From: Salinibacter grassmerensis | GTDB lineage: Bacteria; Bacteroidota; Rhodothermia; Rhodothermales; Salinibacteraceae | Assembly: GCF_947077765.1 (NCBI RefSeq) | Contig: NZ_CAMTTF010000004.1 | Span: 62,001 to 126,000, forward strand | Reading direction: 5' to 3' | DNA length: 64,000 bases | Shown here: piece after piece, positions 1 through 64,000 of the stretch | Layout: each line of letters begins with the position of its first letter | Numbering within the stretch: position 1 is the first letter of the stretch | The notes under the pieces: model-generated | Seen by the model: the letters and a program-made list of their open reading frames with translations, nothing else | Databases searched by the model: none | Told to the model about the DNA's origin: nothing | Position numbers and translations under genes: made by a program

Positions 1-2808
1 ACGGTCCCAAACGTCCGCCGCCCCCTACGCTACCGCGTGGCGGCCTCGCCGGTCCGCACAGAGTGGTACACGGTGGAGGTGGCCCAGCGTCCCATCGTGC
101 GACGGCTGCGACTCCACGTGCGCCCGCCCGATTACACCAACCGCCCCGCCCGGGAGCTTGCCCCCAACGTGGGCACCGTGACGGCCCTCCCCGGCACAGA
201 GGTTACGGTATCCGCGGCCCTCGGCGGGGCTGCGGTCACGGACGCAACGCTTCACTTTGAGAATGGCCCCGCTCAGTCACTTACGGTCGCTGACGACTCG
301 GCCACTGGTCGCTTTCGCCTTCGCCGCGAGGACACCTACGCCCTCCACCTGGAGAGTGCAGACGGCATCTCGAACCGCGATCCGATCCGCTACGAGGTCG
401 ATCTTCAGACCGACGCCCGGCCGTCGGTCTCCTTCCTCGAGCCCGGCCACCCCGCCGAGTTGTCGCCGGATCTCACACAGCCGCTTCGGCTCCAGCTCAG
501 CGACGACTACGGGTTCCGGCGGGCGGCCCTGTTCTACCGTCGCACCGGCGGGGCAAATGCGGACTCGTCGTTCGCCTCCATCGACCTTTCCCTGCCCGAT
601 GCTCAGGCCACGGACCAGGTTCTCTCCCACACATGGCTCCTCGCTCAGGAGAGTGGCCTCAGCCTGGAGCGCGGGGACGAGGTCGTCTACTACGTCAAGG
701 CCTGGGACAACGACACCGTGAACGGCCCCAAAGGCGGCCGCACCGCCACCCAGCGGCTCCGCTTCCCCTCTCTTTCTGAACAGTACGAGGAGCTCGACAC
801 CCTGCAGCGGGAGACCGGCGAGCAGATGCAAGAGCTCGACCGGCGGTCGAAAGACGTGCAGCAACAGTTTCAGGATCTTCGCCGGGAGGTTCGCCGCACG
901 CGAGAGGCGGACTGGGAGGACCAGCGCCAGATCGAGCGGCTGCAGCAGAAGCAAAAGTCGCTCTCCCAGAGCAAGTCGAGCCTCTCGCGCCAGGTGGATT
1001 CCCTGAACCGCGAGATGCAGCGCAAGGACCTGTCGAGCCCAGAGACCAGCAAGAAATTTCAGGAGCTGAAGCAAACCATCGACGAGATGGAGTCGAAGGA
1101 CCTGCAGAAGGCGCTCGAAAACATGCGCCGGTCGATGCAGGACCAGAGCTTCCGCCAGATGCAGTCGGCCATGGAGCAGGCCCAGTCCCGCCTCAGGCAG
1201 CAAGAGCAACAGCTGGAGCGCACGCTCAACCTGTTTAAGCAACTGAAGGCACGGCAGAAGATGGAGGAGCTGGGCCGACGGGCGGAGGACATTCGGAAGC
1301 GGGAGGACCAAGTTGCCCAGGAGACGTCCGAGCGCATGGATGCGCCCTCCGACGCGGACTCGACTGGCCAGTCTCAGGAAGGGCCGTCTTCGTCGGCCCC
1401 GCCGTCGTCCGACTCCACGACGGTGCCCTCCCCCTCCGACTCGTCCCGGGCCGATGCTTCCTCACCGAGCGCCTCGGACTCGACAGCCAGCGCGCCATCC
1501 GACTCGCTCGCCTCACAGCGGTCTCCGAAGGCCGACTCGTCGGCCAACCCAGACCTCGCGCGCGAGCAGGAGGAGTTGGCGAACGAGATGGAGAAGCTCA
1601 TGGAGGAAATGAAGAGCGCCGAGCAGGACATGGAGGGCGTCCCGTCGGCCCCGAAGAAGGACCTTCAGCAAATGCGAAAGCAGATGCAGAAGCAGGACAT
1701 GTCGGGGCAGATGCGACAGAATAGCAAACAGCTTCGGAAGAACCAGCTTCAGAAGGCCCGTCAGCAGCAGCGGCGGTTGCAGAAGCGCCTCCAGAGCATG
1801 CAGTCTCAGATGTCCCAGATGCAGCAGCAGATGAAGGGGCAGCAGCGCCAGATGAACATGACGGGTCTCCGTAGTACCCTGGAAAACACCCTTCGCCTGT
1901 CCACAGACCAAGAGGCCCTCCGCACGACCCTTGAGGAACTGGAGGGAGGCGGCTCCGCCGTTCGTCGATTCGCTGCCCAACAGAAGGGACTACAAGATGG
2001 CCTCAACCACGTCGCCGACTCGCTCCAGTCCATTGCGAACCGACTTCCACGAATGTCAAAGGCCGTTCAGGAGAAGACGGGCAACGCGTTGCGGGCGATG
2101 GGGGACGCGACCGCCGCACTGGACGCCCGTGAGGGGGGAAAGGCCACCGGCTACCAGAAGACCTCGATGATGCACCTGAACGAGTTGGCCCGCCTGCTCT
2201 CTGATCTGTTGGATCAGATGAAGCAGCAAAGCAGCGGCGGAAGCGGCAAGATGTCGATGCAGCAGGCCATGCAGCAGCTGCAACAGGCCTCCGGCCAGCA
2301 GCAGAAGCTCAATCAGCAGATCCAGAAGTTCCTCAGCAAGGCCCAGGGCAATCGTCTCTCAAAAGACATGCAGGCCCGGCGGAAGCAGCTCGCCAAGCAG
2401 CAGCGCCAGATCAAGCAGCAGCTCGACGAGATGAACATCGAGGAGGAGGCAAAGCAGAAGTTGATGGGCGACCTGCAGAAGATTGCCGACGAGATGGAGC
2501 AGTCCGCCGACGATTTGCAGGGCGGCCGCCACAGCCGAGACCTCATTAACCGCCAGCAGCAAATTCTCAGCCGTCTTCTCAACGCCCAGCAGTCGCTCCG
2601 CACACAGGGCAAGAAACAGCAGCGGCGGGGGCGCCAGGCGGACGACGTTGATCGACAGCCTCCCGGCGACCGTCCTGACTCGGAGGACACCGACACACTC
2701 CGGCGCGACCTCATTCGCGCTCTGGAGATGGGGTACGACTCAGACTACGAGGCGCTCATCAAGAAGTACTTTGAGCTTCTTGAGCAAAGCGAGGGGACGC
2801 GAGACTAG
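1..2808 (+). CDS. DUF4175-like coiled-coil protein, 5' partial
   Basis: The reading frame is open from base 1, so the start (and probably the N-terminal membrane segments usual in this family) lies upstream; about 935 residues are visible. The first ~240 residues look like beta-sandwich domains (xRYRV, PPDYTNRP and later ADGISN-type repeats). After SEQYEELDTLQ (about residue 258) the protein becomes a very long charged coiled coil rich in Gln, Met, Lys and Arg, interrupted near residues 450-515 by a Ser/Asp/Pro low-complexity linker. The C-terminus (MGYDSDYEALIKKYFELL) is a short globular or amphipathic tail. The layout matches the large Bacteroidota DUF4175 family, whose function is not known; a membrane-anchored envelope or scaffold role is inference. 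No gene follows on this strand before the tRNA array. Confidence 0.75.
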   Translation, partial: TVPNVRRPLRYRVAASPVRTEWYTVEVAQRPIVRRLRLHVRPPDYTNRPARELAPNVGTVTALPGTEVTVSAALGGAAVTDATLHFENGPAQSLTVADDSATGRFRLRREDTYALHLESADGISNRDPIRYEVDLQTDARPSVSFLEPGHPAELSPDLTQPLRLQLSDDYGFRRAALFYRRTGGANADSSFASIDLSLPDAQATDQVLSHTWLLAQESGLSLERGDEVVYYVKAWDNDTVNGPKGGRTATQRLRFPSLSEQYEELDTLQRETGEQMQELDRRSKDVQQQFQDLRREVRRTREADWEDQRQIERLQQKQKSLSQSKSSLSRQVDSLNREMQRKDLSSPETSKKFQELKQTIDEMESKDLQKALENMRRSMQDQSFRQMQSAMEQAQSRLRQQEQQLERTLNLFKQLKARQKMEELGRRAEDIRKREDQVAQETSERMDAPSDADSTGQSQEGPSSSAPPSSDSTTVPSPSDSSRADASSPSASDSTASAPSDSLASQRSPKADSSANPDLAREQEELANEMEKLMEEMKSAEQDMEGVPSAPKKDLQQMRKQMQKQDMSGQMRQNSKQLRKNQLQKARQQQRRLQKRLQSMQSQMSQMQQQMKGQQRQMNMTGLRSTLENTLRLSTDQEALRTTLEELEGGGSAVRRFAAQQKGLQDGLNHVADSLQSIANRLPRMSKAVQEKTGNALRAMGDATAALDAREGGKATGYQKTSMMHLNELARLLSDLLDQMKQQSSGGSGKMSMQQAMQQLQQASGQQQKLNQQIQKFLSKAQGNRLSKDMQARRKQLAKQQRQIKQQLDEMNIEEEAKQKLMGDLQKIADEMEQSADDLQGGRHSRDLINRQQQILSRLLNAQQSLRTQGKKQQRRGRQADDVDRQPPGDRPDSEDTDTLRRDLIRALEMGYDSDYEALIKKYFELLEQSEGTRD

Positions 2809-3068
2809 CCGATCCCCCTCCACGTCGGCCCCGTCGGAGAGCTGACGTCTCCAACTTAAACACCTCCGTCGTGCTCATCGGACCGGTGCTGTTGGTGAGT
2901 CAGGGTCGAGCACCCGTCTTGGGCGGAGTAGAAACGACGTTGGGGGCACGAGCGAGTATCCAGCTCGGGGTACGCCGGTGCCGTAGTCCGAACGGTCTCA
3001 GTCGTTGGGCGATAGATCGGTCACTTCTGCACCGATCGATGCTGGCACCTCTCTCACCTAACAACAAA
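2809..3068. other. Non-coding gap between coiled-coil gene and tRNA terminator
   Basis: This stretch separates the plus-strand coiled-coil gene from the end of the minus-strand tRNA operon. A 71-codon open frame crosses it, but its composition (no domain, no hydrophobic core, Arg/Ser/Leu mix) looks like chance. No clear terminator for the coiled-coil gene and no repeat was seen. Confidence 0.4.
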
Positions 3069-3096
3069 AACGGCTCCGTCGACTGACGGAGCCGTT
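3062..3096 (-). terminator. Rho-independent terminator of the tRNA array
   Basis: A perfect 12-bp stem (AACGGCTCCGTC, bases 3069-3080, pairing with 3085-3096) closes a four-base loop. On the minus strand it is followed by a T-rich tract (forward strand ACAACAAAAA at 3061-3070). It lies about 20 bases beyond the 3' end of the last tRNA, so it most likely ends the Tyr-Gly-Thr-fMet transcript. Confidence 0.85.
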
Positions 3097-3116
3097 CAAG
3101 GTGAATACTAAATCAG

Positions 3117-3188
3117 TAGCGGGGGCGGGATTTGAACCCGCGACCTTCAGGATATGAGCCTGATGAGCTACCACTGCTCCACCCCGCG
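3117..3188 (-). tRNA. Initiator tRNA-fMet (CAT)
   Basis: The reverse complement folds as a full cloverleaf: acceptor 5' CGCGGGG, D stem GAGC/GCTC, anticodon loop CTCATAT (anticodon CAT), T stem GCGGG with loop TTCAAAT, discriminator A. It is an initiator because the 1-72 pair is a mismatch (C1 x U72) and the D-arm and acceptor closely follow bacterial fMet. The anticodon stem is TCAGG/CCTGA, so the usual three consecutive G-C pairs at 29-31 are reduced to two, with A29-U41 in place of the first. CCA is not encoded (CTG follows). It is the last gene of a four-tRNA array. Confidence 0.93.
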
Positions 3189-3306
3189 GTGTAAAGCATC
3201 ATCTGGTATTCGCCACGTCCCCCTGAGTTCCGTCATTCGTCGGTTTCACGGCGATCTAAAACCAATTCAATCTCTCTTCGGAAACCGGCCAGTACCAGAT
3301 GCTCAG

Positions 3307-3378
3307 AGCCGCCTCCCGGACTCGAACCGGGGACTTCATCCTTACCATGGATGTGCTCTACCACTGAGCTAAGGCGGC
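3307..3378 (-). tRNA. tRNA-Thr (GGT)
   Basis: The reverse complement gives acceptor GCCGCCT pairing with AGGCGGC, D stem AGCTC...GAGC, anticodon stem CATCC/GGATG with loop ATGGTAA (anticodon GGT, reading ACC/ACU), T arm CCCGG-TTCGAGT-CCGGG and discriminator T. CCA is not encoded. It is third in the array Tyr-Gly-Thr-fMet. Confidence 0.95.
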
Positions 3379-3396
3379 CGCTACAACCTGTACGGT

Positions 3397-3469
<73 letters not shown>

Positions 3470-3533
3470 AAGGTGCTTTCAAGCTTGCAGTCCCGAGCAT
3501 TCTCTACTCGGGGCATCTCATTTAAGATCGAGG

Positions 3534-3616
3534 TGGGCCGGGGAGGATTCGAACCTCCGAAGGCATAAGCCGGCAGATTTACAGTCTGCTGCGTTTGGCC
3601 ACTTCGCTACCGACCC
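3534..3616 (-). tRNA. tRNA-Tyr (GTA)
   Basis: The reverse complement has a class II cloverleaf with a long variable arm. The acceptor GGGTCGG pairs with CCGGCCC (one G-T wobble), the anticodon stem is GCAGA/TCTGC with loop CTGTAAA (anticodon GTA), the T arm is GGAGG-TTCGAAT-CCTCC and the discriminator is A. The anticodon-arm sequence matches other bacterial tRNA-Tyr genes closely. It is the first gene of the array, so the promoter should lie just beyond 3616. Confidence 0.95.
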
Positions 3617-3857
3617 GAGGAGCTACTCGGTGCTGATTCGACCAGTTGGTCAACTCGGCGTTGCGGTTTCCCTTCTAGATTCTGACGGCGGAAAAGTTGC
3701 CCGGGAGGGGGGCGAATTTCAAATGAAGAGGTGGAGCTTCCTGTATTCCGGTCTGCCTGGGTCGGTGTCCCTGGTCCCTCCCCCGGTGAACTCCGTCTTC
3801 GATGAGTGGTTGGAGGAGCCGATTCGTGACGCTGTTTCCTCCAATTCGAATCCCTGT

Positions 3858-4904
3858 ATGAACGTCATCGCGACGATTCTGGCCTACACGGGCCTCGCGA
3901 TCGCATCCACCGTCGTCGTCTGGAAGGGCAGTGAGTGGCTTGAATCATCCGCCGAGGAGTTGTCGGCGTATTACCAGCTTCCCCCTCTCGTGCAGGGGTC
4001 CGTTGTGCTCGCAGTCGGATCGAGCTTTCCTGAACTTTCGACCGCCGTGTTATCCGCCGCCCGGCACGGCGACTTTGAACTCGGCGTTGCGGCCGTCGTG
4101 GGCTCCGCCCTTTTCAACATTCTCATGATTCCGGCTCTCGCCGGCCTGTGGGCGGGGGAGCAGCTGGAGTCGACCCGCGATCTGATCTATAAGGAGACCC
4201 AGTTCTACCTCATCTCGATCGTCGTCCTCCTGCTGGTGTTCTCCTTCGCTGTCATCTACAACCCCCTCTCGGGAGATACGGTGGCCCAGATTGGGGGCGT
4301 GACGCGCGGCCTCGCCCTGCTTCCCCTCGCGCTCTACGTCGTGTACGTGTATTTACAATACCAGGACACACGGGATTATCAGCCCGAGGCCCCTCCCGCC
4401 GACATCTATCTTCCGAAACAGGCAGGATGGCTCGTAGGATCGCTACTGGTCATTCTCGTCGGGGTGGAAGGGCTCATTCAGTCGGCCGTGGCGTTCGGTG
4501 ACATCTTCGGCACCCCAAGCTTTCTGTGGGGCATTACGGTCGTTGCAGCCGGCACCTCCGTGCCAGATGCCTTTGTCAGCATCCGGGCGTCTCGGTCCGG
4601 CAGTTCCGTTACAAGCGTGGCCAATGTGCTGGGCAGCAATATCTTCGATCTCCTCGTCTGCATCCCTGCCGGGGCTCTCGTCGCCGGTACGGTCGCCATC
4701 AACTACTCTGTGGGGATGCCCATGATGGGGGTGCTTTCTCTCGCCACCCTCGTCGTTCTCCTTACAATGCGGTCGGAAATGGTGTTGACCACGCTCGAGG
4801 CCTGGGGGCTCATCGCCCTGTACTTGGCATTCGTGGTATGGATGGGGGCCGAGACGGTGGGGACCGTCGATCTGATCCCAAACCTTCCCCCTCCCGGCCC
4901 GTAA
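3858..4904 (+). CDS. CaCA-family cation (Na+/Ca2+-type) exchanger
   Basis: This 348-residue polytopic membrane protein carries the two alpha-repeats of the Ca2+/cation antiporter superfamily. Repeat 1 is GSSFPEL (residues 54-60) with GSALFNIL (82-89); repeat 2 is GTSVPDAF (232-239) with GSNIFDLL (259-266). The acidic residues E59, D237 and D264 are the expected ion ligands. Repeat 2 (SVPD and NIFD) reads like the K+-dependent NCKX branch rather than like plain NCX or YrbG, which usually have PE and FN there. The open frame extends upstream to 3630, but those 76 residues are not family-like, so the ATG at 3858 is preferred. It presumably exports Ca2+ (or another cation) in exchange for Na+. 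It converges on msrB. Confidence 0.85.
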   Translation: MNVIATILAYTGLAIASTVVVWKGSEWLESSAEELSAYYQLPPLVQGSVVLAVGSSFPELSTAVLSAARHGDFELGVAAVVGSALFNILMIPALAGLWAGEQLESTRDLIYKETQFYLISIVVLLLVFSFAVIYNPLSGDTVAQIGGVTRGLALLPLALYVVYVYLQYQDTRDYQPEAPPADIYLPKQAGWLVGSLLVILVGVEGLIQSAVAFGDIFGTPSFLWGITVVAAGTSVPDAFVSIRASRSGSSVTSVANVLGSNIFDLLVCIPAGALVAGTVAINYSVGMPMMGVLSLATLVVLLTMRSEMVLTTLEAWGLIALYLAFVVWMGAETVGTVDLIPNLPPPGP

Positions 4905-4945
4905 CGTGTCCCCATTAGCGGTCGCGCCGTTGGGACCGGGGCCTA

Positions 4946-5347
4946 CTACTCGTCGTCAAAGTCAAGGGCCGCAGAATTGATGCAATACCGTTGTCCTGTA
5001 GGCTCTGGGCCGTCCTCAAAGAGATGCCCAAGGTGGGCCCCGCAGTCGTCGCACACCACCTCGGTCCGGCGCATCCCGAGGCTGTGGTCGGACTTCAGCT
5101 CGACGTTTCCCTCTTCCACCACATCGTAGAAGCTAGGCCAGCCGCTGCCAGACTCAAACTTGGTGTCGGAGTCGAAGAGGGGGGTTTCGCAAACCACACA
5201 GCGGTATAGGCCGTCGCCCTTGTGGTCCCAGTACTTTCCACTGAAGGGTTTCTCCGTGCCCGCCTCTTGGGTGACATGGTACTGCTCTTCGGTCAGCTCA
5301 TCACGGAGTGTGTCATTGGACGGACGGAGCGGATCAATTTCAGCCAT
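4946..5347 (-). CDS. msrB: Peptide-methionine (R)-S-oxide reductase MsrB
   Basis: MsrB reduces the R epimer of methionine sulfoxide in oxidised proteins, using thioredoxin. The 133-residue protein has the two zinc-binding CxxC pairs (C50/C53 and C99/C102), the GSGWPSF substrate loop (67-73) and the catalytic cysteine C122 in RYCINSAAL. The start is the ATG at 5347, which gives the normal MsrB length; the open frame runs further upstream but without family similarity. It lies 52 bases downstream of ftsH on the same strand and may be co-transcribed with it, pairing protein repair with membrane protein quality control. Confidence 0.95.
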
Positions 5348-5399
5348 GGTGGGGGATGCTGTTCTGAAACGTATTAATCTAGTGTACGACCGGTGGGAC

Positions 5400-7460
5400 T
5401 CAAGAACCGGAGGCACCGCCGGTTCCGGAGGCGTGATCTTCCTCCGGCTCGCCTCCCTCTTCAATTACCTCGGCCTCGTCGGGCTCGTGCTCGTCCACTG
5501 ACCCATTCTCCTCAGACGCGACTTCGCCGTTGGTGCCGTTGGTCGTAGGCATGTGGCCGATCTCGTCGGTATCTCCGTTCACAAGGTTGAGGACGTCCTT
5601 GCCGGGCACTTCTTCCCGTTCGATGAGCATCTCGGCCAGCTGGTCGAAGGCCTCGCGGTGCTCGGTCAAGGTATCGACGGCCCGCTGGAAAGCATCTTCG
5701 GAGATGCGGCGGATTTCCTCGTCCACCTCTCGGGCCGTGTCGTCACTGTACTCGCGTCCCTTGGCAATCTCGTCGCCGAGGAACACATTTCCCTGATCTT
5801 CCCCCAGGGAGATGTGCTTGAACTGGTCCCCCATTCCCCAGTCGAGAACCATCTTTCGTGCCATCTTCCGCACCTGCTTGAGGTCGTTCTCGGCGCCACT
5901 CGTCGCGGTGTCGAAGATCAGCTCCTCCGCCGCACGGCCGCCCATGATGACGGCCAGGCGATCCAGGATGTAGTCGAGCCGATAGAGGTACTTGTCCTTT
6001 TCTGGCAGTTGCTGGGTCACTCCCATGGCCTTCCCCCGAGGCACAATGGTCACCTTGTGCACCGGGTCGGCGTTGGGGAGAACCGCCCCGACGATGGCGT
6101 GGCCAGCCTCGTGGTAGGCCAGGAGCCGCTTCTCCTCATCGTCCAGCACCATGCCGTCACGCTTGAGGCCCATCATGACCTTGTCTCGCGCTTCCTCAAT
6201 GTCGCTGTACCGAATGGACTCGTGCTCGTAGCGCCCGGCCAGGAGTGCCGCCTCGTTGAGTAGATTTTCGAGGTCTGCCCCACTGAATCCAGGCGTGCTG
6301 CGCGCGATCTCCTCAAGATCCACGTCGTCGTTCAGCGGCTTATTCCGGGCGTGGATCTTCAGAATCTCGTGGCGGGACTGCTTCGTGGGCAGGTCCACAG
6401 TGATCTGTCGGTCAAAGCGGCCGGGCCGCGTGAGGGCCGAGTCAAGAATGTCGGGCCGGTTTGTGGCCGCCATCACGATCACGCCTTCGTTCTCTTCGAA
6501 GCCGTCGAGCTCCGACAGCAACTGGTTGAGGGTCTGCTCCCGCTCGTCGTTGCCGCCCCCGAGGCCCGCCCCCCGCTTGCGGCCAATGGAGTCAAGCTCG
6601 TCGATGAAGATGATGGCCGGAGACGTTTCCTTTGCCTCGCTGAACATATCCCGGACGCGAGAGGCCCCAACGCCCACAAACATCTCCATGAAGTCGGATC
6701 CCGACACGCTGAAGAACGGGGCGTTCGCCTCACCGGCCACCGCCCGGGCAAGCAGTGTCTTGCCGGTTCCCGGCGGGCCTACCAAGAGGACCCCCTTCGG
6801 CACCTTGCCCCCGAGCCCCTCAAATCGCTTCGGGTTCTTCAAGAACTTGATGATCTCGCGGAGCTCCTCCTTCGCGCTGTCGGCACCGGCCACGTCGTCA
6901 AACGTGGTGTCCTCCTCGTCCTTATCGTAGAGCTCTGCCTTGCTCTGCCGGACCGAGAACAGCCCCTGGCCCTGTGACTGCATTCGACGGAGGAAGATGT
7001 ACCCCACTCCGAACAGGAGGAGAACGGGCAGGAGTCCCATGATGACCAGCCCCCATGGGAAGCTGCTCTCGGGCTTCGTCACCACGTTCACCCCTTGTGA
7101 CTCAAGTAGGTCCATGAGCTGCTCGTCCCCGAACGAAGGGAGGTAGGTCACAAAGTTTTGATACTCGACCGTATTTCCCTGTTCGGTACGGGTGGCCTGG
7201 GACTGCAGCTTGCCGTTGATGGCGTTGCCCTCCACCTCCACGCGCTCCACATTTTCCTGCTGCAGCTGCGTGCGGAACTCGCTGTAGCTAATGCGCTGGC
7301 CCCCCGACGCCCCCATGCCAAAGTAGGTGTATGCCCATAGGGCAAGCAGTGTCCCGGCAACGACCCAGACGATGAGGCGCCCACGGCTAGTTCCTGAGGG
7401 CCCTCCTCCGGGCAGCCCGGATCCGTTCTGATCGTTATTCTGAGAAGTTTGGTCAGCCAC
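5400..7460 (-). CDS. ftsH: ATP-dependent zinc metalloprotease FtsH
   Basis: FtsH is the membrane-anchored AAA+ protease that degrades misfolded membrane proteins and regulatory substrates. The 686-residue protein shows a first membrane span (about 28-47), a periplasmic domain, a second span (about 134-157), Walker A GPPGTGKT (228-235), Walker [10 protein letters not shown] (283-291), the second region of homology (ATNRPDILD) and the zinc site HEAGH (450-454). The C-terminal ~60 residues are an acidic Glu/Gly/Asp-rich tail, in keeping with a halophile. It is probably the first gene of a unit with msrB. Confidence 0.97.
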
Positions 7461-7748
7461 GTCGACTCAGTCAATTAGGAATGATCATCGAGGGCTCCCT
7501 GGCACGGGGACGTTGCCCAGAGCGCAAGGGTAGACCCAGAACATCAAGCGTCTCCTCATACACCCGTGGGTATGGATTGTGTCCCACCACAGGCCTGTAG
7601 GGAATGTTCTTTCATTCAGAGAATGTACGTTACACAGACGTTTCGGGGATGGGTCCGGAGATATCGGTTGCTTCTATTCCACGGTGAAGATTATTGTGTA
7701 AGCCCTTTCACCTCCTTCTCTTTTCGTTCACCGGTCCCATTTTCCCTC

Positions 7749-9728
<1,980 letters not shown>

Positions 9729-9834
9729 GATCCCCCCTACTTCTGCGCCTCGCCTGGCCCACAGACAAACATCCCCCATTTCTCGCCATTGAACAGTGTA
9801 CGAACTCGTAAAGGAACGATGAATCCAATCCGAT

Positions 9835-10935
9835 ATGTGGGTGCGTCTCGTTGCGCTCCTGGCCGTCTTGACGTGTGTGCCTGGGGGCGCGTCGGGCCAG
9901 TCCACCGGCGTCATTGAAGGACGGGTGCTCGACGCCGACTCGAATGCGCCACTCCCCCGCACCCACGTCTTCGTAGTGGAGTCAATGCACGGCACCGTGA
10001 CCGATTCAAGCGGGCGGTTTCGGCTGGAGGGCGTCCGCCTGGGCTCGAAGCGGCTGTACGTGTCGCGGGTGGGACACGAGCGGCGTGCGCTCTCCCTCCG
10101 GCCCGCCCCCGATCGTCCCTTGACCGTGACCGTGCGCCTCGACGACAAGGTGCTCGATTCACCGCCGGTCACGGTCTCGGCGGAGCGCGACGACGAGTGG
10201 TACGAGCGTCTGGACCACTTCAGGCGTCTGTTCATCGGGCGCTCGGACCTAGCAGAGGACTGCACGCTCGTGAACCCCGAGGTCCTCCGCTTCGACGATA
10301 AGTGGTGGGGTCGGTTCGAGGCGTGGGCCGAGAAGCCGGTGGTCATCGAAAACCGGGCCTTGGGCTACCGCCTCACCTACTTCCTGAAGGAATTCGAAGA
10401 GCGGGGGTCGGTGGTGCGGTGGGACGGCGAGCCGCTCTTTGAGGCCCTCACGCCGACGGACTCTGCGGAGGCCGCCCGGTGGCGGCAAAACCGACTGGGG
10501 GCCTATCGAGGGTCCCTCCGTCACTTCCTCCGTGCCCTCATGAGTGACCGGCTCGACGCGGAGCACTTTGACCTCTACCGCCTGCCTCGGGCGTCCGCCG
10601 TCCGCCGCACTGCGCGCGCCGATCGCTTCCCCACGAGCCGCGATCGCATTCTGGAGGCCGGCCCCGACTCCACCTATCTCCTCAACGCTCACGATCGGCT
10701 GGAGGTGGTCTATCACGGGAGGCCGGAACGCAAGGCGTACCTTGAATGGGCCGACCTGCGCCGGCGCACGCCTCGGGACCACCAGACGTCCCGGATCGAA
10801 ATCAATGAACGGCCTCTCCACGTCGACCCGTCCGGCGAAATTATGGAGCCCTACGGGGCCACGCTCTACCAGTATTTTGCCTTCACCGCCCGGATGGCTC
10901 AGCGCCTGCCTCGTGGGTATGAACCGCCGCGGTAG
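9835..10935 (+). CDS. Secreted carboxypeptidase-regulatory-like domain protein
   Basis: A signal peptide (residues 1-21, ending GGASGQ) is followed by a carboxypeptidase-D regulatory-like beta-sandwich (IEGRVLDADSNAPLPRTHV ... GTVTDSSGRFRLEGV, about 25-110). A C-terminal domain of ~240 residues follows, with the Bacteroidota pattern FIGRSDLAEDCTLVNPEVL and RALGYRLTYFLKEFE. Members of this family are exported and often sit at the outer membrane; their function is unknown. The protein is 366 residues. It converges on yraN with 13 bases between the stops. Confidence 0.8.
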   Translation: MWVRLVALLAVLTCVPGGASGQSTGVIEGRVLDADSNAPLPRTHVFVVESMHGTVTDSSGRFRLEGVRLGSKRLYVSRVGHERRALSLRPAPDRPLTVTVRLDDKVLDSPPVTVSAERDDEWYERLDHFRRLFIGRSDLAEDCTLVNPEVLRFDDKWWGRFEAWAEKPVVIENRALGYRLTYFLKEFEERGSVVRWDGEPLFEALTPTDSAEAARWRQNRLGAYRGSLRHFLRALMSDRLDAEHFDLYRLPRASAVRRTARADRFPTSRDRILEAGPDSTYLLNAHDRLEVVYHGRPERKAYLEWADLRRRTPRDHQTSRIEINERPLHVDPSGEIMEPYGATLYQYFAFTARMAQRLPRGYEPPR

Positions 10936-10948
10936 CGCGGCCGGTCCC

Positions 10949-11320
10949 TCAGCTGGCCCAGAAGGCATTTTCGTAGTGGTGAACCTCCGGTGCCCGGTCG
11001 GTCAGCATGACCGTCACGACGTCGAAGCGGGCCGGAGCCCCCTCGGACGCATGCTCGTGGAGGTAGCCTCGGGCCGCGTGGTGCAGTGCCTCTCGTTTCT
11101 GTGCGGTGATCGAGGCTTCCGGCGCCCCAAATCCCGTCCCGCTCCGGGTCTTTACTTCCACGAAAACGTACTCCGTATCCGCACCGGGCCTCCGACACAC
11201 CAGATCCAACTCGTTGCGTTCATAGCGGTAGTTGCGCTCCAATATCTCATAGCCGGCCTCGTCGAGATGGGTGGCGGCGATCTCTTCCCCGCGGTCTCCA
11301 ATGTCGTTGGTCGTTGCCAT
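10949..11320 (-). CDS. YraN family (UPF0102) nuclease-fold protein
   Basis: This 123-residue protein matches the UPF0102/YraN family: [20 protein letters not shown] at the N-terminus, NELDLVCR and [15 protein letters not shown] in the centre. The E..D..ExK arrangement is that of the PD-(D/E)XK nuclease fold; a link to Holliday junctions or DNA uptake has been suggested for the family but not settled. It lies 21 bases downstream of the GbsR-type regulator on the same strand and is probably co-transcribed with it. Confidence 0.92.
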
Positions 11321-11341
11321 GACGGACAGGGGAGCATCCCA

Positions 11342-11971
11342 TCAGGAGGAGTCGGGAGAGGTGGTGGTGTCCTCGGACTCGCCCAGCCGGCGCGCCACGG
11401 CGAGCAGCTGCTCGATCTGATCGACATCTCTGTTGCGGACGAGCGGCAGAAGGGCCTCGGAGGCGCCCTCGAGCACGTTCAGGAGGTCGATGAGGTCGGC
11501 AAAGCGGTGGTGGAGCGCCTGTTCGGGCCCTGGATGGCCTTCGAGCGGCTCGCCGTCCTCGACCAGCAGATCGGTACACTCCTGGAGACGCGATCGGACG
11601 GGATGAATCTCCCGACGCTCACGTTCTTCGATGATGCATGCGGCAATCCGCCACACATCGGTCTCTGCCCGGTAGTAGTCCTTGCGCGAGCCCGGACGGT
11701 GCGTTTTGTCCGCAAGGTTCCAGTCCACGAGCGACCGGAGATTCATGTTGGCGCTGCCCCGGCTCACGTCCAGACACGCCATAACCTCGTCGGTGCTGAG
11801 GGGCCGCGCCGCGCAGTAGAGCAGCGCGTGAATCCTCGCCCTGGTGCGGTTGATCCCCCACGCCGACGCCATCTCCCCCCAAAGGGAGACAAATCGGTCG
11901 ACGGCGACTCGGGCCTTGGAGTCGCGGTGAAGGTCCAGGAGATCAAGCCCGGACGGCTCGGGGGATGACAT
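11342..11971 (-). CDS. GbsR/MarR-type winged-helix regulator
   Basis: This 209-residue protein has a winged-helix domain in its first ~110 residues (MASAWGINRTRARIHALLY, then LSTDEVMACLDVSRGSANMN, then DKTHRPGSRKDYYRAE). The spacing and the wing R.GSRKDYY match the GbsR family, whose founding member represses choline/glycine betaine uptake and synthesis genes. In a halophile an osmolyte role is attractive but is inference, as no betaine gene is adjacent. The C-terminal half is helical and probably dimerises. The frame can start at a GTG at 12019; the ATG at 11971 is preferred because it sits just before conserved sequence. Confidence 0.82.
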   Translation of the reverse strand: MSSPEPSGLDLLDLHRDSKARVAVDRFVSLWGEMASAWGINRTRARIHALLYCAARPLSTDEVMACLDVSRGSANMNLRSLVDWNLADKTHRPGSRKDYYRAETDVWRIAACIIEERERREIHPVRSRLQECTDLLVEDGEPLEGHPGPEQALHHRFADLIDLLNVLEGASEALLPLVRNRDVDQIEQLLAVARRLGESEDTTTSPDSS

Positions 11972-12181
11972 GGATGAGGCTGTGTTGTTGGCAGCCCGGT
12001 TTTCTGGGGGAATGCCCACCAGCGTGATGAAGCCAACTCCTAAATCCCTCCGAATTGTTTCTCTCAGGCGGGGCGGGTCTACACATCACGGTTCACGGTT
12101 CGTATGCTCATGTCCCATCACTGAGATGCGCTACACCTGCCGTCGCACTCACGAAGCACTTTTCCACATCATTCGAGGCCC

Positions 12182-13036
12182 ATGTCCGCCCCCGCCCCCC
12201 TCTCGCCCCCCATCGTCACCCTCACAACGGACTTCGGCACGGAAGATGCGTATGTGCCGTCGATGAAGGGGACGATGCTCTCCATCTGCTCGGACGCACG
12301 ACTCGTGGACGTGACCCACGAGATCAGCCCACAGGACGTCATGGAGGCGGCCTTCGTGCTGCAGTCGGCCCGCCCCTACTTTCCCGACGGCGCCGTGCAC
12401 CTGGTGGTGGTGGATCCAGGGGTGGGCACGGAGCGACGCGCCGTGGCCCTCCGCGCCGAGGGGCAGTGGTTTGTGGGCCCCGACAACGGCGTCTTTCCAC
12501 TCGTGCTGGATCAGGCGTCGCCAGACGCCATCGTAGAGCTCGACGATCCGACCTTTTGGCGGGACGAATCGCCAAGCACGACGTTTCACGGCCGCGATAT
12601 TTTCGCTCCCGCCGCGGCCCACCTCGCCGACGGCCGGTCCGTGGACGCCCTCGGGACGTCGATCGACACGCTCGAACCGCTCCGCTGGGCCCGTCCGTCG
12701 ACCGGTGCCCAAACGGTGCAGGGCTGGGTGGTGCATGTGGACCACTTCGGCAACTGCATCACGAACATCCGGCGCCCGGCGATGGCCGAGGCCGCCGGCC
12801 TAGAGGAGCGAAATCCACCGCTCGACGCCTTTCCGCCCCTCAAAACCTATGCGGGCAACACGACCCTGCAGGCCCTCCACCCGACGTACGGGGCCGTGCC
12901 AGAGGGCGACCCGCTCTTGCTTTTTGGAAGCACGGGCTACCTGGAGATCGCGGCCAATGGGGGGAACGGCGCCGAACTACTGGACATACGAAAGGGCGAT
13001 TCCATAAAAATTGTCTTCCAGGGGCCGTCTGAATAG
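12182..13036 (+). CDS. SAM hydroxide adenosyltransferase (DUF62 family)
   Basis: This 284-residue member of the chlorinase/fluorinase superfamily should hydrolyse S-adenosylmethionine to adenosine and methionine. The N-terminal TLTTDFGTEDAYV (13-25), VVVDPGVGTERR (75-86), VGPDNGVF (98-105) and TTFHGRDIFAPAAAHLA (133-149) are all family signatures. The Asp-Arg-His set typical of the hydroxide-using branch is present (D78, R85/R86, H136), which argues against a halogenase. The C-terminal domain ends near residue 284. It is divergent from the GbsR-type regulator, sharing a 210-base upstream region. Confidence 0.92.
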   Translation: MSAPAPLSPPIVTLTTDFGTEDAYVPSMKGTMLSICSDARLVDVTHEISPQDVMEAAFVLQSARPYFPDGAVHLVVVDPGVGTERRAVALRAEGQWFVGPDNGVFPLVLDQASPDAIVELDDPTFWRDESPSTTFHGRDIFAPAAAHLADGRSVDALGTSIDTLEPLRWARPSTGAQTVQGWVVHVDHFGNCITNIRRPAMAEAAGLEERNPPLDAFPPLKTYAGNTTLQALHPTYGAVPEGDPLLLFGSTGYLEIAANGGNGAELLDIRKGDSIKIVFQGPSE

Positions 13037-13081
13037 TCCTGGTCTTCGGTTGCGTCCTCTACGCCCCAGGTACTTTTTCCC

Positions 13082-14356
13082 ATGGCGCTCGCGTCTACGT
13101 CCCCCGACCCACCCTCTCCCCTGAAGAACCTGGAGGCCCTCTACCCACTCGCCTGCACGCTGGTGGGCGACGAGGCCGCTCCGTCCCTTCTCGTCCGGGT
13201 TTACGAACGGGTGGCCGACGCGCCACCGGACGAACGCCCCGATACCCCGGAGGACTGGCTCGCTCTGCTCCTTCGGGAGGCCCCAGAACAGGGCCAGCCC
13301 CCCGGCGGCCCGGAAGCATCCAACCCCTCGGCCACTCCGGATGCGGGGTCACTTCGACGCGACACCGCAGAGCGCCTCGCCCGCAACACCATGCCTGTCG
13401 CGCTCGCAACGTGCTCGACTGCAGAGCGATTTGTTCTCGCCCTGAACGCGTCCCGACTGTCCGAGGCGCCCCGATCCGCCCGGCTTCCCTTGCTTTTTGA
13501 CGCCCCCCTTCCTACCGACCCGTCCGCGTTGCTAAGAGAAAAACTACGGGCGGTGCTCTCGGCCCCCGAGGCCGACCTGATCGACGAGACCCTCTCCGAC
13601 GCGGAGCTGCAGGGAGCCCTGCGCAACGTGCTCCGGGATCACTTTGCCCCAGTGCCCAGCTCCCTCCGCGCTCGTCTCCGTGCCGTCCTGCGGTCGTCTT
13701 CCTCCGCGGCGGACGAGGAAGAGGAGGACGAGGATGCCCCCGGAGCGAACCCCTCTGCGGCGGTCGACACGTCGGGCCGTCTGCTCGGCCGGCTTCCATC
13801 GCGGCCGAAGCCCCGCACTCTACTGGTTGTCCTTTTGATGGGGGTCCTCGTCCTCGGTGGGGGACTCGGGGTGTCATACCTGACAGGGTCCTCGTCGGCC
13901 TCTTCCCCGATGCCCCCAACCCTCACGGCCTTTTCCGCGGGGCAGGCCGGGGCCGTGACGACCGAGCTCGCGACCACACAGCCGGCCGAGGCGGAGGCCT
14001 ACCTGGACTCAACGTGGGGCCGCCAGGTGCGCCTGCCCTCCATTGAAAACGCACAGCTGCAGGGCGTCGGGCAGCTCCGGGCGTCCGGCAACACCGAGAT
14101 TCCCGTCGTGCTGTACACGGACGACGATGATGCACGCATCGCTGCGTTCGTGTACAGCTACGCCCTCGTCGACCGGCTCGACGACACCGCGACCCTGGAC
14201 ACGCAGGTCCGATCTCAGCTGGCCCAGCGCAACCAGTTCGTCGCCGACGGGCAGACCGCCGGGCCCGGCCTCTTGTGGCGCGATCGGGCCAACATCTTCG
14301 TCGTCGTCTCGCCTACCCTCTCCTCCGACACGCTCCGGGCACGGGTACAGCCGTAG
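13082..14356 (+). CDS. Membrane protein with sigma-like N-region and anti-sigma-like C-region
   Basis: This 424-residue protein is not firmly assigned. The first ~220 residues are soluble and helical, with stretches like the ECF sigma region 2 entry (LYPLACTLVGDEAAPSLLVR, 20-39, and DTPEDWLALLLRE) and a second helical segment (CSTAERFVLALNASRLSEAP). An acidic linker (DEEEEDEDAPG) precedes a single membrane span (about 239-262, LLVVLLMGVLVLGGGLG). The extracytoplasmic part (LPSIENAQLQGVGQL ... EIPVVLYTDDDDARIAAFV ... FVVVSP) resembles the C-terminal domain of transmembrane anti-sigma factors. It starts 46 bases after the SAM hydrolase. A signalling role is inference; it could equally be a family of unknown function. 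Confidence 0.6.
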   Translation: MALASTSPDPPSPLKNLEALYPLACTLVGDEAAPSLLVRVYERVADAPPDERPDTPEDWLALLLREAPEQGQPPGGPEASNPSATPDAGSLRRDTAERLARNTMPVALATCSTAERFVLALNASRLSEAPRSARLPLLFDAPLPTDPSALLREKLRAVLSAPEADLIDETLSDAELQGALRNVLRDHFAPVPSSLRARLRAVLRSSSSAADEEEEDEDAPGANPSAAVDTSGRLLGRLPSRPKPRTLLVVLLMGVLVLGGGLGVSYLTGSSSASSPMPPTLTAFSAGQAGAVTTELATTQPAEAEAYLDSTWGRQVRLPSIENAQLQGVGQLRASGNTEIPVVLYTDDDDARIAAFVYSYALVDRLDDTATLDTQVRSQLAQRNQFVADGQTAGPGLLWRDRANIFVVVSPTLSSDTLRARVQP

Positions 14357-14359
14357 ACA

Positions 14360-15760
14360 CTACCCTGCACCCGCCGCCGGAATCTCGATGCGGAAGGTCG
14401 ATCCCTCTCCGACCGTCGACGACACGAGTTCAAGGCGTCCGCCGTGGTAGCTTTCGATCACGCGGCGGGCGAGGCTCAGGCCCAGTCCCCAGCCGCGCTT
14501 CTTGGTGCTGTACCCCGGTCGGAAAATGTTATTCCACTGCTGTCCCTCGATCCCACGCCCCGTATCTTCGACCTCGATAAAGACCTGTCCCTCTTCCTCC
14601 CACGCCGTCACCGCGATGCGGCCCTCCGCGTCCTCAATCGCGTCGAGGGCATTCTTGAGGAGGTTCTCGAGCACCCACGCGAACAGCTCCTCGTTGGCCT
14701 CGGCCCGCACCCGCCCGGGCAGGTCCACGGTTAGCGCGATGGACTGGCCCTGTTGAGGAATGCGCCGGCGGAGGTAGCTCGCCGTCTGCTCGATGATTGG
14801 CACCAAGTCACAGCGTTCCAGCTTCGGCTGCGAACCGATGTCCGAGAACCGATCCGCAACCCGCTGGAGCCGCTCCACGTCGTTTTCGATCTCCGTCAGG
14901 GCCCGCTCACGCTTGTCCTCCGACAGGTTGGGCGTGCGCAGCATCTGAATCCACCCCATGAGGCTAGACAGGGGCGTCCCGAGCTGGTGGGCCGCCTCCC
15001 GGGCCATCCCCATCCAGAGGCTGCTCTGCTCGCTGCGGCGGATGTAGGAGAAGCCAAAGTAGCCCACCATCACGAACAACCCGACGAACACCAGCTGCAC
15101 CCACGGAAACACACGTAGCTCCGTGATGAGGGCCGACTCGTCGTAGAACACGTACTGGGTGAGCCGATCCGAAGAGGTGCCTGTCTCCTCCCCTGGAGTG
15201 CCGGACACATCGATCCGAACCGGGATCGGCTCGAAGGCCGACCGCATGTCGTCCAGTTTATCTCGCAGCTGTTTCTGTACCCCTGGGGACCCGTCCACGG
15301 GAAGCGCCGCGGTGGTGTCTGGCACCCCTACATTCTGCCAGCTCAGCGGCCGTCGACGCGTCGAGTCGGTGATGATGGCCGGCACCTCGAACTGGTCCGG
15401 CTGCAGGATTTCGTTCAGGATGAAGTTGAACTCCCGCGTGGGCGGCATGGCCCGGGCCCAGTCGACCGCCTCCTGCAGGGCGGCCACCTGTTCAGCGGAG
15501 AGGGTGTCGCCGGCGGGACGGGCCTTCAGGGACTGCAGAAGCGAGTCGAGCCGGCGGAACTCTTCCCGATGCGGATTCGACGCCTGCTGGGTCTGCACGA
15601 CCTGCTCCAGCCCATCGGCCCAGAGCTGGATGACCGCCTGCTCACGCTCCTGCAACCGATCGACGAGCCGCTGGGTGTACCAGAGCGACGCCAGGGCAAT
15701 CCCCACGGCAAAGACGATGAGGCCGAGCTTGAGTTGGACCGACCACCGATAGGCGTCCAT
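14360..15760 (-). CDS. Membrane sensor histidine kinase
   Basis: This 466-residue kinase has two membrane spans (about 10-27 and 218-238) flanking a ~190-residue extracytoplasmic sensor domain. The dimerisation/phosphoacceptor helix contains H258 in AAHQLGTPLSSL. The HATPase domain has the N box (LENLLKNALDAIED), G1 (VEDTGRGI), the F-box region (IFRPGYSTKKRGWG) and G2 (GLGLSLARRVIE). No HAMP domain is obvious, and no response regulator lies nearby, so it is an orphan. It is the last gene of the minus-strand run secD-secF-purA, 96 bases after purA. Its stop is 3 bases from the convergent sigma/anti-sigma-like gene. Confidence 0.92.
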   Translation of the reverse strand: MDAYRWSVQLKLGLIVFAVGIALASLWYTQRLVDRLQEREQAVIQLWADGLEQVVQTQQASNPHREEFRRLDSLLQSLKARPAGDTLSAEQVAALQEAVDWARAMPPTREFNFILNEILQPDQFEVPAIITDSTRRRPLSWQNVGVPDTTAALPVDGSPGVQKQLRDKLDDMRSAFEPIPVRIDVSGTPGEETGTSSDRLTQYVFYDESALITELRVFPWVQLVFVGLFVMVGYFGFSYIRRSEQSSLWMGMAREAAHQLGTPLSSLMGWIQMLRTPNLSEDKRERALTEIENDVERLQRVADRFSDIGSQPKLERCDLVPIIEQTASYLRRRIPQQGQSIALTVDLPGRVRAEANEELFAWVLENLLKNALDAIEDAEGRIAVTAWEEEGQVFIEVEDTGRGIEGQQWNNIFRPGYSTKKRGWGLGLSLARRVIESYHGGRLELVSSTVGEGSTFRIEIPAAGAG

Positions 15761-15856
15761 GGCACCGCGGGGTTGTGTACGTATGAGTCCACCGCGAGGG
15801 ACGAACGTACGAACCGGGTCCTCCCCACGGCGAGCACTCCCCGCCGATCTGGGGAC

Positions 15857-17176
15857 TCAGGCCGCGGCCATCGGCTGCACGTCCGTAATGATCTGGCTGC
15901 GGCGCGGTCCGTTTGAGACCAGCCCAATCTCCACGTCGAGGTAGTTCTCGATGAAGGCGAGGTAGTCTTGGGCCGCTCGGGGAAGGTCGTCGACATGACG
16001 CACCTCCGAAATGTCGGCCTCCCATCCGGGCAGGGTTTCGTACTGGGGCTCCACGCGGGTGAGGTTCTGCGGCTCGCTCGGGAAGCGCCGAGAGGTCTTG
16101 CCGTCGTACTGGTACTCCGTGCACACCTTCAGCTCGTCAATCCCGGAGAGGACGTCGAGCTTGGTCAGGGCCAGCTCGTTGAAGCCGTTCACCATGCAGG
16201 TGTAGCGCAGGGCCACGAGGTCGAGCCAGCCGCACCGGCGGGGACGGCCCGTGGTGGCCCCAAATTCGCCGCCCTTCTCCCGCAGCGCCTCTCCGACCTC
16301 CCCGTCGAGCTCTGTGGGGAAGGGCCCGTTGCCGACGCGCGTGCAGTACGCCTTCGCGATGCCCAGAACGCGATCGATCTCGGTGGGCGCGATCCCGAGC
16401 CCGGTGCAGCACCCGCCGGCCGTGGGGTGGCTGGAGGTGACGTACGGGTAGCTGCCAAAGTCGACGTCAAGGAGCGACCCCTGAGCCCCCTCGGCCAATA
16501 CGCGGGCCCCGTCGTCGAGGGCGCGCGAGAGGTAGGCCGAGGTGTCGGTGACGTAGTCGTCGATCTTCTGGTCGAACTCGACATATTCTTCCACGATGCG
16601 GTCCACGTCCAGCGCCTCGGCGTCGTAGACGTCCCGGAGAATGGCGTTCTTCTCTTCGATGGAGCGGCGGAGTTTCCGGCGCAGCACATCCTCATCGAGC
16701 AGATCGACCACCCGGATGCCGGTGCGGGCGAACTTGTCGGTGTACGCGGGCCCGATGCCCCGTCCCGTGGTCCCAATTTCGTCGTCGTCGGACGCGGAGG
16801 CTCGGTCCTCTTCCTGTGCCGCCTCGATCGCCTTGTGGTACGGCATGATGAGGTGGGCGTTGTGGGAGATCTTCAGCCGCCCCTCCACGTCGATGCCCAG
16901 CGACTCAATCTTTTCGATCTCCTCCAGGACCGCCTTCGGGTCCAGCACCACGCCATTCCCGATGACGCAGGTGACCCCTTCGTGGAAGATGCCGCTCGGC
17001 ACGAGGTGAAGGACAAATTCTTCGGTCTCGCCCTCCTCGTCCCATACGATGGTGTGGCCGGCGTTGGCGCCGCCCTGGTAGCGGGCCACAATGTCCACGT
17101 CCGGGCTCAGAAGGTCCACAATTTTCCCCTTCCCCTCATCGCCCCACTGGCTTCCAATTACGACAGATACTGGCAT
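15857..17176 (-). CDS. purA: Adenylosuccinate synthetase
   Basis: PurA joins IMP and aspartate using GTP, the first committed step from IMP to AMP. The 439-residue protein begins with the P-loop-like signature VVIGSQWGDEGKGKIVDLL (residues 5-23), followed by YQGGANAGHTI and NAHLIMPYHKAIE, then TTGRGIGPAYTDK and VTSSHPTAGGCCTGLGI. The length is normal for bacterial PurA. It lies 54 bases downstream of secF and upstream of the histidine kinase on the same strand, so the four genes may form one unit. Confidence 0.97.
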   Translation of the reverse strand: MPVSVVIGSQWGDEGKGKIVDLLSPDVDIVARYQGGANAGHTIVWDEEGETEEFVLHLVPSGIFHEGVTCVIGNGVVLDPKAVLEEIEKIESLGIDVEGRLKISHNAHLIMPYHKAIEAAQEEDRASASDDDEIGTTGRGIGPAYTDKFARTGIRVVDLLDEDVLRRKLRRSIEEKNAILRDVYDAEALDVDRIVEEYVEFDQKIDDYVTDTSAYLSRALDDGARVLAEGAQGSLLDVDFGSYPYVTSSHPTAGGCCTGLGIAPTEIDRVLGIAKAYCTRVGNGPFPTELDGEVGEALREKGGEFGATTGRPRRCGWLDLVALRYTCMVNGFNELALTKLDVLSGIDELKVCTEYQYDGKTSRRFPSEPQNLTRVEPQYETLPGWEADISEVRHVDDLPRAAQDYLAFIENYLDVEIGLVSNGPRRSQIITDVQPMAAA

Positions 17177-17230
17177 GGCAAACGGTATCGATTAAAAAGC
17201 AAGTCGGTGTTGTCGTCTGCGCTGCCCCCC

Positions 17231-18142
17231 TTACGCTGCGCTCCCTTCGAGACGACGGTTCAATTCCACGATCGTGGGCGAGGCGACGAAGATCGACGAG
17301 TACGTTCCGATGACGACCCCGACGATGAGGGCGAACGAGAAGCCCCGCAGCACCTCGCCCCCGAAGACAAACAGAATCGTGACCACGATGAGAGTGGTTA
17401 GGGAGGTCACGACGGTTCGGCTCAGCGTCGCGTTGATCGACCGGTTTACGATCTCGTCGAAGGCCTCCGTCTTAAACAGATTGACGTACTCTCGCACGCG
17501 ATCGAAAACCACGACCGTGTCGTTCAGCGAATATCCCACAATCGTGAGGAACGCGGCGATAAGGGACTGATCAATCTGGAGAGAAAACGGGGCGATGCCG
17601 GCCAGGACCGAGAAGATTCCGAGCGTAATCGTCACGTCGTGCACCAGGGCCGCCACGGCCCCAAGGCTGTAGCGCCACTCAAAGCGCACCATGATGTAGA
17701 GGAACACGACGAGCAGGGCCCCCAGCACGGCGTAGATGGCCCCCCGCTTCAGGTCCTCCGCGAAGCGCGGCCCCACCACGTTGGTGCTCTCGATTATGAT
17801 GTCGCGCCCCGAAAACTGCGCGCCAAGTGCCGACAGCACCTGGTTCTCCATCGTCGTAATGTCTCCCTTCTTCGAAATTCGGACCAGGTGGCCGACGTCC
17901 CCAAACCGTTTCACCTCCGGCTCCTCCTCAAATGATTCTGTGAGGGCGGACCGGACGTCGACGGTTTTCAGGTCCGTCGTGTTGCCCACAACAAACTCCA
18001 TCCCCCCGCGGAAGTCAATGCCCAGGGCGAGCCCCTTCGTGAGCAACGAGAGGATACTGATCGCAAGCAACGTCCCCGAGATGATATAGCCAATGCGGCG
18101 GTTCGGGATGAGACTGTAGTCGGCGTTTTCGAAAAGACGCAT
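17231..18142 (-). CDS. secF: Protein translocase subunit SecF
   Basis: SecF works with SecD at the SecYEG channel and uses the proton (or Na+) gradient to pull secreted proteins across the membrane. The 303-residue protein has an N-terminal span (about 18-36), GIDFRGGMEFVVG (42-54), a periplasmic P4 domain (SALTESFEEEPEVKRFG onward) and five C-terminal spans containing VGYSLNDTVVVFDRVRE (about 205-221), the hallmark of SecF. In a salt-adapted cell Na+ coupling is conceivable but cannot be read from the sequence. It follows secD by 60 bases. Confidence 0.97.
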   Translation of the reverse strand: MRLFENADYSLIPNRRIGYIISGTLLAISILSLLTKGLALGIDFRGGMEFVVGNTTDLKTVDVRSALTESFEEEPEVKRFGDVGHLVRISKKGDITTMENQVLSALGAQFSGRDIIIESTNVVGPRFAEDLKRGAIYAVLGALLVVFLYIMVRFEWRYSLGAVAALVHDVTITLGIFSVLAGIAPFSLQIDQSLIAAFLTIVGYSLNDTVVVFDRVREYVNLFKTEAFDEIVNRSINATLSRTVVTSLTTLIVVTILFVFGGEVLRGFSFALIVGVVIGTYSSIFVASPTIVELNRRLEGSAA

Positions 18143-18202
18143 GGTAATCCGTCGTTGAAGAAAAATCCCGTCGTGATGACAGCCTGGTGTGGGGGCGGCG
18201 CC

Positions 18203-20164
18203 CTACCCGTAACTCACCTGCATTCGGCGTTCCTCGACCATGTAGTCGAAGACGATGCGGGTGACGATGATGGCCGTGAAGAGCGAGGCGAGAATCCCGG
18301 CCATGAGCGTAACGGCAAAGCCCTTGATCGGGCCGACGCCGAAGGAGTACAGAATGACGCCGACGAAGAAGGTCGTGATGTTGGCGTCGAGGATGGCGCT
18401 CAGAGACTGCTCGTAGCCGGCATTGATCGCGGCACGGAGGGTCTTGCCGGTGGCCTGCTCCTCACGCACCCGGTCGTAGATGAGCACGTTGGCATCCACG
18501 GCCATACCGATCGTGAGGACGATCCCGGCGATGCCGGGCAGGGTCAGGGTGGCACCGAACCCGGCGAGGATGCCCATGATGAGAATCAGGTTCAGCAGCA
18601 ACGCAATGTCGGCCACGACCCCGGCCGTGCGGTAGTACATGATCATGAAGAGCACGACCAGAAGAAACCCAGCCACGACGGAAATAAAGCCGGCCCGCGT
18701 GGACTCCTCCCCGAGGCTCGGTCCGACCGTGCGCTCCGAAATAATGTTCAGGTCCGTCTGGAGCCGGCCCGACTGCAGGACGGTGACGATGTCCGAGGCC
18801 TCCTGCCGCGAATCAAGCCCGGTAATCTCTGTGCGCCCCCCGGAAATTCGGCTCTGGATGTTCGGGCTCGAGTACACGACGTCGTCGAGGACGATCGACA
18901 CGCGGTTTCCGATGTTCGCCGCTGTAATCCGGTCCCAGCGTCGCGCGCCGTCCGAGTTCATGGTGATGGAAACCTTCGGGTCATTTGTCTGCCGGTCGAA
19001 CTGAACCGACGCCTCCGTGACCACCTCGCCGGTGAGCTCCGGCTCCGCCCGGACGGCCAAAAGGTGAAATGCCTCGCGCCCGTCCTCGGTGGTCAGCACG
19101 GGACTGGCCGTCCACATCGGCTCGACCCCAGGGGGCATCATCTTCTGAACCGACGGGTCCTGGAGAAGCTCGTTCACCCGCGACGTGTCGGACGCGAAGG
19201 CCCGCCCGATGACCGGCTGGTCCTGTCCGGGCATGGGTTGCATCGCGGCCAGAAGCGAATTCTGGGGCCCCGTCTGCACCCCCTCCCCGGGCTCCGTGAG
19301 AGCCGTTCCCTGCTGCCCCCCGGATGCCTCCTGCCCCGACGCCGCCGCAATCTCGGTGCCCTGCGTCACTTCGGACGTGTCGGTCGAGGCCTCCATCGCG
19401 GCCGTATCGGCGGCCTGGGCCTCCGCAATGCGGGCGGAGTCCTCCGCGGTCGGCTCGTAGTACTCGATGATGCGCTGTACCGACTCCCCCAACTGCTGAG
19501 GATTCGCCATCAGGTGAAAGGTGAGCTGCGAGGCGCTCTCCAGCAGGTCCCGGACGCGCTCTCGCTCACTCACCCCCGGAAGCTCCACCACAATTCGCTC
19601 GTCGCCCTGTCGCTGAATGGACGGCTCCGTCACCCCGTACTGGTTGACACGGTTTCGGACGACCTGAATGCCGTTCTGGACGGCCGCGTCCGCCTGGCTC
19701 TGCAGGTACTCCAGCACTTCGTCGTTCGAGGAGCGTCGCGTAATGTCCTCGCCCTGATTGCGGAAATACCGGGAGAGGCGGCCGTCCGGATTTTCGGCCT
19801 CAAACTCCTCAACGAACGCCTCCACGACCGACACATTCTCTTCTTCTGCGCGCTGCTCCGCCGCCCGGAGGGTCTGCTGAAAGGCCTCATCCTTGTTGAC
19901 CGCCAACTGGTCGAGGAGATTTCCGACTTCCACCTCCAGCGTCACGTGCATTCCGCCCTGAAGGTCAAGCCCCAGGTTGAGGGAGCTTTCGTCCACCTGC
20001 TGAAGCCACTGGCGGTTCTCCTCCTGATACTCCACCCGCTCCCCCTCGGGCATGTTGTTCATTTTGTAGCTGACGTACAGGTTCTGCACCGAGGGAAAGA
20101 GGTAGAACCCGCACAGCCCGACGAAGAAGATCGTGAGTCCAACTTTAAAGCCGTTCCCCTGCAT
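18203..20164 (-). CDS. secD: Protein translocase subunit SecD
   Basis: SecD partners SecF in the Sec translocon. The protein (about 653 residues from the ATG at 20164; a GTG at 20173 would add three) has an N-terminal span, the D1 motif LNLGLDLQGGMHVTLEV, paired P1 halves, VVELPGVSERERVRDLL, and five C-terminal spans with GIAGIVLTIGMAVDANVLIYDR near the end. Between P1 and the rest lies a low-complexity Ala/Thr/Gln/Gly/Glu insertion of about 60 residues (from EAQAADTAAMEAST to GEGVQTGP) not usual in SecD; it is probably a disordered periplasmic linker. It is the first gene of the secD-secF-purA-kinase run. Confidence 0.97.
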   Translation of the reverse strand: MQGNGFKVGLTIFFVGLCGFYLFPSVQNLYVSYKMNNMPEGERVEYQEENRQWLQQVDESSLNLGLDLQGGMHVTLEVEVGNLLDQLAVNKDEAFQQTLRAAEQRAEEENVSVVEAFVEEFEAENPDGRLSRYFRNQGEDITRRSSNDEVLEYLQSQADAAVQNGIQVVRNRVNQYGVTEPSIQRQGDERIVVELPGVSERERVRDLLESASQLTFHLMANPQQLGESVQRIIEYYEPTAEDSARIAEAQAADTAAMEASTDTSEVTQGTEIAAASGQEASGGQQGTALTEPGEGVQTGPQNSLLAAMQPMPGQDQPVIGRAFASDTSRVNELLQDPSVQKMMPPGVEPMWTASPVLTTEDGREAFHLLAVRAEPELTGEVVTEASVQFDRQTNDPKVSITMNSDGARRWDRITAANIGNRVSIVLDDVVYSSPNIQSRISGGRTEITGLDSRQEASDIVTVLQSGRLQTDLNIISERTVGPSLGEESTRAGFISVVAGFLLVVLFMIMYYRTAGVVADIALLLNLILIMGILAGFGATLTLPGIAGIVLTIGMAVDANVLIYDRVREEQATGKTLRAAINAGYEQSLSAILDANITTFFVGVILYSFGVGPIKGFAVTLMAGILASLFTAIIVTRIVFDYMVEERRMQVSYG

Positions 20165-20173
20165 AGAAGACAC

Positions 20174-20791
20174 TCGTTCAATTCAAGTAGAACCAGATTG
20201 AGAGACGGGCCCATCCGCCGTGCCGCTGCAACGGTCCACGAGGAGGGCCGACGTAGGCCTTCCCACGGGCGTCCCGTCGTAGGGGCCCCACGGGACGAGA
20301 GACGAAGGAACGACCCTACGGTCCCAACGGGCGGGACGCGACCAGCACACGGGCCAACCACCGGGCCTGAAGGGGAAGGAGAACGGCCCGCTCCGCCGGT
20401 GGGTCTTTGAGAATCCGAGACTGAGGACGGAGGGTGTCCCAGATGGGCCGCTGCTCTCGTCGCACACTGCGCCCCCTAGACACCGCCCATTGTGAGAACT
20501 GCTGGACGAGTCGGGCGAGCCTCCGGAACGGCAGCGCAACGAGCGCCGGGCAGGTCCAGAACAACAGAAAGAGACGCATGAAAAGGCTCGCCGTCCGGAT
20601 TGGAGTTGACGGTTACCAAAAATAACAGGGTTGATGTAATTGTTTCCCCGATAGGTGCCGCGGCTTCTTCTCTCCTCCAAATTGTTGGGGGTTTCACCCG
20701 CCGGGGCCCCGCCCTCTTGTTACTTCTCCACCGAGTCGGCCACTTTGTGGAGCGCCTCATCCGGTCTTGTTCTCGTCGACCCTTACTCCCC
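20174..20791. other. Upstream region between secD and lysophospholipase genes
   Basis: This 618-base divergent region must hold the promoters of secD (minus) and the alpha/beta hydrolase (plus). It contains one candidate small gene (20316-20579, minus). The part nearest the hydrolase is AT-richer than its surroundings (20600-20660, with TTGACGGTTACC and TTGATGTAATTG), which is where a promoter would be expected, but no spacing is convincing enough to call. No repeat was seen. Confidence 0.4.
20316..20579 (-). CDS. Candidate small Arg-rich protein with hydrophobic N-terminus
   Basis: An 87-codon frame with an ATG start encodes a protein whose first ~20 residues are hydrophobic (MRLFLLFWTCPALVALP), followed by a basic amphipathic region (RRLARLVQQFSQWAV, then WDTLRPQSRIL) and a Leu/Ala/Arg-rich end. 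The composition is less random than the neighbouring open frames: Trp and Leu are well placed, and there is little Ser/Arg/Pro shadow pattern. It lies 151 bases upstream of secD on the same strand. No family is recognised, and the frame may still be chance in GC-rich DNA. Confidence 0.35.
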   Translation of the reverse strand: MRLFLLFWTCPALVALPFRRLARLVQQFSQWAVSRGRSVRREQRPIWDTLRPQSRILKDPPAERAVLLPLQARWLARVLVASRPLGP

Positions 20792-21646
20792 ATGCCGCCT
20801 TCCACCGAAGCGGATACGTTCCGCACCTACGATGGCCTCTCGCTCGCGACGCGACAGTGGATGCCGAGTGGGCCCCCGAAAGCACACGTTCTTCTGGTGC
20901 ATGGCTACGCCGAGCACTGTGGCCGGTACGACCACGTCGCGGATGCCCTCGTGGGGCAGGGGGCCGCCGTCCATGCCTATGATCAACGGGGCCACGGGCG
21001 CTCGGAGGGACGGCAGGCCTACGTGGATCACTTTGAGCAGTACCTCGCAGACCTCGATGCGTTTCGGCTGCACGTCGCCCCCGAGGACGAAAAGCCGGTT
21101 GTTCTCTTCGGCCACAGCATGGGCGGGCTCGTCACGTTGCTCTACGTCTTGAACCGCCGTCCCGAGGTTCACGGTCTACTGCTCAGTGCCCCCGCCATCG
21201 AGGTGAACCCCGACCTCGCCCCGGTCTTACGCCGCACGGCTCAGGTCCTCGGCCGCTTCGCTCCCACCCTGCCAACCGTGCGCTCCCCGCAGGGATCAAT
21301 CTCTCGGGATCCGGCGGTCCTAGAAGACGCAATGAACGACCCACTCAACTACCACGGGCGCACCCTCGCCCGCACCGGCGCCGAACTCTTGCGGGCCGGG
21401 AACGAGGCCCAGCATCGCCTCCATGAGCTGACGACCCCGTTTCTCGTGTTTCACGGCACGGCGGATCCCCTCGTCTCACCCACCGGAAGCCGACATCTAC
21501 ACGAGCAGGCCTCCGCCCCCGACAAGACCCTCAAGCTCTACGACGGCCTCTACCACGAGACCCTCAACGAGCCGGAGCGCGAACACGTTCTCGGAGACGT
21601 GAGCACCTGGCTCGCAGAACGGTTGCCTACCGATCCGACCCCGTAA
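20792..21646 (+). CDS. Alpha/beta hydrolase, monoacylglycerol lipase/lysophospholipase type
   Basis: This 284-residue serine hydrolase of the 'Hydrolase_4' lysophospholipase group probably cleaves monoacylglycerols or lysophospholipids. The oxyanion region HGYAEHCGRY (about 31-40), YDQRGHGRSEG, the nucleophile elbow FGHSMGG (about 109-115), the acid in FHGTADPLVSP and the histidine in GLYHETLNE make up the full catalytic set. The ATG at 20792 is chosen; the open frame extends to 20600 but the extra 64 residues are not family-like. Its last 20 bases overlap the end of the convergent SIMPL gene. Confidence 0.9.
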   Translation: MPPSTEADTFRTYDGLSLATRQWMPSGPPKAHVLLVHGYAEHCGRYDHVADALVGQGAAVHAYDQRGHGRSEGRQAYVDHFEQYLADLDAFRLHVAPEDEKPVVLFGHSMGGLVTLLYVLNRRPEVHGLLLSAPAIEVNPDLAPVLRRTAQVLGRFAPTLPTVRSPQGSISRDPAVLEDAMNDPLNYHGRTLARTGAELLRAGNEAQHRLHELTTPFLVFHGTADPLVSPTGSRHLHEQASAPDKTLKLYDGLYHETLNEPEREHVLGDVSTWLAERLPTDPTP

Positions 21647-22370
21647 GGAGGCCGAACGTCACCTGCACCTGGGCCGAGACTTCAATTTCCCCAGCGGCAT
21701 ATGCCTCCGGCTCTTCCTGACCGGTGCTGGTGGTCTTGGCCATCTCCATACGGGCCACCCGGGGCTGGGGACGCACGAAGTCGAAGCTTTGCTCGTTGAT
21801 GGTCCGCACGGCCCCGAGCCGGGCGTCGAGCGTCTCCGAGAGGAGGCGGGCCTTCTCACGGGCCGCCCGGGCCGCCTCGCGCAGTGCCTCGTTGCGGAAC
21901 TGCGTCCGATCGCTCAGCTGATAGTCAATATTGTCCACCCGGTTCGCCCCGCTGTTTACGATGTCGGCCACGAGCTGAGGAAGCAGTTCCAGTCGATCGA
22001 GCTCGACCACCACCTGACGGGTGGCCTCGTAGCCCACCCGCTCGCGTTGGTTTTTCTCGTCGTTGTACTCGTACCGGGGCTGGAGGCGGAGGCGCTCCAT
22101 GCGCATCTTTTCGTCCGGGACGTCGAGGGCGCGCACCGCGTTGAGGGCGTCTTTGGCACTGGAGGCGTTCTGGCTGCGGGCCTGCTCGGCCGTCGCCGCC
22201 CGCGTGACCACCCCGAACCGAACGACGGCCTGGTCGGGCTGCGCTGTGACGGTGCCCTCCCCGCTCACGGACACGGTCGATCGGTCGTCGTCCTGCGCGG
22301 CGACGGGTCCCGCCACGGCAAAAAAGGCCGCAAAGACGACGAGCCAGAAGGAGCGGACGTGACAAGACAT
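21627..22370 (-). CDS. Secreted SIMPL-domain (DUF541) protein
   Basis: A signal peptide (1-25, ending AGPVAAQ) is followed by a single SIMPL domain: VSVSGEGTVTAQPDQAVVRFGV, then a long helical NALNAVRAL-type section, then IDYQLSDRTQFRNEALREAAR and AREKARLLSETL. SIMPL proteins are periplasmic or secreted, form ring-like oligomers in some species, and have no settled enzymatic role. The length, 247 residues, is typical. It lies 144 bases beyond asnS on the same strand. The gene ends inside the end of the convergent hydrolase gene (20-base overlap). Confidence 0.9.
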   Translation of the reverse strand: MSCHVRSFWLVVFAAFFAVAGPVAAQDDDRSTVSVSGEGTVTAQPDQAVVRFGVVTRAATAEQARSQNASSAKDALNAVRALDVPDEKMRMERLRLQPRYEYNDEKNQRERVGYEATRQVVVELDRLELLPQLVADIVNSGANRVDNIDYQLSDRTQFRNEALREAARAAREKARLLSETLDARLGAVRTINEQSFDFVRPQPRVARMEMAKTTSTGQEEPEAYAAGEIEVSAQVQVTFGLLTGSDR

Positions 22371-22514
22371 CGGAGAAAGGGGCTGGATGAGAACAACGCA
22401 GATGACACTCGGGTCTTCAGAACGGGTCGGCGACCAGAATTCGTACTACTGTTCTTGCACCTGTTACAGGTCCAGCAGGCCCGCGGGCCATGTGCCCTCG
22501 ACTTTTTCTACCTC

Positions 22515-24077
22515 TTACGGGTGCAGGCGCGCAATCGTCCGCGGGAAGGGAATGGTCTCACGCACGTGGTCGCGGCCGGTAATCCAGGAGACCGTCCGCT
22601 CCAGGCCCAGCCCGAATCCGCTGTGGGGCACTGAGCCGAACTTGCGTAGGTCGAGGTACCAGTCGAACACCTCCTCCGGCAGGTCATGCGCCTCGATCTG
22701 CTCCTTCAGGAAGTCGAGGTCCGTCGCCCGCTCGCCCCCGCCAATGATCTCGCCGTAGCCCTCCGGCGCGAGCACGTCGATGCCCATCGCCAGGCGATCG
22801 TCGTCCGGGTCGCGCTTCATGTAGAAGGCCTTGATCTCGGCGGGGAATCGGTGCACGATGACGGGACGATCAAAGTGCCACGTGAGCACCGTCTCGTCGT
22901 CGCCGCCGAAGTCGGAGCCCCACTCAAACGTCTGCGCCGACTCCTTCCAGTCCGGCAGGTTGCGGAGGGCCTCCTCAATCTCGTCGACGCGCTTGTTGAT
23001 CTCGATCTCGCGGGCGTCAATCTTGCGCTTCACGTGCTTCTTCGCCTGGCCGCGGCGCTTCTGGTTCTCCTCTTTCTCCTCCAGAAGCTCGGCCTTTTCC
23101 TCCTTTAGTGCCTCCATCCGGGCATCAATCATCTCGGCCGTCTCGTCGCTACGGAGCAGATCCACCGCCTCGTCGTAGCTGATTCGAGGGAACGGCGCTT
23201 CCACCTGTTCGAGGACGGACGTGTCCCGGTCCAGCGCCTCCAGCTCTTCCTCGCAGTCCTCTAGGACGGCCTGGACAATGTGGGCCACGAAGTCCTCCGC
23301 GAGTTGGGCATTCATCTCCAGATCGTAGAACGCCATCTCCGGCTCGATCATCCAAAACTCGGTGAGATGGCGCCGGGTGGCCGACTTCTCTGCCCGGAAT
23401 GTGGGGCCGAACGTGTAGACTTTGCCGTAGGCCATGGCCATCGCCTCCCCGTGCAGCTGTCCGCTCTGGGTGAGGTAGGCGCTCTCGTCGTCGAAGTAGT
23501 CCAGGTCAAACAGCGTGGACGTCCCCTCCACAGCATTTCCCGTCAAGACGGGCGCGTCGGTCTGGAGGAACCCGCGCTCCTGGAAAAAATCGTGGATGGC
23601 CGTCTCGACACGGTTGCGGATGCGCATGACCGCCCACTGGCTCTCGCTCCGGAGCCACAGGTGGCGGTGCTCCATCAGAAAGTCGATTCCGTGCTCCTTC
23701 GGAGTGACGGGGTAGTCCCCCGACTCCCCGATCCGCTCGATGGCGTCCGCCTGCAGTTCGTACCCCCCTGGCGCGCGCTCGTCCGCACTCACGGAGCCGG
23801 TAATTTCGAGCGCGGCCTCCTGCCGCACGTCGTCGGCGACGGCCCAGCTGTCCTCGTCCACCGCGTCCTGCGGCACCACGCACTGCACGAAGCCGGAGCC
23901 GTCGCGCAGGATCAGGAACTTGATGCCCCCGGAGCCGCGCTGGTTGTGGAGCCAGCCCTTCAGGGTGACCGTCTCGTCGACGTGATCGGCGAGGTCCTCG
24001 ATGCGGGTAAAGTCTTCGATGGTTCCGTCCTCGCGGTCGGGACTGAGCATCGGGGCGGAGGAGTCGGCGTCGGACAT
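22515..24077 (-). CDS. asnS: Asparaginyl-tRNA synthetase
   Basis: AsnRS charges tRNA-Asn. The 520-residue class II enzyme shows the OB-fold anticodon domain ([20 protein letters not shown]), motif 1, motif 2 ([21 protein letters not shown]) and motif 3 ([15 protein letters not shown] near the end). Compared with typical AsnRS (about 465 residues) it carries an extra, highly charged helical stretch of about 65 residues (around 312-380: [20 protein letters not shown] onward) between the motif 2 region and [12 protein letters not shown]. The ATG at 24077 is chosen; the 27 residues upstream in frame are not family-like. The enzyme implies direct Asn-tRNA charging rather than only the amidotransferase route. 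Confidence 0.95.
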
Positions 24078-24195
24078 GCGTCGGAGAGGGATGGGTGAGA
24101 ACGAGTGACGGACGAGACAGAGCACCGTGCGGACGAACGCACCGTCAACGTGATACATCGGCGCGGGCTGAGGTTCCTCCCCGTAACGGCCTTCG

Positions 24196-25059
24196 TCAGA
24201 CGATCATCCACCGCACAAGCGCAGGGATGAGGGGCCACGCCACGACCAGATCGGCGAGGAAGGCATCGCGGGGCCGCGACGGGTCTAGTCCCCAGACCGT
24301 ACCCCCCATGAGCAAGAGGCCCACGGCGTCAACCCCGATGAGCACCGGGGTCGTCGCGACAGTGGCCCACCCCAGGGCCCCGAGGGCCGCAACGAGGAGC
24401 CCACTCGTCGCCGTCCATTGCACCCGTCGCAGCGTCCACTGTGGCGCCCAGGGCGCAAGGCCGGCCTCGGTGTCGCCCCGACGGTCGCCCCAGTCCGCAA
24501 GCATCAGGTTGGGCAGGATGAACAGCGTACGGTACCCGAAGAACAAGAGCGCTTCGCTCCCGGCCGTAGATCCTGCCTCCATAAAAGGAAGCAATGCCCC
24601 ACCGGCGGCCCAGGTCGTGGCGATGGCCCCCGGCTTTGCGAGCCCGACGAGCACAGGGCGCTCCCCCGCCCACGACCGGACGTGCAGGACCGCCACGCCC
24701 CCCAGTGCCGCCGTCCCCAGGAGCGTGGCCCACTCCAGGTACGGAAGCAGTGCTCCACCGACCGCGAGGAGCCCCCCCGTCTCGGTCGCCAGCCACCCCT
24801 GATGCGCCCGGATCCACGCCACCCGCTCCGGACGGTTGAGACGATCTTCGGGGGAGGCGCCCCACACCCGATCCGCCGCGTAGATTAGCGTGACGCCGCA
24901 AAAGCCCACGACCAGCAGCGGAAGGTCCATGGGCAGGCCGAAGAGGCCGTACGTGCCCGACATCAGCGCCACGGCGACGCCACCAACCGGGGCCGGGTCG
25001 TGGTACAGAGCGCCCATCAGTCCAAATCTCGATGGACCAACGGGACGTGATGGTGACAT
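24196..25059 (-). CDS. UbiA-superfamily-like polytopic membrane protein
   Basis: This 287-residue protein has about eight hydrophobic segments. Two polar motifs stand out: [20 protein letters not shown] (about 60-79), which sits where the first Asp-rich motif of UbiA prenyltransferases falls, and [17 protein letters not shown] (about 187-203), which contains the D-x2-D-x3-D pattern of the second motif. The similarity to UbiA is weak and the first motif lacks the usual NDxxD, so substrate and reaction are unknown. It lies upstream of asnS on the same strand (118 bases apart). Confidence 0.6.
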
Positions 25060-25228
25060 ACGGCAGAAAGCGCGTCGTGGGTACCGCCCTGTGCACAGCG
25101 TGGGATTCTCAACGAAACCGTAAAGTCATACCTTGTTGTCCCCGCGCCCTTCCGATTCGCAAGGGCCCCCAACGAATTGTTCATGGCAATTCTCCCTCGA
25201 AACGATTAGCATGAACGTCGGCCGACAC

Positions 25229-25240
25229 GGAAGCGCTTCC
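25229..25240. promoter_or_regulatory. Perfect palindrome, candidate LacI/GalR-type operator of pckA
   Basis: GGAAGCGCTTCC is a perfect 12-base palindrome whose core AAGCGCTT fits the AA-n-CG-n-TT half-site logic of LacI/GalR-family operators. It lies 82 bases before the pckA ATG. A near-identical 16-base context (CGGAAGCG[C/G]TTCCAAA) occurs upstream of fbp at 49943-49954, and both genes are gluconeogenic, which is why it is listed. Confidence 0.5.
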
Positions 25241-25322
25241 AAAAGCTGTTTTGTCTCTTGCCGGGTTTCCTTCCGCGGGAGGCACCGCTTGCACAGACTT
25301 CGCGGACCAATTCAACGCCACG

Positions 25323-26930
25323 ATGCCTCTTCCCGATCACGTGACGTCTCACCTCCGTTCCCTCCAGCTCGCCCCCGACACGGTACACTACAACCTGAAG
25401 CGGCCCCGCCTCTACGAAGAGGCCCTCGACCGCAATGAGGGGCGGCTCGCCGCGGACGGCCCACTCGTGACCCGCACGGCCCCGTACACGGGCCGAAGCC
25501 CCAACGATCGATTCATCGTCCGCGACGCGTCGGTGGCCGACCAGATCAACTGGGGCGACGTGAACCAGCCCACGGACCGGGCTACGTTCAACCATCTCCA
25601 CGGGCGGATGGCCGAGCACGCCGAGGGGCGTGACCTCTTTGTGCAGGATCTCCACGCCGGATGGGACGAGTCGTACCGCCTTCCCGTCCGCATCATCACC
25701 GAAAAGGCGTGGCACAGCCTGTTCGCACGCAACATGTTTGTGCGGCCGGACGGCCCCGTGCCGGACTCGTTCGAGCCCGGGTTTACCGTGGTGGACCTTT
25801 GCGAGTTTGAGGCCGATCCGGAACGGGACGGGACCAACTCCGAGGCCGCGATCTTCGTCGACATTGCCCAGAACCTGATCCTGATCGGCGGCACGCACTA
25901 CGGCGGCGAGATCAAAAAGTCCATTTTCTCGGTCCTCAACTATCTCCTCCCCGAGGAGGGCGTGCTGCCCATGCACTGCTCGGCGAACGAGGGGGACGAC
26001 GGGGACACCGCGGTCTTCTTTGGCCTGAGCGGCACCGGCAAGACCACCCTCTCGGCCGACGCGAGCCGCACGCTCATCGGCGACGACGAGCACGGCTGGA
26101 GCGACCGGGGCGTCTACAACTTCGAGGGCGGCTGCTACGCAAAGATGATCGATATCACCCCAAAAAGTGAGCCCGAAATCTACGGCACGACGGAGGAGTT
26201 CGGGACCATCCTGGAGAATGTGATCGTGGATCCCAACACCCGCGAGCCGGACTTTTCGGACGACACGATCACCCAGAACACACGCGGCTCGTATCCCCTC
26301 CACCGCATCCCCAACGCCTCCTCGGACGGCCAGGGCGGGCATCCGGACCACATTCTCTTCCTGACGTACGACGCGTTTGGCGTGCTGCCCCCGGTCTCGG
26401 AGCTCACCCCCGCACAGGCGATGTATCACTTCTTGAGCGGATACACGGCTAAGGTCGCCGGTACCGAGGCAGGGGTAAACGAACCGAAGGCCACCTTCAG
26501 CACCTGCTTTGGCGAGCCGTTCATGGTACGCGATCCATCGGTGTACGCCGAGCTCCTCGGCCAGAAAATTCGTCGGTACGACACCGACTGCTGGCTCGTG
26601 AACACGGGCATGACGGGCGGTCCCTACGGAGAGGGACACCGCATTGCACTGGACCACACGCGGGCCATGGTGGACGCGATCCTCAACGACACCCTGAGTG
26701 ACGCTTCCCGCACCCAAGACCCGGTCTTTGGGCTCTCCGTTCCCGCCCGGGTCCCCGGCGCTCCGACCGCTCTCTTGACGCCCCGCAAGACGTGGGATGA
26801 CGCGGAAGCGTACGACCGACATGCCCGCGAGCTGGCCGACGCCTTTGCCGACAACTTTGAGACGTACGTGGACCAGGTTGGGACGGAGGTTCGCGCCGCC
26901 GGCCCGTCGCTGGAGAGAGCACACGGCTGA
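25323..26930 (+). CDS. pckA: Phosphoenolpyruvate carboxykinase (ATP)
   Basis: PckA converts oxaloacetate and ATP to PEP, the entry step of gluconeogenesis. The 535-residue protein has the R-binding TGRSPNDRFIV near the N-terminus, GGTHYGGEIKKS (Mn/substrate lysine region), the kinase-1a P-loop GLSGTGKTTLSAD (from residue 234), kinase-2 IGDDEHGW and NTGMTGGPYGEG near the C-terminal adenine-binding region. The ATG at 25323 gives the family length. The upstream region of 263 bases carries a palindrome at 25229-25240 shared with fbp, suggesting common control of gluconeogenesis. Confidence 0.97.
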   Translation: MPLPDHVTSHLRSLQLAPDTVHYNLKRPRLYEEALDRNEGRLAADGPLVTRTAPYTGRSPNDRFIVRDASVADQINWGDVNQPTDRATFNHLHGRMAEHAEGRDLFVQDLHAGWDESYRLPVRIITEKAWHSLFARNMFVRPDGPVPDSFEPGFTVVDLCEFEADPERDGTNSEAAIFVDIAQNLILIGGTHYGGEIKKSIFSVLNYLLPEEGVLPMHCSANEGDDGDTAVFFGLSGTGKTTLSADASRTLIGDDEHGWSDRGVYNFEGGCYAKMIDITPKSEPEIYGTTEEFGTILENVIVDPNTREPDFSDDTITQNTRGSYPLHRIPNASSDGQGGHPDHILFLTYDAFGVLPPVSELTPAQAMYHFLSGYTAKVAGTEAGVNEPKATFSTCFGEPFMVRDPSVYAELLGQKIRRYDTDCWLVNTGMTGGPYGEGHRIALDHTRAMVDAILNDTLSDASRTQDPVFGLSVPARVPGAPTALLTPRKTWDDAEAYDRHARELADAFADNFETYVDQVGTEVRAAGPSLERAHG

Positions 26931-27302
26931 TGCAAGAGACGGAAGGAGGCCCCAATTGCTATCAGTTTGGCCCTTTGACGCCACGAGGAGTGTAGACTAC
27001 GGCGTTGAAACCGCCATCCGGACGGAGCGTGTGAAGACAGACCAGGAGTCCCGATGGCGGAGACGCCAATCACGGTACCCGGACCCGAGAGGTGGTGTGC
27101 CCATACCAACCACAGCCCCCAAACCGAAAGAGCAATAGGAACGACGGCAGAAGATTGGTGGTGATTCGCCCCTCGGCAAACTTCCCTGTGGGGCCGCGAC
27201 CAATCGTAAAGGGGCCAGACCGTCTCGGGCCGCATTCGCTGTCTCACTCCGACCTGCAGGAACAGATTGGCGCCTTGGGCCTCCGCTGATCGGCGCTCCG
27301 AG
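26931..27302. other. Gene-poor region after pckA
   Basis: No convincing gene was found here. Open frames on both strands are short or have a chance-like composition, and the base composition is patchier and less GC-rich than in neighbouring genes. Together with the Uma2-like remnant that follows, the region from 26931 to about 27544 looks like decayed accessory DNA. No terminal inverted repeats or intact transposase was seen. Confidence 0.4.
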
Positions 27303-27548
27303 ATGAAAGAGACTGGCGGCCCACCGATGTTTGCTCCCGGAATTGGGATTGAGGGAATGGAAGACGTCAACAGGATAGACGCGATGCACAAGAGATGTGC
27401 CCTCTACCGGGAGGCTGGCGCCGACGGGGTCTGGATCGTGGGCCCAGAGAGACCGGTTCAGTTCTTCGGCGAGGGGAGGAGGGAGCGGCCAGACTTCGTG
27501 CCTGACGTCCCCGGTCGCGTGCAGTTTGAAGGCCACACCGATCCATGA
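27303..27548 (+). pseudogene. Uma2 (DUF820)-like endonuclease remnant
   Basis: An 81-codon frame from the ATG at 27303 ends with a stretch resembling the C-terminal half of Uma2/DUF820 nuclease-fold proteins: KRCALYREAGADGVWIVGPE, then PVQFFGEGRRERPDFVPDVP. In the family this corresponds to '...LYREAGVxEYWIVDPE...'. The N-terminal half, with the first catalytic acid residues, is not found upstream in any frame, so it is read as a 5'-truncated relic. The stop codon overlaps the ATG of the following small membrane protein gene (ATGA). Confidence 0.45.
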
Positions 27549-27688
27549 GTGGATGCCCCATACATTCCGGCGATGAGTCGCCCTCCTCCACCGATCGGTC
27601 CGCCTCCGTACGGTGGGACTTCATCTTCCTGGGTCTGGCCGTGGGGATGCTAACCTTGATCCTGGCCGTGGCCTTACAATTGCCCTAG
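27545..27688 (+). CDS. Small single-span membrane protein, 47 residues
   Basis: The frame runs ATG at 27545 to TAG at 27686. The N-terminal ~25 residues are hydrophilic (MSGCPIHSGDESPSSTDRSA), followed by WDFIFLGLAVGMLTLILAVA, a clear single membrane span that ends three residues before the C-terminus (LQLP). The polar-then-hydrophobic layout is what a real tail-anchored small protein looks like and is unlikely in a shadow frame. The ATG overlaps the stop of the Uma2-like remnant by ATGA. No homologue is recognised; confirmation needs conservation or expression. Confidence 0.5.
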   Translation: MSGCPIHSGDESPSSTDRSASVRWDFIFLGLAVGMLTLILAVALQLP

Positions 27689-27784
27689 TGGTGGACGCAG
27701 CCCATCGTCCGTTTCACCCCACCGCTCCATCCGCACCGGAGCGAAATGCACTTTTAAACACAGGAGTTCGGGGGACCCCAATAG

Positions 27785-27819
27785 AAAAAGCCCTGCTTTC
27801 TCACTGAAAGCAGGGCTTT
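27785..27819 (-). terminator. Terminator of tRNA-Gly(GCC)
   Basis: A perfect 14-bp stem (AAAGCCCTGCTTTC at 27787-27800 with 27806-27819) closes a five-base loop. On the minus strand it is followed by a T run (forward AAAAA at 27785-27789). It sits 20 bases past the 3' end of tRNA-Gly and probably ends that transcript. Confidence 0.8.
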
Positions 27820-27838
27820 GCGGTCTGCGTGTTTGTGG

Positions 27839-27911
27839 AGCGGGCGATGGGAGTCGAACCCACGACCTTCTGCATGGCAAGCAGATGCTCTAGCCGCTGA
27901 GCTACGCCCGC
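27839..27911 (-). tRNA. tRNA-Gly (GCC)
   Basis: The reverse complement forms a standard cloverleaf: acceptor GCGGGCG/CGCCCGC, D stem GCTC/GAGC, anticodon stem TCTGC/GCAGA with loop TTGCCAT (anticodon GCC, reading GGC/GGU), T arm GTGGG-TTCGACT-CCCAT and discriminator T. CCA is not encoded. It stands alone, with its own hairpin terminator, 45 bases from the end of the acetyltransferase gene. Confidence 0.95.
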
Positions 27912-27956
27912 GTCATAATCTATTCTCTGAGACGAGCCTGTCTCGGGTGCGTTCCG

Positions 27957-28481
27957 CTAAAAGCCAATCTTTTTGGATCCTTCGTCGTCCGTCGTGTCCT
28001 CAGCGCCCTCGTGCTCGACCGCCAACGTAACGGTAAGCGGACGGGCCTCTTGCGCCGCCCAGAAGGCCTGCGCCTCCTCATTGGCCGCGAGGACGTTGAG
28101 GCGAAGGCGCTGCGCCCCGATTCGATCCGTCCAGTCGCGCACCGCCTCCACGAGCTGGCTGCCCAGGCCCTGCCGCCGCTCGTCCGGCCGAACATACAGC
28201 TCGTCGATGAAGACCTCCGAGCTCTCCGCGTAGATGGGCGGCGGGCCCCACCGATGCGCCGTGGCAAAGCCCGCGACCTCGCCGTCTACCTCCGCCACGT
28301 ACACACGGTACGTCTCGTCGTCGAGCCATTGGGGGAAGTCATTTTCCCACCGGTCCCGGGCGTCCTCCGCAATGCCGAAGCGCTCCTCCATCGCCTCCTG
28401 CTCGTCGAGAAGCTGCGCCCACAGGTCGCCCACCGCGGCTTGATGATCGGGCTGGGCGCGTCGCACGTCGGGAAAGGCCAT
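27957..28481 (-). CDS. GNAT family N-acetyltransferase
   Basis: This 174-residue protein has the GNAT fold: VYVAEVDGEVAGFATAHRW (about 60-78), motif A with the acetyl-CoA pyrophosphate loop in VDELYV-like IDELYVRPDERRQGLGSQLV (about 93-112; Q/R-x-x-G-x-G/A present as RRQGLG), then LNVLAANEEAQAFWAAQ. The substrate cannot be read. The strongly acidic C-terminal tail (EHEGAEDTTDDEGS) is typical of this genome. It lies downstream of asd on the same strand. Confidence 0.9.
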   Translation of the reverse strand: MAFPDVRRAQPDHQAAVGDLWAQLLDEQEAMEERFGIAEDARDRWENDFPQWLDDETYRVYVAEVDGEVAGFATAHRWGPPPIYAESSEVFIDELYVRPDERRQGLGSQLVEAVRDWTDRIGAQRLRLNVLAANEEAQAFWAAQEARPLTVTLAVEHEGAEDTTDDEGSKKIGF

Positions 28482-28528
28482 GGAGAATTGTGTCGTGAGA
28501 AGCAGGACAGGCAGGCTACGCGTCGCCG

Positions 28529-29608
28529 CTACGCCGTCGTGGTAGCGGCCTGTGGGCGCTCCAGGTAGCCCTCCGATGCCAGCAGTTCGGCGTTGAGGAG
28601 GGCCCCGCCGGCCGCCCCGCGCACGGTGTTGTGCGAAAGGAGAACAAACTTGACGTCATTGACGGGGCAGTCTTGCACCCGCCCCACCGAGACGGTCATG
28701 CCGCCCCCAGCCTCCACGTGCCGCTGCGGCTGGGGCGCATCGGGCGCGTCCAGGACCTGCACGAACGGGTCGGGGCGGCTCGGGAGCGACTCAGTCACGG
28801 CGGGTGCCTGAAAGTCACGGAGCGCGTCGCCCACAGCCTCGGCGTCCACGTCGTCGCGGAACCGCACGGAGGCGCAGGCCAGGTGCCCATTCCGAACCGG
28901 CACGCGCGTGCACTGCGCACTCAGGGTCAGGTCCGCCGGGACGACTTCATCTCCGGCCAGCATACCCAGAATCTTGCGCGGCTCCGTCGCTAGCTTTTCC
29001 TCCTCTCCCCCAATGTGGGGAATGACGTTGCCCACCGCGTCGAGCGATGGCACGCCCGGGTAGCCGGCCCCGGACAATGCCTGTAACATCGTCACCTGCA
29101 CCGCTTCCAGATCGAACGCATCCATCAGGGGATGGAGCCCGCAGATGAGCCCCGTCGTGGAGCAGTTCGGATTGGTGACAATGAAGCCCCCGGAGCCCCA
29201 CGACTGCTCATCGATTAGGGCAAGGTGACCGGGGTTCACCTCCGGGATAAGGAGCGGCACCTGGTCGTGCTGCCGGTAGTTTTTGGCATTGGAGACGACC
29301 GGGAGGCCCGCCCTCGCGAAGGCCTCCTCGATCTCGCCCGCCACGGCAGAGTCGAGCGCGGAGAACACGAAATCGCAGTCCATGTCCTCCGGCTCCGTCG
29401 ACTGTACCTCGAGGGACGCGACGGACGGCGGGATCGGCTGCCCGCTCAACCAGTTTGCTGCGTCGCTGTACGGACGTCCCGCCGATCGCTCGGACGCCGC
29501 CACGGACGTGATCGTGAACCACGGATGATCGTCAAGCAGGCGGATGAACGTTTGTCCCACGGCGCCCGTCGCCCCAAGGATGCCGACCCGGTAGTTGTGT
29601 TCGTCCAT
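28529..29608 (-). CDS. asd: Aspartate-semialdehyde dehydrogenase, archaeal/fungal-type
   Basis: Asd reduces aspartyl phosphate to aspartate semialdehyde on the way to Lys, Met, Thr and diaminopimelate. The 359-residue protein starts GILGATGAVGQTFIRLL (NADP loop) followed by HPWF, AASERSAGRPYSDAANW. The catalytic cysteine is C149 in VTNPNCSTTGL. The N-terminal wording (VGQxF, HPxF, AASERSAG, YxDAxxW) and length are those of the archaeal/fungal subgroup, not of the common bacterial one. The ATG at 29608 is preferred; 17 upstream residues in frame are not family-like. It is divergent from folD. Confidence 0.94.
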   Translation of the reverse strand: MDEHNYRVGILGATGAVGQTFIRLLDDHPWFTITSVAASERSAGRPYSDAANWLSGQPIPPSVASLEVQSTEPEDMDCDFVFSALDSAVAGEIEEAFARAGLPVVSNAKNYRQHDQVPLLIPEVNPGHLALIDEQSWGSGGFIVTNPNCSTTGLICGLHPLMDAFDLEAVQVTMLQALSGAGYPGVPSLDAVGNVIPHIGGEEEKLATEPRKILGMLAGDEVVPADLTLSAQCTRVPVRNGHLACASVRFRDDVDAEAVGDALRDFQAPAVTESLPSRPDPFVQVLDAPDAPQPQRHVEAGGGMTVSVGRVQDCPVNDVKFVLLSHNTVRGAAGGALLNAELLASEGYLERPQAATTTA

Positions 29609-29761
29609 GATCTTGCAAGCCGCTCGGAAGAAGGTGAAAGCAATCGCTGGGTCCGACAAGGCCCCCGCGAGACTGCCTGGCTGCTACCGTGCGTTTTTCG
29701 AGCATGTTCCCCTCCCTGCAGACGGCCTCGCAATCGTCCCTAATTCTTCGTGCATGACGGT

Positions 29762-29789
29762 TTGCGCGCACCCAGTCGTTTTGTAGATT
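29762..29789 (+). promoter_or_regulatory. Candidate promoter upstream of folD
   Basis: TTGCGC (29762-29767) and TAGATT (29784-29789) are separated by 16 bases and lie 49 bases before the folD ATG, in the locally AT-rich part of the divergent asd/folD region. The boxes resemble a generic sigma-70 promoter rather than the Bacteroidetes TAnnTTTG type. Sequence resemblance only. Confidence 0.25.
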
Positions 29790-29837
29790 ACGGATGTCTC
29801 TCCAATGTGTCCTCACAATCTACCTTCTGCTTCCTCT

Positions 29838-30731
29838 ATGCCCGACGCCTCTGACGCCGACCTGCTCGACGGACAGGCCCTTTCCCAGGCCGTTCGCGAC
29901 GAGGTCAAGGCCGACATCCAAGCCTGGACCGACGACCACCGCCCGCCGTTTCTTTCCGCTGTTCTCGTTGGGGACAACCCGGCGTCGAAGGCCTATGTGC
30001 GCGGCAAGGAAAAAGACGCCGCGGAGGTCGGCATCGAGACCGAAACGCATCGCCTCGACGCCGACACGTCGCAGGCTGAACTCCTCGACCTGGTGCGCGA
30101 CCTAAATGCCGACGCCTCGGTCGACGGCATCCTCGTACAGCTTCCCCTCCCCGACCACGTCGACGAGCGAACCGTTATCGATGCCGTGGACCCGTCGAAG
30201 GACGTGGACGGCTTCCATCCCGAAAACCTAGGCCGCCTGATGCGCGGCACACCGCGGTACGTACCGGCCACGCCGTACGGCATCATGGAGATGCTGTCGC
30301 GCTCCGACATCGACCCGGAAAGCATGGACGCGGTGATCGTGGGGCGATCCAACATCGTCGGCAAGCCCCTCGCCAACCTGCTCCTGCGTCGCACGGCCAA
30401 CGCCACGGTCACCGTCTGCCACAGCCGGACGAAAGACCTCGCCGCCCACACCCGCCGGGCCGACCTTCTGGTTGCCGCCGCCGGCCAGGCCGCCTTCATC
30501 GACGCCGACATGGTGAAGGAGTACGCCGTGGTGATCGACGTGGGCATCAACCGGGTCGACGACCCATCGACCGACCGCGGCTACCGACTCGTCGGCGACG
30601 TCGACTTTGAGGAGGTCCGTCCAAAGGCTCGTCGGATCACTCCCGTGCCGGGGGGCGTCGGGCTCATGACACGGGCGATGCTTCTGAAGAACACCCTCAA
30701 AGCAGCGCGGCTGCGGGCCGAGTCGGCGTAG
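29838..30731 (+). CDS. folD: Bifunctional methylene-THF dehydrogenase/methenyl-THF cyclohydrolase
   Basis: FolD interconverts 5,10-methylene-, 5,10-methenyl- and 10-formyl-tetrahydrofolate, supplying one-carbon units for purines and formyl-Met-tRNA. The 297-residue protein has the catalytic lysine in KAYVRGKEKDA (about 49-59), DGILVQLPLPDHV, DPSKDVDGFHPENLGRL, the NADP site VIVGRSNIVGKPLANLLLR and TPVPGGVGLMTRAML at the C-terminus. The ATG at 29838 gives the family length. It is followed by the MscS gene 35 bases on. Confidence 0.97.
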   Translation: MPDASDADLLDGQALSQAVRDEVKADIQAWTDDHRPPFLSAVLVGDNPASKAYVRGKEKDAAEVGIETETHRLDADTSQAELLDLVRDLNADASVDGILVQLPLPDHVDERTVIDAVDPSKDVDGFHPENLGRLMRGTPRYVPATPYGIMEMLSRSDIDPESMDAVIVGRSNIVGKPLANLLLRRTANATVTVCHSRTKDLAAHTRRADLLVAAAGQAAFIDADMVKEYAVVIDVGINRVDDPSTDRGYRLVGDVDFEEVRPKARRITPVPGGVGLMTRAMLLKNTLKAARLRAESA

Positions 30732-30766
30732 GGCCCCTCTTTTCCATCCTGCCTCTGTACGGCGCC

Positions 30767-31801
30767 ATGGTCGCTCCCCAGTCCCTTCCTCAGCGATTCC
30801 AAACGCGAACGGACACCACGGCCCAGTCGGGGCCCGTTGGTGAGGCCGCCAACAAGTTCAACAATGCATTCAGTGACGGCCTCCGTCTCTTCCTGGATGG
30901 CAACTGGGAGGGACTCTACGATCACCTTACGTCGGGGGCCCTGTACCTGGTGGGGCTGCTCACCGAGCGGGGGCTTCAGTCTCTCGCAGCGTTTCTGCTG
31001 TTGTACGTCATCTACCGGGCGCTGTACATCGCGTCCGAGCGTGCCCTGGACCGCAGCGACAGCATCGAGCCGGGCCTCCAGAGCCTCCTGCTCAAGACCT
31101 TCCGGGTGGCGTCGTTTTTCTTCATCGGTACGGTTGTCCTCGACCAGCTCGGCGTGAACGTGGCGGTGCTCGTCGGAGGCCTGGGCATCGCGGGGATCGT
31201 CGCCGGGTTCGCGGCGCGGGACTCGCTGGAGAATTTTATCGCGGGCGTCACGGTCCTCGTCGACAAGCCGTTCCAGGTGGGCGATTACATCGAGATTGAC
31301 GACCAGTACGGACAGGTCGACGAGATTACGCTCCGTTCCACCCGCCTCCGCACGGTCCGAAACCGCACCATGGTGCTCCCCAATACGCACATGATCACGC
31401 AGGACCTGATGAACCACACCAAACGGAAGGTGCTGCGTATCGACATCGCCTTTGGCATTGCCTACAAGGAATTTCCCGATGAAGCGCGGGCGGCCCTTCT
31501 TTCTCTCTTCGAAGGCGACGATCGGGTGTTGGTCGAGCCGGGCCCCAGTGTGGTCGTGACGGAGATGGCGGACTCCAGCGTCAACATGGCTCTTCGCTTC
31601 TACACCCGCGATCCGGACCAGGAGGTGGCGCTGCGCTGGGAGTACACGGAAAAGGTCCGCGAACAGCTGCGCGAGGCCGAGATCGAGATTCCTTTCCCCC
31701 ACCGCCAACTCTTCCTCGACGAGGCGAAGGCCCTCCAGGGGTCAGACCTCCTCGCTCCCACGGACGGCTCCACGAACGGAGAAGGATCGTCGACGGAGTG
31801 A
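30767..31801 (+). CDS. Small-conductance mechanosensitive channel (MscS family)
   Basis: MscS channels open when membrane tension rises after hypo-osmotic shock, an obvious need for a halophile. The 344-residue protein has three predicted spans in its first ~150 residues; the pore-lining TM3 reads VLVGGLGIAGIVAGFAARDS (about 137-156), followed by the beta domain DKPFQVGDYIEIDDQYGQVD and NRTMVLPNTHMITQDLMNHT. The cytoplasmic vestibule ends near residue 320, followed by a Ser/Thr/Glu tail. It follows folD by 35 bases. Confidence 0.95.
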   Translation: MVAPQSLPQRFQTRTDTTAQSGPVGEAANKFNNAFSDGLRLFLDGNWEGLYDHLTSGALYLVGLLTERGLQSLAAFLLLYVIYRALYIASERALDRSDSIEPGLQSLLLKTFRVASFFFIGTVVLDQLGVNVAVLVGGLGIAGIVAGFAARDSLENFIAGVTVLVDKPFQVGDYIEIDDQYGQVDEITLRSTRLRTVRNRTMVLPNTHMITQDLMNHTKRKVLRIDIAFGIAYKEFPDEARAALLSLFEGDDRVLVEPGPSVVVTEMADSSVNMALRFYTRDPDQEVALRWEYTEKVREQLREAEIEIPFPHRQLFLDEAKALQGSDLLAPTDGSTNGEGSSTE

Positions 31802-32257
31802 TGAGCAAATCAGTCGCTGCGCACCGTCACTACGGTGGTCCGCCCGCGAGGCCTGACATCACATTCGAGGTGGGAACCCTGCTGCCACGTGCCGAGGATC
31901 GGGGCCGCCGTCCCCGTCCGGCACGGCGACTGACGGGCTCAGCGTGGCGGCCTAGAGGTGCGAGTGGCCGTTGCCGCCGTGCCCGCGCTACTCGTGGTCG
32001 TAGGTCTCGTCAAGCGGGAAGGGCTCGTCGGGTTTCACCGACAGGTTCCGCTGACAGCCCGGCTCGAACTCGATGGTGCCGGCCCCTGCACTGCCGACGT
32101 TGTGCACGTGCAGAGTCCTGCATCAGTCTTCGACGCGCGAACCGTCTCCGTCACCGGGTCTGTCAGGTCGTGCATGTCCAGGTGCCCATCGGTCGATCAC
32201 TCGATGCGGTCCTGACACGTGGCCATGGACCTACTCAGGGCGGGCAGGGAAACAGGA
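31802..32257. other. Gene-free gap between mscS and surE with a decayed gene
   Basis: This 456-base stretch lies between the stops of two convergent genes. It has no intact reading frame of credible composition. On the minus strand it holds the relic described at 31859-32226. No terminator hairpin with a T run was seen. Confidence 0.45.
31859..32226 (-). pseudogene. Decayed gene with His/Gly-rich segment
   Basis: Read on the minus strand, two frames give protein-like text that joins across a frameshift near 32105: HLDMHDLTDPVTETVRASK in one frame, then HVHNVGSAGAGTIEFEPG and VKPDEPFPLDETYDHE in the other. In the second frame an in-frame TAG (31988-31990) is followed by RGHGGNGHSHL, another TAG (31952-31954), then AATLSPSVAVPDGDG and a final stop at 31859. 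An upstream in-frame TGA is also present. The regular composition and clustered His suggest a recently broken secreted or metal-binding protein; the family is not recognised. Confidence 0.4.
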
Positions 32258-33076
32258 CTATTCGGCGTCGTCGGGCCCGGACGACTCGTCCCAGTCCCAC
32301 TCCCCAAAGGCATCGAACGCGTCATGGGCCGTCATGTCGTGCTGGATCGGGGTGACGGACACGTAGCCCCGCTCAACGGCAGAGAGGTCCGTCTCCTGCC
32401 CCTCGTCGAGGTTCACAAAGGTCCCAGCGAGCCAGTAGTAGGGCCGGTCGGTCGGGTCCGTCCGCCGTTCGAAGCCCTCCTCCCACCGCGACCGGGCCTG
32501 GCGAGTGAGCGCAACTCCTTCAATCTCTTCTGCCGATAGTGCCGGAACGTTCACGTTCAGTAGCACGCCCTGCGGCAGCCCCCGCTCGAGCGCCCAGCCT
32601 GCGATGCGCCGGGCCCACTGGCCCGCCACCTCAAACTGCGGCTCCGACCATTCACACAGCGAGATGGCCAGGGAGTCCAGCCCCAGGATCGAAGCCTCCG
32701 TGGCGGCACTCACCGTGCCCGAGTAGAGCACGTTCACGGCCGTGTTCGGGCCCTGGTTGATGCCACTCACCACCAGGTCGGGCGGCGCGTCGAGCAGTTC
32801 GTGGCAGGCAAGCTTGACGCTGTCGGCGGGCGTTCCGGTCACGCCCCAGGCGGGGATGGGACCGGACGGCACCTCGAACGCCTCCCGATGCGCACGAACC
32901 GGATCGCGGACCGTGATGGCGTGCCCCACGGCGCTCTGCTCGGTGGTGGGTGCCACGACAGAAAGCTCGCCCAGCCCATCGAGGGCCGACGCGAGCGACT
33001 GAATGCCTGGGGCGTGGATGCCGTCGTCGTTGCAGAGAAGGATGCGGGGCTCATCGCCCGACGCGGGACTACTCAT
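32258..33076 (-). CDS. surE: 5'/3'-nucleotidase SurE
   Basis: SurE dephosphorylates nucleoside 5'/3'-monophosphates and is linked to stationary-phase survival. The 272-residue protein begins with the metal-binding [14 protein letters not shown] (12-25, D17/D18), followed by [40 protein letters not shown] (Asn metal ligand) and the Gly-rich rest of the fold. The C-terminus is acidic ([13 protein letters not shown]...). The ATG at 33076 fits the family start. It is the last gene of the minus-strand block from dxr. Confidence 0.96.
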
Positions 33077-33152
33077 GTGTGGTGGGGATTTCAACTCGTA
33101 AAATAGACAGACTCCTCCCGCCATCAATACAGCTCAGCGGGACGCTCAAGGA

Positions 33153-33986
33153 TCAGTAGCTTTCGTCCTCGTCGGGAAACGACCGGTTCCGCACGTCCGA
33201 CACGTACTCGCCGATCGCGTCAACAATCGTCTCGTCGAGGCGGGCGTAGCGGCGCACGAACCGAGGCTCAAAGTCCGTCGACAGCCCGAGGGCGTCGTGG
33301 GACACCAAAACCTGCCCGTCCGTCTGGTCGCCCGCCCCAATTCCGATCGTCGGGATGGAGAGGGACGCCGTCACCTCCGCCGCCAGGTCGGCGGGGATCT
33401 TTTCCAGCACGAGGGCGAAGCATCCGGCCTCTTCGAGCCGTTTCGCGTCGGCACGAAGCTCGTCGGCCTCGTCCTCGTCGCGGGCCCGCACCTGGTAGGT
33501 GCCGTAGTCGTAGATGCTCTGGGGCGTGAGGCCCAGGTGGCCCATCACCGGGATGCCCGCCGTCACCATTCGCTCCACGGCTTCGACCACCGGCGCGCCC
33601 CCCTCCAGCTTCACCGCGTGGGCCCCAGCCTCCTTCATCACCCGGATGGCCGAGTCGAGAGCCTCCGTCGAATCCCCTTGGTACGCGCCAAACGGAAGGT
33701 CGACGACCACGAGCGACCGGTCGATGCCCCGCACCACGCACTGCGCGTGGTAGATCATCTGATCGAGGGTCATCGGGAGCGTGGTCTCGTGCCCCGCCAT
33801 CACGTTCGCGGCGGAATCGCCGACGAGCAGCACGTCCGCACCGGCCCGGTCCAGGAGCCGGGCCGAGGTGTAGTCGTACGCCGTCAAGGCGGCGATTGGC
33901 ACCCCGGCCTCCTTCATCTCCTGAACGGTTTTGGTCGTCACGCGCGAGACGTCCGCGACGTCCGGGGGGGAAGAATCGGCACCCAT
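33153..33986 (-). CDS. panB: 3-methyl-2-oxobutanoate hydroxymethyltransferase
   Basis: PanB makes ketopantoate from ketoisovalerate and methylene-THF, the first step to pantothenate and CoA. The 277-residue TIM-barrel protein has [35 protein letters not shown] (metal Asp), [19 protein letters not shown] (Lys/Glu region), [12 protein letters not shown] and [19 protein letters not shown]. No other pan gene lies nearby. It sits 76 bases upstream of surE on the same strand. Confidence 0.97.
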
Positions 33987-34134
33987 GAGGTCGTAGAATC
34001 AAGTGGACGAGAATGGTCCCCCCAGAGGCAACCCGCAGCTGGTGTCTTCTTCCCTGAGTCGGGCCGGACATGCTCCACCGGCCCGACCCACTTGGAAGAA
34101 TGAGGCGCTTCTTCGAAAACCCGGGGCGTTGAGG

Positions 34135-34740
34135 CTACTGTCCGGCCCCGCCTCCCCCGGCCGGCGGCGCGTTCTGGTCCAGGGTCGGAGAAGGTTCGCC
34201 GGGAGACTGTGTAAGCGAGATGCCGAGTTCTCCCGCAACATCGCGGGTGATGTCGGCCACACGCTCACTGGTCTCGTCCTCGTAGAGAAGAACCTGTCGA
34301 CGCAGAACCATGTCCAGCTCCTGCTGGGCTGCTACCTTGTCGATCGCTCCCTGGAGCTTCTCCAGCAGGGGCTGCATCATTTTGCGACGCTGCTGCTGCA
34401 TCTGCTGCTGGCGCTGCTGAGCGGCACGCTGGAGCTCCTGCGAGCGCTGCTGGAGCTCGCGCTCACGCTCGGCCCGCGCAGAGTCATCGAGCAGCGACTG
34501 CTGCTGTTGAAACTGCTTGACCCGCTTCTGAAACTGCTGGCGCTGCTGCTGGAGCTCTCGCTGTTGCTGCTTCATTTCCTGCTGCACCTGCTGCTGTACG
34601 TCCTGCATCTCCGGCATACTCACCAGGACGGCCTGCTGGTCGACATACCCGATCTTCTGGGCCTGCGCCGGCATCGCGACCATCGCCGCGAGGAGAAGGA
34701 GAAGTGAAAGAAACCTTGTAACTCGATTTGACATGGCCAT
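34135..34740 (-). CDS. OmpH/Skp-family periplasmic chaperone, second copy
   Basis: This 201-residue protein has a signal peptide (ending MPAQAQ at ~28), the OmpH start KIGYVDQQAVLVSMPEM, and then about 100 residues of extremely Gln-rich coiled coil (QQQVQQEMKQQQRELQQQRQ and onward). The last part (LDMVLRRQVLLYEDETSERV, DITRDVAGELG) matches the Skp body end, followed by a Pro/Gly tail. Skp holds unfolded outer-membrane proteins on the way to BamA. It lies 64 bases downstream of the first copy and is more Gln-rich than it. An alternative ATG lies two codons in. Confidence 0.9.
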   Translation of the reverse strand: MAMSNRVTRFLSLLLLLAAMVAMPAQAQKIGYVDQQAVLVSMPEMQDVQQQVQQEMKQQQRELQQQRQQFQKRVKQFQQQQSLLDDSARAERERELQQRSQELQRAAQQRQQQMQQQRRKMMQPLLEKLQGAIDKVAAQQELDMVLRRQVLLYEDETSERVADITRDVAGELGISLTQSPGEPSPTLDQNAPPAGGGGAGQ

Positions 34741-34804
34741 AGGACCTGTTCCGAAAGCTAGTTTTCTGATGAATACACTGTGTTTGTACAGACAGGGGGC
34801 TTCG

Positions 34805-35413
34805 TCATCGCCCTTCTGTCTGCTGCTCGGGGGTCATCCCGAGTGCCCGAAGCACCCGATCGTTCAGATTGTGATCGTCCCGAGCGTACATGAAAAGCAC
34901 CTTTTCGCTCTTGTCGAAGACGTAGTCGTATCCTTCTTCCGTGGCGACCTCCTCGGTGGCGTTGAGAATGCGTTTCTGAATGGGACGCATGAGCTCCTGC
35001 TGCCGGGTGTACAGCCGGCCGTCCGGCCCGAAATATCGCTGGCGTAGTTGTTCGACTTTTTTCCGGGCCTTCTGGATGGCCGCCTGCTTCCGCCGACGTT
35101 CTTCGTCGGTGTATAGAAGCTCCCACGCCCGGTACTCGTCCCGCAGGGCCTGCACTTTTTCTTCCTGGTCCTCGATCTCGGCGCGCCACTCGTCCTCCAA
35201 CTGGTCGAGCTTCTGTTCTACACTCGTGTATTCTGGAAGCTTCTCTAGGATGGCCTGCGAGTCGACGTACCCGATTTTCTGCTGGGCATGTGCCTCAAGG
35301 CCCCACAGCACGCACAGCACCGGGGCGATCAGGGCAATCCGACCCAAGCGTCGCGCAGCGGCCCCGGCGGAATTTCGGATCGTGCCCCCTCCGTCACGTC
35401 GCTGATCCTGCAT
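34805..35413 (-). CDS. OmpH/Skp-family periplasmic chaperone, first copy
   Basis: This 202-residue protein has an N-terminal hydrophobic signal (about 24-43, ending LEAHAQ), then QKIGYVDSQAILEKLPEYTS, the OmpH signature, and a charged coiled coil (QLEDEWRAEIEDQEEKVQAL, RRRKQAAIQKARKKVEQLRQ). It ends with YDYVFDKSEKVLFMYARDD, the strand that closes the Skp body. The role should be to chaperone outer-membrane proteins for the adjacent BamA (57 bases upstream). Confidence 0.93.
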   Translation of the reverse strand: MQDQRRDGGGTIRNSAGAAARRLGRIALIAPVLCVLWGLEAHAQQKIGYVDSQAILEKLPEYTSVEQKLDQLEDEWRAEIEDQEEKVQALRDEYRAWELLYTDEERRRKQAAIQKARKKVEQLRQRYFGPDGRLYTRQQELMRPIQKRILNATEEVATEEGYDYVFDKSEKVLFMYARDDHNLNDRVLRALGMTPEQQTEGR

Positions 35414-35470
35414 AACACTCGGGTCGATGGCTGGTTCGGTGCAGGCGAGCGGTGGGCATCCCTTCGTTGA

Positions 35471-38011
35471 TTATCGTCCGCCCCCCCCTCCGCCAAAGCC
35501 CTGCCCCAGCGAGAACTGGAACGACCAGCCCGGCGATTCGATGCCGCCCGTGTCGAGCGAGCGGTGGGACTCAAAGTTGTATCCGTAGTTGAACTCAATC
35601 ATGCCGACAATGGGGAGGAACAGCTTTACGCCCACCCCGGCCGATCGGTACAGGTCGTTGGGGGTGTACGCGTTCAGGCTGCTCCACGCATTGGCCGCGT
35701 CAAGGAACAGGTACGGACGGGCCTGCAGCTGCTGCGACTCGACTGCCTTCCAGCGAAACTCGGAGGTGTACTTGTTCATCACCTGTCCGCCCTGCGGCTG
35801 CAGGTTCCCCCCTCGGGTGCGGTTGAGGGGCCCGATCACGCCGCGGGGGTACCCGCGCATGAAGACCGGGTCCGTCCCGAACGTGCCGCCCTGATAGTCG
35901 AACGGCGTCCCGCCCACCTCGAAGGTCTCGAACCGAACCGGGTCGCCGGTGATGGAGCCGATGTAGCCGAAGTTGGTCCCAACGCCGAACGAGAAATTGT
36001 CCCCGATCGGGACGTTCCAGCTGGAGTTGAGTCGCCACTTGTGATACTGAACCAGGTCGCCGATCGGCGGGGCCACCTCCACCGAGAGCGACACCCTCGA
36101 TCCGGTGCGGGGGAACGTGGGGTTATCGACGGAATTGCGGCTCAGCGACTGCCGGAACGTGATGGACTGATTGGTGCCGTACGGGACGCTGCCGAAGAGG
36201 GGACGCCGCTCTCCAGTGCTCGCGTCACGGCCCCGGTTGTCGTAGAGCTGAAATCCTACGCGTGACCCGACCATGAATTTGTCATCGGGCCAGTTCAGGC
36301 GCTGGCGGACGAACAGGTTGGCCGAGATGTTCTGGAACCGACCGTCGCGGATGCCGCGGGACGCGCTGCGCCCCCCAAAGACCGAGCGGGTGTACTTCGA
36401 GTACGACACCGACCCCCCGACCGGCGTCGGGCTACCCCCAAACCAGGGCTCCGTAAAGGAGAGCGAGTAGTTCTGGTAATAGGTCCCGTTGGTCCGCACG
36501 TTCACGCTCAGCTTCTGCCCATCGCCAGACGGGAGCGGGCGCCAGGCATCTCCCTCGAACAGGTTCTGGGCCGAGAAATTGTTGAACTGAAATCCAAGCT
36601 GGAGGACGAGCCCGAACTGCCCGAACGTCCCGGAAAGCTGCAACTGATCGCTCCCCACCTCCTCAACGCTGTAGCCAATGTCTGCCTCCTTGTCTTGCTG
36701 GTCTACACTGATGTTGGGCCCTCCGGACAGGGATTCCTGACTGAAGTAGTCCAGCTGATTGAGGCGGCGAATCGACTCCTGAATTGCGCTGCGGCTAAAC
36801 CGGTCGCCGGGCACCGTATACAGCTCTCGACGAATGACGTAGTCTTTGGTCTTCGTGTTGCCGGAAATGTTGATGTCGCCGAAGTTGTAAACTTCGCCCT
36901 CCCGCACGTCCATCGTGATGTCGAGCGAGTCCTCTCCAACAACCCGCACCGTCGGCTGCACGTCCGCCCGCATGTATCCGCGGTCCATGTAGAGCCCCAG
37001 CACCCCACTCTGCCGCCCACTGCCGTACAGGTTCTCGTCGAGGGCCTTGCCGTTGTACACCTGGCCCTCCGTGAGTCCCAACTGCTCAGACAAGATCCGG
37101 TCGGGATAGACGCTGTTGCCCTCCCAGGCGACCTCGCGAACATGGTACTGATTGCCCTCGCGGACCTCGACGTCAATCCCAAGGCCGCCGTCTCCCATGT
37201 AGTACACCGAGTCACGGACGATTTGGGCATCGTAGTAGCCGTGCTCGCGGTAAAGATCGACGACGAGGTCAAGGTCGTCCTCGTAGGCGTCTCGCTTGAA
37301 CTTTTCGCCCTTCCAGATGCGCCACCAGCGGTTCTCGCGCGTCTCCTCCATCGCACCCCGGAGGTCCCCGTCGTCAAACCGCTCGTTGCCGAGAAACCGG
37401 ATGCGTTCCACCTCAATTTCCTCCTTCCGATCTACGTTGAAGACCAGTCGGACCCGGTTGTCCTGGGTGTTCGTGCGCTGCACGTCGACTTCCGTCCGCA
37501 AATAGCCCTCGTCCTCGTAGAAGTTTTGGATGATCTGTTTGGTCCGCTCCACGTCAGAGGGACGGGCGGGACTTCCCTTCAGCAGAGGAATCTGCTTCTT
37601 CAGGTCCTCACGGTCCCCATTGTCGATGCCCTGCAACTTGTACGCGGTGAGGGTGGGCTCGGGCGTCACATCGATGACGAGAGTAACGTTGCCTCCCGAT
37701 TGGTCGGTCCGGTGGATGGACACGTCCGAGAATGACCGGAGGTCGTAGATGGCGCGGATGGCCTGTCCGATGGCCTGCCCGGACGGGAGCGTCACTTCCT
37801 GACCCGTCGCCAGACCGCTTGACTGGATAACGAACTGGCGCGTCTGCGCGTCATCCACCCCGCGCACCTGGATGTCCTCAATCACATACGCAGGACGCGG
37901 CGCAGGCGCACGCCCCGACCCGGACGCGGGGCTCGTCGTCTGAGCAGCTCCCACGAGGGGCGCACCGACAAAGAGCACAGCGAGAACAAAAGCGGAGAGC
38001 CGTAAACGCAT
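35471..38011 (-). CDS. bamA: Outer-membrane assembly factor BamA
   Basis: BamA folds and inserts beta-barrel proteins into the outer membrane. The 846-residue protein has a signal peptide (1-23), a series of POTRA domains (about 40-440, with IEDIQVRGVDD, RTEVDVQRTNT and YNFGDINISGNTKTKDYVIR) and an Omp85 barrel. The barrel contains the lid motif region FMRGYPRGVIGP (from about residue 709; the family's VRGF/Y-type motif) and ends WSFQFSLGQGF. A Gly-rich tail (GGGGGGR) follows the last strand, which is unusual because most barrels end on an aromatic residue. It is flanked by uppS and the two Skp genes, a conserved arrangement. Confidence 0.97.
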   Translation of the reverse strand: MRLRLSAFVLAVLFVGAPLVGAAQTTSPASGSGRAPAPRPAYVIEDIQVRGVDDAQTRQFVIQSSGLATGQEVTLPSGQAIGQAIRAIYDLRSFSDVSIHRTDQSGGNVTLVIDVTPEPTLTAYKLQGIDNGDREDLKKQIPLLKGSPARPSDVERTKQIIQNFYEDEGYLRTEVDVQRTNTQDNRVRLVFNVDRKEEIEVERIRFLGNERFDDGDLRGAMEETRENRWWRIWKGEKFKRDAYEDDLDLVVDLYREHGYYDAQIVRDSVYYMGDGGLGIDVEVREGNQYHVREVAWEGNSVYPDRILSEQLGLTEGQVYNGKALDENLYGSGRQSGVLGLYMDRGYMRADVQPTVRVVGEDSLDITMDVREGEVYNFGDINISGNTKTKDYVIRRELYTVPGDRFSRSAIQESIRRLNQLDYFSQESLSGGPNISVDQQDKEADIGYSVEEVGSDQLQLSGTFGQFGLVLQLGFQFNNFSAQNLFEGDAWRPLPSGDGQKLSVNVRTNGTYYQNYSLSFTEPWFGGSPTPVGGSVSYSKYTRSVFGGRSASRGIRDGRFQNISANLFVRQRLNWPDDKFMVGSRVGFQLYDNRGRDASTGERRPLFGSVPYGTNQSITFRQSLSRNSVDNPTFPRTGSRVSLSVEVAPPIGDLVQYHKWRLNSSWNVPIGDNFSFGVGTNFGYIGSITGDPVRFETFEVGGTPFDYQGGTFGTDPVFMRGYPRGVIGPLNRTRGGNLQPQGGQVMNKYTSEFRWKAVESQQLQARPYLFLDAANAWSSLNAYTPNDLYRSAGVGVKLFLPIVGMIEFNYGYNFESHRSLDTGGIESPGWSFQFSLGQGFGGGGGGR

Positions 38012-38183
38012 ACTGACTGGGCGCTCGTTTGAGGACGACGCTTTGTGGCAATCAGCCCGGTAAAACAGGAGTCCACCTGGGCGGTTTCGGGACGACGGGC
38101 ATGCGTGTTCTCTTTAACGCACCTTCCCCAGGAATTATTCTCTCCCCCGCCCAGAGACGACTCGGTCCGGGTGGGATATCCCA

Positions 38184-39014
38184 CTATGTTTCCGTGGTGG
38201 GGTCGTCGGTGGCGGAGCGCTCGATGCGGCCGAACCGGCGGTCGCGGTCCTGATAGCTGCGAATGGCCTCATACAACTGGGCCCGCCGGAACTCCGGCCA
38301 AAACTCGTCGGTGATGTAAAACTCCGTGTAGGCGCTCTGCCAGAGCAGGAAATTGGACAGCCGAAACTCGCCCCCCGTCCGAACCAGAAGGTCAGGGTCC
38401 GGCATGCCCGACGTGTCGAGCTGCTCCTCGAACAGAGCAGCGTCGATGTCGTCCGGAGAGCACTCCCCCGCTTCTACCTTGGCGGCAAGGTCCCGGGCGG
38501 CCCGCACGATTTCCCAACGCCCGCTGTAGGAGAGCGCAAGGGTGAGCGTCATGCGGTCGTTCTCGGCCGTGTCGCGCTTGGTCTGTCGGAGGGCATCTTG
38601 GCAGGACGCGGGAAGCTCGGACAGGTCGCCGATGACCTGCAGCTGGACCCCATTTTCCATCAGTGTGGCCCGTTCCTCCCTCACAGTCTGCACCAGGAGC
38701 TCCATCAGCGCATTGACCTCCGCCTCGGGCCGCTCCCAGTTTTCGGTGCTGAACGTATAAAGGGTGAGGTAGTCGATGCCGAGTTCCGCGCAGGCCTCCG
38801 TTACGTCGCGGACGGACGTCACGCCCTCGTGGTGCCCCACGACCCGGGCTTCGTCCCGCTCCTGAGCCCAGCGGCCGTTCCCGTCCATAATACAAGCAAC
38901 ATGAGCCGGGAGCTCTCCCCGATCCCGAAGGGCGTGCTGCAGTTGCTCGTCGCTGAGCTCGGCCGCCTCAAACTGGGCGGATCCGTTCGCTGAGGGATGC
39001 CGAGACGATGCCAT
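38184..39014 (-). CDS. uppS: Undecaprenyl diphosphate synthase (isoprenyl transferase)
   Basis: UppS adds isopentenyl units in cis to farnesyl diphosphate to make the lipid carrier for peptidoglycan and other glycans. The 276-residue protein has HVACIMDGNGRWAQERDEAR (catalytic Asp in MDGNGRWA), GHHEGVTSVRDV, LYTFSTENWERP and, near the C-terminus, PDLLVRTGGEFRLSNFLLWQ and YTEFYITDEFWPEF. The ATG at 39014 is used; 23 upstream residues in frame are not conserved. It lies in the dxr-rseP-uppS-bamA block, matching supply of isoprenoids with envelope growth. Confidence 0.97.
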   Translation of the reverse strand: MASSRHPSANGSAQFEAAELSDEQLQHALRDRGELPAHVACIMDGNGRWAQERDEARVVGHHEGVTSVRDVTEACAELGIDYLTLYTFSTENWERPEAEVNALMELLVQTVREERATLMENGVQLQVIGDLSELPASCQDALRQTKRDTAENDRMTLTLALSYSGRWEIVRAARDLAAKVEAGECSPDDIDAALFEEQLDTSGMPDPDLLVRTGGEFRLSNFLLWQSAYTEFYITDEFWPEFRRAQLYEAIRSYQDRDRRFGRIERSATDDPTTET

Positions 39015-39182
39015 GGGACTACGTCGCTCCGTCCGAATGTACGCACGATGGGGACGCTCTCTCCCCAGTTTTGAGAAGTGCAACAGGGCTGTAACCTACG
39101 AGGCACTACTTCGAAGGTCAACGACCCCCTCTGCGCATTTTGTATCAACCGATCTCCCCGACGAGACCGCCCCGGCTCCGGG

Positions 39183-40625
39183 CTACAGCCGCAGAATGTC
39201 GTTAAAGATAAGGAACGCCATAAACCCGATCAGCAGGATCATGCCCACCTGCTGGGCCACCAGGCGCACCCGCACGGAGGGGCGGCGCCGCGTGACGGCC
39301 TCGTAGAGCAGAAACAACAACTGTCCGCCGTCCAGCGCCGGGATGGGGAGAATGTTCATGATGGCCAGCGTGATCGAGAGCGCTGCGATGAGCCGCCAGT
39401 ACGCAGTCGCGCCCGCGGCCGCTGCTTCACTGGTCACGTCCGCGATCATCACCGGCCCGCCGAGACTATCGGTTAGGCTGTCACGGCCTTCAGCAATCCG
39501 CTTTAGGGTGACGACGATGTTGCGGCTATACGTCCAGGTGTCCACGGCCCCTGCCTTGAGTGCAGCCAAGGGGCCATACGTCACGGTCCGAATCCCGAAC
39601 TCGTCGAACAGGGCCTGCCGCGTGACCGCGCTCGCATCGGGGCTCCGAACGCCGAGGAGGTACTTCTCCCGGTCCGAATCATACCGGGCAGAAACCGAGT
39701 CCGAAAACACGACGCCCTGACCGGTCCGCCGGACAATTTGGGGCGACCGCGACCGGTCCGACTCCCCCACAAGGGAGTCCGGACGGAACCAGTGCATCGC
39801 CACCCGTCCCCCCTCGGCCTGTTGCAGCCGCGCACTCATCTCCCGCCAGAACCGCACCGTGTCCCCCTGAATGGCGTAGATCCGATCTCCGGTCTGTAGC
39901 CCCGCCGAGTCGGCCGGGCTGCCGGCTACCACGGCCCCGATGAGTGGGGGCTGAAACCCAAGCCCAAAGCCCTGTTCGTTGTTGCGGGCGCGGCTCAGTC
40001 GCGAAATAAAGTCAGGGGGGCCGGTAATGGTCTGCCGCTCCCCGTCCCGAAGAACGGTGATCGTCAGCGTATCCGCCGCGATGAGCGACGACGGCTCCAC
40101 CTGCTGAAAGCGCTCAAAATCGTTGCCGTTCACCCGGACGATGCGGTCTCCCGTTCGCAGTCCCAGGTCGTGGGCAACCGATCCCTCCTCCACGTACACC
40201 TGTTCCACGTTCTTCGCAGGGATGTAGGTGTCGCCCCCACTCCAGCTCAACCCGCCAAAGATTAGGATGGCCAAGAAGGCATTGAACGTTACCCCGGCAC
40301 TGATCACGATAATGCGCTGCCACACCGGCTTCCCCCGAAACTCCCACGGCTCGGGGTCGGTCTCCACGTGGTCCGTGTCGAGGCTTTCGTCGATCATGCC
40401 ACTGATCTTCACGTAGCCGCCCAGCGGCGTCGCGCCGACCGCGTACTCGGTGTCCCCGTACGTCTGGCCGAACAGCGTCGGAGGAAACCCAATCGAGAAG
40501 CGCTCGACCCGCATGCCAAAGTACTTGGCCGCCAGGAAGTGGCCCAGCTCATGGACGAACACCAGGATGGTGAGCGCCAAGAGCACCCAGAGGGTAGATG
40601 TGAGAATGCTGATTACAAGCTCCAT
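39183..40625 (-). CDS. rseP: Site-2 metalloprotease RseP
   Basis: RseP cuts membrane-embedded substrates such as anti-sigma factors and signal-peptide remnants. The 480-residue protein has the zinc site HELGH at 25-29 in its first span, the GYVKISGM motif, a second conserved span region (ISAGVTFNAFLAIL), two PDZ domains (LGLRTGDRIVRVNG and SPADSAGLQTGDRIYAIQG) and, near the C-terminus, NILPIPALDGGQLLFLLYE with the third zinc ligand Asp. The ATG at 40625 is chosen. A partner sigma/anti-sigma pair is not adjacent. Confidence 0.96.
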   Translation of the reverse strand: MELVISILTSTLWVLLALTILVFVHELGHFLAAKYFGMRVERFSIGFPPTLFGQTYGDTEYAVGATPLGGYVKISGMIDESLDTDHVETDPEPWEFRGKPVWQRIIVISAGVTFNAFLAILIFGGLSWSGGDTYIPAKNVEQVYVEEGSVAHDLGLRTGDRIVRVNGNDFERFQQVEPSSLIAADTLTITVLRDGERQTITGPPDFISRLSRARNNEQGFGLGFQPPLIGAVVAGSPADSAGLQTGDRIYAIQGDTVRFWREMSARLQQAEGGRVAMHWFRPDSLVGESDRSRSPQIVRRTGQGVVFSDSVSARYDSDREKYLLGVRSPDASAVTRQALFDEFGIRTVTYGPLAALKAGAVDTWTYSRNIVVTLKRIAEGRDSLTDSLGGPVMIADVTSEAAAAGATAYWRLIAALSITLAIMNILPIPALDGGQLLFLLYEAVTRRRPSVRVRLVAQQVGMILLIGFMAFLIFNDILRL

Positions 40626-40695
40626 ACAGACAGCAGAGGGGACCGTGAGGCCAGCACGCCTCGGTGGAAAGGCAGCAACGAATTCATCCTGTCGT

Positions 40696-41901
40696 TCAAT
40701 TTGATGCCGGTAAGGGGAGTTCCTTGACCCGCCGTCGGGCCTCACTGTCCGCCGTCACTAGATCGTCTAGGGTGGGATTGGGCCGAACGGAGACCTGCTC
40801 AAGCGCCCGTTCGACCGCACGAGGAATGTCCAGAAAGCCCAGTTGCCCCTCCAGAAAGCGCCCCACGGCCGCCTCGTTGGCGGCATTCAGAATCGCCGGG
40901 GCCGTGCCGCCCGCCTCAAGGGCATCGTAGGCGAGCCGCAGGCACGGAAATTTCTCCAGGTCCGGCCGCTCGAAGTCGAGGCGCGACAACTCGTCCCAGT
41001 TCAGTCGCTCGTGGGACGCGGGCCAGCGGGACGGGTAGCTCAGCGCATATTGGATCGGCACCTTCATGTCGGGAACGCCGAGCTGTGCCTTCACCGCCCC
41101 GTCGGCGAACGACACCATCGAGTGCACGATGGACTGCGGGTGGACGAGCACCTGAATGCGGTCGACCGGCACGTCGAACAGCCACTTCGCCTCAATTACC
41201 TCCAGGCCTTTGTTCATCATGGTGGCGGAGTCGACCGTGATTTTCGCCCCCATCGACCAGTTCGGATGGTCGAGGGCTTCGTCCACCGTAATGTCGCCGA
41301 ACGTCTCGGCCGGGCGGTTCCAGAACGGCCCGCCAGACGCGGTCAGCACGAGCTCCTCAACCGATCGCTCAGACTCGCCCGCCAGGCACTGAAAAATGGC
41401 CGAGTGCTCGCTGTCAACGGGCAGCAGCTGCCCGCCTCCGTCCTCCACGGCCTGCGTCACCAGCGCGCCCCCCACGACAAGCGTTTCTTTATTGGCGAGG
41501 GCGACCTGCTTCCCCGCCCGCACCGCCCCCAGGATGGGTCGGAGCCCCGCAAAGCCGACCACCGCCCCCAGCACCACGTCCACGTCCGACCGCGTGGCTG
41601 CCTCGCAGAGCCCCTCTGTGCCAACGAGAACCCGCACGTCCGGCGCGTCCGCCGGCAGCGTTTGTCTGAATGCCTCGGCGCTCTCGGCGGACCCCACGGC
41701 CACACAGTCGGGACGGAACTCCTGGACCTGCTCGGCGAGGCGCTCCACGTTCTGATAGCAGGTGAGCACCCGGACGTCGAACCGGCCCGGGAAGAGCCGT
41801 ACAACCTCGAGCGTCTGGGTGCCAACCGACCCGGTCGCGCCGAGGAGGGCGAGCCGTCGTGGCTCCGGGTCCGACGTGCCGTTCTGGGAGAATGCGTCCA
41901 T
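40696..41901 (-). CDS. dxr: 1-deoxy-D-xylulose 5-phosphate reductoisomerase
   Basis: Dxr converts DXP to 2-C-methyl-D-erythritol 4-phosphate, the committed step of the MEP isoprenoid pathway. The 401-residue protein has the NADPH loop LALLGATGSVGTQTLEVVR (about 18-36), ALANKETLVVGGALV, the metal/substrate region PVDSEHSAIFQCL, TASGGPFWNRP and WSMGAKITVDSATMMNKGLE. The ATG at 41901 is preferred over the upstream frame start at 41940. It is the first gene of an eight-gene minus-strand block and is divergent from the TPR gene. Confidence 0.97.
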   Translation of the reverse strand: MDAFSQNGTSDPEPRRLALLGATGSVGTQTLEVVRLFPGRFDVRVLTCYQNVERLAEQVQEFRPDCVAVGSAESAEAFRQTLPADAPDVRVLVGTEGLCEAATRSDVDVVLGAVVGFAGLRPILGAVRAGKQVALANKETLVVGGALVTQAVEDGGGQLLPVDSEHSAIFQCLAGESERSVEELVLTASGGPFWNRPAETFGDITVDEALDHPNWSMGAKITVDSATMMNKGLEVIEAKWLFDVPVDRIQVLVHPQSIVHSMVSFADGAVKAQLGVPDMKVPIQYALSYPSRWPASHERLNWDELSRLDFERPDLEKFPCLRLAYDALEAGGTAPAILNAANEAAVGRFLEGQLGFLDIPRAVERALEQVSVRPNPTLDDLVTADSEARRRVKELPLPASN

Positions 41902-42035
41902 GAAGATATGCCACACTAGACTAGTAAAAGTCGAACCCATCGCTCCGCCGGTCGCCGCTTCGCCAGATCAGGCCGGACACGGAGCTCAACCCCGGAAACG
42001 TCCGTCTCGGGCGCACCGTAGGGTACCATCCAACC

Positions 42036-43982
42036 TTGGTCATCCCCCTCGTGCCCCGAACGCACAGGCCCTCTCCCCCACGCCTTCCCATCTCCGCCGT
42101 GCCCCACCGTCCTCTGCCGCGGTCGATTTCCGTCGAAGGCCTGCACCGCCTGCCGATCGTACTCGCCCTTGGGCTCCTGCTCGGGATCACGGCCGGCCCC
42201 GTCTGTGCTCAGCAGTCCGACAGCACGCAACTGAAGAAATTCCAGCGGGTCAACGAGTTCCTGCGTGCCGACCGGCCCGAGCGCGCCCTTCCCCTTCTGG
42301 AATCTCTGTACGCTAACGCCCCCGAGAACACAGCGTTCTACCGGAAGCTGAAGCAGACCTACGAGAGCATCAAGCGCTACGACGACGCCCTGCGGCTGGT
42401 GAACGAGCGCATCGGCTCCACCCCGACCGTTTCTCGCCTCACCGAAAAAGCCCGGCTTCAGTACCAGAAGGACGCAGTGGACGCCGCCAACGACACGTGG
42501 GATCGGGCGCTCGCTCTTGCCCCGAACAGGGCCCAGACGTACCGGACCGTCTACAACACCCTGGCCGAGCTTCGCCAGTTTCGCAGGGCCATCGCGGTCC
42601 TCCAGAAGGGGCGCACCGCCCTCGACCAGCCCGACGCGTTCCGGACCGAGCTGGCGCACCTGTACGGCCTGGACGGCCAGTTTGAGGCGGCCATGCAGGA
42701 GTACGTTGCGTTTCTTGCCGAGGCCCCCAACCGCCTTAACTACGTCCGAAGTCGCCTCCGGACGTTCGTGGAGCAGGGGCAGGGCATCGAGGCCAGCATC
42801 CAGGTGCTCCAGCGCACCGTTCAGGAGAACCCCCTGAGCGAGGCCTACCGGAAGCTCCTGGCCTGGCTGCACACGGAGCAAAACGACTACGCGGCGGCAT
42901 TCGACGCGTACCGGGCCCTGGACCGACTCGGGGACCGTCAGGGACAGGTCCTCTTCCAGTTTGCCCGGCGGGCCGCCGACGCGCAGCGCTACGGCGTCGC
43001 CACCCGGGCCTGTGCGGCCATCCAGGAGCAATACCCGCGGTCGGGCGTCGCCCCGGAGGCCCAAAGGCTTCGCGGCGACCTCTACCGCCGGTGGGCGGAC
43101 CAGGGTGCAGACTCCACCACGGCGGCCCAAGACTCTGCCCGCTACGCCCAGGCCCGAACCGCCTACGAGACGTTCCTCCGAGAGAATCCAGGGCACGCGG
43201 ACTATCCGGCGGCCCTTCTCCGGCTCGGTACGCTCCAGATCGACGCCTACCGCGCCCTGGACGACGCCCAGGATGTTCTCAGCCAGCTTGTGTCAGACCA
43301 CTCGGAAACCGCGGCCGCCGATGAGGGGCAATATCAGTTGGGCCGCATTGCAGTGCTCCGGGACTCGCTCGACCGGGCCCGCCTTCTCTTTTCCCGCCTG
43401 GCCGCCAGCGCACAGTCAAGTGACCTCGCCGATCAGGCCCAGTACGAACTGGCACTCCTGCACTTTTACCAGGGTGAGTTCGACGCCACGACGGCCCGGG
43501 CCTCCGCCATCAGCAAAAATCCGTCGGCGGACGTGGCCAACGACGCCATTGCGCTGAAGACCCTCCTGCAGGAGGCCCGCGGCCCTGACTCGCTCGATAC
43601 CCCCCTTCGCACCTTCGCTCGCGTTCGGCTTCGCGAGCGGCAGCATGCCCACGACCGCGCCCTGGACTCGCTCGACGCACTCCTACGGCGACACCCGCGG
43701 CACCCACTCGCCGACGACGCCCGGTTTCGGCGGGGCCACATCCATCTCGCCCGCCACGACACCTCGGCGGCCCTCGCGGCGTTTCGGGCCGTGCCGGAGC
43801 AGCACCCGCGCAGTTCCTACGCCGACCGCAGTCTGTTCCGGAGTGCGTCCCTCTTAGAGGCAAGCGGCCGCCCCACGGCAGCCGTCGAGATCTACGACCG
43901 CCTCTTGTCGGAATACCCCAAGTCCCTCCTCGCAGGGGATGCCCGCAGCCGCCTCCGTGTCCTCCGCCGGTCTCAGGGCTGA
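42036..43982 (+). CDS. Secreted tetratricopeptide-repeat protein
   Basis: This protein of up to 648 residues has a hydrophobic export segment (LPIVLALGLLLGITAGPVCAQ, split here as LPIVLALGLLL and GITAGPVCAQ) followed by many TPR-like helical pairs (e.g. ADRPERALPLLESLYANAPE, KRYDDALRLVNERIGS, DSARYAQARTAYETFLRENP). The last third resembles YbgF/TolA-binding-type repeats (ALRHP-like LLRRHPRHPLADDARFRRGH). No ATG starts the frame; TTG at 42036, GTG at 42051 or GTG at 42099 are possible, and the last best fits a signal peptide. It probably acts as an envelope scaffold. It leads a plus-strand run up to serS. Confidence 0.85.
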   Translation: MVIPLVPRTHRPSPPRLPISAVPHRPLPRSISVEGLHRLPIVLALGLLLGITAGPVCAQQSDSTQLKKFQRVNEFLRADRPERALPLLESLYANAPENTAFYRKLKQTYESIKRYDDALRLVNERIGSTPTVSRLTEKARLQYQKDAVDAANDTWDRALALAPNRAQTYRTVYNTLAELRQFRRAIAVLQKGRTALDQPDAFRTELAHLYGLDGQFEAAMQEYVAFLAEAPNRLNYVRSRLRTFVEQGQGIEASIQVLQRTVQENPLSEAYRKLLAWLHTEQNDYAAAFDAYRALDRLGDRQGQVLFQFARRAADAQRYGVATRACAAIQEQYPRSGVAPEAQRLRGDLYRRWADQGADSTTAAQDSARYAQARTAYETFLRENPGHADYPAALLRLGTLQIDAYRALDDAQDVLSQLVSDHSETAAADEGQYQLGRIAVLRDSLDRARLLFSRLAASAQSSDLADQAQYELALLHFYQGEFDATTARASAISKNPSADVANDAIALKTLLQEARGPDSLDTPLRTFARVRLRERQHAHDRALDSLDALLRRHPRHPLADDARFRRGHIHLARHDTSAALAAFRAVPEQHPRSSYADRSLFRSASLLEASGRPTAAVEIYDRLLSEYPKSLLAGDARSRLRVLRRSQG

Positions 43983-44033
43983 CGCCGCGTCCATCGTTTC
44001 GCAAACGCCTTTCTCCAACCCGCACGCTCCGCA

Positions 44034-45311
44034 ATGCGCCTCCGGTCCGTTCTTGCCTTTGCCGCTGCGCTCGTGGTCTGCGTCGTTGCCACGCCCCCGG
44101 CCGCGGCGCAGGACCTGCTCATTCCGATGGACGAGCAACAAGAGAACCACCTGAAGGCCTACGGGGCCGTCTACGCGGCCCTCCAGGACGGCCAGACGGT
44201 CGACTGGCTCCTCAATCACCGCGGTGGGTCGTTCCTCGCCGAGGCCAGCGACGCCGTCCGTCAAGAGCTGCAGGTCCGCGGCGTCACCTTCACGGCCGTG
44301 AGCGCCGGCCAGGCGTCCAAGATCATCGCAGAGGTGGAGGCCGACGGCAGCAACAAGTCCGTCGTGCCTCTTGAGAAGGCCCCCGAGATTGCCGTCTACG
44401 CCCCGGAGGGGGCCGTGCCGTGGGACGACGCCGTCCGGCTGGCCCTAGAGTACGCCGAGGTTCCCCACGACGTGATCTACGACGAGGAGGTGCTCAACGG
44501 CGACCTCGCGTCCTACGACTGGCTGCACCTCCACCACGAGGACTTTACCGGCCAGTTCGGCAAGTTCATCCGCTACCGCAACGAGCCCTGGTACATTCAG
44601 AAGCAAAACAAGGCCGAGGCGGCGGCCGAGGAGTTTGGGTTCCGCAAGGTGAGCCAGCTAAAACTGGCCGTGGCCGAGCGCCTCAAACAGTATGTCTCGC
44701 AGGGCGGCTTCCTGTTTTCGATGTGCTCCGGCACCGAGACCCTCGACATCGCCCTCGCCGCCCACCAGGCCGACGTCGTGCCCGAGGAGTACGACGGAGA
44801 TCCGGTGGACCCGAACGCGCTGGATCGGCTCGACTTCAGCAACACGCTCGCCTTTCGCAACTTTACCCCCAACCTCAACGCCCGCGAATACGAGCACTCC
44901 ACCATTGACGTGGGCCCGCCGCCCCCGGAGATGCGAGACCCCTCGCTGGACTACTTCACGCTCTTTGAGTTCAGCGCCAAGTGGGACCCCGTGCCCAGCA
45001 TGCTCACGCAGAACCACGTGGCGACCGTCAAGGGCTTTGTCGGGCAGGCCACCGCCTTCAACAAGGACGCGTTGAAAGAGGACGTGGTGGTTCTCGGGGA
45101 GGCGCCGGACCGTCCACAGGTGCGGTACATCCACGGTACGCACGGGCAGGGCACGTTCACCTTCTACAGTGGGCACGACCCGGAGGACTACCAGCACTTC
45201 GTGGGGGACCCGCCCACCGATCTTTCGCTGCATCCCAAATCGCCCGGCTACCGGCTTATTCTGAATAACATTCTCTTCCCCGCCGCCAAGAAAAAGAAAC
45301 AGAAGACCTGA
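44034..45311 (+). CDS. Secreted 'asparagine synthetase B'-labelled family, function unknown
   Basis: A signal peptide (1-25, ending PPAAAQ) and LLIPMDEQQENHLKAYGAVY, followed by VDWLLNHRGGSFL, identify a Bacteroidota family that is usually labelled asparagine synthetase B. The 425-residue protein has neither the N-terminal Cys nucleophile of a class II glutaminase nor the PP-loop synthase domain of real AsnB, and it is exported. The centre (LKQYVSQGGFLFSMCSGTET) resembles a glutamine-amidotransferase-like or ThuA-like fold with a Cys in the elbow; the later part has YIHGTHGQGTFTFYSGHDPE. The real function is unknown. It follows the TPR gene by 51 bases. Confidence 0.8.
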   Translation: MRLRSVLAFAAALVVCVVATPPAAAQDLLIPMDEQQENHLKAYGAVYAALQDGQTVDWLLNHRGGSFLAEASDAVRQELQVRGVTFTAVSAGQASKIIAEVEADGSNKSVVPLEKAPEIAVYAPEGAVPWDDAVRLALEYAEVPHDVIYDEEVLNGDLASYDWLHLHHEDFTGQFGKFIRYRNEPWYIQKQNKAEAAAEEFGFRKVSQLKLAVAERLKQYVSQGGFLFSMCSGTETLDIALAAHQADVVPEEYDGDPVDPNALDRLDFSNTLAFRNFTPNLNAREYEHSTIDVGPPPPEMRDPSLDYFTLFEFSAKWDPVPSMLTQNHVATVKGFVGQATAFNKDALKEDVVVLGEAPDRPQVRYIHGTHGQGTFTFYSGHDPEDYQHFVGDPPTDLSLHPKSPGYRLILNNILFPAAKKKKQKT

Positions 45312-45362
45312 CGTCCGCGGCGCGTTCTCTCCCTTCACCTTCCCTCCGTCGTCCCCGCCTCT

Positions 45363-45917
45363 ATGAGTTCATCCCTCCCCCCCAAACCGGTCTCGGCCTC
45401 CGAGTGCAAGATGACCGAGATCGTTCTCCCCAACGACACGAACGGCCTCGGCAACATGATGGGCGGCCGGCTGCTGCACCTGATGGACAAGTGTGCAGCC
45501 ATCTCTGCCCAGCGGCACGCCAACCGCGTCTGCGTGACCGCCGCCGTAGACAGCGTCGAGTTTCAGTCGGCCATCCGAAAGGGCGAGGTGGTTGTCATCG
45601 AGAGCCATGTCAATCGGGCCTTCCGAACGTCGATGGAGGTGGAGCTCAACGTATGGGCCGAAAACCCGCTCGAAGAGACGCACCGGAAGTGCAACCGCGC
45701 CTTTTACACGTACGTGGCCCTGGACGAGGACGGCGGCACGGTGCCCATCCCGGACGTATCCCCGGACACGGAGCAGGAGCAAGACCGCTACGAGGCCGCC
45801 GCCAAGCGGCGCGATATTCGCCTGGTGCTTGCCGGGCGGAAGGAGCTTGAAGACGCGGCGAGCCTCAAGGAAGACATGCTGACGGCACTACAACACTCGA
45901 CGGATGCCCCTGCGTGA
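45363..45917 (+). CDS. Acyl-CoA thioesterase, hotdog fold (YciA/ACOT type)
   Basis: This 184-residue protein should hydrolyse acyl-CoA to free acid and CoA. The BFIT/ACOT-type hotdog is seen in EIVLPNDTNGLGNMMGGRLL, LMDKCAAISAQRHAN (active-site Asp/helix), VTAAVDSVEFQSAIRKGEVV and SMEVELNVWAENPLEE. The C-terminal ~50 residues form a charged helix. It starts 51 bases after the secreted family gene, and its end overlaps the start of the next gene by 14 bases. Confidence 0.93.
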   Translation: MSSSLPPKPVSASECKMTEIVLPNDTNGLGNMMGGRLLHLMDKCAAISAQRHANRVCVTAAVDSVEFQSAIRKGEVVVIESHVNRAFRTSMEVELNVWAENPLEETHRKCNRAFYTYVALDEDGGTVPIPDVSPDTEQEQDRYEAAAKRRDIRLVLAGRKELEDAASLKEDMLTALQHSTDAPA

Positions 45918-46413
45918 ACCGACCAGAGCCACGCCGGGGCGCCGCCCGACCCGGGCACTCGCCTCACTGGTTGTCCTGGTCCTATTGATTGCCGCCACCG
46001 CCAGTCCGGCAACGGCCCAGCGACAGCCTGGGGCCCTGGGCGCCGGATTCCAGGTTGGACGCCCTGGGGGGCTCGCCCTCAAGTGGTATCGCTCGTCCCC
46101 GGCGGTGTACGACGGGATCATCAGCACCGACGGCGACGACTTCATCGTCGGCCACATGCATCGGCTCTGGGAGCGCCCCATCTCCGATTCGCCCCTCCAC
46201 CTCTTCGCGGGACCCGGCCTGATGGTCGGCACGTCCCGGCTCACCCAGTCGCCCCGTCTTCGCCTCGGCCTGAGTGGCGAGGTTGGACTCAATTTTTACG
46301 CCGAACGCTTCGAGGTCTTCTTGCATGTGACGCCCGTCCTCCGGTTTTTGCCTAGTACCCACACGGCGGTTGATGGCAACGTCGGCCTCCGCTACTACCT
46401 CCGGTTCCCCTGA
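45904..46413 (+). CDS. Small outer-membrane beta-barrel-like protein
   Basis: This 169-residue protein has a basic N-terminus, a signal span (RALASLVVLVLLIAATASPATAQ; residues ~17-39, core LVVLVLLIAA) and a body of alternating-residue beta strands (GGLALKWYRS, LHLFAGPGLMVG, LRLGLSGEVGLNFYAERF, VFLHVTPVLRFLP). It ends YYLRFP, close to a barrel C-terminal signal. About eight strands are expected. It overlaps the thioesterase gene by 14 bases, suggesting translational coupling. No specific family is recognised. Confidence 0.75.
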   Translation: MPLREPTRATPGRRPTRALASLVVLVLLIAATASPATAQRQPGALGAGFQVGRPGGLALKWYRSSPAVYDGIISTDGDDFIVGHMHRLWERPISDSPLHLFAGPGLMVGTSRLTQSPRLRLGLSGEVGLNFYAERFEVFLHVTPVLRFLPSTHTAVDGNVGLRYYLRFP

Positions 46414-46440
46414 CATCACGGGCGTCCCGCAACTGCCCTC

Positions 46441-47364
46441 ATGCTGTTCAATCGTGTTCTCATTACCGGCGCCAACGGACTGCTCGGGCAGGCCCTGGTC
46501 CACCGCCTCAGTCAGAACCGCGAATACGACGTGCTCGCGACTGCTCGGGACGACACCCCCCGGTTTGAGGACGGGTCGTGTGGCTATACCCCACTCGACG
46601 TGACTCAGCCAGACGACGTGGCCCGGATCTTCGAGGACTTTGCCCCCAACGTGGTCGTGAATTGCGCCGCGATGACCGACGTGGGGGAGTGCGACGAACA
46701 CCGAAGCCAGGCGTGGGCCGTCAATGCCCGCGCCGTCAAAACACTGGCGAAGCACTGCCGCACCAGCGGGGCCCGCCTCGTGCAGGTCTCCACCGACTTC
46801 GTCTTCAACGGCAAGCGAGGCCCCTACGACGAAGAGGCCCGCCCCGACCCCGTCAACTACTACGGGCGCACCAAACTGGCGGGCGAAAACGCCGTACGGG
46901 AGGCCGGGCGTGCCAACTGGGCCATCGTGCGCACCGTTCTGCTCTACGGCACGGGTCGGGACCTGCGCCGCTCAAACATCGTCCTCTGGGTTGCGGACCA
47001 ACTGTCTCAGGGCGAATCCCTCCACATCGTCGACGATCAGCACCGCACCCCCACGCACGTCGACGACCTGGCCGACGGCATCGAGCGCCTGCTTCACCAC
47101 GAGACGACCGGCATCTACCACGTGTCCGGGGCCGACATGGTCTCGATCTACGAGCTGGCCTGCACGGTGGCGAGGGAGTTTGGGCTCGATGCCTCCCTCA
47201 TCGAGCCCGTGCCGAGCGACTTCTTCGAAGACGCCGTGGAGCGCCCGCCGCGCACCGGCTTCGTCATCGACAAGGCCCGAGACGAACTCGACTACGACCC
47301 GCGCCCGCTCGACGACGGCCTCCGTGCCGTCCAGGCATCCCTGCAGGGCTTCTCTAGCCCATGA
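46441..47364 (+). CDS. NAD(P)-dependent sugar-nucleotide reductase, RfbD-like
   Basis: This 307-residue extended SDR protein is similar to dTDP-4-dehydrorhamnose reductase. It shows the Rossmann start VLITGANGLLGQALVHRL (7-24), NCAAMTDVGECDEH, VSTDFVFNGKRGPYDE and the catalytic YxxxK in YYGRTKLAGEN. No other rhamnose-pathway genes (rfbA, B, C) are nearby, so the exact sugar, or a different role in the wider RmlD-like family, is open. It lies 27 bases after the small barrel gene and 57 bases before serS. Confidence 0.88.
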   Translation: MLFNRVLITGANGLLGQALVHRLSQNREYDVLATARDDTPRFEDGSCGYTPLDVTQPDDVARIFEDFAPNVVVNCAAMTDVGECDEHRSQAWAVNARAVKTLAKHCRTSGARLVQVSTDFVFNGKRGPYDEEARPDPVNYYGRTKLAGENAVREAGRANWAIVRTVLLYGTGRDLRRSNIVLWVADQLSQGESLHIVDDQHRTPTHVDDLADGIERLLHHETTGIYHVSGADMVSIYELACTVAREFGLDASLIEPVPSDFFEDAVERPPRTGFVIDKARDELDYDPRPLDDGLRAVQASLQGFSSP

Positions 47365-47421
47365 CTCCCCCTATATCGCTATCGCTTCTCTCGTCCGTCC
47401 CACTCTGGACCCCGCGCTCCC

Positions 47422-48708
47422 ATGCTCAACCTCGACACCGTCCGCAACGATCCCCGTCGCGTCAAAGAAGCCCTCCGGGCCAAGGGCATCGGCTCTCCCG
47501 ACCTCGTTGACACCCTTCTCGAAGTCGACGAGACGCGCCGGTCCACCATCACGGAGCTGCAGGACCTTCAGTCCCGTCAGAACGAGCTCTCCCAGCAAAT
47601 CGGGACGCTGAAGCGGGAAGGCGAGGACGAGGAGGCCGAGGCGATCATCGAAAAGACCGGCCGGATGAAAGAGGAGATCAATCGCCTGAAGGAGGAAGTC
47701 CAAGAAGTGGAGGCCCAGCAGGAGGAGCTCGTGCTGGAGCTCCCGAACATTCCGCACCCGAGCGTCCCGGTCGGGGCGGACGAGGACGACAACGAGGTCG
47801 AGGAGACGGTCGGCGAAATGCCCTCGTTCGACTTCGACCCGGCGCCGCACTGGGAGTTGGCCGACCGGCACAATCTCGTGGACCTGGAGCGGGGCGCCAA
47901 GGTGGCGGGGAGTGGCTTCCCGTTTTACCTCGGGAAGGGGGCCCGGCTCCAGCGGGCCCTCCTCAACTTTTTCTTGGATCGCGCTCGGGAGCGTGGCTAC
48001 ACCGAAATGCAGGCCCCGCTCTTCGTGAACCCGGAGAGCGCAGAGGGCACCGGGCAGCTCCCGGACAAGGATGAGCTGATGTACGAGATTCCGCGCGACG
48101 ACTTCTACCCCATCCCCACCGCCGAGGTGCCCGTTACCAATTTCCACCGGGACGAAATCCTCGCGGCCGACGACCTGCCCCGACAGTACTGTACCTACTC
48201 GCCCTGCTGGCGGCGCGAGGCCGGCAGCTACGGCGCGGACGTACGTGGCCTCAACCGCCTGCATCAGTTCGACAAGGTTGAGCTCGTCCGGATCGTCCAC
48301 CCCGACGAGAGCTACCGCGCGCTCGACGCGCTTCTGGAGGACGCCGAAAGCGCGCTCGACGCCCTCGATCTGCCCTATCGCCGCCTCCTCATGTGCACTG
48401 GCGACATGGGCTTCACGCAGGCCAAGGTGTACGACCTGGAGGTGTGGAGTGCGGCGCAGGACCGCTGGCTGGAAGTATCCTCCGTCTCCAACTTTGAGGC
48501 CTTTCAGGCCCGTCGCGCACAGATCCGCTACCGGCCCGAGCCGGAGGCCAAGCCGGAACTCGTCCATACCCTCAACGGGAGCGGCCTCGCCTTTCCTCGC
48601 GTTGTCGCAGCCCTCCTCGAAAACAACCAGCAGCCCGACGGCACCATCGAACTACCGGAGGCGCTCCACCCTTACACGGGATTTGCCCGAATCGGAGCGG
48701 AAGACTGA
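47422..48708 (+). CDS. serS: Seryl-tRNA synthetase
   Basis: SerRS charges tRNA-Ser and tRNA-Sec. The 428-residue class II enzyme has the N-terminal tRNA-binding coiled coil (about 30-100), then the catalytic domain with GSGFPFYLGKGARLQRAL (motif 1 region), PTAEVPVTNFHRDEIL, CWRREAGSYGADVRGLNRLHQF (motif 2, here shown as CWRREAGSYGADVRG) and NGSGLAFPRVVAALLENNQ (motif 3). It ends the plus-strand run from the TPR gene and converges on fbp. Confidence 0.97.
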   Translation: MLNLDTVRNDPRRVKEALRAKGIGSPDLVDTLLEVDETRRSTITELQDLQSRQNELSQQIGTLKREGEDEEAEAIIEKTGRMKEEINRLKEEVQEVEAQQEELVLELPNIPHPSVPVGADEDDNEVEETVGEMPSFDFDPAPHWELADRHNLVDLERGAKVAGSGFPFYLGKGARLQRALLNFFLDRARERGYTEMQAPLFVNPESAEGTGQLPDKDELMYEIPRDDFYPIPTAEVPVTNFHRDEILAADDLPRQYCTYSPCWRREAGSYGADVRGLNRLHQFDKVELVRIVHPDESYRALDALLEDAESALDALDLPYRRLLMCTGDMGFTQAKVYDLEVWSAAQDRWLEVSSVSNFEAFQARRAQIRYRPEPEAKPELVHTLNGSGLAFPRVVAALLENNQQPDGTIELPEALHPYTGFARIGAED

Positions 48709-48782
48709 TATCTGCAGTGATCGATGCCCCGTGCAGGGAACCGGACAGGCCCCGCTCGCATCATGAGGCCCGCCCCACCCTG

Positions 48783-49868
48783 TCATGCCGGGAACGCCTG
48801 CTCCGGCTCGCCCTGCAGAAATGCCTCGGCCCGGCGAACCATCTCTTCGCTGCCAATGAAGAGCGGCGTGCGCTGGTGGAGCTTGTCCGGATCCTTTTCG
48901 AGGATGCGCTGGTGCCCGTCCGACGCCGCCCCGCCGGCCTGCTCGGCGATAAAGCCCATCGGGTTGGCCTCGTACATGAGGCGGAGCTTCCCCTCCGGAC
49001 TGCCGTCCGTCGCCGGATACATGTAGATCCCCCCTTTCAGGAGGTTGCGGTGGAAGTCCGACACGAACGAGCCGATGTAGCGCGTCTTCGCAGGACGATT
49101 GGTTTCCGGGTCCTGCTGCTGGAGCCAGTCGATATAGTCCCGCAGCCCGCCCTCGAAGGAGTGGTAGTAGCCACTGTTGATCGAGAAGAGTCGGCCCCGA
49201 GACGGCGTCTGGATGTCCGGATGCGACAGCAGAAACTCTCCGATCGACGGGTCCAGCGTGAAGCCGTTCACCCCGTTGCCGGTGGTGTAGACCAGCATCG
49301 TGGAGGAGCCGTAGACGACGTATCCGGCGGCCACCTGCTCGGTCCCGGCCTGCAGGGCCGCCTCCGGATCCGGCTTCTCCTCGTCGAAGGCGTCTGGCAG
49401 CCGGTAGATGCTGAAGATGGTGCCCACCGACACGTTCACGTCGATGTTGGAGGAGCCGTCGAGGGGATCGAGGAGAACAATATACTTTCCGTCCCCCTCC
49501 TTCGAAACGGTGCTTATGGGGATCGCCTCCGCGTGCTCTTCGGAGCCGATGAGGCAGCACTCCCCGCCGCGCCGCAGCGCCTGCACAAACTCGCGGTGGG
49601 CGAGGGCGTCCATCTTCTGCTGGACCTCCCCCTGCACGTTTCGCTCGCCCGTGCTGCCGTAGACGTCGAGAAGCCCGGCGCGGCGCATGTCGCGGTTCAC
49701 GATCTTGGCGGCCAGGCTGATGTCGCGCAGCAGCCGCGAGAACGCACCGGTAGAGTGCGGGAACGAGTCCTGGCGATCAAGGATGAATTGCTCGAGGGTT
49801 TGGAACGTGCCCAGGTCGTCTTCGGGGGCGCCGTCACCGGCGTGGGATGTGCGAGGAGATCCGGTCAT
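48783..49868 (-). CDS. fbp: Class I fructose-1,6-bisphosphatase
   Basis: Fbp removes the 1-phosphate from fructose 1,6-bisphosphate, the key one-way step of gluconeogenesis. The 361-residue protein has NVQGEVQQKMDALAHREF, the metal site CCLIGSEEHAEAI (Glu) and LLDPLDGSSNIDVNVSVGT, and in the C-terminal half YSINSGYYHSF-type sugar-phosphate residues (FSINSGYYHSFEGG) and KLRLMYEANPMGFIAEQAGG. The ATG at 49868 is used; 39 residues upstream in frame are not conserved. A palindrome shared with pckA lies 75 bases upstream. It follows the cysteine desulfurase and glycosyltransferase genes. Confidence 0.97.
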   Translation of the reverse strand: MTGSPRTSHAGDGAPEDDLGTFQTLEQFILDRQDSFPHSTGAFSRLLRDISLAAKIVNRDMRRAGLLDVYGSTGERNVQGEVQQKMDALAHREFVQALRRGGECCLIGSEEHAEAIPISTVSKEGDGKYIVLLDPLDGSSNIDVNVSVGTIFSIYRLPDAFDEEKPDPEAALQAGTEQVAAGYVVYGSSTMLVYTTGNGVNGFTLDPSIGEFLLSHPDIQTPSRGRLFSINSGYYHSFEGGLRDYIDWLQQQDPETNRPAKTRYIGSFVSDFHRNLLKGGIYMYPATDGSPEGKLRLMYEANPMGFIAEQAGGAASDGHQRILEKDPDKLHQRTPLFIGSEEMVRRAEAFLQGEPEQAFPA

Positions 49869-49942
49869 GACGTGCGTGGATGGAATATGAAGAGGGAAAG
49901 TGCGGGGGACAGAGCCCTGTACCGAGCAAGATACAGGATTTC

Positions 49943-49954
49943 GGAAGCGGTTCC
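49943..49954. promoter_or_regulatory. Near-palindrome, candidate operator of fbp shared with pckA
   Basis: GGAAGCGGTTCC differs by one base from the perfect palindrome upstream of pckA; the flanks are also the same (C before, AAA after). It lies 75 bases upstream of the fbp ATG and within the last codons' side of the gap to the glycosyltransferase gene. The form GGAA-n-CG-n-TTCC fits LacI/GalR-type operators. No regulator gene of that family is visible in the window. Confidence 0.5.
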
Positions 49955-49981
49955 AAATGTGGGTGGCACCCTGGTCTTTTT

Positions 49982-50653
49982 TCACTGGACGAGCGCCCCA
50001 AGCTCAAGACGATCCGCAATCCGTCGAGTGTTCGGGGCGTCCGCGGGCCGCTTATCCAGATCCGTCAGCAGACGGTCCAGGTCGTGCGGTCGATCCACGT
50101 CGTACCATTGCGGGAGCACCGTGACGTCCGCCCCGGTCCGCCCGGCGCGGGCAAGCGTATCGGCACACACCTTAGAGTGGCTGTAGCTCATGTCGTCGAA
50201 CAGCTGCGGGTAGAAGGCGCTCATGCCCAGCAGGTAAAACCCGCCGTCTTCGGTAGGGCCGATGCAAAGCGACGCCGGGTTCTGAAGGGCCTGATCCGCC
50301 CGTCGCAGGAACGAGCGAGGCAGGGTCGGATGGTCGCTCCCCATCACGATGACGCGCCCGTAGCCGGCCCCCAGGGTCTCCCGGAAGGCCTGCTCCATGC
50401 GTGCCCCGAGCCCGTCCCCCGTCTGTACGTGTACGTCCACGCCGGACGGCACCGCGTCGAGCTCTCCATCGGGCAGCGGCGGGGCCAGGTAGAGCTGCAC
50501 GTCAGCCTCCAGCCGCGTGACCCGGCGCAGCGTGTCCCGCAGGAACGCCGTGTAGAGGCGGGCCGCTTCCGAGGGACTCAAGGTTGGTGTAAGGCGCGTC
50601 TTGACGGACCCCGGTCGCGGGACCTTGGCAAAGACGAGAACAGAAGTGTCCAT
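49982..50653 (-). CDS. TIGR04282/DUF2064 family glycosyltransferase-like protein
   Basis: This 223-residue protein matches the TIGR04282 group: VLVFAKVPRPGSVKTRLTPT at the N-terminus (nucleotide-sugar loop with KTRL), RVIVMGSDHPTLPRSFLRRA and IGPTEDGGFYLLGMS. The family has a GT-A-like fold and is often linked to arsenosugar synthesis together with a radical-SAM ArsS, but no arsS is seen here, so the substrate remains unknown. It lies between the cysteine desulfurase gene (54 bases upstream) and fbp (113 bases downstream). Confidence 0.88.
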   Translation of the reverse strand: MDTSVLVFAKVPRPGSVKTRLTPTLSPSEAARLYTAFLRDTLRRVTRLEADVQLYLAPPLPDGELDAVPSGVDVHVQTGDGLGARMEQAFRETLGAGYGRVIVMGSDHPTLPRSFLRRADQALQNPASLCIGPTEDGGFYLLGMSAFYPQLFDDMSYSHSKVCADTLARAGRTGADVTVLPQWYDVDRPHDLDRLLTDLDKRPADAPNTRRIADRLELGALVQ

Positions 50654-50707
50654 TGGGTGTGGGACCCGAGGGGAAAAGGGCGCCGGAATGCCACGTCGCG
50701 CCCGGCG

Positions 50708-51871
50708 TCAGCGCATGCGTTGCAGGGTGGAGTGAAGGGTGTCGAGGGCCTCATCGATGTCCGGCTCGGTCGTCTTCGCCCCCAGTGAGAACCGAACGGC
50801 AGCGGCGGCCGTCGAGCGATCGAGCCCAATGGCCGTGAGGACGTGGCTCGGTTCCAGCGCCCCGCTGGTACAGGCCGACCCGGCCGAGACGAGCACGCCC
50901 TGCATGTCCAGGTTCAAGATCAACATCTCCCCGTCAAGGGGCTCCTCCTCGACCGGCGGAAAGGCTACGTTCACGACGTGTGGCGCGACGGGGGCCTCGT
51001 CCAGCGGCGTGTTACAGACGTACGGCCCGGGCACCGCGTCGTCGAGCCCTTCAACGAGACGCCGCTGAAGCCGGGACAACCGCTCTGCCCGTTCCTCCGC
51101 CTCCGCCACGGCCCGCTCTAGCGCCTCCGCCAGCCCGATGGCCCCGGCCACGTTCTGGGTACCGCCCCGGCGGTCGCGCTCCTGAGAGCCCCCCTCCACG
51201 AGCGGGCCAAGGTCGACGCCGTTGCGGACATACAGCACGCCAATGCCCTTCGGCCCGTAGAACTTGTGTCCGGAGAGGGACAGCAGATCCACGCCGAGGT
51301 CCTCTACGTCGAGGGGCTGCAGGCCCGCCGCCTGGACGGCGTCGCAGTGCAACAACACGTCGTGCTCGTCGCAGACCCTCGCCACGGCCGGGATGTCGTT
51401 CTGCACCCCAATTTCGTTGTTCGTGTGCATGAGGGACACGAGGGCAGTCTCCTCCTCAATCGCCGCTTCCACCTGTTCAGGGGTAACGGCGCCGTGGGTG
51501 TCCGGCGATAGAAGGGCCACGGGCCGCCCCTGCTCCGACATTCGCCGGGCCGGCTCCAGGACGGCCTTGTGCTCGGCGGTGGAGGTCACCAGGCCGGCCT
51601 CCGACCCCGTTGACGCCGCCCCCAAGACCCCCTTCAGTGCCAGATTATCGGCCTCGGTCCCCCCACTGGTGAAGACAATCTCACTCGGCTCGGCCCCCAG
51701 ACAGCCCGCGACGCGCTCCCGCGCCTCCTCCATTGCGACCCGTGCCCGCCGTCCCATCTGGTGCACCGACGACGCGTTCCCGTATTCCTCCAGCAGGTAC
51801 GGTTTCATCACCTCAAACACCTCGGGGTCGAGAGGCGTGGTGGCGGCGTGATCGAGGTAAACGCGCTCCAT
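50708..51871 (-). CDS. Cysteine desulfurase (NifS/IscS type)
   Basis: This PLP enzyme takes sulfur from cysteine for Fe-S clusters or tRNA thiolation. The 387-residue protein has VYLDHAATTPLDPEVFEVM at the start, FTSGGTEADNLAL, HCDAVQAAG, the PLP lysine K203 in SLSGHKFYGPKGIG, and the catalytic Cys C334 in SAGSACTSGALEPSHVL, of the IscS type. No iscU, tRNA thiolase (mnmA) or suf gene is next to it, so the sulfur acceptor is not indicated by context. It is divergent from murA. Confidence 0.95.
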   Translation of the reverse strand: MERVYLDHAATTPLDPEVFEVMKPYLLEEYGNASSVHQMGRRARVAMEEARERVAGCLGAEPSEIVFTSGGTEADNLALKGVLGAASTGSEAGLVTSTAEHKAVLEPARRMSEQGRPVALLSPDTHGAVTPEQVEAAIEEETALVSLMHTNNEIGVQNDIPAVARVCDEHDVLLHCDAVQAAGLQPLDVEDLGVDLLSLSGHKFYGPKGIGVLYVRNGVDLGPLVEGGSQERDRRGGTQNVAGAIGLAEALERAVAEAEERAERLSRLQRRLVEGLDDAVPGPYVCNTPLDEAPVAPHVVNVAFPPVEEEPLDGEMLILNLDMQGVLVSAGSACTSGALEPSHVLTAIGLDRSTAAAAVRFSLGAKTTEPDIDEALDTLHSTLQRMR

Positions 51872-52099
51872 CAGGCGAAGGAAGTCGGTGCGTCGAGAAG
51901 ATATAAGGCATGCGGAGACACTCCAACAATCTATCTTACGAAGCAGCGGGTCGGCTGATTCGGACGCGGCACGGTCGAATCCCGCATATTTTGTCGACCC
52001 TGCCGACGAACAATTTCAGGGGTTGGCATTTTCACCCGGCAACGTTTTTCAGTTTGCGACCGGCCTAGCATCTCCTTTTCCCACCAGCATCGTTGCTTC

Positions 52100-53416
52100 A
52101 TGGATAAACTCGTCGTTCGCGGAGATTCGTCCCTTCAAGGCCCCCTCACCGTGAGCGGGTCGAAAAACACGGCCCTCCCGCTCATGGCCGCCACCCTCCT
52201 GGCGAAGGGCCCCTCTACCATCACCAACGTGCCGGACCTACGGGACGTGCGCACCTTTTCGAAGGTCATTCGGCACGGGGGGCCGGCGGTGACGTTCGAT
52301 GCCGACGCCCACACCCTCTCGGTGGACGCGACCACCATCGAAACGCCGGTGGCGCCCTACGAGATGGTCAAAAAAATGCGCGCCTCCTTCTACATGCTCG
52401 GTGCGCTCCTGGGGCGTTGCGGGACGGCCAAGGTATCGCTCCCCGGGGGCTGCGCATGGGGGCCGCGACCGGTCGACCTGCACATCGAGGGCATGAGGGA
52501 GTTCGGGGCCGACATTGAGTTGGACGAGGGTTACGTGCACGCCTCCACCCCGAAGGGCGGGCTCGCGGGCGGCACCTTCCGGCTGGAGCCCGTGAGCGTG
52601 GGCGCCACGATCAACCTTCTGCTCGCCGCCGTAACGGCCCGGGGCGGCTCCAAGATCGAGAACGCGGCCCAGGAGCCGGACGTCGTGGCCTTCGGGCATG
52701 CCCTCCAGGAAATGGGCGCTCAGATTGACGGCCTCGGCACCCGGACGATTGAGGTGCAGGGCGTCGACGCGCTCAACACGGGCACCTTCCGCAACACGCC
52801 CGACCGCATCGAGCTGGGCACCTTCATCCTCATGGCCGCGACGGCCGCCGAGCCCGGCCACCCCGTCGACATCCACGAGGGCACCCACGAGCACCTGGGC
52901 CCGGACTTCAAGGAAAAGCTGGGCGAGACCGGGGTCGACGTGTCCTACGGCGACGAGACCGTGACCGTCGTGCGCCCCGAGACGATTCGTCCGGTGTCGG
53001 TCGAGACGTCCCCCTTCCCGGGCTTCGCGACCGACCTGCAGGCGCAGTGGACCGTCCTGCTGAGCTGCGCCGATGGCACGGCCACGGTGACGGACACAAT
53101 CTACGACGACCGGTTCAAGCACGTGCCGGAGCTGCAGCGTCTCGGCATGGAGATCGAGGTCGACGGAAACACGGCGACGGTACACGGGGGCGCGCCGTTG
53201 AAGGGAGCAAAGGTCATGAGTACGGACCTCCGGGCCGGCGTCTCCCTCGTGATGGCCGGTCTGCTCGCCGAGGGCCGCACGGACGTTCTCCGCGTCTACC
53301 ACCTCGACCGCGGGTACGAAGATCTCGAAGACAAGCTCCGCGACGCCGGGCTCACCATCCACCGCGAGGAGTACGACGAGTTTGCCGAGCCGGACCGGGC
53401 CCCTGCACAGGGGTAG
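52100..53416 (+). CDS. murA: UDP-N-acetylglucosamine 1-carboxyvinyltransferase
   Basis: MurA transfers enolpyruvate from PEP to UDP-GlcNAc, the first committed step of peptidoglycan synthesis. The 438-residue protein starts LVVRGDSSLQGPLTVSGSKN (K22/N23 of the substrate site) and has the active-site cysteine C118 in LPGGCAWGPRPVDLH, the residue attacked by fosfomycin. Later FPGFATDLQAQW and LRAGVSLVMAGLLAEG are also typical. The 228-base gap upstream is AT-richer and should hold the murA and cysteine desulfurase promoters. Confidence 0.97.
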   Translation: MDKLVVRGDSSLQGPLTVSGSKNTALPLMAATLLAKGPSTITNVPDLRDVRTFSKVIRHGGPAVTFDADAHTLSVDATTIETPVAPYEMVKKMRASFYMLGALLGRCGTAKVSLPGGCAWGPRPVDLHIEGMREFGADIELDEGYVHASTPKGGLAGGTFRLEPVSVGATINLLLAAVTARGGSKIENAAQEPDVVAFGHALQEMGAQIDGLGTRTIEVQGVDALNTGTFRNTPDRIELGTFILMAATAAEPGHPVDIHEGTHEHLGPDFKEKLGETGVDVSYGDETVTVVRPETIRPVSVETSPFPGFATDLQAQWTVLLSCADGTATVTDTIYDDRFKHVPELQRLGMEIEVDGNTATVHGGAPLKGAKVMSTDLRAGVSLVMAGLLAEGRTDVLRVYHLDRGYEDLEDKLRDAGLTIHREEYDEFAEPDRAPAQG

Positions 53417-53474
53417 CTCCCCAGCGTGCGACCGGTTACAGACGTCCGGAAGTCCGCCGGTAGGGAGGCGGGCG

Positions 53475-56400
53475 TCAAAACGAGGCGTTGAGCTGCACGC
53501 GCACCGTATGGATGGGGTCGGTCGTGGCGGGGGCGCGTCCATCGTAGTTCAGCGTGGCACGGAGGCGGTCCGTAAACGCGTACTGCCCCTGCAGCCCCCA
53601 GAGCAGCGAGGTGCCGGGCCCGCGTCCATCGGTCAGTTCGAACTGCGCCCGCCCGACGGCCGCCCCGTTGAGGTCGACGCGTGCCACCTCGGCGTTCGCC
53701 GTGAGCCGCAGGCGCCCCGCGCGGCGCCACGTCAGTTCGAGGGGCAGCGTGTACAGGTCGGCCCGTCGCCCCTTCGCCCGGTCCCGCTTGCGGGCGTATA
53801 CCCCCGCCAGGGTCACATCGAGCGTGCGACGGGGCTGGTACGAGACGCTGGGCCGAATTCGGAGCGTACGGATGTCGAAGCTGCGGGCCTTGTCGAAGGC
53901 CTCGCTCTCCACCCGATCACGTTCCGACGTGCCCGTCGCTCGGAGACGCCAGGACGAGGCCGGGCGGAGCTGCCCCTCGACCTCCCACCGGTTCAGGAAC
54001 TGCCGCTCGCCCCCCACGGCGCGCTCCGTGAGGCCCCGCACCTGCCGCCAGGAAACATCCAGGCCGTATCCCCGCTGCGCCCGAAACACTTCCAGGCGCT
54101 GCTCGAGCCGCAGTGACCCATCGGTCGTGCGCCCCGGCCGCCGGAATTCATCCGGATCCAGCCGGTAGAGGGCCGTGGGGCTGTCGGTCCGGCTCTGCTC
54201 ACGGACCTGAACGCGCGTTTCGGTGGTGATCCGGCGCAGCCCCTGTTTCCACCACGCGTCCCCGTCCGGCCACAGGCGCCGGGGCCGCAGCGCGAGGCGG
54301 GTGCGCAGCTGCAGATCAACGACGGATTCGAGCGTGTCGGACGGCACGAAGCGCTGCACGTACGTGCCCTCGTTGGGGGTCGTCTCCGGAACGAACTCGT
54401 CGATCTGCTGCACACCGTCGCCGTTCGCGTCGCGCCACATGTATTGGCCCCGTTCGGGCGACGTTTGGACGTATACCTCGCGCTGAATAGGGGTGCGCTC
54501 GGTCGCCGCGTCGTAGAACAATCGAGCATCGACCGCCCGATCCAGTGGCCGGGCGCGCCCGTCGAACCGCATGACGATCGACTCGGTCTCGCGCCGCTGC
54601 TCGGTGCGCCGGAAGACATCGGTCACGTCTCGGCGTCGCAGTCCGCCCCGCACCGACACCCGGTACGGCGCCTGGGGATCGAGGGCGAGCTCCGTCTGGG
54701 CCGTCCACGTCCGCGACGCGTCCCGAAACGATCCATCCACGACGCCCTGCTCGGTGCGGCGCTCCAGGCTGCCGGACGCCTCGACGGGCCCGTTGACGTA
54801 CGACACCCCGGGACGGACCTCTAGGAACCGAAACGACTCGGCCGTCAGGCTGTCCGTGGCGCGTGCCCGCTGGCGTCGGCGTTCCCGCCGCACGTTGAGC
54901 CGAGGCTCCAGGCGTCCCCCCCAGAGCGGCTGGCGCACCGTGGCCGCCTGTCGCCGCCAGGCGCCATCGATTTGCGCAGAACGGTCGGTGCTGGTGATGG
55001 AGACGGCCCGGAGTGAGAGACGAGGCCATCCGGGTTCTTCAACAGAGAGGGCCCCACGGCGCCGCCACGCCTCGTAGGCCGAGCCGACGGACAGCCGCCC
55101 GCCGCCCGCCTCCAGAGACGAATCGCTTCCCCAGTCGACGGTCACCTGTCCCTCGTCCACCGTCTCGTTGCCGCGATCTTGGAGGCGGCCCGGAAGCCCC
55201 GACCCGCCGCGCGAAAGATTCCACCGCCGTCCGTACTCGATGGGACGCGTCTGGTCGAACGTGACGAAGTTCTGCCCGCGCTCGCGCCGCCGAACCTGTC
55301 CCGACACCGTCCCGAGTTCCATGCTCCCCACTGTCATTGTCATCGGGTCGACCCGCACCCCCGCCGTGTACGCCCGCCCCCGATCATCATCCGCGTCACG
55401 CCCCGAAAATCGATTCTGATCATTCAGCGACCCGGCCCACTCCCCGAACACCTCAACGCCGGCCACCGGCTCGACCGATCCCGTCAGATCAACGAGGCGC
55501 TGACGGGTCGGGGCTGGAAGCGGCTGAACGGGGGCGTACGCCCCGCTCCCCGGCCCTGCGTACTCGTAGACGACCCCATTCGTCTCGGCCCCGGCGCGCT
55601 GGTAATCTCCTTCTCCGCTCCCCACCCGCGTGAAGCGGACCCGAAAGACCGGCGTATCCGGGGGCGGCGCGTCCTCCACAGCAGCGAAGATCGTATCCTG
55701 CGTCCCGTCGGGCGACGCGATCGGCTCGCGGCGGTAGTGGACGTAAGGCGCATCCGAATCGAACTCCACACGGCGCGCTCCGCTCCGGACCGCCGACTCG
55801 TCTCCGGCCCGCGCGAGGCGGAGCGAGTCCTGGCGGGACAGGTCGAAGGCCGTCTGAAAGTCGCGCCCGTCGGCCTGCCGGACAACCGTGGCCCCCACGT
55901 TGACCCGGGCGTCGCCATCGCTTCCCTGCCACACTCCCGCCGTCGCCCGCCCGCCGACCAGCGTCCGCGTGAACTGCGTCGTCGAGTACTGAAACTCGAC
56001 GGTAATGCGCCGATCGTCGGTGATGAGGCGGTCGGCAGTGAATGTGATCTCGGCCTGCGTGTAGTCGATCACGTAGTCCTCAGTCTGGCCGCGCGTGAGG
56101 CGCTCCCCGTCTAGGAAAACACGCTCCGATCCCGCCACGACGATGATGGCCTCCTCCCCGTTCGCCCCTCGAAGCCGGTACGGGCCCTGGACCCCGTCGG
56201 TCGGCTCAAGGTCTTGGGTACGAAACTGGCCCCGGCTCACCGCCCCGAAGGCCGTGGCCTCCCCCTCCGCCAGCCCGGCGGCCGCGCCCAGTCCGTCACT
56301 CTCGACCAAGACGCCCTGCACCTTCTGCGAAAACGAGCCGAACGTCCCGCCGTCGAGGTTCACGTCCACGTCGCCGAGACGGACCCGTCCCTGAGGAGCA

Positions 56401-57056
56401 TCCACCGACAGAAAGACACGGTCGAAGTCCTGCAGGCGCTGGGTCGTCCCCTCCGGCTGGATGGGTGTGTTCTCGTCGGTGAGTAGGGCCTGGACGAACA
56501 CGCTGTCGGCCACCTCGCCCTGCAGCTGCATACGGAGCCCCGACTCCACGCTCACGTCGCGCTGCGTGCCGCCCACCACGCCCCGCGAGATCGAGCCGCT
56601 CCGCTGGATGTCGACGCCGGCGAAGGGATTGAACCCGGTGGTGTCGGGCCGCTCCTCCTCCACGACCACCGTCGCCGAGTCGGCCGTGGCACTCGTGTCC
56701 GGGGCCCGGCGGCGATACACCTCCTCGAAGGCAAACGGGTACGTCCGGTAGCGGGCAAACAGCGTGTCGCGGGCCCCAAGGAGGTCGTCCCGACGCACCC
56801 ACAAACGCCCCGTCCGCGCCTCGATCCGGTACTCGGACGTGTCGAGACGCGTGGGGCCGACCCGAACCGTCTCGCTTCCCGGAAGCACAAACCGGCGCAG
56901 TTGATACGGCTGCGGCTGAAAGGTGTCGATCGTATCCCGGTGACGCCCAAGGTCTTTCAGCACCTGTGTCGTGTCCTGTGCCGCCGCCTCTCCCAGGAGC
57001 AGCCCCCCCACGCCACACAGCAGCAGCACCCGAACAATCGACGGAGCGTACGACAC
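53475..57056 (-). CDS. Large SprA-like outer-membrane beta-barrel protein
   Basis: This 1193-residue protein has a signal peptide (about 1-26, ending GEAAAQ) and is otherwise almost wholly beta. An N-terminal section has RSGSISRGVVGGTQRD, then LQGEVADSVFVQALLTDENT, PIQPEGTTQRLQDFDRVFLS, wording close to the N-terminal part of SprA, the type IX secretion translocon. The rest is a long series of amphipathic strands; YMWRDANGDGVQQIDEF is a calcium-loop-like turn seen in related proteins. It ends VRVQLNASF, a good barrel signal. SprA is about twice as long. The start is a GTG. It lies at the end of a purD-NHL protein-SprA-like run. Confidence 0.75.
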   Translation of the reverse strand: MSYAPSIVRVLLLCGVGGLLLGEAAAQDTTQVLKDLGRHRDTIDTFQPQPYQLRRFVLPGSETVRVGPTRLDTSEYRIEARTGRLWVRRDDLLGARDTLFARYRTYPFAFEEVYRRRAPDTSATADSATVVVEEERPDTTGFNPFAGVDIQRSGSISRGVVGGTQRDVSVESGLRMQLQGEVADSVFVQALLTDENTPIQPEGTTQRLQDFDRVFLSVDAPQGRVRLGDVDVNLDGGTFGSFSQKVQGVLVESDGLGAAAGLAEGEATAFGAVSRGQFRTQDLEPTDGVQGPYRLRGANGEEAIIVVAGSERVFLDGERLTRGQTEDYVIDYTQAEITFTADRLITDDRRITVEFQYSTTQFTRTLVGGRATAGVWQGSDGDARVNVGATVVRQADGRDFQTAFDLSRQDSLRLARAGDESAVRSGARRVEFDSDAPYVHYRREPIASPDGTQDTIFAAVEDAPPPDTPVFRVRFTRVGSGEGDYQRAGAETNGVVYEYAGPGSGAYAPVQPLPAPTRQRLVDLTGSVEPVAGVEVFGEWAGSLNDQNRFSGRDADDDRGRAYTAGVRVDPMTMTVGSMELGTVSGQVRRRERGQNFVTFDQTRPIEYGRRWNLSRGGSGLPGRLQDRGNETVDEGQVTVDWGSDSSLEAGGGRLSVGSAYEAWRRRGALSVEEPGWPRLSLRAVSITSTDRSAQIDGAWRRQAATVRQPLWGGRLEPRLNVRRERRRQRARATDSLTAESFRFLEVRPGVSYVNGPVEASGSLERRTEQGVVDGSFRDASRTWTAQTELALDPQAPYRVSVRGGLRRRDVTDVFRRTEQRRETESIVMRFDGRARPLDRAVDARLFYDAATERTPIQREVYVQTSPERGQYMWRDANGDGVQQIDEFVPETTPNEGTYVQRFVPSDTLESVVDLQLRTRLALRPRRLWPDGDAWWKQGLRRITTETRVQVREQSRTDSPTALYRLDPDEFRRPGRTTDGSLRLEQRLEVFRAQRGYGLDVSWRQVRGLTERAVGGERQFLNRWEVEGQLRPASSWRLRATGTSERDRVESEAFDKARSFDIRTLRIRPSVSYQPRRTLDVTLAGVYARKRDRAKGRRADLYTLPLELTWRRAGRLRLTANAEVARVDLNGAAVGRAQFELTDGRGPGTSLLWGLQGQYAFTDRLRATLNYDGRAPATTDPIHTVRVQLNASF

Positions 57057-57139
57057 GAGCAGTACCGCGCCAGCGGAGCGAAACGATCATGAGCGATTCC
57101 CAGGGCGCCCTCTTCGAGACGGCGTTCGTCCTCCTGCCG

Positions 57140-58063
57140 CTACCAGGCCGGGCGCCGAAGCAGCCGCGTTTCGGTGAGCAGATACACGCGGTCCTGGTAC
57201 GCAGCCACGTCGACGAGTGGCTCTCCGAGGTCGACCGTGTGCTCCGCGACGACGCCCTCCGATCGGTCCCACACGAGGACGCGGTGCGCGCAGACGATCC
57301 ACAGTCGGCCGCGGTGGACGGCAAGGGCCTGTATGTTCGCAGGGGCGAGCCCGGCGACGCGGCGGCGGAAGGTGCCAAAGGCATCGTAGATGAGCACCGC
57401 CTCGCGGCCGGCGTCGGCCACATAGAGGCGCCGATCCGGCCCTGGAGCCAAGGCCACCGGATTCTGGAGCCGCCCCCCTCGTCCAGACACGAGGGATTGC
57501 GACCGCCCACCATCACTCCACTTCCACACTCGGCGGTCGCGTGCATCGAGCACGAACACAGCCCCCTCGTCGTCCTGCACCACCCCAATCGGCCGCCCGT
57601 CGCCCTGGACCAGGGTGCCTCCCCGTCCGTCCTGAACGGTCCACTCCGGGCCCGCCCGCCCCTCGGTCCGCCCAACGGGCAGCGACTCGAGATACTGTCC
57701 CTCCATCGAGAACCGCTGGACGCGCCCGTTGTAGGTGTCGGCCACGAGAAGGACCTGCCCGTTCGTCGGATCTATGGCCGAGGGCGTGTCGAACTCGCCC
57801 GGCCGCGTGCCCGTCCCGCCCAGGACGTCTCGGCGGGTGCCGTCGGCCTCGAACATGGCCACCACGTCGCGCCCCGCATCGGCGACGTAGAGGCGGCCTC
57901 GCGGATCGACCGCGAGCGCTCGCGCCTCCTCGAATCGCGCGAGGACCGGTTCTGCCCCGCGGTCCGGCGCCTGCGCACACGCTGGACCGACGGTCCATAC
58001 GCCTCCGCACCCCCATAGCAGCAGGAGTCCAAGACCAGCACCTAGCAAATGGCGAGGACGCAT
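57140..58063 (-). CDS. Secreted NHL-repeat beta-propeller protein
   Basis: This 307-residue protein has an N-terminal export signal (GAGLGLLLLWGCGGVW; the Cys could be a weak lipobox) and then NHL-type propeller repeats: ARALAVDPRGRLYVADAGRD, VLLVADTYNGRVQRFS, GAVFVLDARDRRVWKW, LAPGPDRRLYVADAGREAVL. About six blades are expected. NHL propellers bind proteins or sugars; the ligand here is unknown. The gene is 83 bases upstream of the SprA-like barrel gene and 15 bases after purD, so a partner role at the outer membrane is plausible. Confidence 0.85.
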   Translation of the reverse strand: MRPRHLLGAGLGLLLLWGCGGVWTVGPACAQAPDRGAEPVLARFEEARALAVDPRGRLYVADAGRDVVAMFEADGTRRDVLGGTGTRPGEFDTPSAIDPTNGQVLLVADTYNGRVQRFSMEGQYLESLPVGRTEGRAGPEWTVQDGRGGTLVQGDGRPIGVVQDDEGAVFVLDARDRRVWKWSDGGRSQSLVSGRGGRLQNPVALAPGPDRRLYVADAGREAVLIYDAFGTFRRRVAGLAPANIQALAVHRGRLWIVCAHRVLVWDRSEGVVAEHTVDLGEPLVDVAAYQDRVYLLTETRLLRRPAW

Positions 58064-58078
58064 GTATACAGAAGGAGT

Positions 58079-59371
58079 CTAGGACGCATCCAGGTGAGCC
58101 AGCCCCTTTTCGCCAATATCGCTCCGGTAGGTCTCGCCCTCAAACCCGACGCGGTCAACGCCGTCGTACGCTCGGCTGAGGGCCGCCGGCAGGTCTCGTC
58201 CGGTGGCGGTGACGCCGAGCACGCGTCCCCCACCGGTCACGAGCGTCCCCGCCGGCGTAAGTCGTGTGCCGGCGTGAATGACCGACACGTCCTCGAGGGC
58301 CTCCGCGTCCCCAATCCCAGTGATCTCGACGCCCGTCTCGTAGTCGATCGGGTATCCCTCCGAGGCGAGCACGACACAGGCCGCCGCTCCGGGCGTGGTC
58401 CGAAGGTTGCCGCCCTGCAGGTCGCCGTCCGCGAGGTTCCGGAAGACCGCGGCCAGGTCCGACTCTACGAGCGGGAGCACGACCTGCGCCTCGGGATCGC
58501 CGAGGCGGCAGTTGTACTCGACCACCTTCGGCCCTTCCTCCGTAATCATGAGGCCGCAGTAGAGCACCCCACGGTACGGCGTGCCTTCCTCCTGCATGCC
58601 CTGAAGGGTCGGCTCTATGATCTCGCGGCAGATGCGTGAGAGCAGCGTTCCGTCCACGATCGGGGCCGGGGCGAACGCGCCCATGCCCCCCGTATTCGGG
58701 CCGGTGCCCCCCTCCCCGATGGGCTTGTGATCCTGGGACGGCGGAAGAAGAACGTAGTGCGCACCGTCGGTGAGGGCAAGGACGCTCACCTCCTCCCCCT
58801 CCATCTTTTCCTCAATCACGACCTGATCGCCCGCCGCCCCGAAGGCCCGTTGGTTTACGATCTGGCCCAGCGCGTCGTGGGCGTCATCTAGGGTCGAGCA
58901 CACGAATGCGCCCTTCCCGCCCGCCAGGCCGTCCGCCTTCACCACGACCGGGGCTCCCACGTCATCGAGGTAGGCCGCCGCTTCGTCGGCCTCCTCCGCG
59001 CCGAACACTCGAAACGATGCCGTCGGCACGTCGTGGCGCGCCATGAATTGATCGGCGAAGGCCTTGCTGCCCTCTAGTTGCGCGGCGGTCTTCGTAGGCC
59101 CCACGATAGGCAGGCCGGCCGCCTCAAATCGGTTAACGATGCCCTCCACGAGCGGCCGTTCGGGCCCGACCAGGGTCAGGTCGATGTCCTCCGTCTCCGC
59201 AAAGTCAACCAGTCCGTCCAGATCGGTCGCCTCCAGGCCGACGTTCGTGGCCTTCTGGGCGGTGCCGGGATTGCCAGGCGCGGCAAACAGGGCGGACACC
59301 TGATCGCTTTGGGCTAGGGCCTCGACGAGCGTGTGCTCTCGTCCTCCACTTCCGACTACGAGGATTCGCAT
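58079..59371 (-). CDS. purD: Phosphoribosylamine-glycine ligase
   Basis: PurD joins phosphoribosylamine and glycine with ATP in purine synthesis. The 430-residue ATP-grasp enzyme starts MRILVVGSGGREHTLVEAL, then VGPERPLVEGIVNRF, SKAFADQFM, VVKADGLAGGKGAFVC, EEVSVLALTDG, QDHKPIGEGGTGPNTGGMG and VEYNCRLGDPEAQVVLP. The ATG at 59371 is clear; the longer open frame upstream is not family-like. It is followed 15 bases on by the NHL-repeat gene, an unusual pairing of purine synthesis with envelope genes. Confidence 0.97.
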   Translation of the reverse strand: MRILVVGSGGREHTLVEALAQSDQVSALFAAPGNPGTAQKATNVGLEATDLDGLVDFAETEDIDLTLVGPERPLVEGIVNRFEAAGLPIVGPTKTAAQLEGSKAFADQFMARHDVPTASFRVFGAEEADEAAAYLDDVGAPVVVKADGLAGGKGAFVCSTLDDAHDALGQIVNQRAFGAAGDQVVIEEKMEGEEVSVLALTDGAHYVLLPPSQDHKPIGEGGTGPNTGGMGAFAPAPIVDGTLLSRICREIIEPTLQGMQEEGTPYRGVLYCGLMITEEGPKVVEYNCRLGDPEAQVVLPLVESDLAAVFRNLADGDLQGGNLRTTPGAAACVVLASEGYPIDYETGVEITGIGDAEALEDVSVIHAGTRLTPAGTLVTGGGRVLGVTATGRDLPAALSRAYDGVDRVGFEGETYRSDIGEKGLAHLDAS

Positions 59372-59475
59372 ACGGTTTTTGATGACTGACCGGGAAGAAG
59401 CAGTTACACTGAAACCTCCCCCCTCGCCGCGCCGTGCGGCAGGGTCCATTTTAGTATAGGTGACGGCATCCACTG

Positions 59476-60774
59476 ATGCACACGCTCCTGTCTCGTTTTT
59501 CCCGCTGGTCATCCCGGATGCTCCGTCGCCGGAGTGGCGCCCGGCCCGTCCTCGCACTTCTCCTCGGCGGGATGATCGGGCTGGTGGCAGCCCCGGCGGC
59601 CGGCCAGGCGTTCCCGGGCGCCCCAGACGAGCCCGGTACCAACCTACGGGTGTACCCCCTCGCCACGTGGAGTCCACGGGTCGGCGTGGGCGCCGGGGCC
59701 GGACTCGTCGTGCACCACCTGGGGCGTCGGCACGCACAGGCCCTCCTTGCCGCGGCGCCCGCCCAGCACGAACAGGTGGCCACCGCGGCCTGGGCCAGTG
59801 CTAATCCCGACCGGGCCCGACAGTACGTGCTCGTGAGCGCACGGGGCCTCCATACAAACCGGGATTGGTTCTACGGACTCGGGCCCGGGTCGTCGTCCGA
59901 CGCCCGGCAGCCCATTGAACGCTCTGCCGTGCAGGTCCGCGTTCGGGCCGGCCAGTACTTTCTCGACCGGCGACTGCTCCTCCAGCCCCACGTTGGCCTC
60001 TCGACACACCGGGTCGATCGCGTCCTGTCCCCTGCGGACCCGCGCCTGGACGAGGCGTCCCGGCAGCACCTCCGGCAACTGGCGAGCAGCCGCATCGGCC
60101 CGTTGTCCCCGAGCCATACCGGCCTGCGTGTGGGGGTCGACGTGCGGTACGACACCCGTTCCCCCCGTCCTCGGCCTACACGCGGCGTGCTCCTGAACGG
60201 CGGCTGGGAGCGGTACGGGTCGCTCTCGTCCTCCTTTGTGCAGTACGATCGCCTGGACCTCAGCGCCCGGGGATTGGTGCCCCTGGGCGGCGCACATCAC
60301 CTGGCGGGACAGCTGTCGCTGGCCCACACCGTGGTGCGGGGCGAAGCCTCCGTTCCCTACTACCTGCGCCCGATGCTCGACGGCACCCGGGTCCCCGGAC
60401 TGGCCCGGCACCGCTTCGTTGGCTCCGACCGCCTGATCGGCAGCGTGCTGTACCGCTTTCCCCTTGTCCAGCCCCTGGGTGTGGTTCGTCTCGGCGGCCA
60501 CGTGGGCCTTCACGCCGCGAGCGTGTACGACGACGTGTTTTCCGACGCGGCCCTCGACGTTGCATTTGACGACGCCGCGGCCGTAAGCGACACGTCCGTT
60601 CCCCTACGGCCGGCCGCGTCCATCGGGCTCCGGATGGGGCTCTCCTTCCGCGAGGTGCCCTCCCTCGACCTTGCGCTCGGCATCAGTCCGGAGGGAGTGA
60701 CGGGCGTCCGGTTTGCCCTGCAGCAGGACCTACAGGCCCTGCGTCCGCCTCTCCACCAGCTGCGTCAGCCATAA
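59476..60774 (+). CDS. Omp85/surface-antigen-type beta-barrel protein without POTRA
   Basis: This 432-residue protein has a signal peptide (about 18-43, ending PAAGQ) followed directly by a barrel resembling the C-terminal half of Omp85/D15 proteins: WSPRVGVGAGAGLVVHH, GLRVGVDVRYDTRSPRPRPT (as in 'DTRD...P..G'), LLNGGWERYGS and a late RFVGSDRLIGSVLYRF, then ASIGLRMGLSFREVP. No POTRA region is present, so it is a short member and probably an outer-membrane channel or exporter rather than an assembly factor. Its stop is 49 bases from the next gene start; it begins the plus-strand envelope cluster. Confidence 0.78.
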   Translation: MHTLLSRFSRWSSRMLRRRSGARPVLALLLGGMIGLVAAPAAGQAFPGAPDEPGTNLRVYPLATWSPRVGVGAGAGLVVHHLGRRHAQALLAAAPAQHEQVATAAWASANPDRARQYVLVSARGLHTNRDWFYGLGPGSSSDARQPIERSAVQVRVRAGQYFLDRRLLLQPHVGLSTHRVDRVLSPADPRLDEASRQHLRQLASSRIGPLSPSHTGLRVGVDVRYDTRSPRPRPTRGVLLNGGWERYGSLSSSFVQYDRLDLSARGLVPLGGAHHLAGQLSLAHTVVRGEASVPYYLRPMLDGTRVPGLARHRFVGSDRLIGSVLYRFPLVQPLGVVRLGGHVGLHAASVYDDVFSDAALDVAFDDAAAVSDTSVPLRPAASIGLRMGLSFREVPSLDLALGISPEGVTGVRFALQQDLQALRPPLHQLRQP

Positions 60775-60823
60775 ACCCGCGCTCCTCGTCCACTCGGTCG
60801 CTCCATCGATCCCTCCGTTTTCC

Positions 60824-61837
60824 ATGCCGACCGTCCTCGTTGCCGTTCTCTCCGTCCTCATCGGAACGTATGCGCTTCTGGCGGGGGCCGCGGCGCTGGG
60901 TTTTCTCGCCGTCCGGGACAGTTCGCCGCCGAGCGCGCCTGCAGAGTGGCCGTCCGTGGCGGTCGTCCCTGTCCAGGCCAAGGACGTGGGACGCCTCCAG
61001 GACGCCGTACAGTCCTGCGAGTATCCCGCGGACCGCATCGAGGTTGCGCGTCCCGACGCCCCCCGCCCGCGGACGGACGGAGACGGGCTGGCCTCAAGCG
61101 ATGTGACCCTGACGCTTCCCCCCACGGCCGACGTCCCGCCCACCTGGCCCCAATCGATGGTGCGGCGACGCCAACCCGACACGCCCGTCGTGATGGGGCC
61201 CACGCTGGTGGAGCACGACAACCTGTTTCTTCCCCGCCTGGAGGCCCTGCAGCACCTGGGCCGCCTGACGCTCCTCGGCGGAGCCGCGCATCTGGGGCTC
61301 CCCCTCGGCCCCGGCACGGCCAACCGGGCCCTCGATGCCGGGCCTTGTGCCTCCGACTCGACGTCTCCTGAGGAGTCTGTGCCGCCCTCTCCCCTTTCAG
61401 CCGCCACGTCCACCTTCAACCCGGAGCCGGAGGCCGCCGTGATGCGCGCGCCTGTCGACTCGTTCGCCGATCTTCTCCGGAGACAGGCCGAGTGGTTCCG
61501 TCACGCAATCCGCGCGTCGTCCCGGTTCGTGCAGGCCCAGGCCGCAGGGCTCTGGCTGGTCCACGCCGTGCTGCTTGCCTGCTGTGCCGTCGCCCTCGCG
61601 TTGCCCGCGTGGCGACAGCCCACCCTCGCCGCGCTTCTCGGCAAGATGGGGGCGGACGTGATGCTCACCCTCCCGGCCGCGTCTCACTTTGGGCAGCGGC
61701 GCCTGCTCCGGTCAATCGTCGCGACCGTCCTGATGCTCGTGCTCTCCATTCCTCTCGCGGGCGGATGGGCCCTGGCAAGCCCGTCTCGGACAGGGCAGTT
61801 CAAACGGGACGATCGTGGCAGAACGACGGTGACCTGA
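60824..61837 (+). CDS. Degenerate membrane glycosyltransferase (GT2-like pseudoenzyme)
   Basis: This 337-residue protein has the layout of a processive family-2 glycosyltransferase: an N-terminal span (about 3-25), WPSVAVVPVQAKDVGRLQDA with SCEYPADRIEV, then TPVVMGPTLVEHDNLFLPRL, LTLLGGAAHLGLPLGPGTAN, and two C-terminal spans. All the catalytic places are altered: the first Asp (VxVVDDGS-type) is missing, the DxD region reads TLPPTADVPP, the ED base is not found and the QRxRW motif reads RRQAEW. It is therefore an apparently inactive relative, or a decaying gene still in frame. The ATG at 60824 is chosen. It precedes the NodB deacetylase. Confidence 0.6.
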   Translation: MPTVLVAVLSVLIGTYALLAGAAALGFLAVRDSSPPSAPAEWPSVAVVPVQAKDVGRLQDAVQSCEYPADRIEVARPDAPRPRTDGDGLASSDVTLTLPPTADVPPTWPQSMVRRRQPDTPVVMGPTLVEHDNLFLPRLEALQHLGRLTLLGGAAHLGLPLGPGTANRALDAGPCASDSTSPEESVPPSPLSAATSTFNPEPEAAVMRAPVDSFADLLRRQAEWFRHAIRASSRFVQAQAAGLWLVHAVLLACCAVALALPAWRQPTLAALLGKMGADVMLTLPAASHFGQRRLLRSIVATVLMLVLSIPLAGGWALASPSRTGQFKRDDRGRTTVT

Positions 61838-61884
61838 TTTCCCCACCCGACTCGTGAACCAATCTCCGTCGCACGCCTCCCGCA

Positions 61885-62532
61885 ATGCGCCTCCTCATTC
61901 CCTACCTGGCCACCCATGGCCTGCGCCCGTTCCACCGCTTCGTTCCGGACCTCCTCTGGCGGATCGAGGCGGAGGCCAAGACCGCGTACCTCACGTTTGA
62001 CGACGGCCCGACCGAGGAGCTCACGGACGATCTGCTCGACCTGCTTGCGCAGTACGACGCGCAGGCCACCCACTTCCTCGTCGGCCAGAACGCGGACCGC
62101 CATCCGGACCGTGCCCGCGCCATTGTACGGGCTGGGCACCGCGTCGGCAACCATACCTACACCCATGTCGACCCCTGGTCCGTGCCCCACGAGCAGCTGC
62201 AGAATGAGCTCTCCCGCACCACACGGCGGCTGCAGTCCCTCACAAAAACCCGAGTCCGGGCGCTCCGCCCGCCCTACGGCCACCCCACGCAGCGGCTCCG
62301 CCAGTGGTGTGCGGCCCAGAACCAGCGGATGGTGATGTGGGACGTGATGCCGGGCGACTACCTGAAGACGGCCCGGGCCCGGCGGGTATCAAACTTCGTG
62401 GTGCGCCACGTGCGCCCCGGCTCTGTCATTGTCCTCCACGACAACCCCACCTGCGAAGACGTAACCCTCCCGGCCCTAGAGACCATTCTCCATACGCTGT
62501 CCGCCGAGGGCTGGACGTTCGACGCGCTCTGA
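61885..62532 (+). CDS. Polysaccharide deacetylase (NodB domain)
   Basis: This 215-residue protein consists almost wholly of a NodB/CE4 domain, which removes acetyl groups from N- or O-acetylated sugars. Motif 1 TAYLTFDDGPTEE (about 33-45, with the catalytic base Asp and metal Asp), motif 2 HRVGNHTYTH (metal His pair), motif 3 LRPPYGHPT, motif 4 WDVMPGDY and motif 5 IVLHDNP are all present, so it should be active. No signal peptide is clear; the N-terminus is mildly hydrophobic. It lies 47 bases after the degenerate glycosyltransferase gene. Confidence 0.92.
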   Translation: MRLLIPYLATHGLRPFHRFVPDLLWRIEAEAKTAYLTFDDGPTEELTDDLLDLLAQYDAQATHFLVGQNADRHPDRARAIVRAGHRVGNHTYTHVDPWSVPHEQLQNELSRTTRRLQSLTKTRVRALRPPYGHPTQRLRQWCAAQNQRMVMWDVMPGDYLKTARARRVSNFVVRHVRPGSVIVLHDNPTCEDVTLPALETILHTLSAEGWTFDAL

Positions 62533-62816
62533 CAGCCCTCCCTCACATGAATGCAGAGCATGGGAGCATTCCCTAGATTCGACGAAGCCTCAGCGGGACT
62601 CTCGAACGAAATCGGAGTTGATCCGCGTGGCCTTTCCTTCTCAGCCCCTTCGAATCCTGTTTGCTCCCGACGCCCCGGACGAGACGGCCACTGAGGTGCA
62701 CTGCTGCCGCCACGGCAGCATCCTCCCCCATGTTCTGCGCGAGACGCTGCGAGAGGTGCCGGTGGCGACGTGGCAAACAGCCGTCTCGACGGCTCGGTCC
62801 CCCGCTGGAGGCAGGC

Positions 62817-63152
62817 CTACTCGTCGAGTTGGTCGCGGAGCTCGACGAGGAAGGCCCGGAGCGCTTTCAGGTCGTCTTCGATTTCACTGTCCCCCTCCGC
62901 CCCGGCGTCCTCGCGTGCGATGGCCTGCCGTGCGCCCTCGATCGTGTACTTCTCGTCCTTCAGAAGGTGACGAATGCGTTCGACCGTTTCTACATCGTCC
63001 TTGGTGTAGACCCGCCGCCCGGCCCGGTTCTTTCGGGGACTCAGGACCTCGAACTCCTGCTCCCAATACCGGAGGACGTGGGGCTCCTGGTCAACGATTT
63101 CACCAACCTCCCCGATCGAGTAGTAGAGCTTCTCGATTTCGTCCTCAGGCAT
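62817..63152 (-). CDS. MerR-family transcriptional regulator
   Basis: This 111-residue protein has a MerR-type winged-helix DNA-binding domain: YSIGEVGEIVDQEPHVLRYW (about 11-30), FEVLSPRKNRAGRRVYTKDD and VERIRHLLKDEKYTIEGARQ, followed by a short helix for dimerisation (DLKALRAFLVELRDQL). It lacks the C-terminal Cys-rich or drug-binding domain, so the effector is unknown; this short form is common in Bacteroidota. It lies 112 bases downstream of the SbcC-like gene on the same strand. Confidence 0.92.
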   Translation of the reverse strand: MPEDEIEKLYYSIGEVGEIVDQEPHVLRYWEQEFEVLSPRKNRAGRRVYTKDDVETVERIRHLLKDEKYTIEGARQAIAREDAGAEGDSEIEDDLKALRAFLVELRDQLDE

Positions 63153-63264
63153 GAGCGTAGACGATCGGCAGAAAGGACGTGAGCGGAAGAGTTATGCTCC
63201 CCGTACGACACTGGGCCGTCACCGTTCGGGAGACACCCCGCCGGACTGATTCTCGTCGGTCGGG

Positions 63265-64000
63265 CTACGCCCCGACGAGTTCGAACGTCGAGCCGACGGA
63301 GGGATCCTTCTCGACCTCGATGCGCACCGGAAACGCTCGCTTGAGCCGTTCGAGGTGCGTGATGACGAGAATCTTCGCGAAGTCCTCGCGGATCGCCTGG
63401 ATGGCCTCCACGAGGCGCTCGATCCCGGTCTCGTCCTGCGTGCCGAACCCCTCGTCGATCACGAGGGTGCGCACCCGCACGCCGCTGCGCTCGGCCAGCA
63501 GTTGCGCCAGTGCGACGCGGAGGGCAAAGTTGACCCGGAAGCTCTCGCCGCCCGAGTACGTCTCGTAGGGACGAGGCGCGCCGTGCTCGTCGGTGATGAT
63601 AATCTCGAGCGTTTCCTTGGTGCCTCCGCTTTTCTTCTCCTTGAGGGTCTCGAGCCGCACGTGCATCCGGCCGTCGGTGAGCCGATCCAAGATACGATTT
63701 GCGCGCTCCTCGATGTCGGGAAGCGTTTCTTCGATGATGAGCGACGGGATGCCGTTCTTCCCAAAGGCGGCGCGGAGGTGCTTGTACCGCTGCCGGTCGG
63801 CAACGGCGTCTTGACGCTCTTCTCGGGCCTCCTTCAGGGCCTCCGTGTCCGCCGCGGCCTGCTCTAGCTGCGCGTTCAACTTGCCGAGGCGCTGCTGCAA
63901 ATCGTTGAGCGCCTCTTCTTCCGCCTCCACCCGCTCCGACACGTCCTCTTGCTCGGCGACCACCTCAGGCTTGTCCTCCAACGCCGACTCGCACTCCGCG
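63265..64000 (-). CDS. SbcC/Rad50-type ATPase, C-terminal part (5' end outside window)
   Basis: About 245 residues are visible; the frame is open through base 64000, so the start lies beyond the window. It has a coiled-coil end (EALNDLQQRLGKLNAQLEQA), then PDIEERANRILDRLTDGRM, the ABC signature TYSGGESFRVNFALRVALAQ, Walker B TLVIDEGFGTQD and the switch His in LVITHLERL. This is the C-terminal half of an SMC-like DNA repair ATPase, most like SbcC/Rad50 (DSB end processing with an SbcD/Mre11 nuclease, which is not in view). The tail ends VGSTFELVGA. Confidence 0.88.
   Translation of the reverse strand, partial: AECESALEDKPEVVAEQEDVSERVEAEEEALNDLQQRLGKLNAQLEQAAADTEALKEAREERQDAVADRQRYKHLRAAFGKNGIPSLIIEETLPDIEERANRILDRLTDGRMHVRLETLKEKKSGGTKETLEIIITDEHGAPRPYETYSGGESFRVNFALRVALAQLLAERSGVRVRTLVIDEGFGTQDETGIERLVEAIQAIREDFAKILVITHLERLKRAFPVRIEVEKDPSVGSTFELVGA

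Follow-up and report, generated by a model that had tools for sequence, protein, structure and literature searches.

Giant barrels of the outer membrane

The closest described counterparts of the protein analysed here are SprA/Sov (TIGR04189, PF14349; 6h3i, 8gl6, 8gl8), SlpA/OmpM of Deinococcus (8ae1, 7zgx) and the chaperone-ushers FimD/PapC. Passages of two papers give the SprA barrel 36 strands and find the channel only in the FCB superphylum (PMC10994853, PMC12611786), and part of a third gives SlpA 30 strands and reports three AlphaFold-predicted 38-stranded barrels in D. radiodurans (PMC9388160). The window, a 64,000-nucleotide stretch of the Salinibacter grassmerensis genome, encodes a member of a further family, for which we found no description in the open-licence literature on SprA-like or SprA-homolog proteins, 36- or 38-strand barrels, NHL proteins with barrels, or large uncharacterised barrels. 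Like SprA/Sov, it is predicted to form a giant single-chain outer-membrane barrel, and it contains a homologous module with the strands that follow it; it differs in having 1193 rather than 2614 aa, in lacking SprA_N, and in being retained in genomes without T9SS. It resembles SlpA/OmpM as a very large single-chain barrel, but SlpA is tethered via SLH and a coiled coil, both absent here, where the model has only the low-confidence residues 110–144 ahead of the barrel. The family is real and no part of it is ordinary; secretion is a candidate role.

Gene, protein parts and distribution of the family

The gene (positions 53475–57056, minus strand, as are all features given below) is a verified open reading frame of 1193 aa with a GTG start. 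Downstream lies a convergent murA-like gene; the preceding genes on the same strand encode an NHL-repeat propeller protein (57140–58063, 307 aa; Pfam NHL, E 3.9e-14) and then a purD-like protein, murA and purD being assigned from their translations. A Pfam search of the 1193-aa protein returned nothing above chance, and the one meaningful NCBIfam match, to TIGR04189 (SprA) at residues 303–393, gave 23.5 bits (E 6.9e-6) against a curated cut-off of 200 bits; no Pfam or NCBIfam model names the family. The conservation of the frame shows that it did not arise by chance: a single-protein search (E ≤ 1e-3, alignments mostly near full length) matched 177 of 296 sampled genomes of the phylum in 108 of 139 genera, two of the matches being weak (about 1e-4; G220, G287).

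Residues 1–26 (56979–57056) were read by eye as a putative N-terminal signal peptide, with a hydrophobic stretch leading to AAAQ and a model helix at residues 5–21. The first copy of a small beta module (residues 36–105, 56742–56951) lies N-terminal to strand 1 and would be periplasmic. The first seven to eight barrel strands (residues 149–283, 56208–56612) include the family's most conserved loop (residues 195–213, 56418–56474; consensus DENTPIQPEGNTQ). They are followed by a segment shared with SprA (residues 288–398, 55863–56195), by a second inter-strand insert (residues 397–517, 55506–55868), which from strand parity would lie on the extracellular or pore-lumen side, and by 29 consecutive strands, the C-terminal F standing last (residues 518–1192, 53481–55505). 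A conserved D.N.DG loop within these strands (residues 865–898, 54363–54464; A1 consensus Y.W.DxNGDGxxxxDEF) resembles a calcium site and, like other such motifs, may bind calcium. Mean modal-residue frequency is 0.74 in loop 195–213 and 0.67 in the module as against 0.35–0.41 in the main barrel wall; the loop and the module, not the wall, are thus the most conserved parts of the family.

The family is near-constant in size, mostly 1140–1270 aa; 47 full-length sequences span 1140–1327 aa, and one further frame of 1536 aa has an uncertain start. Relatives occur in Rhodothermota, Balneolota, Ignavibacteriota, Kryptonium, Chloroherpetonaceae and Thermochlorobacter as well as in KSB1, LCP-89, Calditrichaeota and Bacteroidia, where the family profile matched 246 of 295 sampled genomes (SprA_N, 284 of 295). 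A gene tree of 76 proteins, made with a quick method, mostly tracks taxonomy, which points to vertical inheritance, and neither the window protein nor an ortholog had a match among 72,556 plasmid records. The gene is single-copy, occurs in the cultured genera Pontibacter, Roseivirga and Gracilimonas, and lends itself to study by deletion.

A predicted barrel of the SprA size class

AlphaFold2 modelled the window protein from 76 sequences with a mean pLDDT of 87.3 and a pTM of 0.77, and its Pontibacter lucknowensis ortholog (27% identity) from 65 sequences, mostly common to both runs, with 84.0 and 0.72. Both models show the same succession: eight strands, the module, two strands, about 120 inserted residues and finally 29 strands, which makes 39 long strands by count of the DSSP secondary structure. 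Because an antiparallel barrel can close only with an even strand count, we read the 39 as 36–38 wall strands. Turn parity was counted backward from the C-terminus across the 29 strands. Outward loops average 12.4 residues against 5.1 for inward turns in the window model (permutation p 0.013) and 11.9 against 4.9 in the ortholog model (p 0.007), the alternation of long and short turns that a membrane barrel requires. In both models the porin alignments begin at the first strand and reach the C-terminal residue, which also fits a closed barrel. The outer-membrane barrel of the sequence-only reading is supported, a closed barrel of about 36–38 strands is likely, and both models show far more than a small barrel. 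The predicted pore would equal in width that of the largest bacterial secretion channel known. Its description of the protein as half-size holds for the residue count, 1193 aa against the 2614 aa of SprA in the same genome, and fails for the predicted barrel with its 39 long strands. Against the count, 39 is odd, and at least one counted strand must lie outside the barrel wall. The C-terminus is periplasmic in other such barrels; if this applies here, both inserts and the D.N.DG loop would lie on the outer side.

In Foldseek searches of the PDB with the window model, four SprA chains occupied ranks 1–4 (E 1.6e-12 to 1.1e-9). With the ortholog model SprA took ranks 3, 6, 12 and 13, with SlpA of Deinococcus placed higher and best of all (E 2.4e-8). 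TM-scores to SprA were low for both models (0.20–0.28). In VIA-align, SprA 6h3i covered 721 residues of the ortholog, starting at its first strand and ending at its last (Z 13.8, rmsd 9.0), and all other chains among the matches listed aligned over far fewer; SprA was not among the 50 VIA-align matches of the window model, which excludes nothing. The best VIA-align Z for both models belonged to FimD (window, 17.1 with 371 residues aligned; ortholog, 17.9 with 356 aligned, rmsd 6.1). Like our protein, the ushers have a domain inserted behind the first barrel strands, but the match is limited to roughly the leading two thirds of the model (147..833) and is one of fold only, with no usher domain among the Pfam matches of the window protein or 24 family members. 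The rank of SlpA above SprA for the ortholog and the best Z of FimD indicate that the structural similarity is in part that of large barrels generally. A barrel of the SprA size class is accordingly well supported as a prediction, which does not imply shared ancestry of the whole barrel.

Local sequence homology to SprA

Homology to SprA is found at residues 288–398, where profile-profile comparison with hhalign gave E 1.8e-8 over 97 columns, and E 8.8e-8 against SprA with a larger alignment; reversed-profile controls gave 0.12 and 0.37. The segment is 29% identical to SprA of the same genome and comprises a small beta module (GSE.V..DG...DY.IDY..GEITFT) and the next two strands; TIGR04189 matched 10 of 24 family members. 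The module occurs twice in the protein (45–112 against 300–362, E 3.2e-9), and its N-terminal copy also matches the SprA module (E 2.8e-4). Some caution is due: the segment in common with SprA is short, and the module region weakly matches phage tail families (DUF2460 in 3 of 24 members, TIGR02217 in 7 of 24), a sign that such modules can be widespread.

No accepted sequence similarity to SprA extends over the remaining barrel outside residues 288–398. N-terminal strands 140–300 gave only a weak match to SprA 225–420 (E 0.0011 with hand-chosen slices, probability 20%), and the C-terminal barrel against the C-terminal part of SprA gave E 0.004 (A1) and 0.0097 (A3) next to 0.12 for a reversed control, which we did not accept. 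SprA_N (PF14349) matched neither the window protein (E ≤ 1) nor any of 24 members (E ≤ 0.01). The single protein matched no solved structure by sequence; the only solved-structure match of the profile, to SdrD over 19–27 residues round D.N.DG, was rejected as a short motif.

The kinship to SprA had been proposed from N-terminal phrases that are indeed present in the protein (RGVVGGTQRD, LQGEVAD, IQPEGTTQRLQDFDRVF) and turn out to belong to the barrel family itself; the relationship stands, at residues 288–398 and on other evidence. Among five relaxed patterns tested, RG..G..[RQK][DN] occurred in 66 and [ILVF].[PAE][EDQ]G.[TS][QK] in 46 of the 76 family members, against none of 21 SprA N-halves for either, and the phrases were rejected as evidence of SprA kinship, being absent from all 21. 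The pattern common to both families is DY.IDY (70 of 76 members, 16 of 21 SprA N-halves).

A candidate gated export pore

Our preferred reading, to which we give a probability of roughly one half, is that the protein is a giant, SprA-related pore independent of T9SS, a gated conduit through which a large substrate, either protein or surface polymer, would be exported. The conserved loop near the N-terminus and the module of SprA type would face the cell exterior or the lumen and, by analogy with the SprA cap and Plug, probably shut the idle pore; we infer this closing or gating role from their conservation far above that of the wall. A large substrate is suggested because only folded proteins or bulky polymers require a pore of this width. 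The outward direction, the weakest step, is drawn from the nearest folds, which include the exporters SprA, FimD and AlgE. In a more specific form, the FCB superphylum would have a second giant channel for protein export, a translocon related to SprA that carries a cargo of its own, has energising and gating parts so far unrecognised, and is conserved in most Bacteroidota with the exception of a few lineages; this form is tentative and rather less likely. If the gated conduit is correct, a second, compact family with a SprA-like strand number would suggest that giant gated pores are general in this envelope, and would offer T9SS research a simpler relative in which to study the role of the 36-strand barrel.

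The protein might instead serve as a broad passive porin, or have a structural role in the envelope like Deinococcus SlpA, with no function as a secretion channel. SlpA is the top Foldseek match of the ortholog, and large barrels of unassigned function are predicted in Deinococcus in part of a published study (PMC9388160). We nevertheless consider this unlikely: Pfam reported neither an SLH domain, in the window protein or 24 members, nor a coiled-coil anchor, the concentration of conservation in loop and module suggests gating or binding, and an open hole of 36–38 strands would be harmful, so that a plug should exist.

Neighbouring genes

In the gated-conduit reading, the exported NHL propeller encoded just upstream may assist export in Rhodothermota and KSB1/LCP-89. 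An NHL profile matched the immediate upstream same-strand gene at 19 of 123 non-redundant barrel loci, either slightly overlapping or separated by no more than 412 bases, and had no match elsewhere in about 1.49 Mb of barrel-locus flanks. These loci belong to two separate lineages: Rhodothermota, including the window locus, and a distant part of the tree with KSB1, LCP-89 and an unnamed relative. The window NHL protein is 20–23% identical to those of KSB1/LCP-89, and the pairing is thus either old or was made twice. With the NHL gene directly upstream in both lineages, it is a probable partner of the barrel there, which supports the sequence-only reading on this point. Nine loci had less than 1.2 kb upstream and could not show an NHL gene, among them that of Calditrichaeota (745 bases).

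The other recurrent neighbour is ExbBD, which raises the alternative of an importer or exporter energised by TonB/ExbBD. In Balneolaceae an ExbB-x-ExbD-ExbD operon follows immediately after the barrel gene, and in one Flavobacteriales MAG the barrel gene itself comes next after an ExbB/ExbD operon, in total at 14 of 126 loci in two lineages, and the secretion of PopC via a TonB-dependent transporter, as given in part of one report (PMC6434023), is a precedent. Such a role is nonetheless improbable, as the other 112 loci have no adjoining ExbBD and Pfam matched no TonB plug or receptor barrel model in the window protein or in any of 24 members. Beyond NHL and ExbBD, no neighbourhood is conserved across the family, most neighbourhoods are not conserved, and we found neither a cargo nor a motor nor any gene linked to the barrel throughout, which counts against the gated conduit.

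Persistence of the barrel without SprA

The premise that the source genome has no other T9SS genes was wrong, and arose because the window contains none. The genome encodes its own SprA (a 2614-aa frame; SprA_N, E 6.1e-85), PorV-family proteins (best E 2.0e-100) and 21 T9SS C-terminal-domain matches. The GldM model TIGR03517 had no match there, and the same search was silent in all control genomes.

The suggestion of an independent pore fared better. In genus g130 (around genome G269), TIGR04189 exceeded its cut-off in 0 of 17 genomes, its sub-threshold matches falling on the module common to both families (from model position 604). The barrel profile matched 15 of the 17: the gene is an intact single frame of 1163–1253 aa in 12 and broken in three (G552, G553 and G562; genomes 91, 72 and 83% complete), and is absent from two. 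G269 has one weak T9SS tail match, where three genomes from sibling genera have 42, 52 and 121. Three SprA-bearing genomes of the same family (G570, G571, G572) lack the barrel, so that barrel and SprA are separable in both directions. The barrel is therefore very probably not a part of T9SS and is kept where SprA was lost; found in most of the Bacteroidota genomes sampled, it persists even in bacteria that appear to have lost T9SS.

That the barrel is an accessory outer-membrane component of T9SS, missed since the model organisms were screened otherwise, is thus very improbable and largely refuted by g130, where all 17 genomes lost SprA and 12 kept an intact barrel frame, although the two share a module and 176 of 177 barrel-matching genomes of the phylum sample have SprA; 52 of 228 SprA genomes, a large number, lack the barrel, and the 67 genomes with neither come at least partly from one lineage, which weakens the correlation. 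Of the 20 SprA-negative phylum genomes listed, 19 belong to a single family (f23). With the absences clumped in this way in the phylogeny, co-occurrence is weak evidence of function, and we set it aside.

Among the Bacteroidia, one genome (G347) lacks both SprA and the barrel yet has 150 T9SS tail matches (150 of 374 candidates scored), from which we ascribe this double lack to an assembly gap. Eleven genomes of the Bacteroidia sample are SprA-less, and two of these carry the barrel (G455, 56% complete; G474, 70%).

Apparent T9SS loss in genus g130

SprA, otherwise present in the family to which genus g130 belongs, was absent from all 17 sampled genomes of this genus (G269, G551–G566), and almost no T9SS tail domains were found in G269, the single g130 genome examined for tails. 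Genus g130 appears to have lost the T9SS recently, which provides a handle for identifying whatever disappears along with this system. The barrel gene is split into several frames with stops in two g130 genomes, G553 and G562; because both assemblies are low in completeness (72% and 83%, respectively), sequencing errors are possibly behind these broken genes. The genome of the window itself carries SprA, PorV, and 21 tail domains. The GldM model TIGR03517 had no match in this genome and gave none in control genomes either; its T9SS motor may be divergent.

Barrel protein and gene neighborhood

Residues 865–898 of the barrel protein (window positions 54363–54464) form a conserved D.N.DG loop, which matched two stretches of SdrD in a profile comparison and for which calcium is, judging from sequence, a candidate ligand. 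ExbB and two ExbD genes adjoin the barrel gene in loci L034 (11385–13420) and L175 (6230–8540) from other genomes. In Balneolaceae they lie downstream of the barrel gene, and a Flavobacteriales MAG has them on its upstream side. Near the run of purD-like, NHL, and barrel genes, a 432-aa protein with weak similarity to the Omp85 superfamily (Pfam E 0.0005, under the cut-off) is encoded on the opposite strand (59476–60774, + strand).
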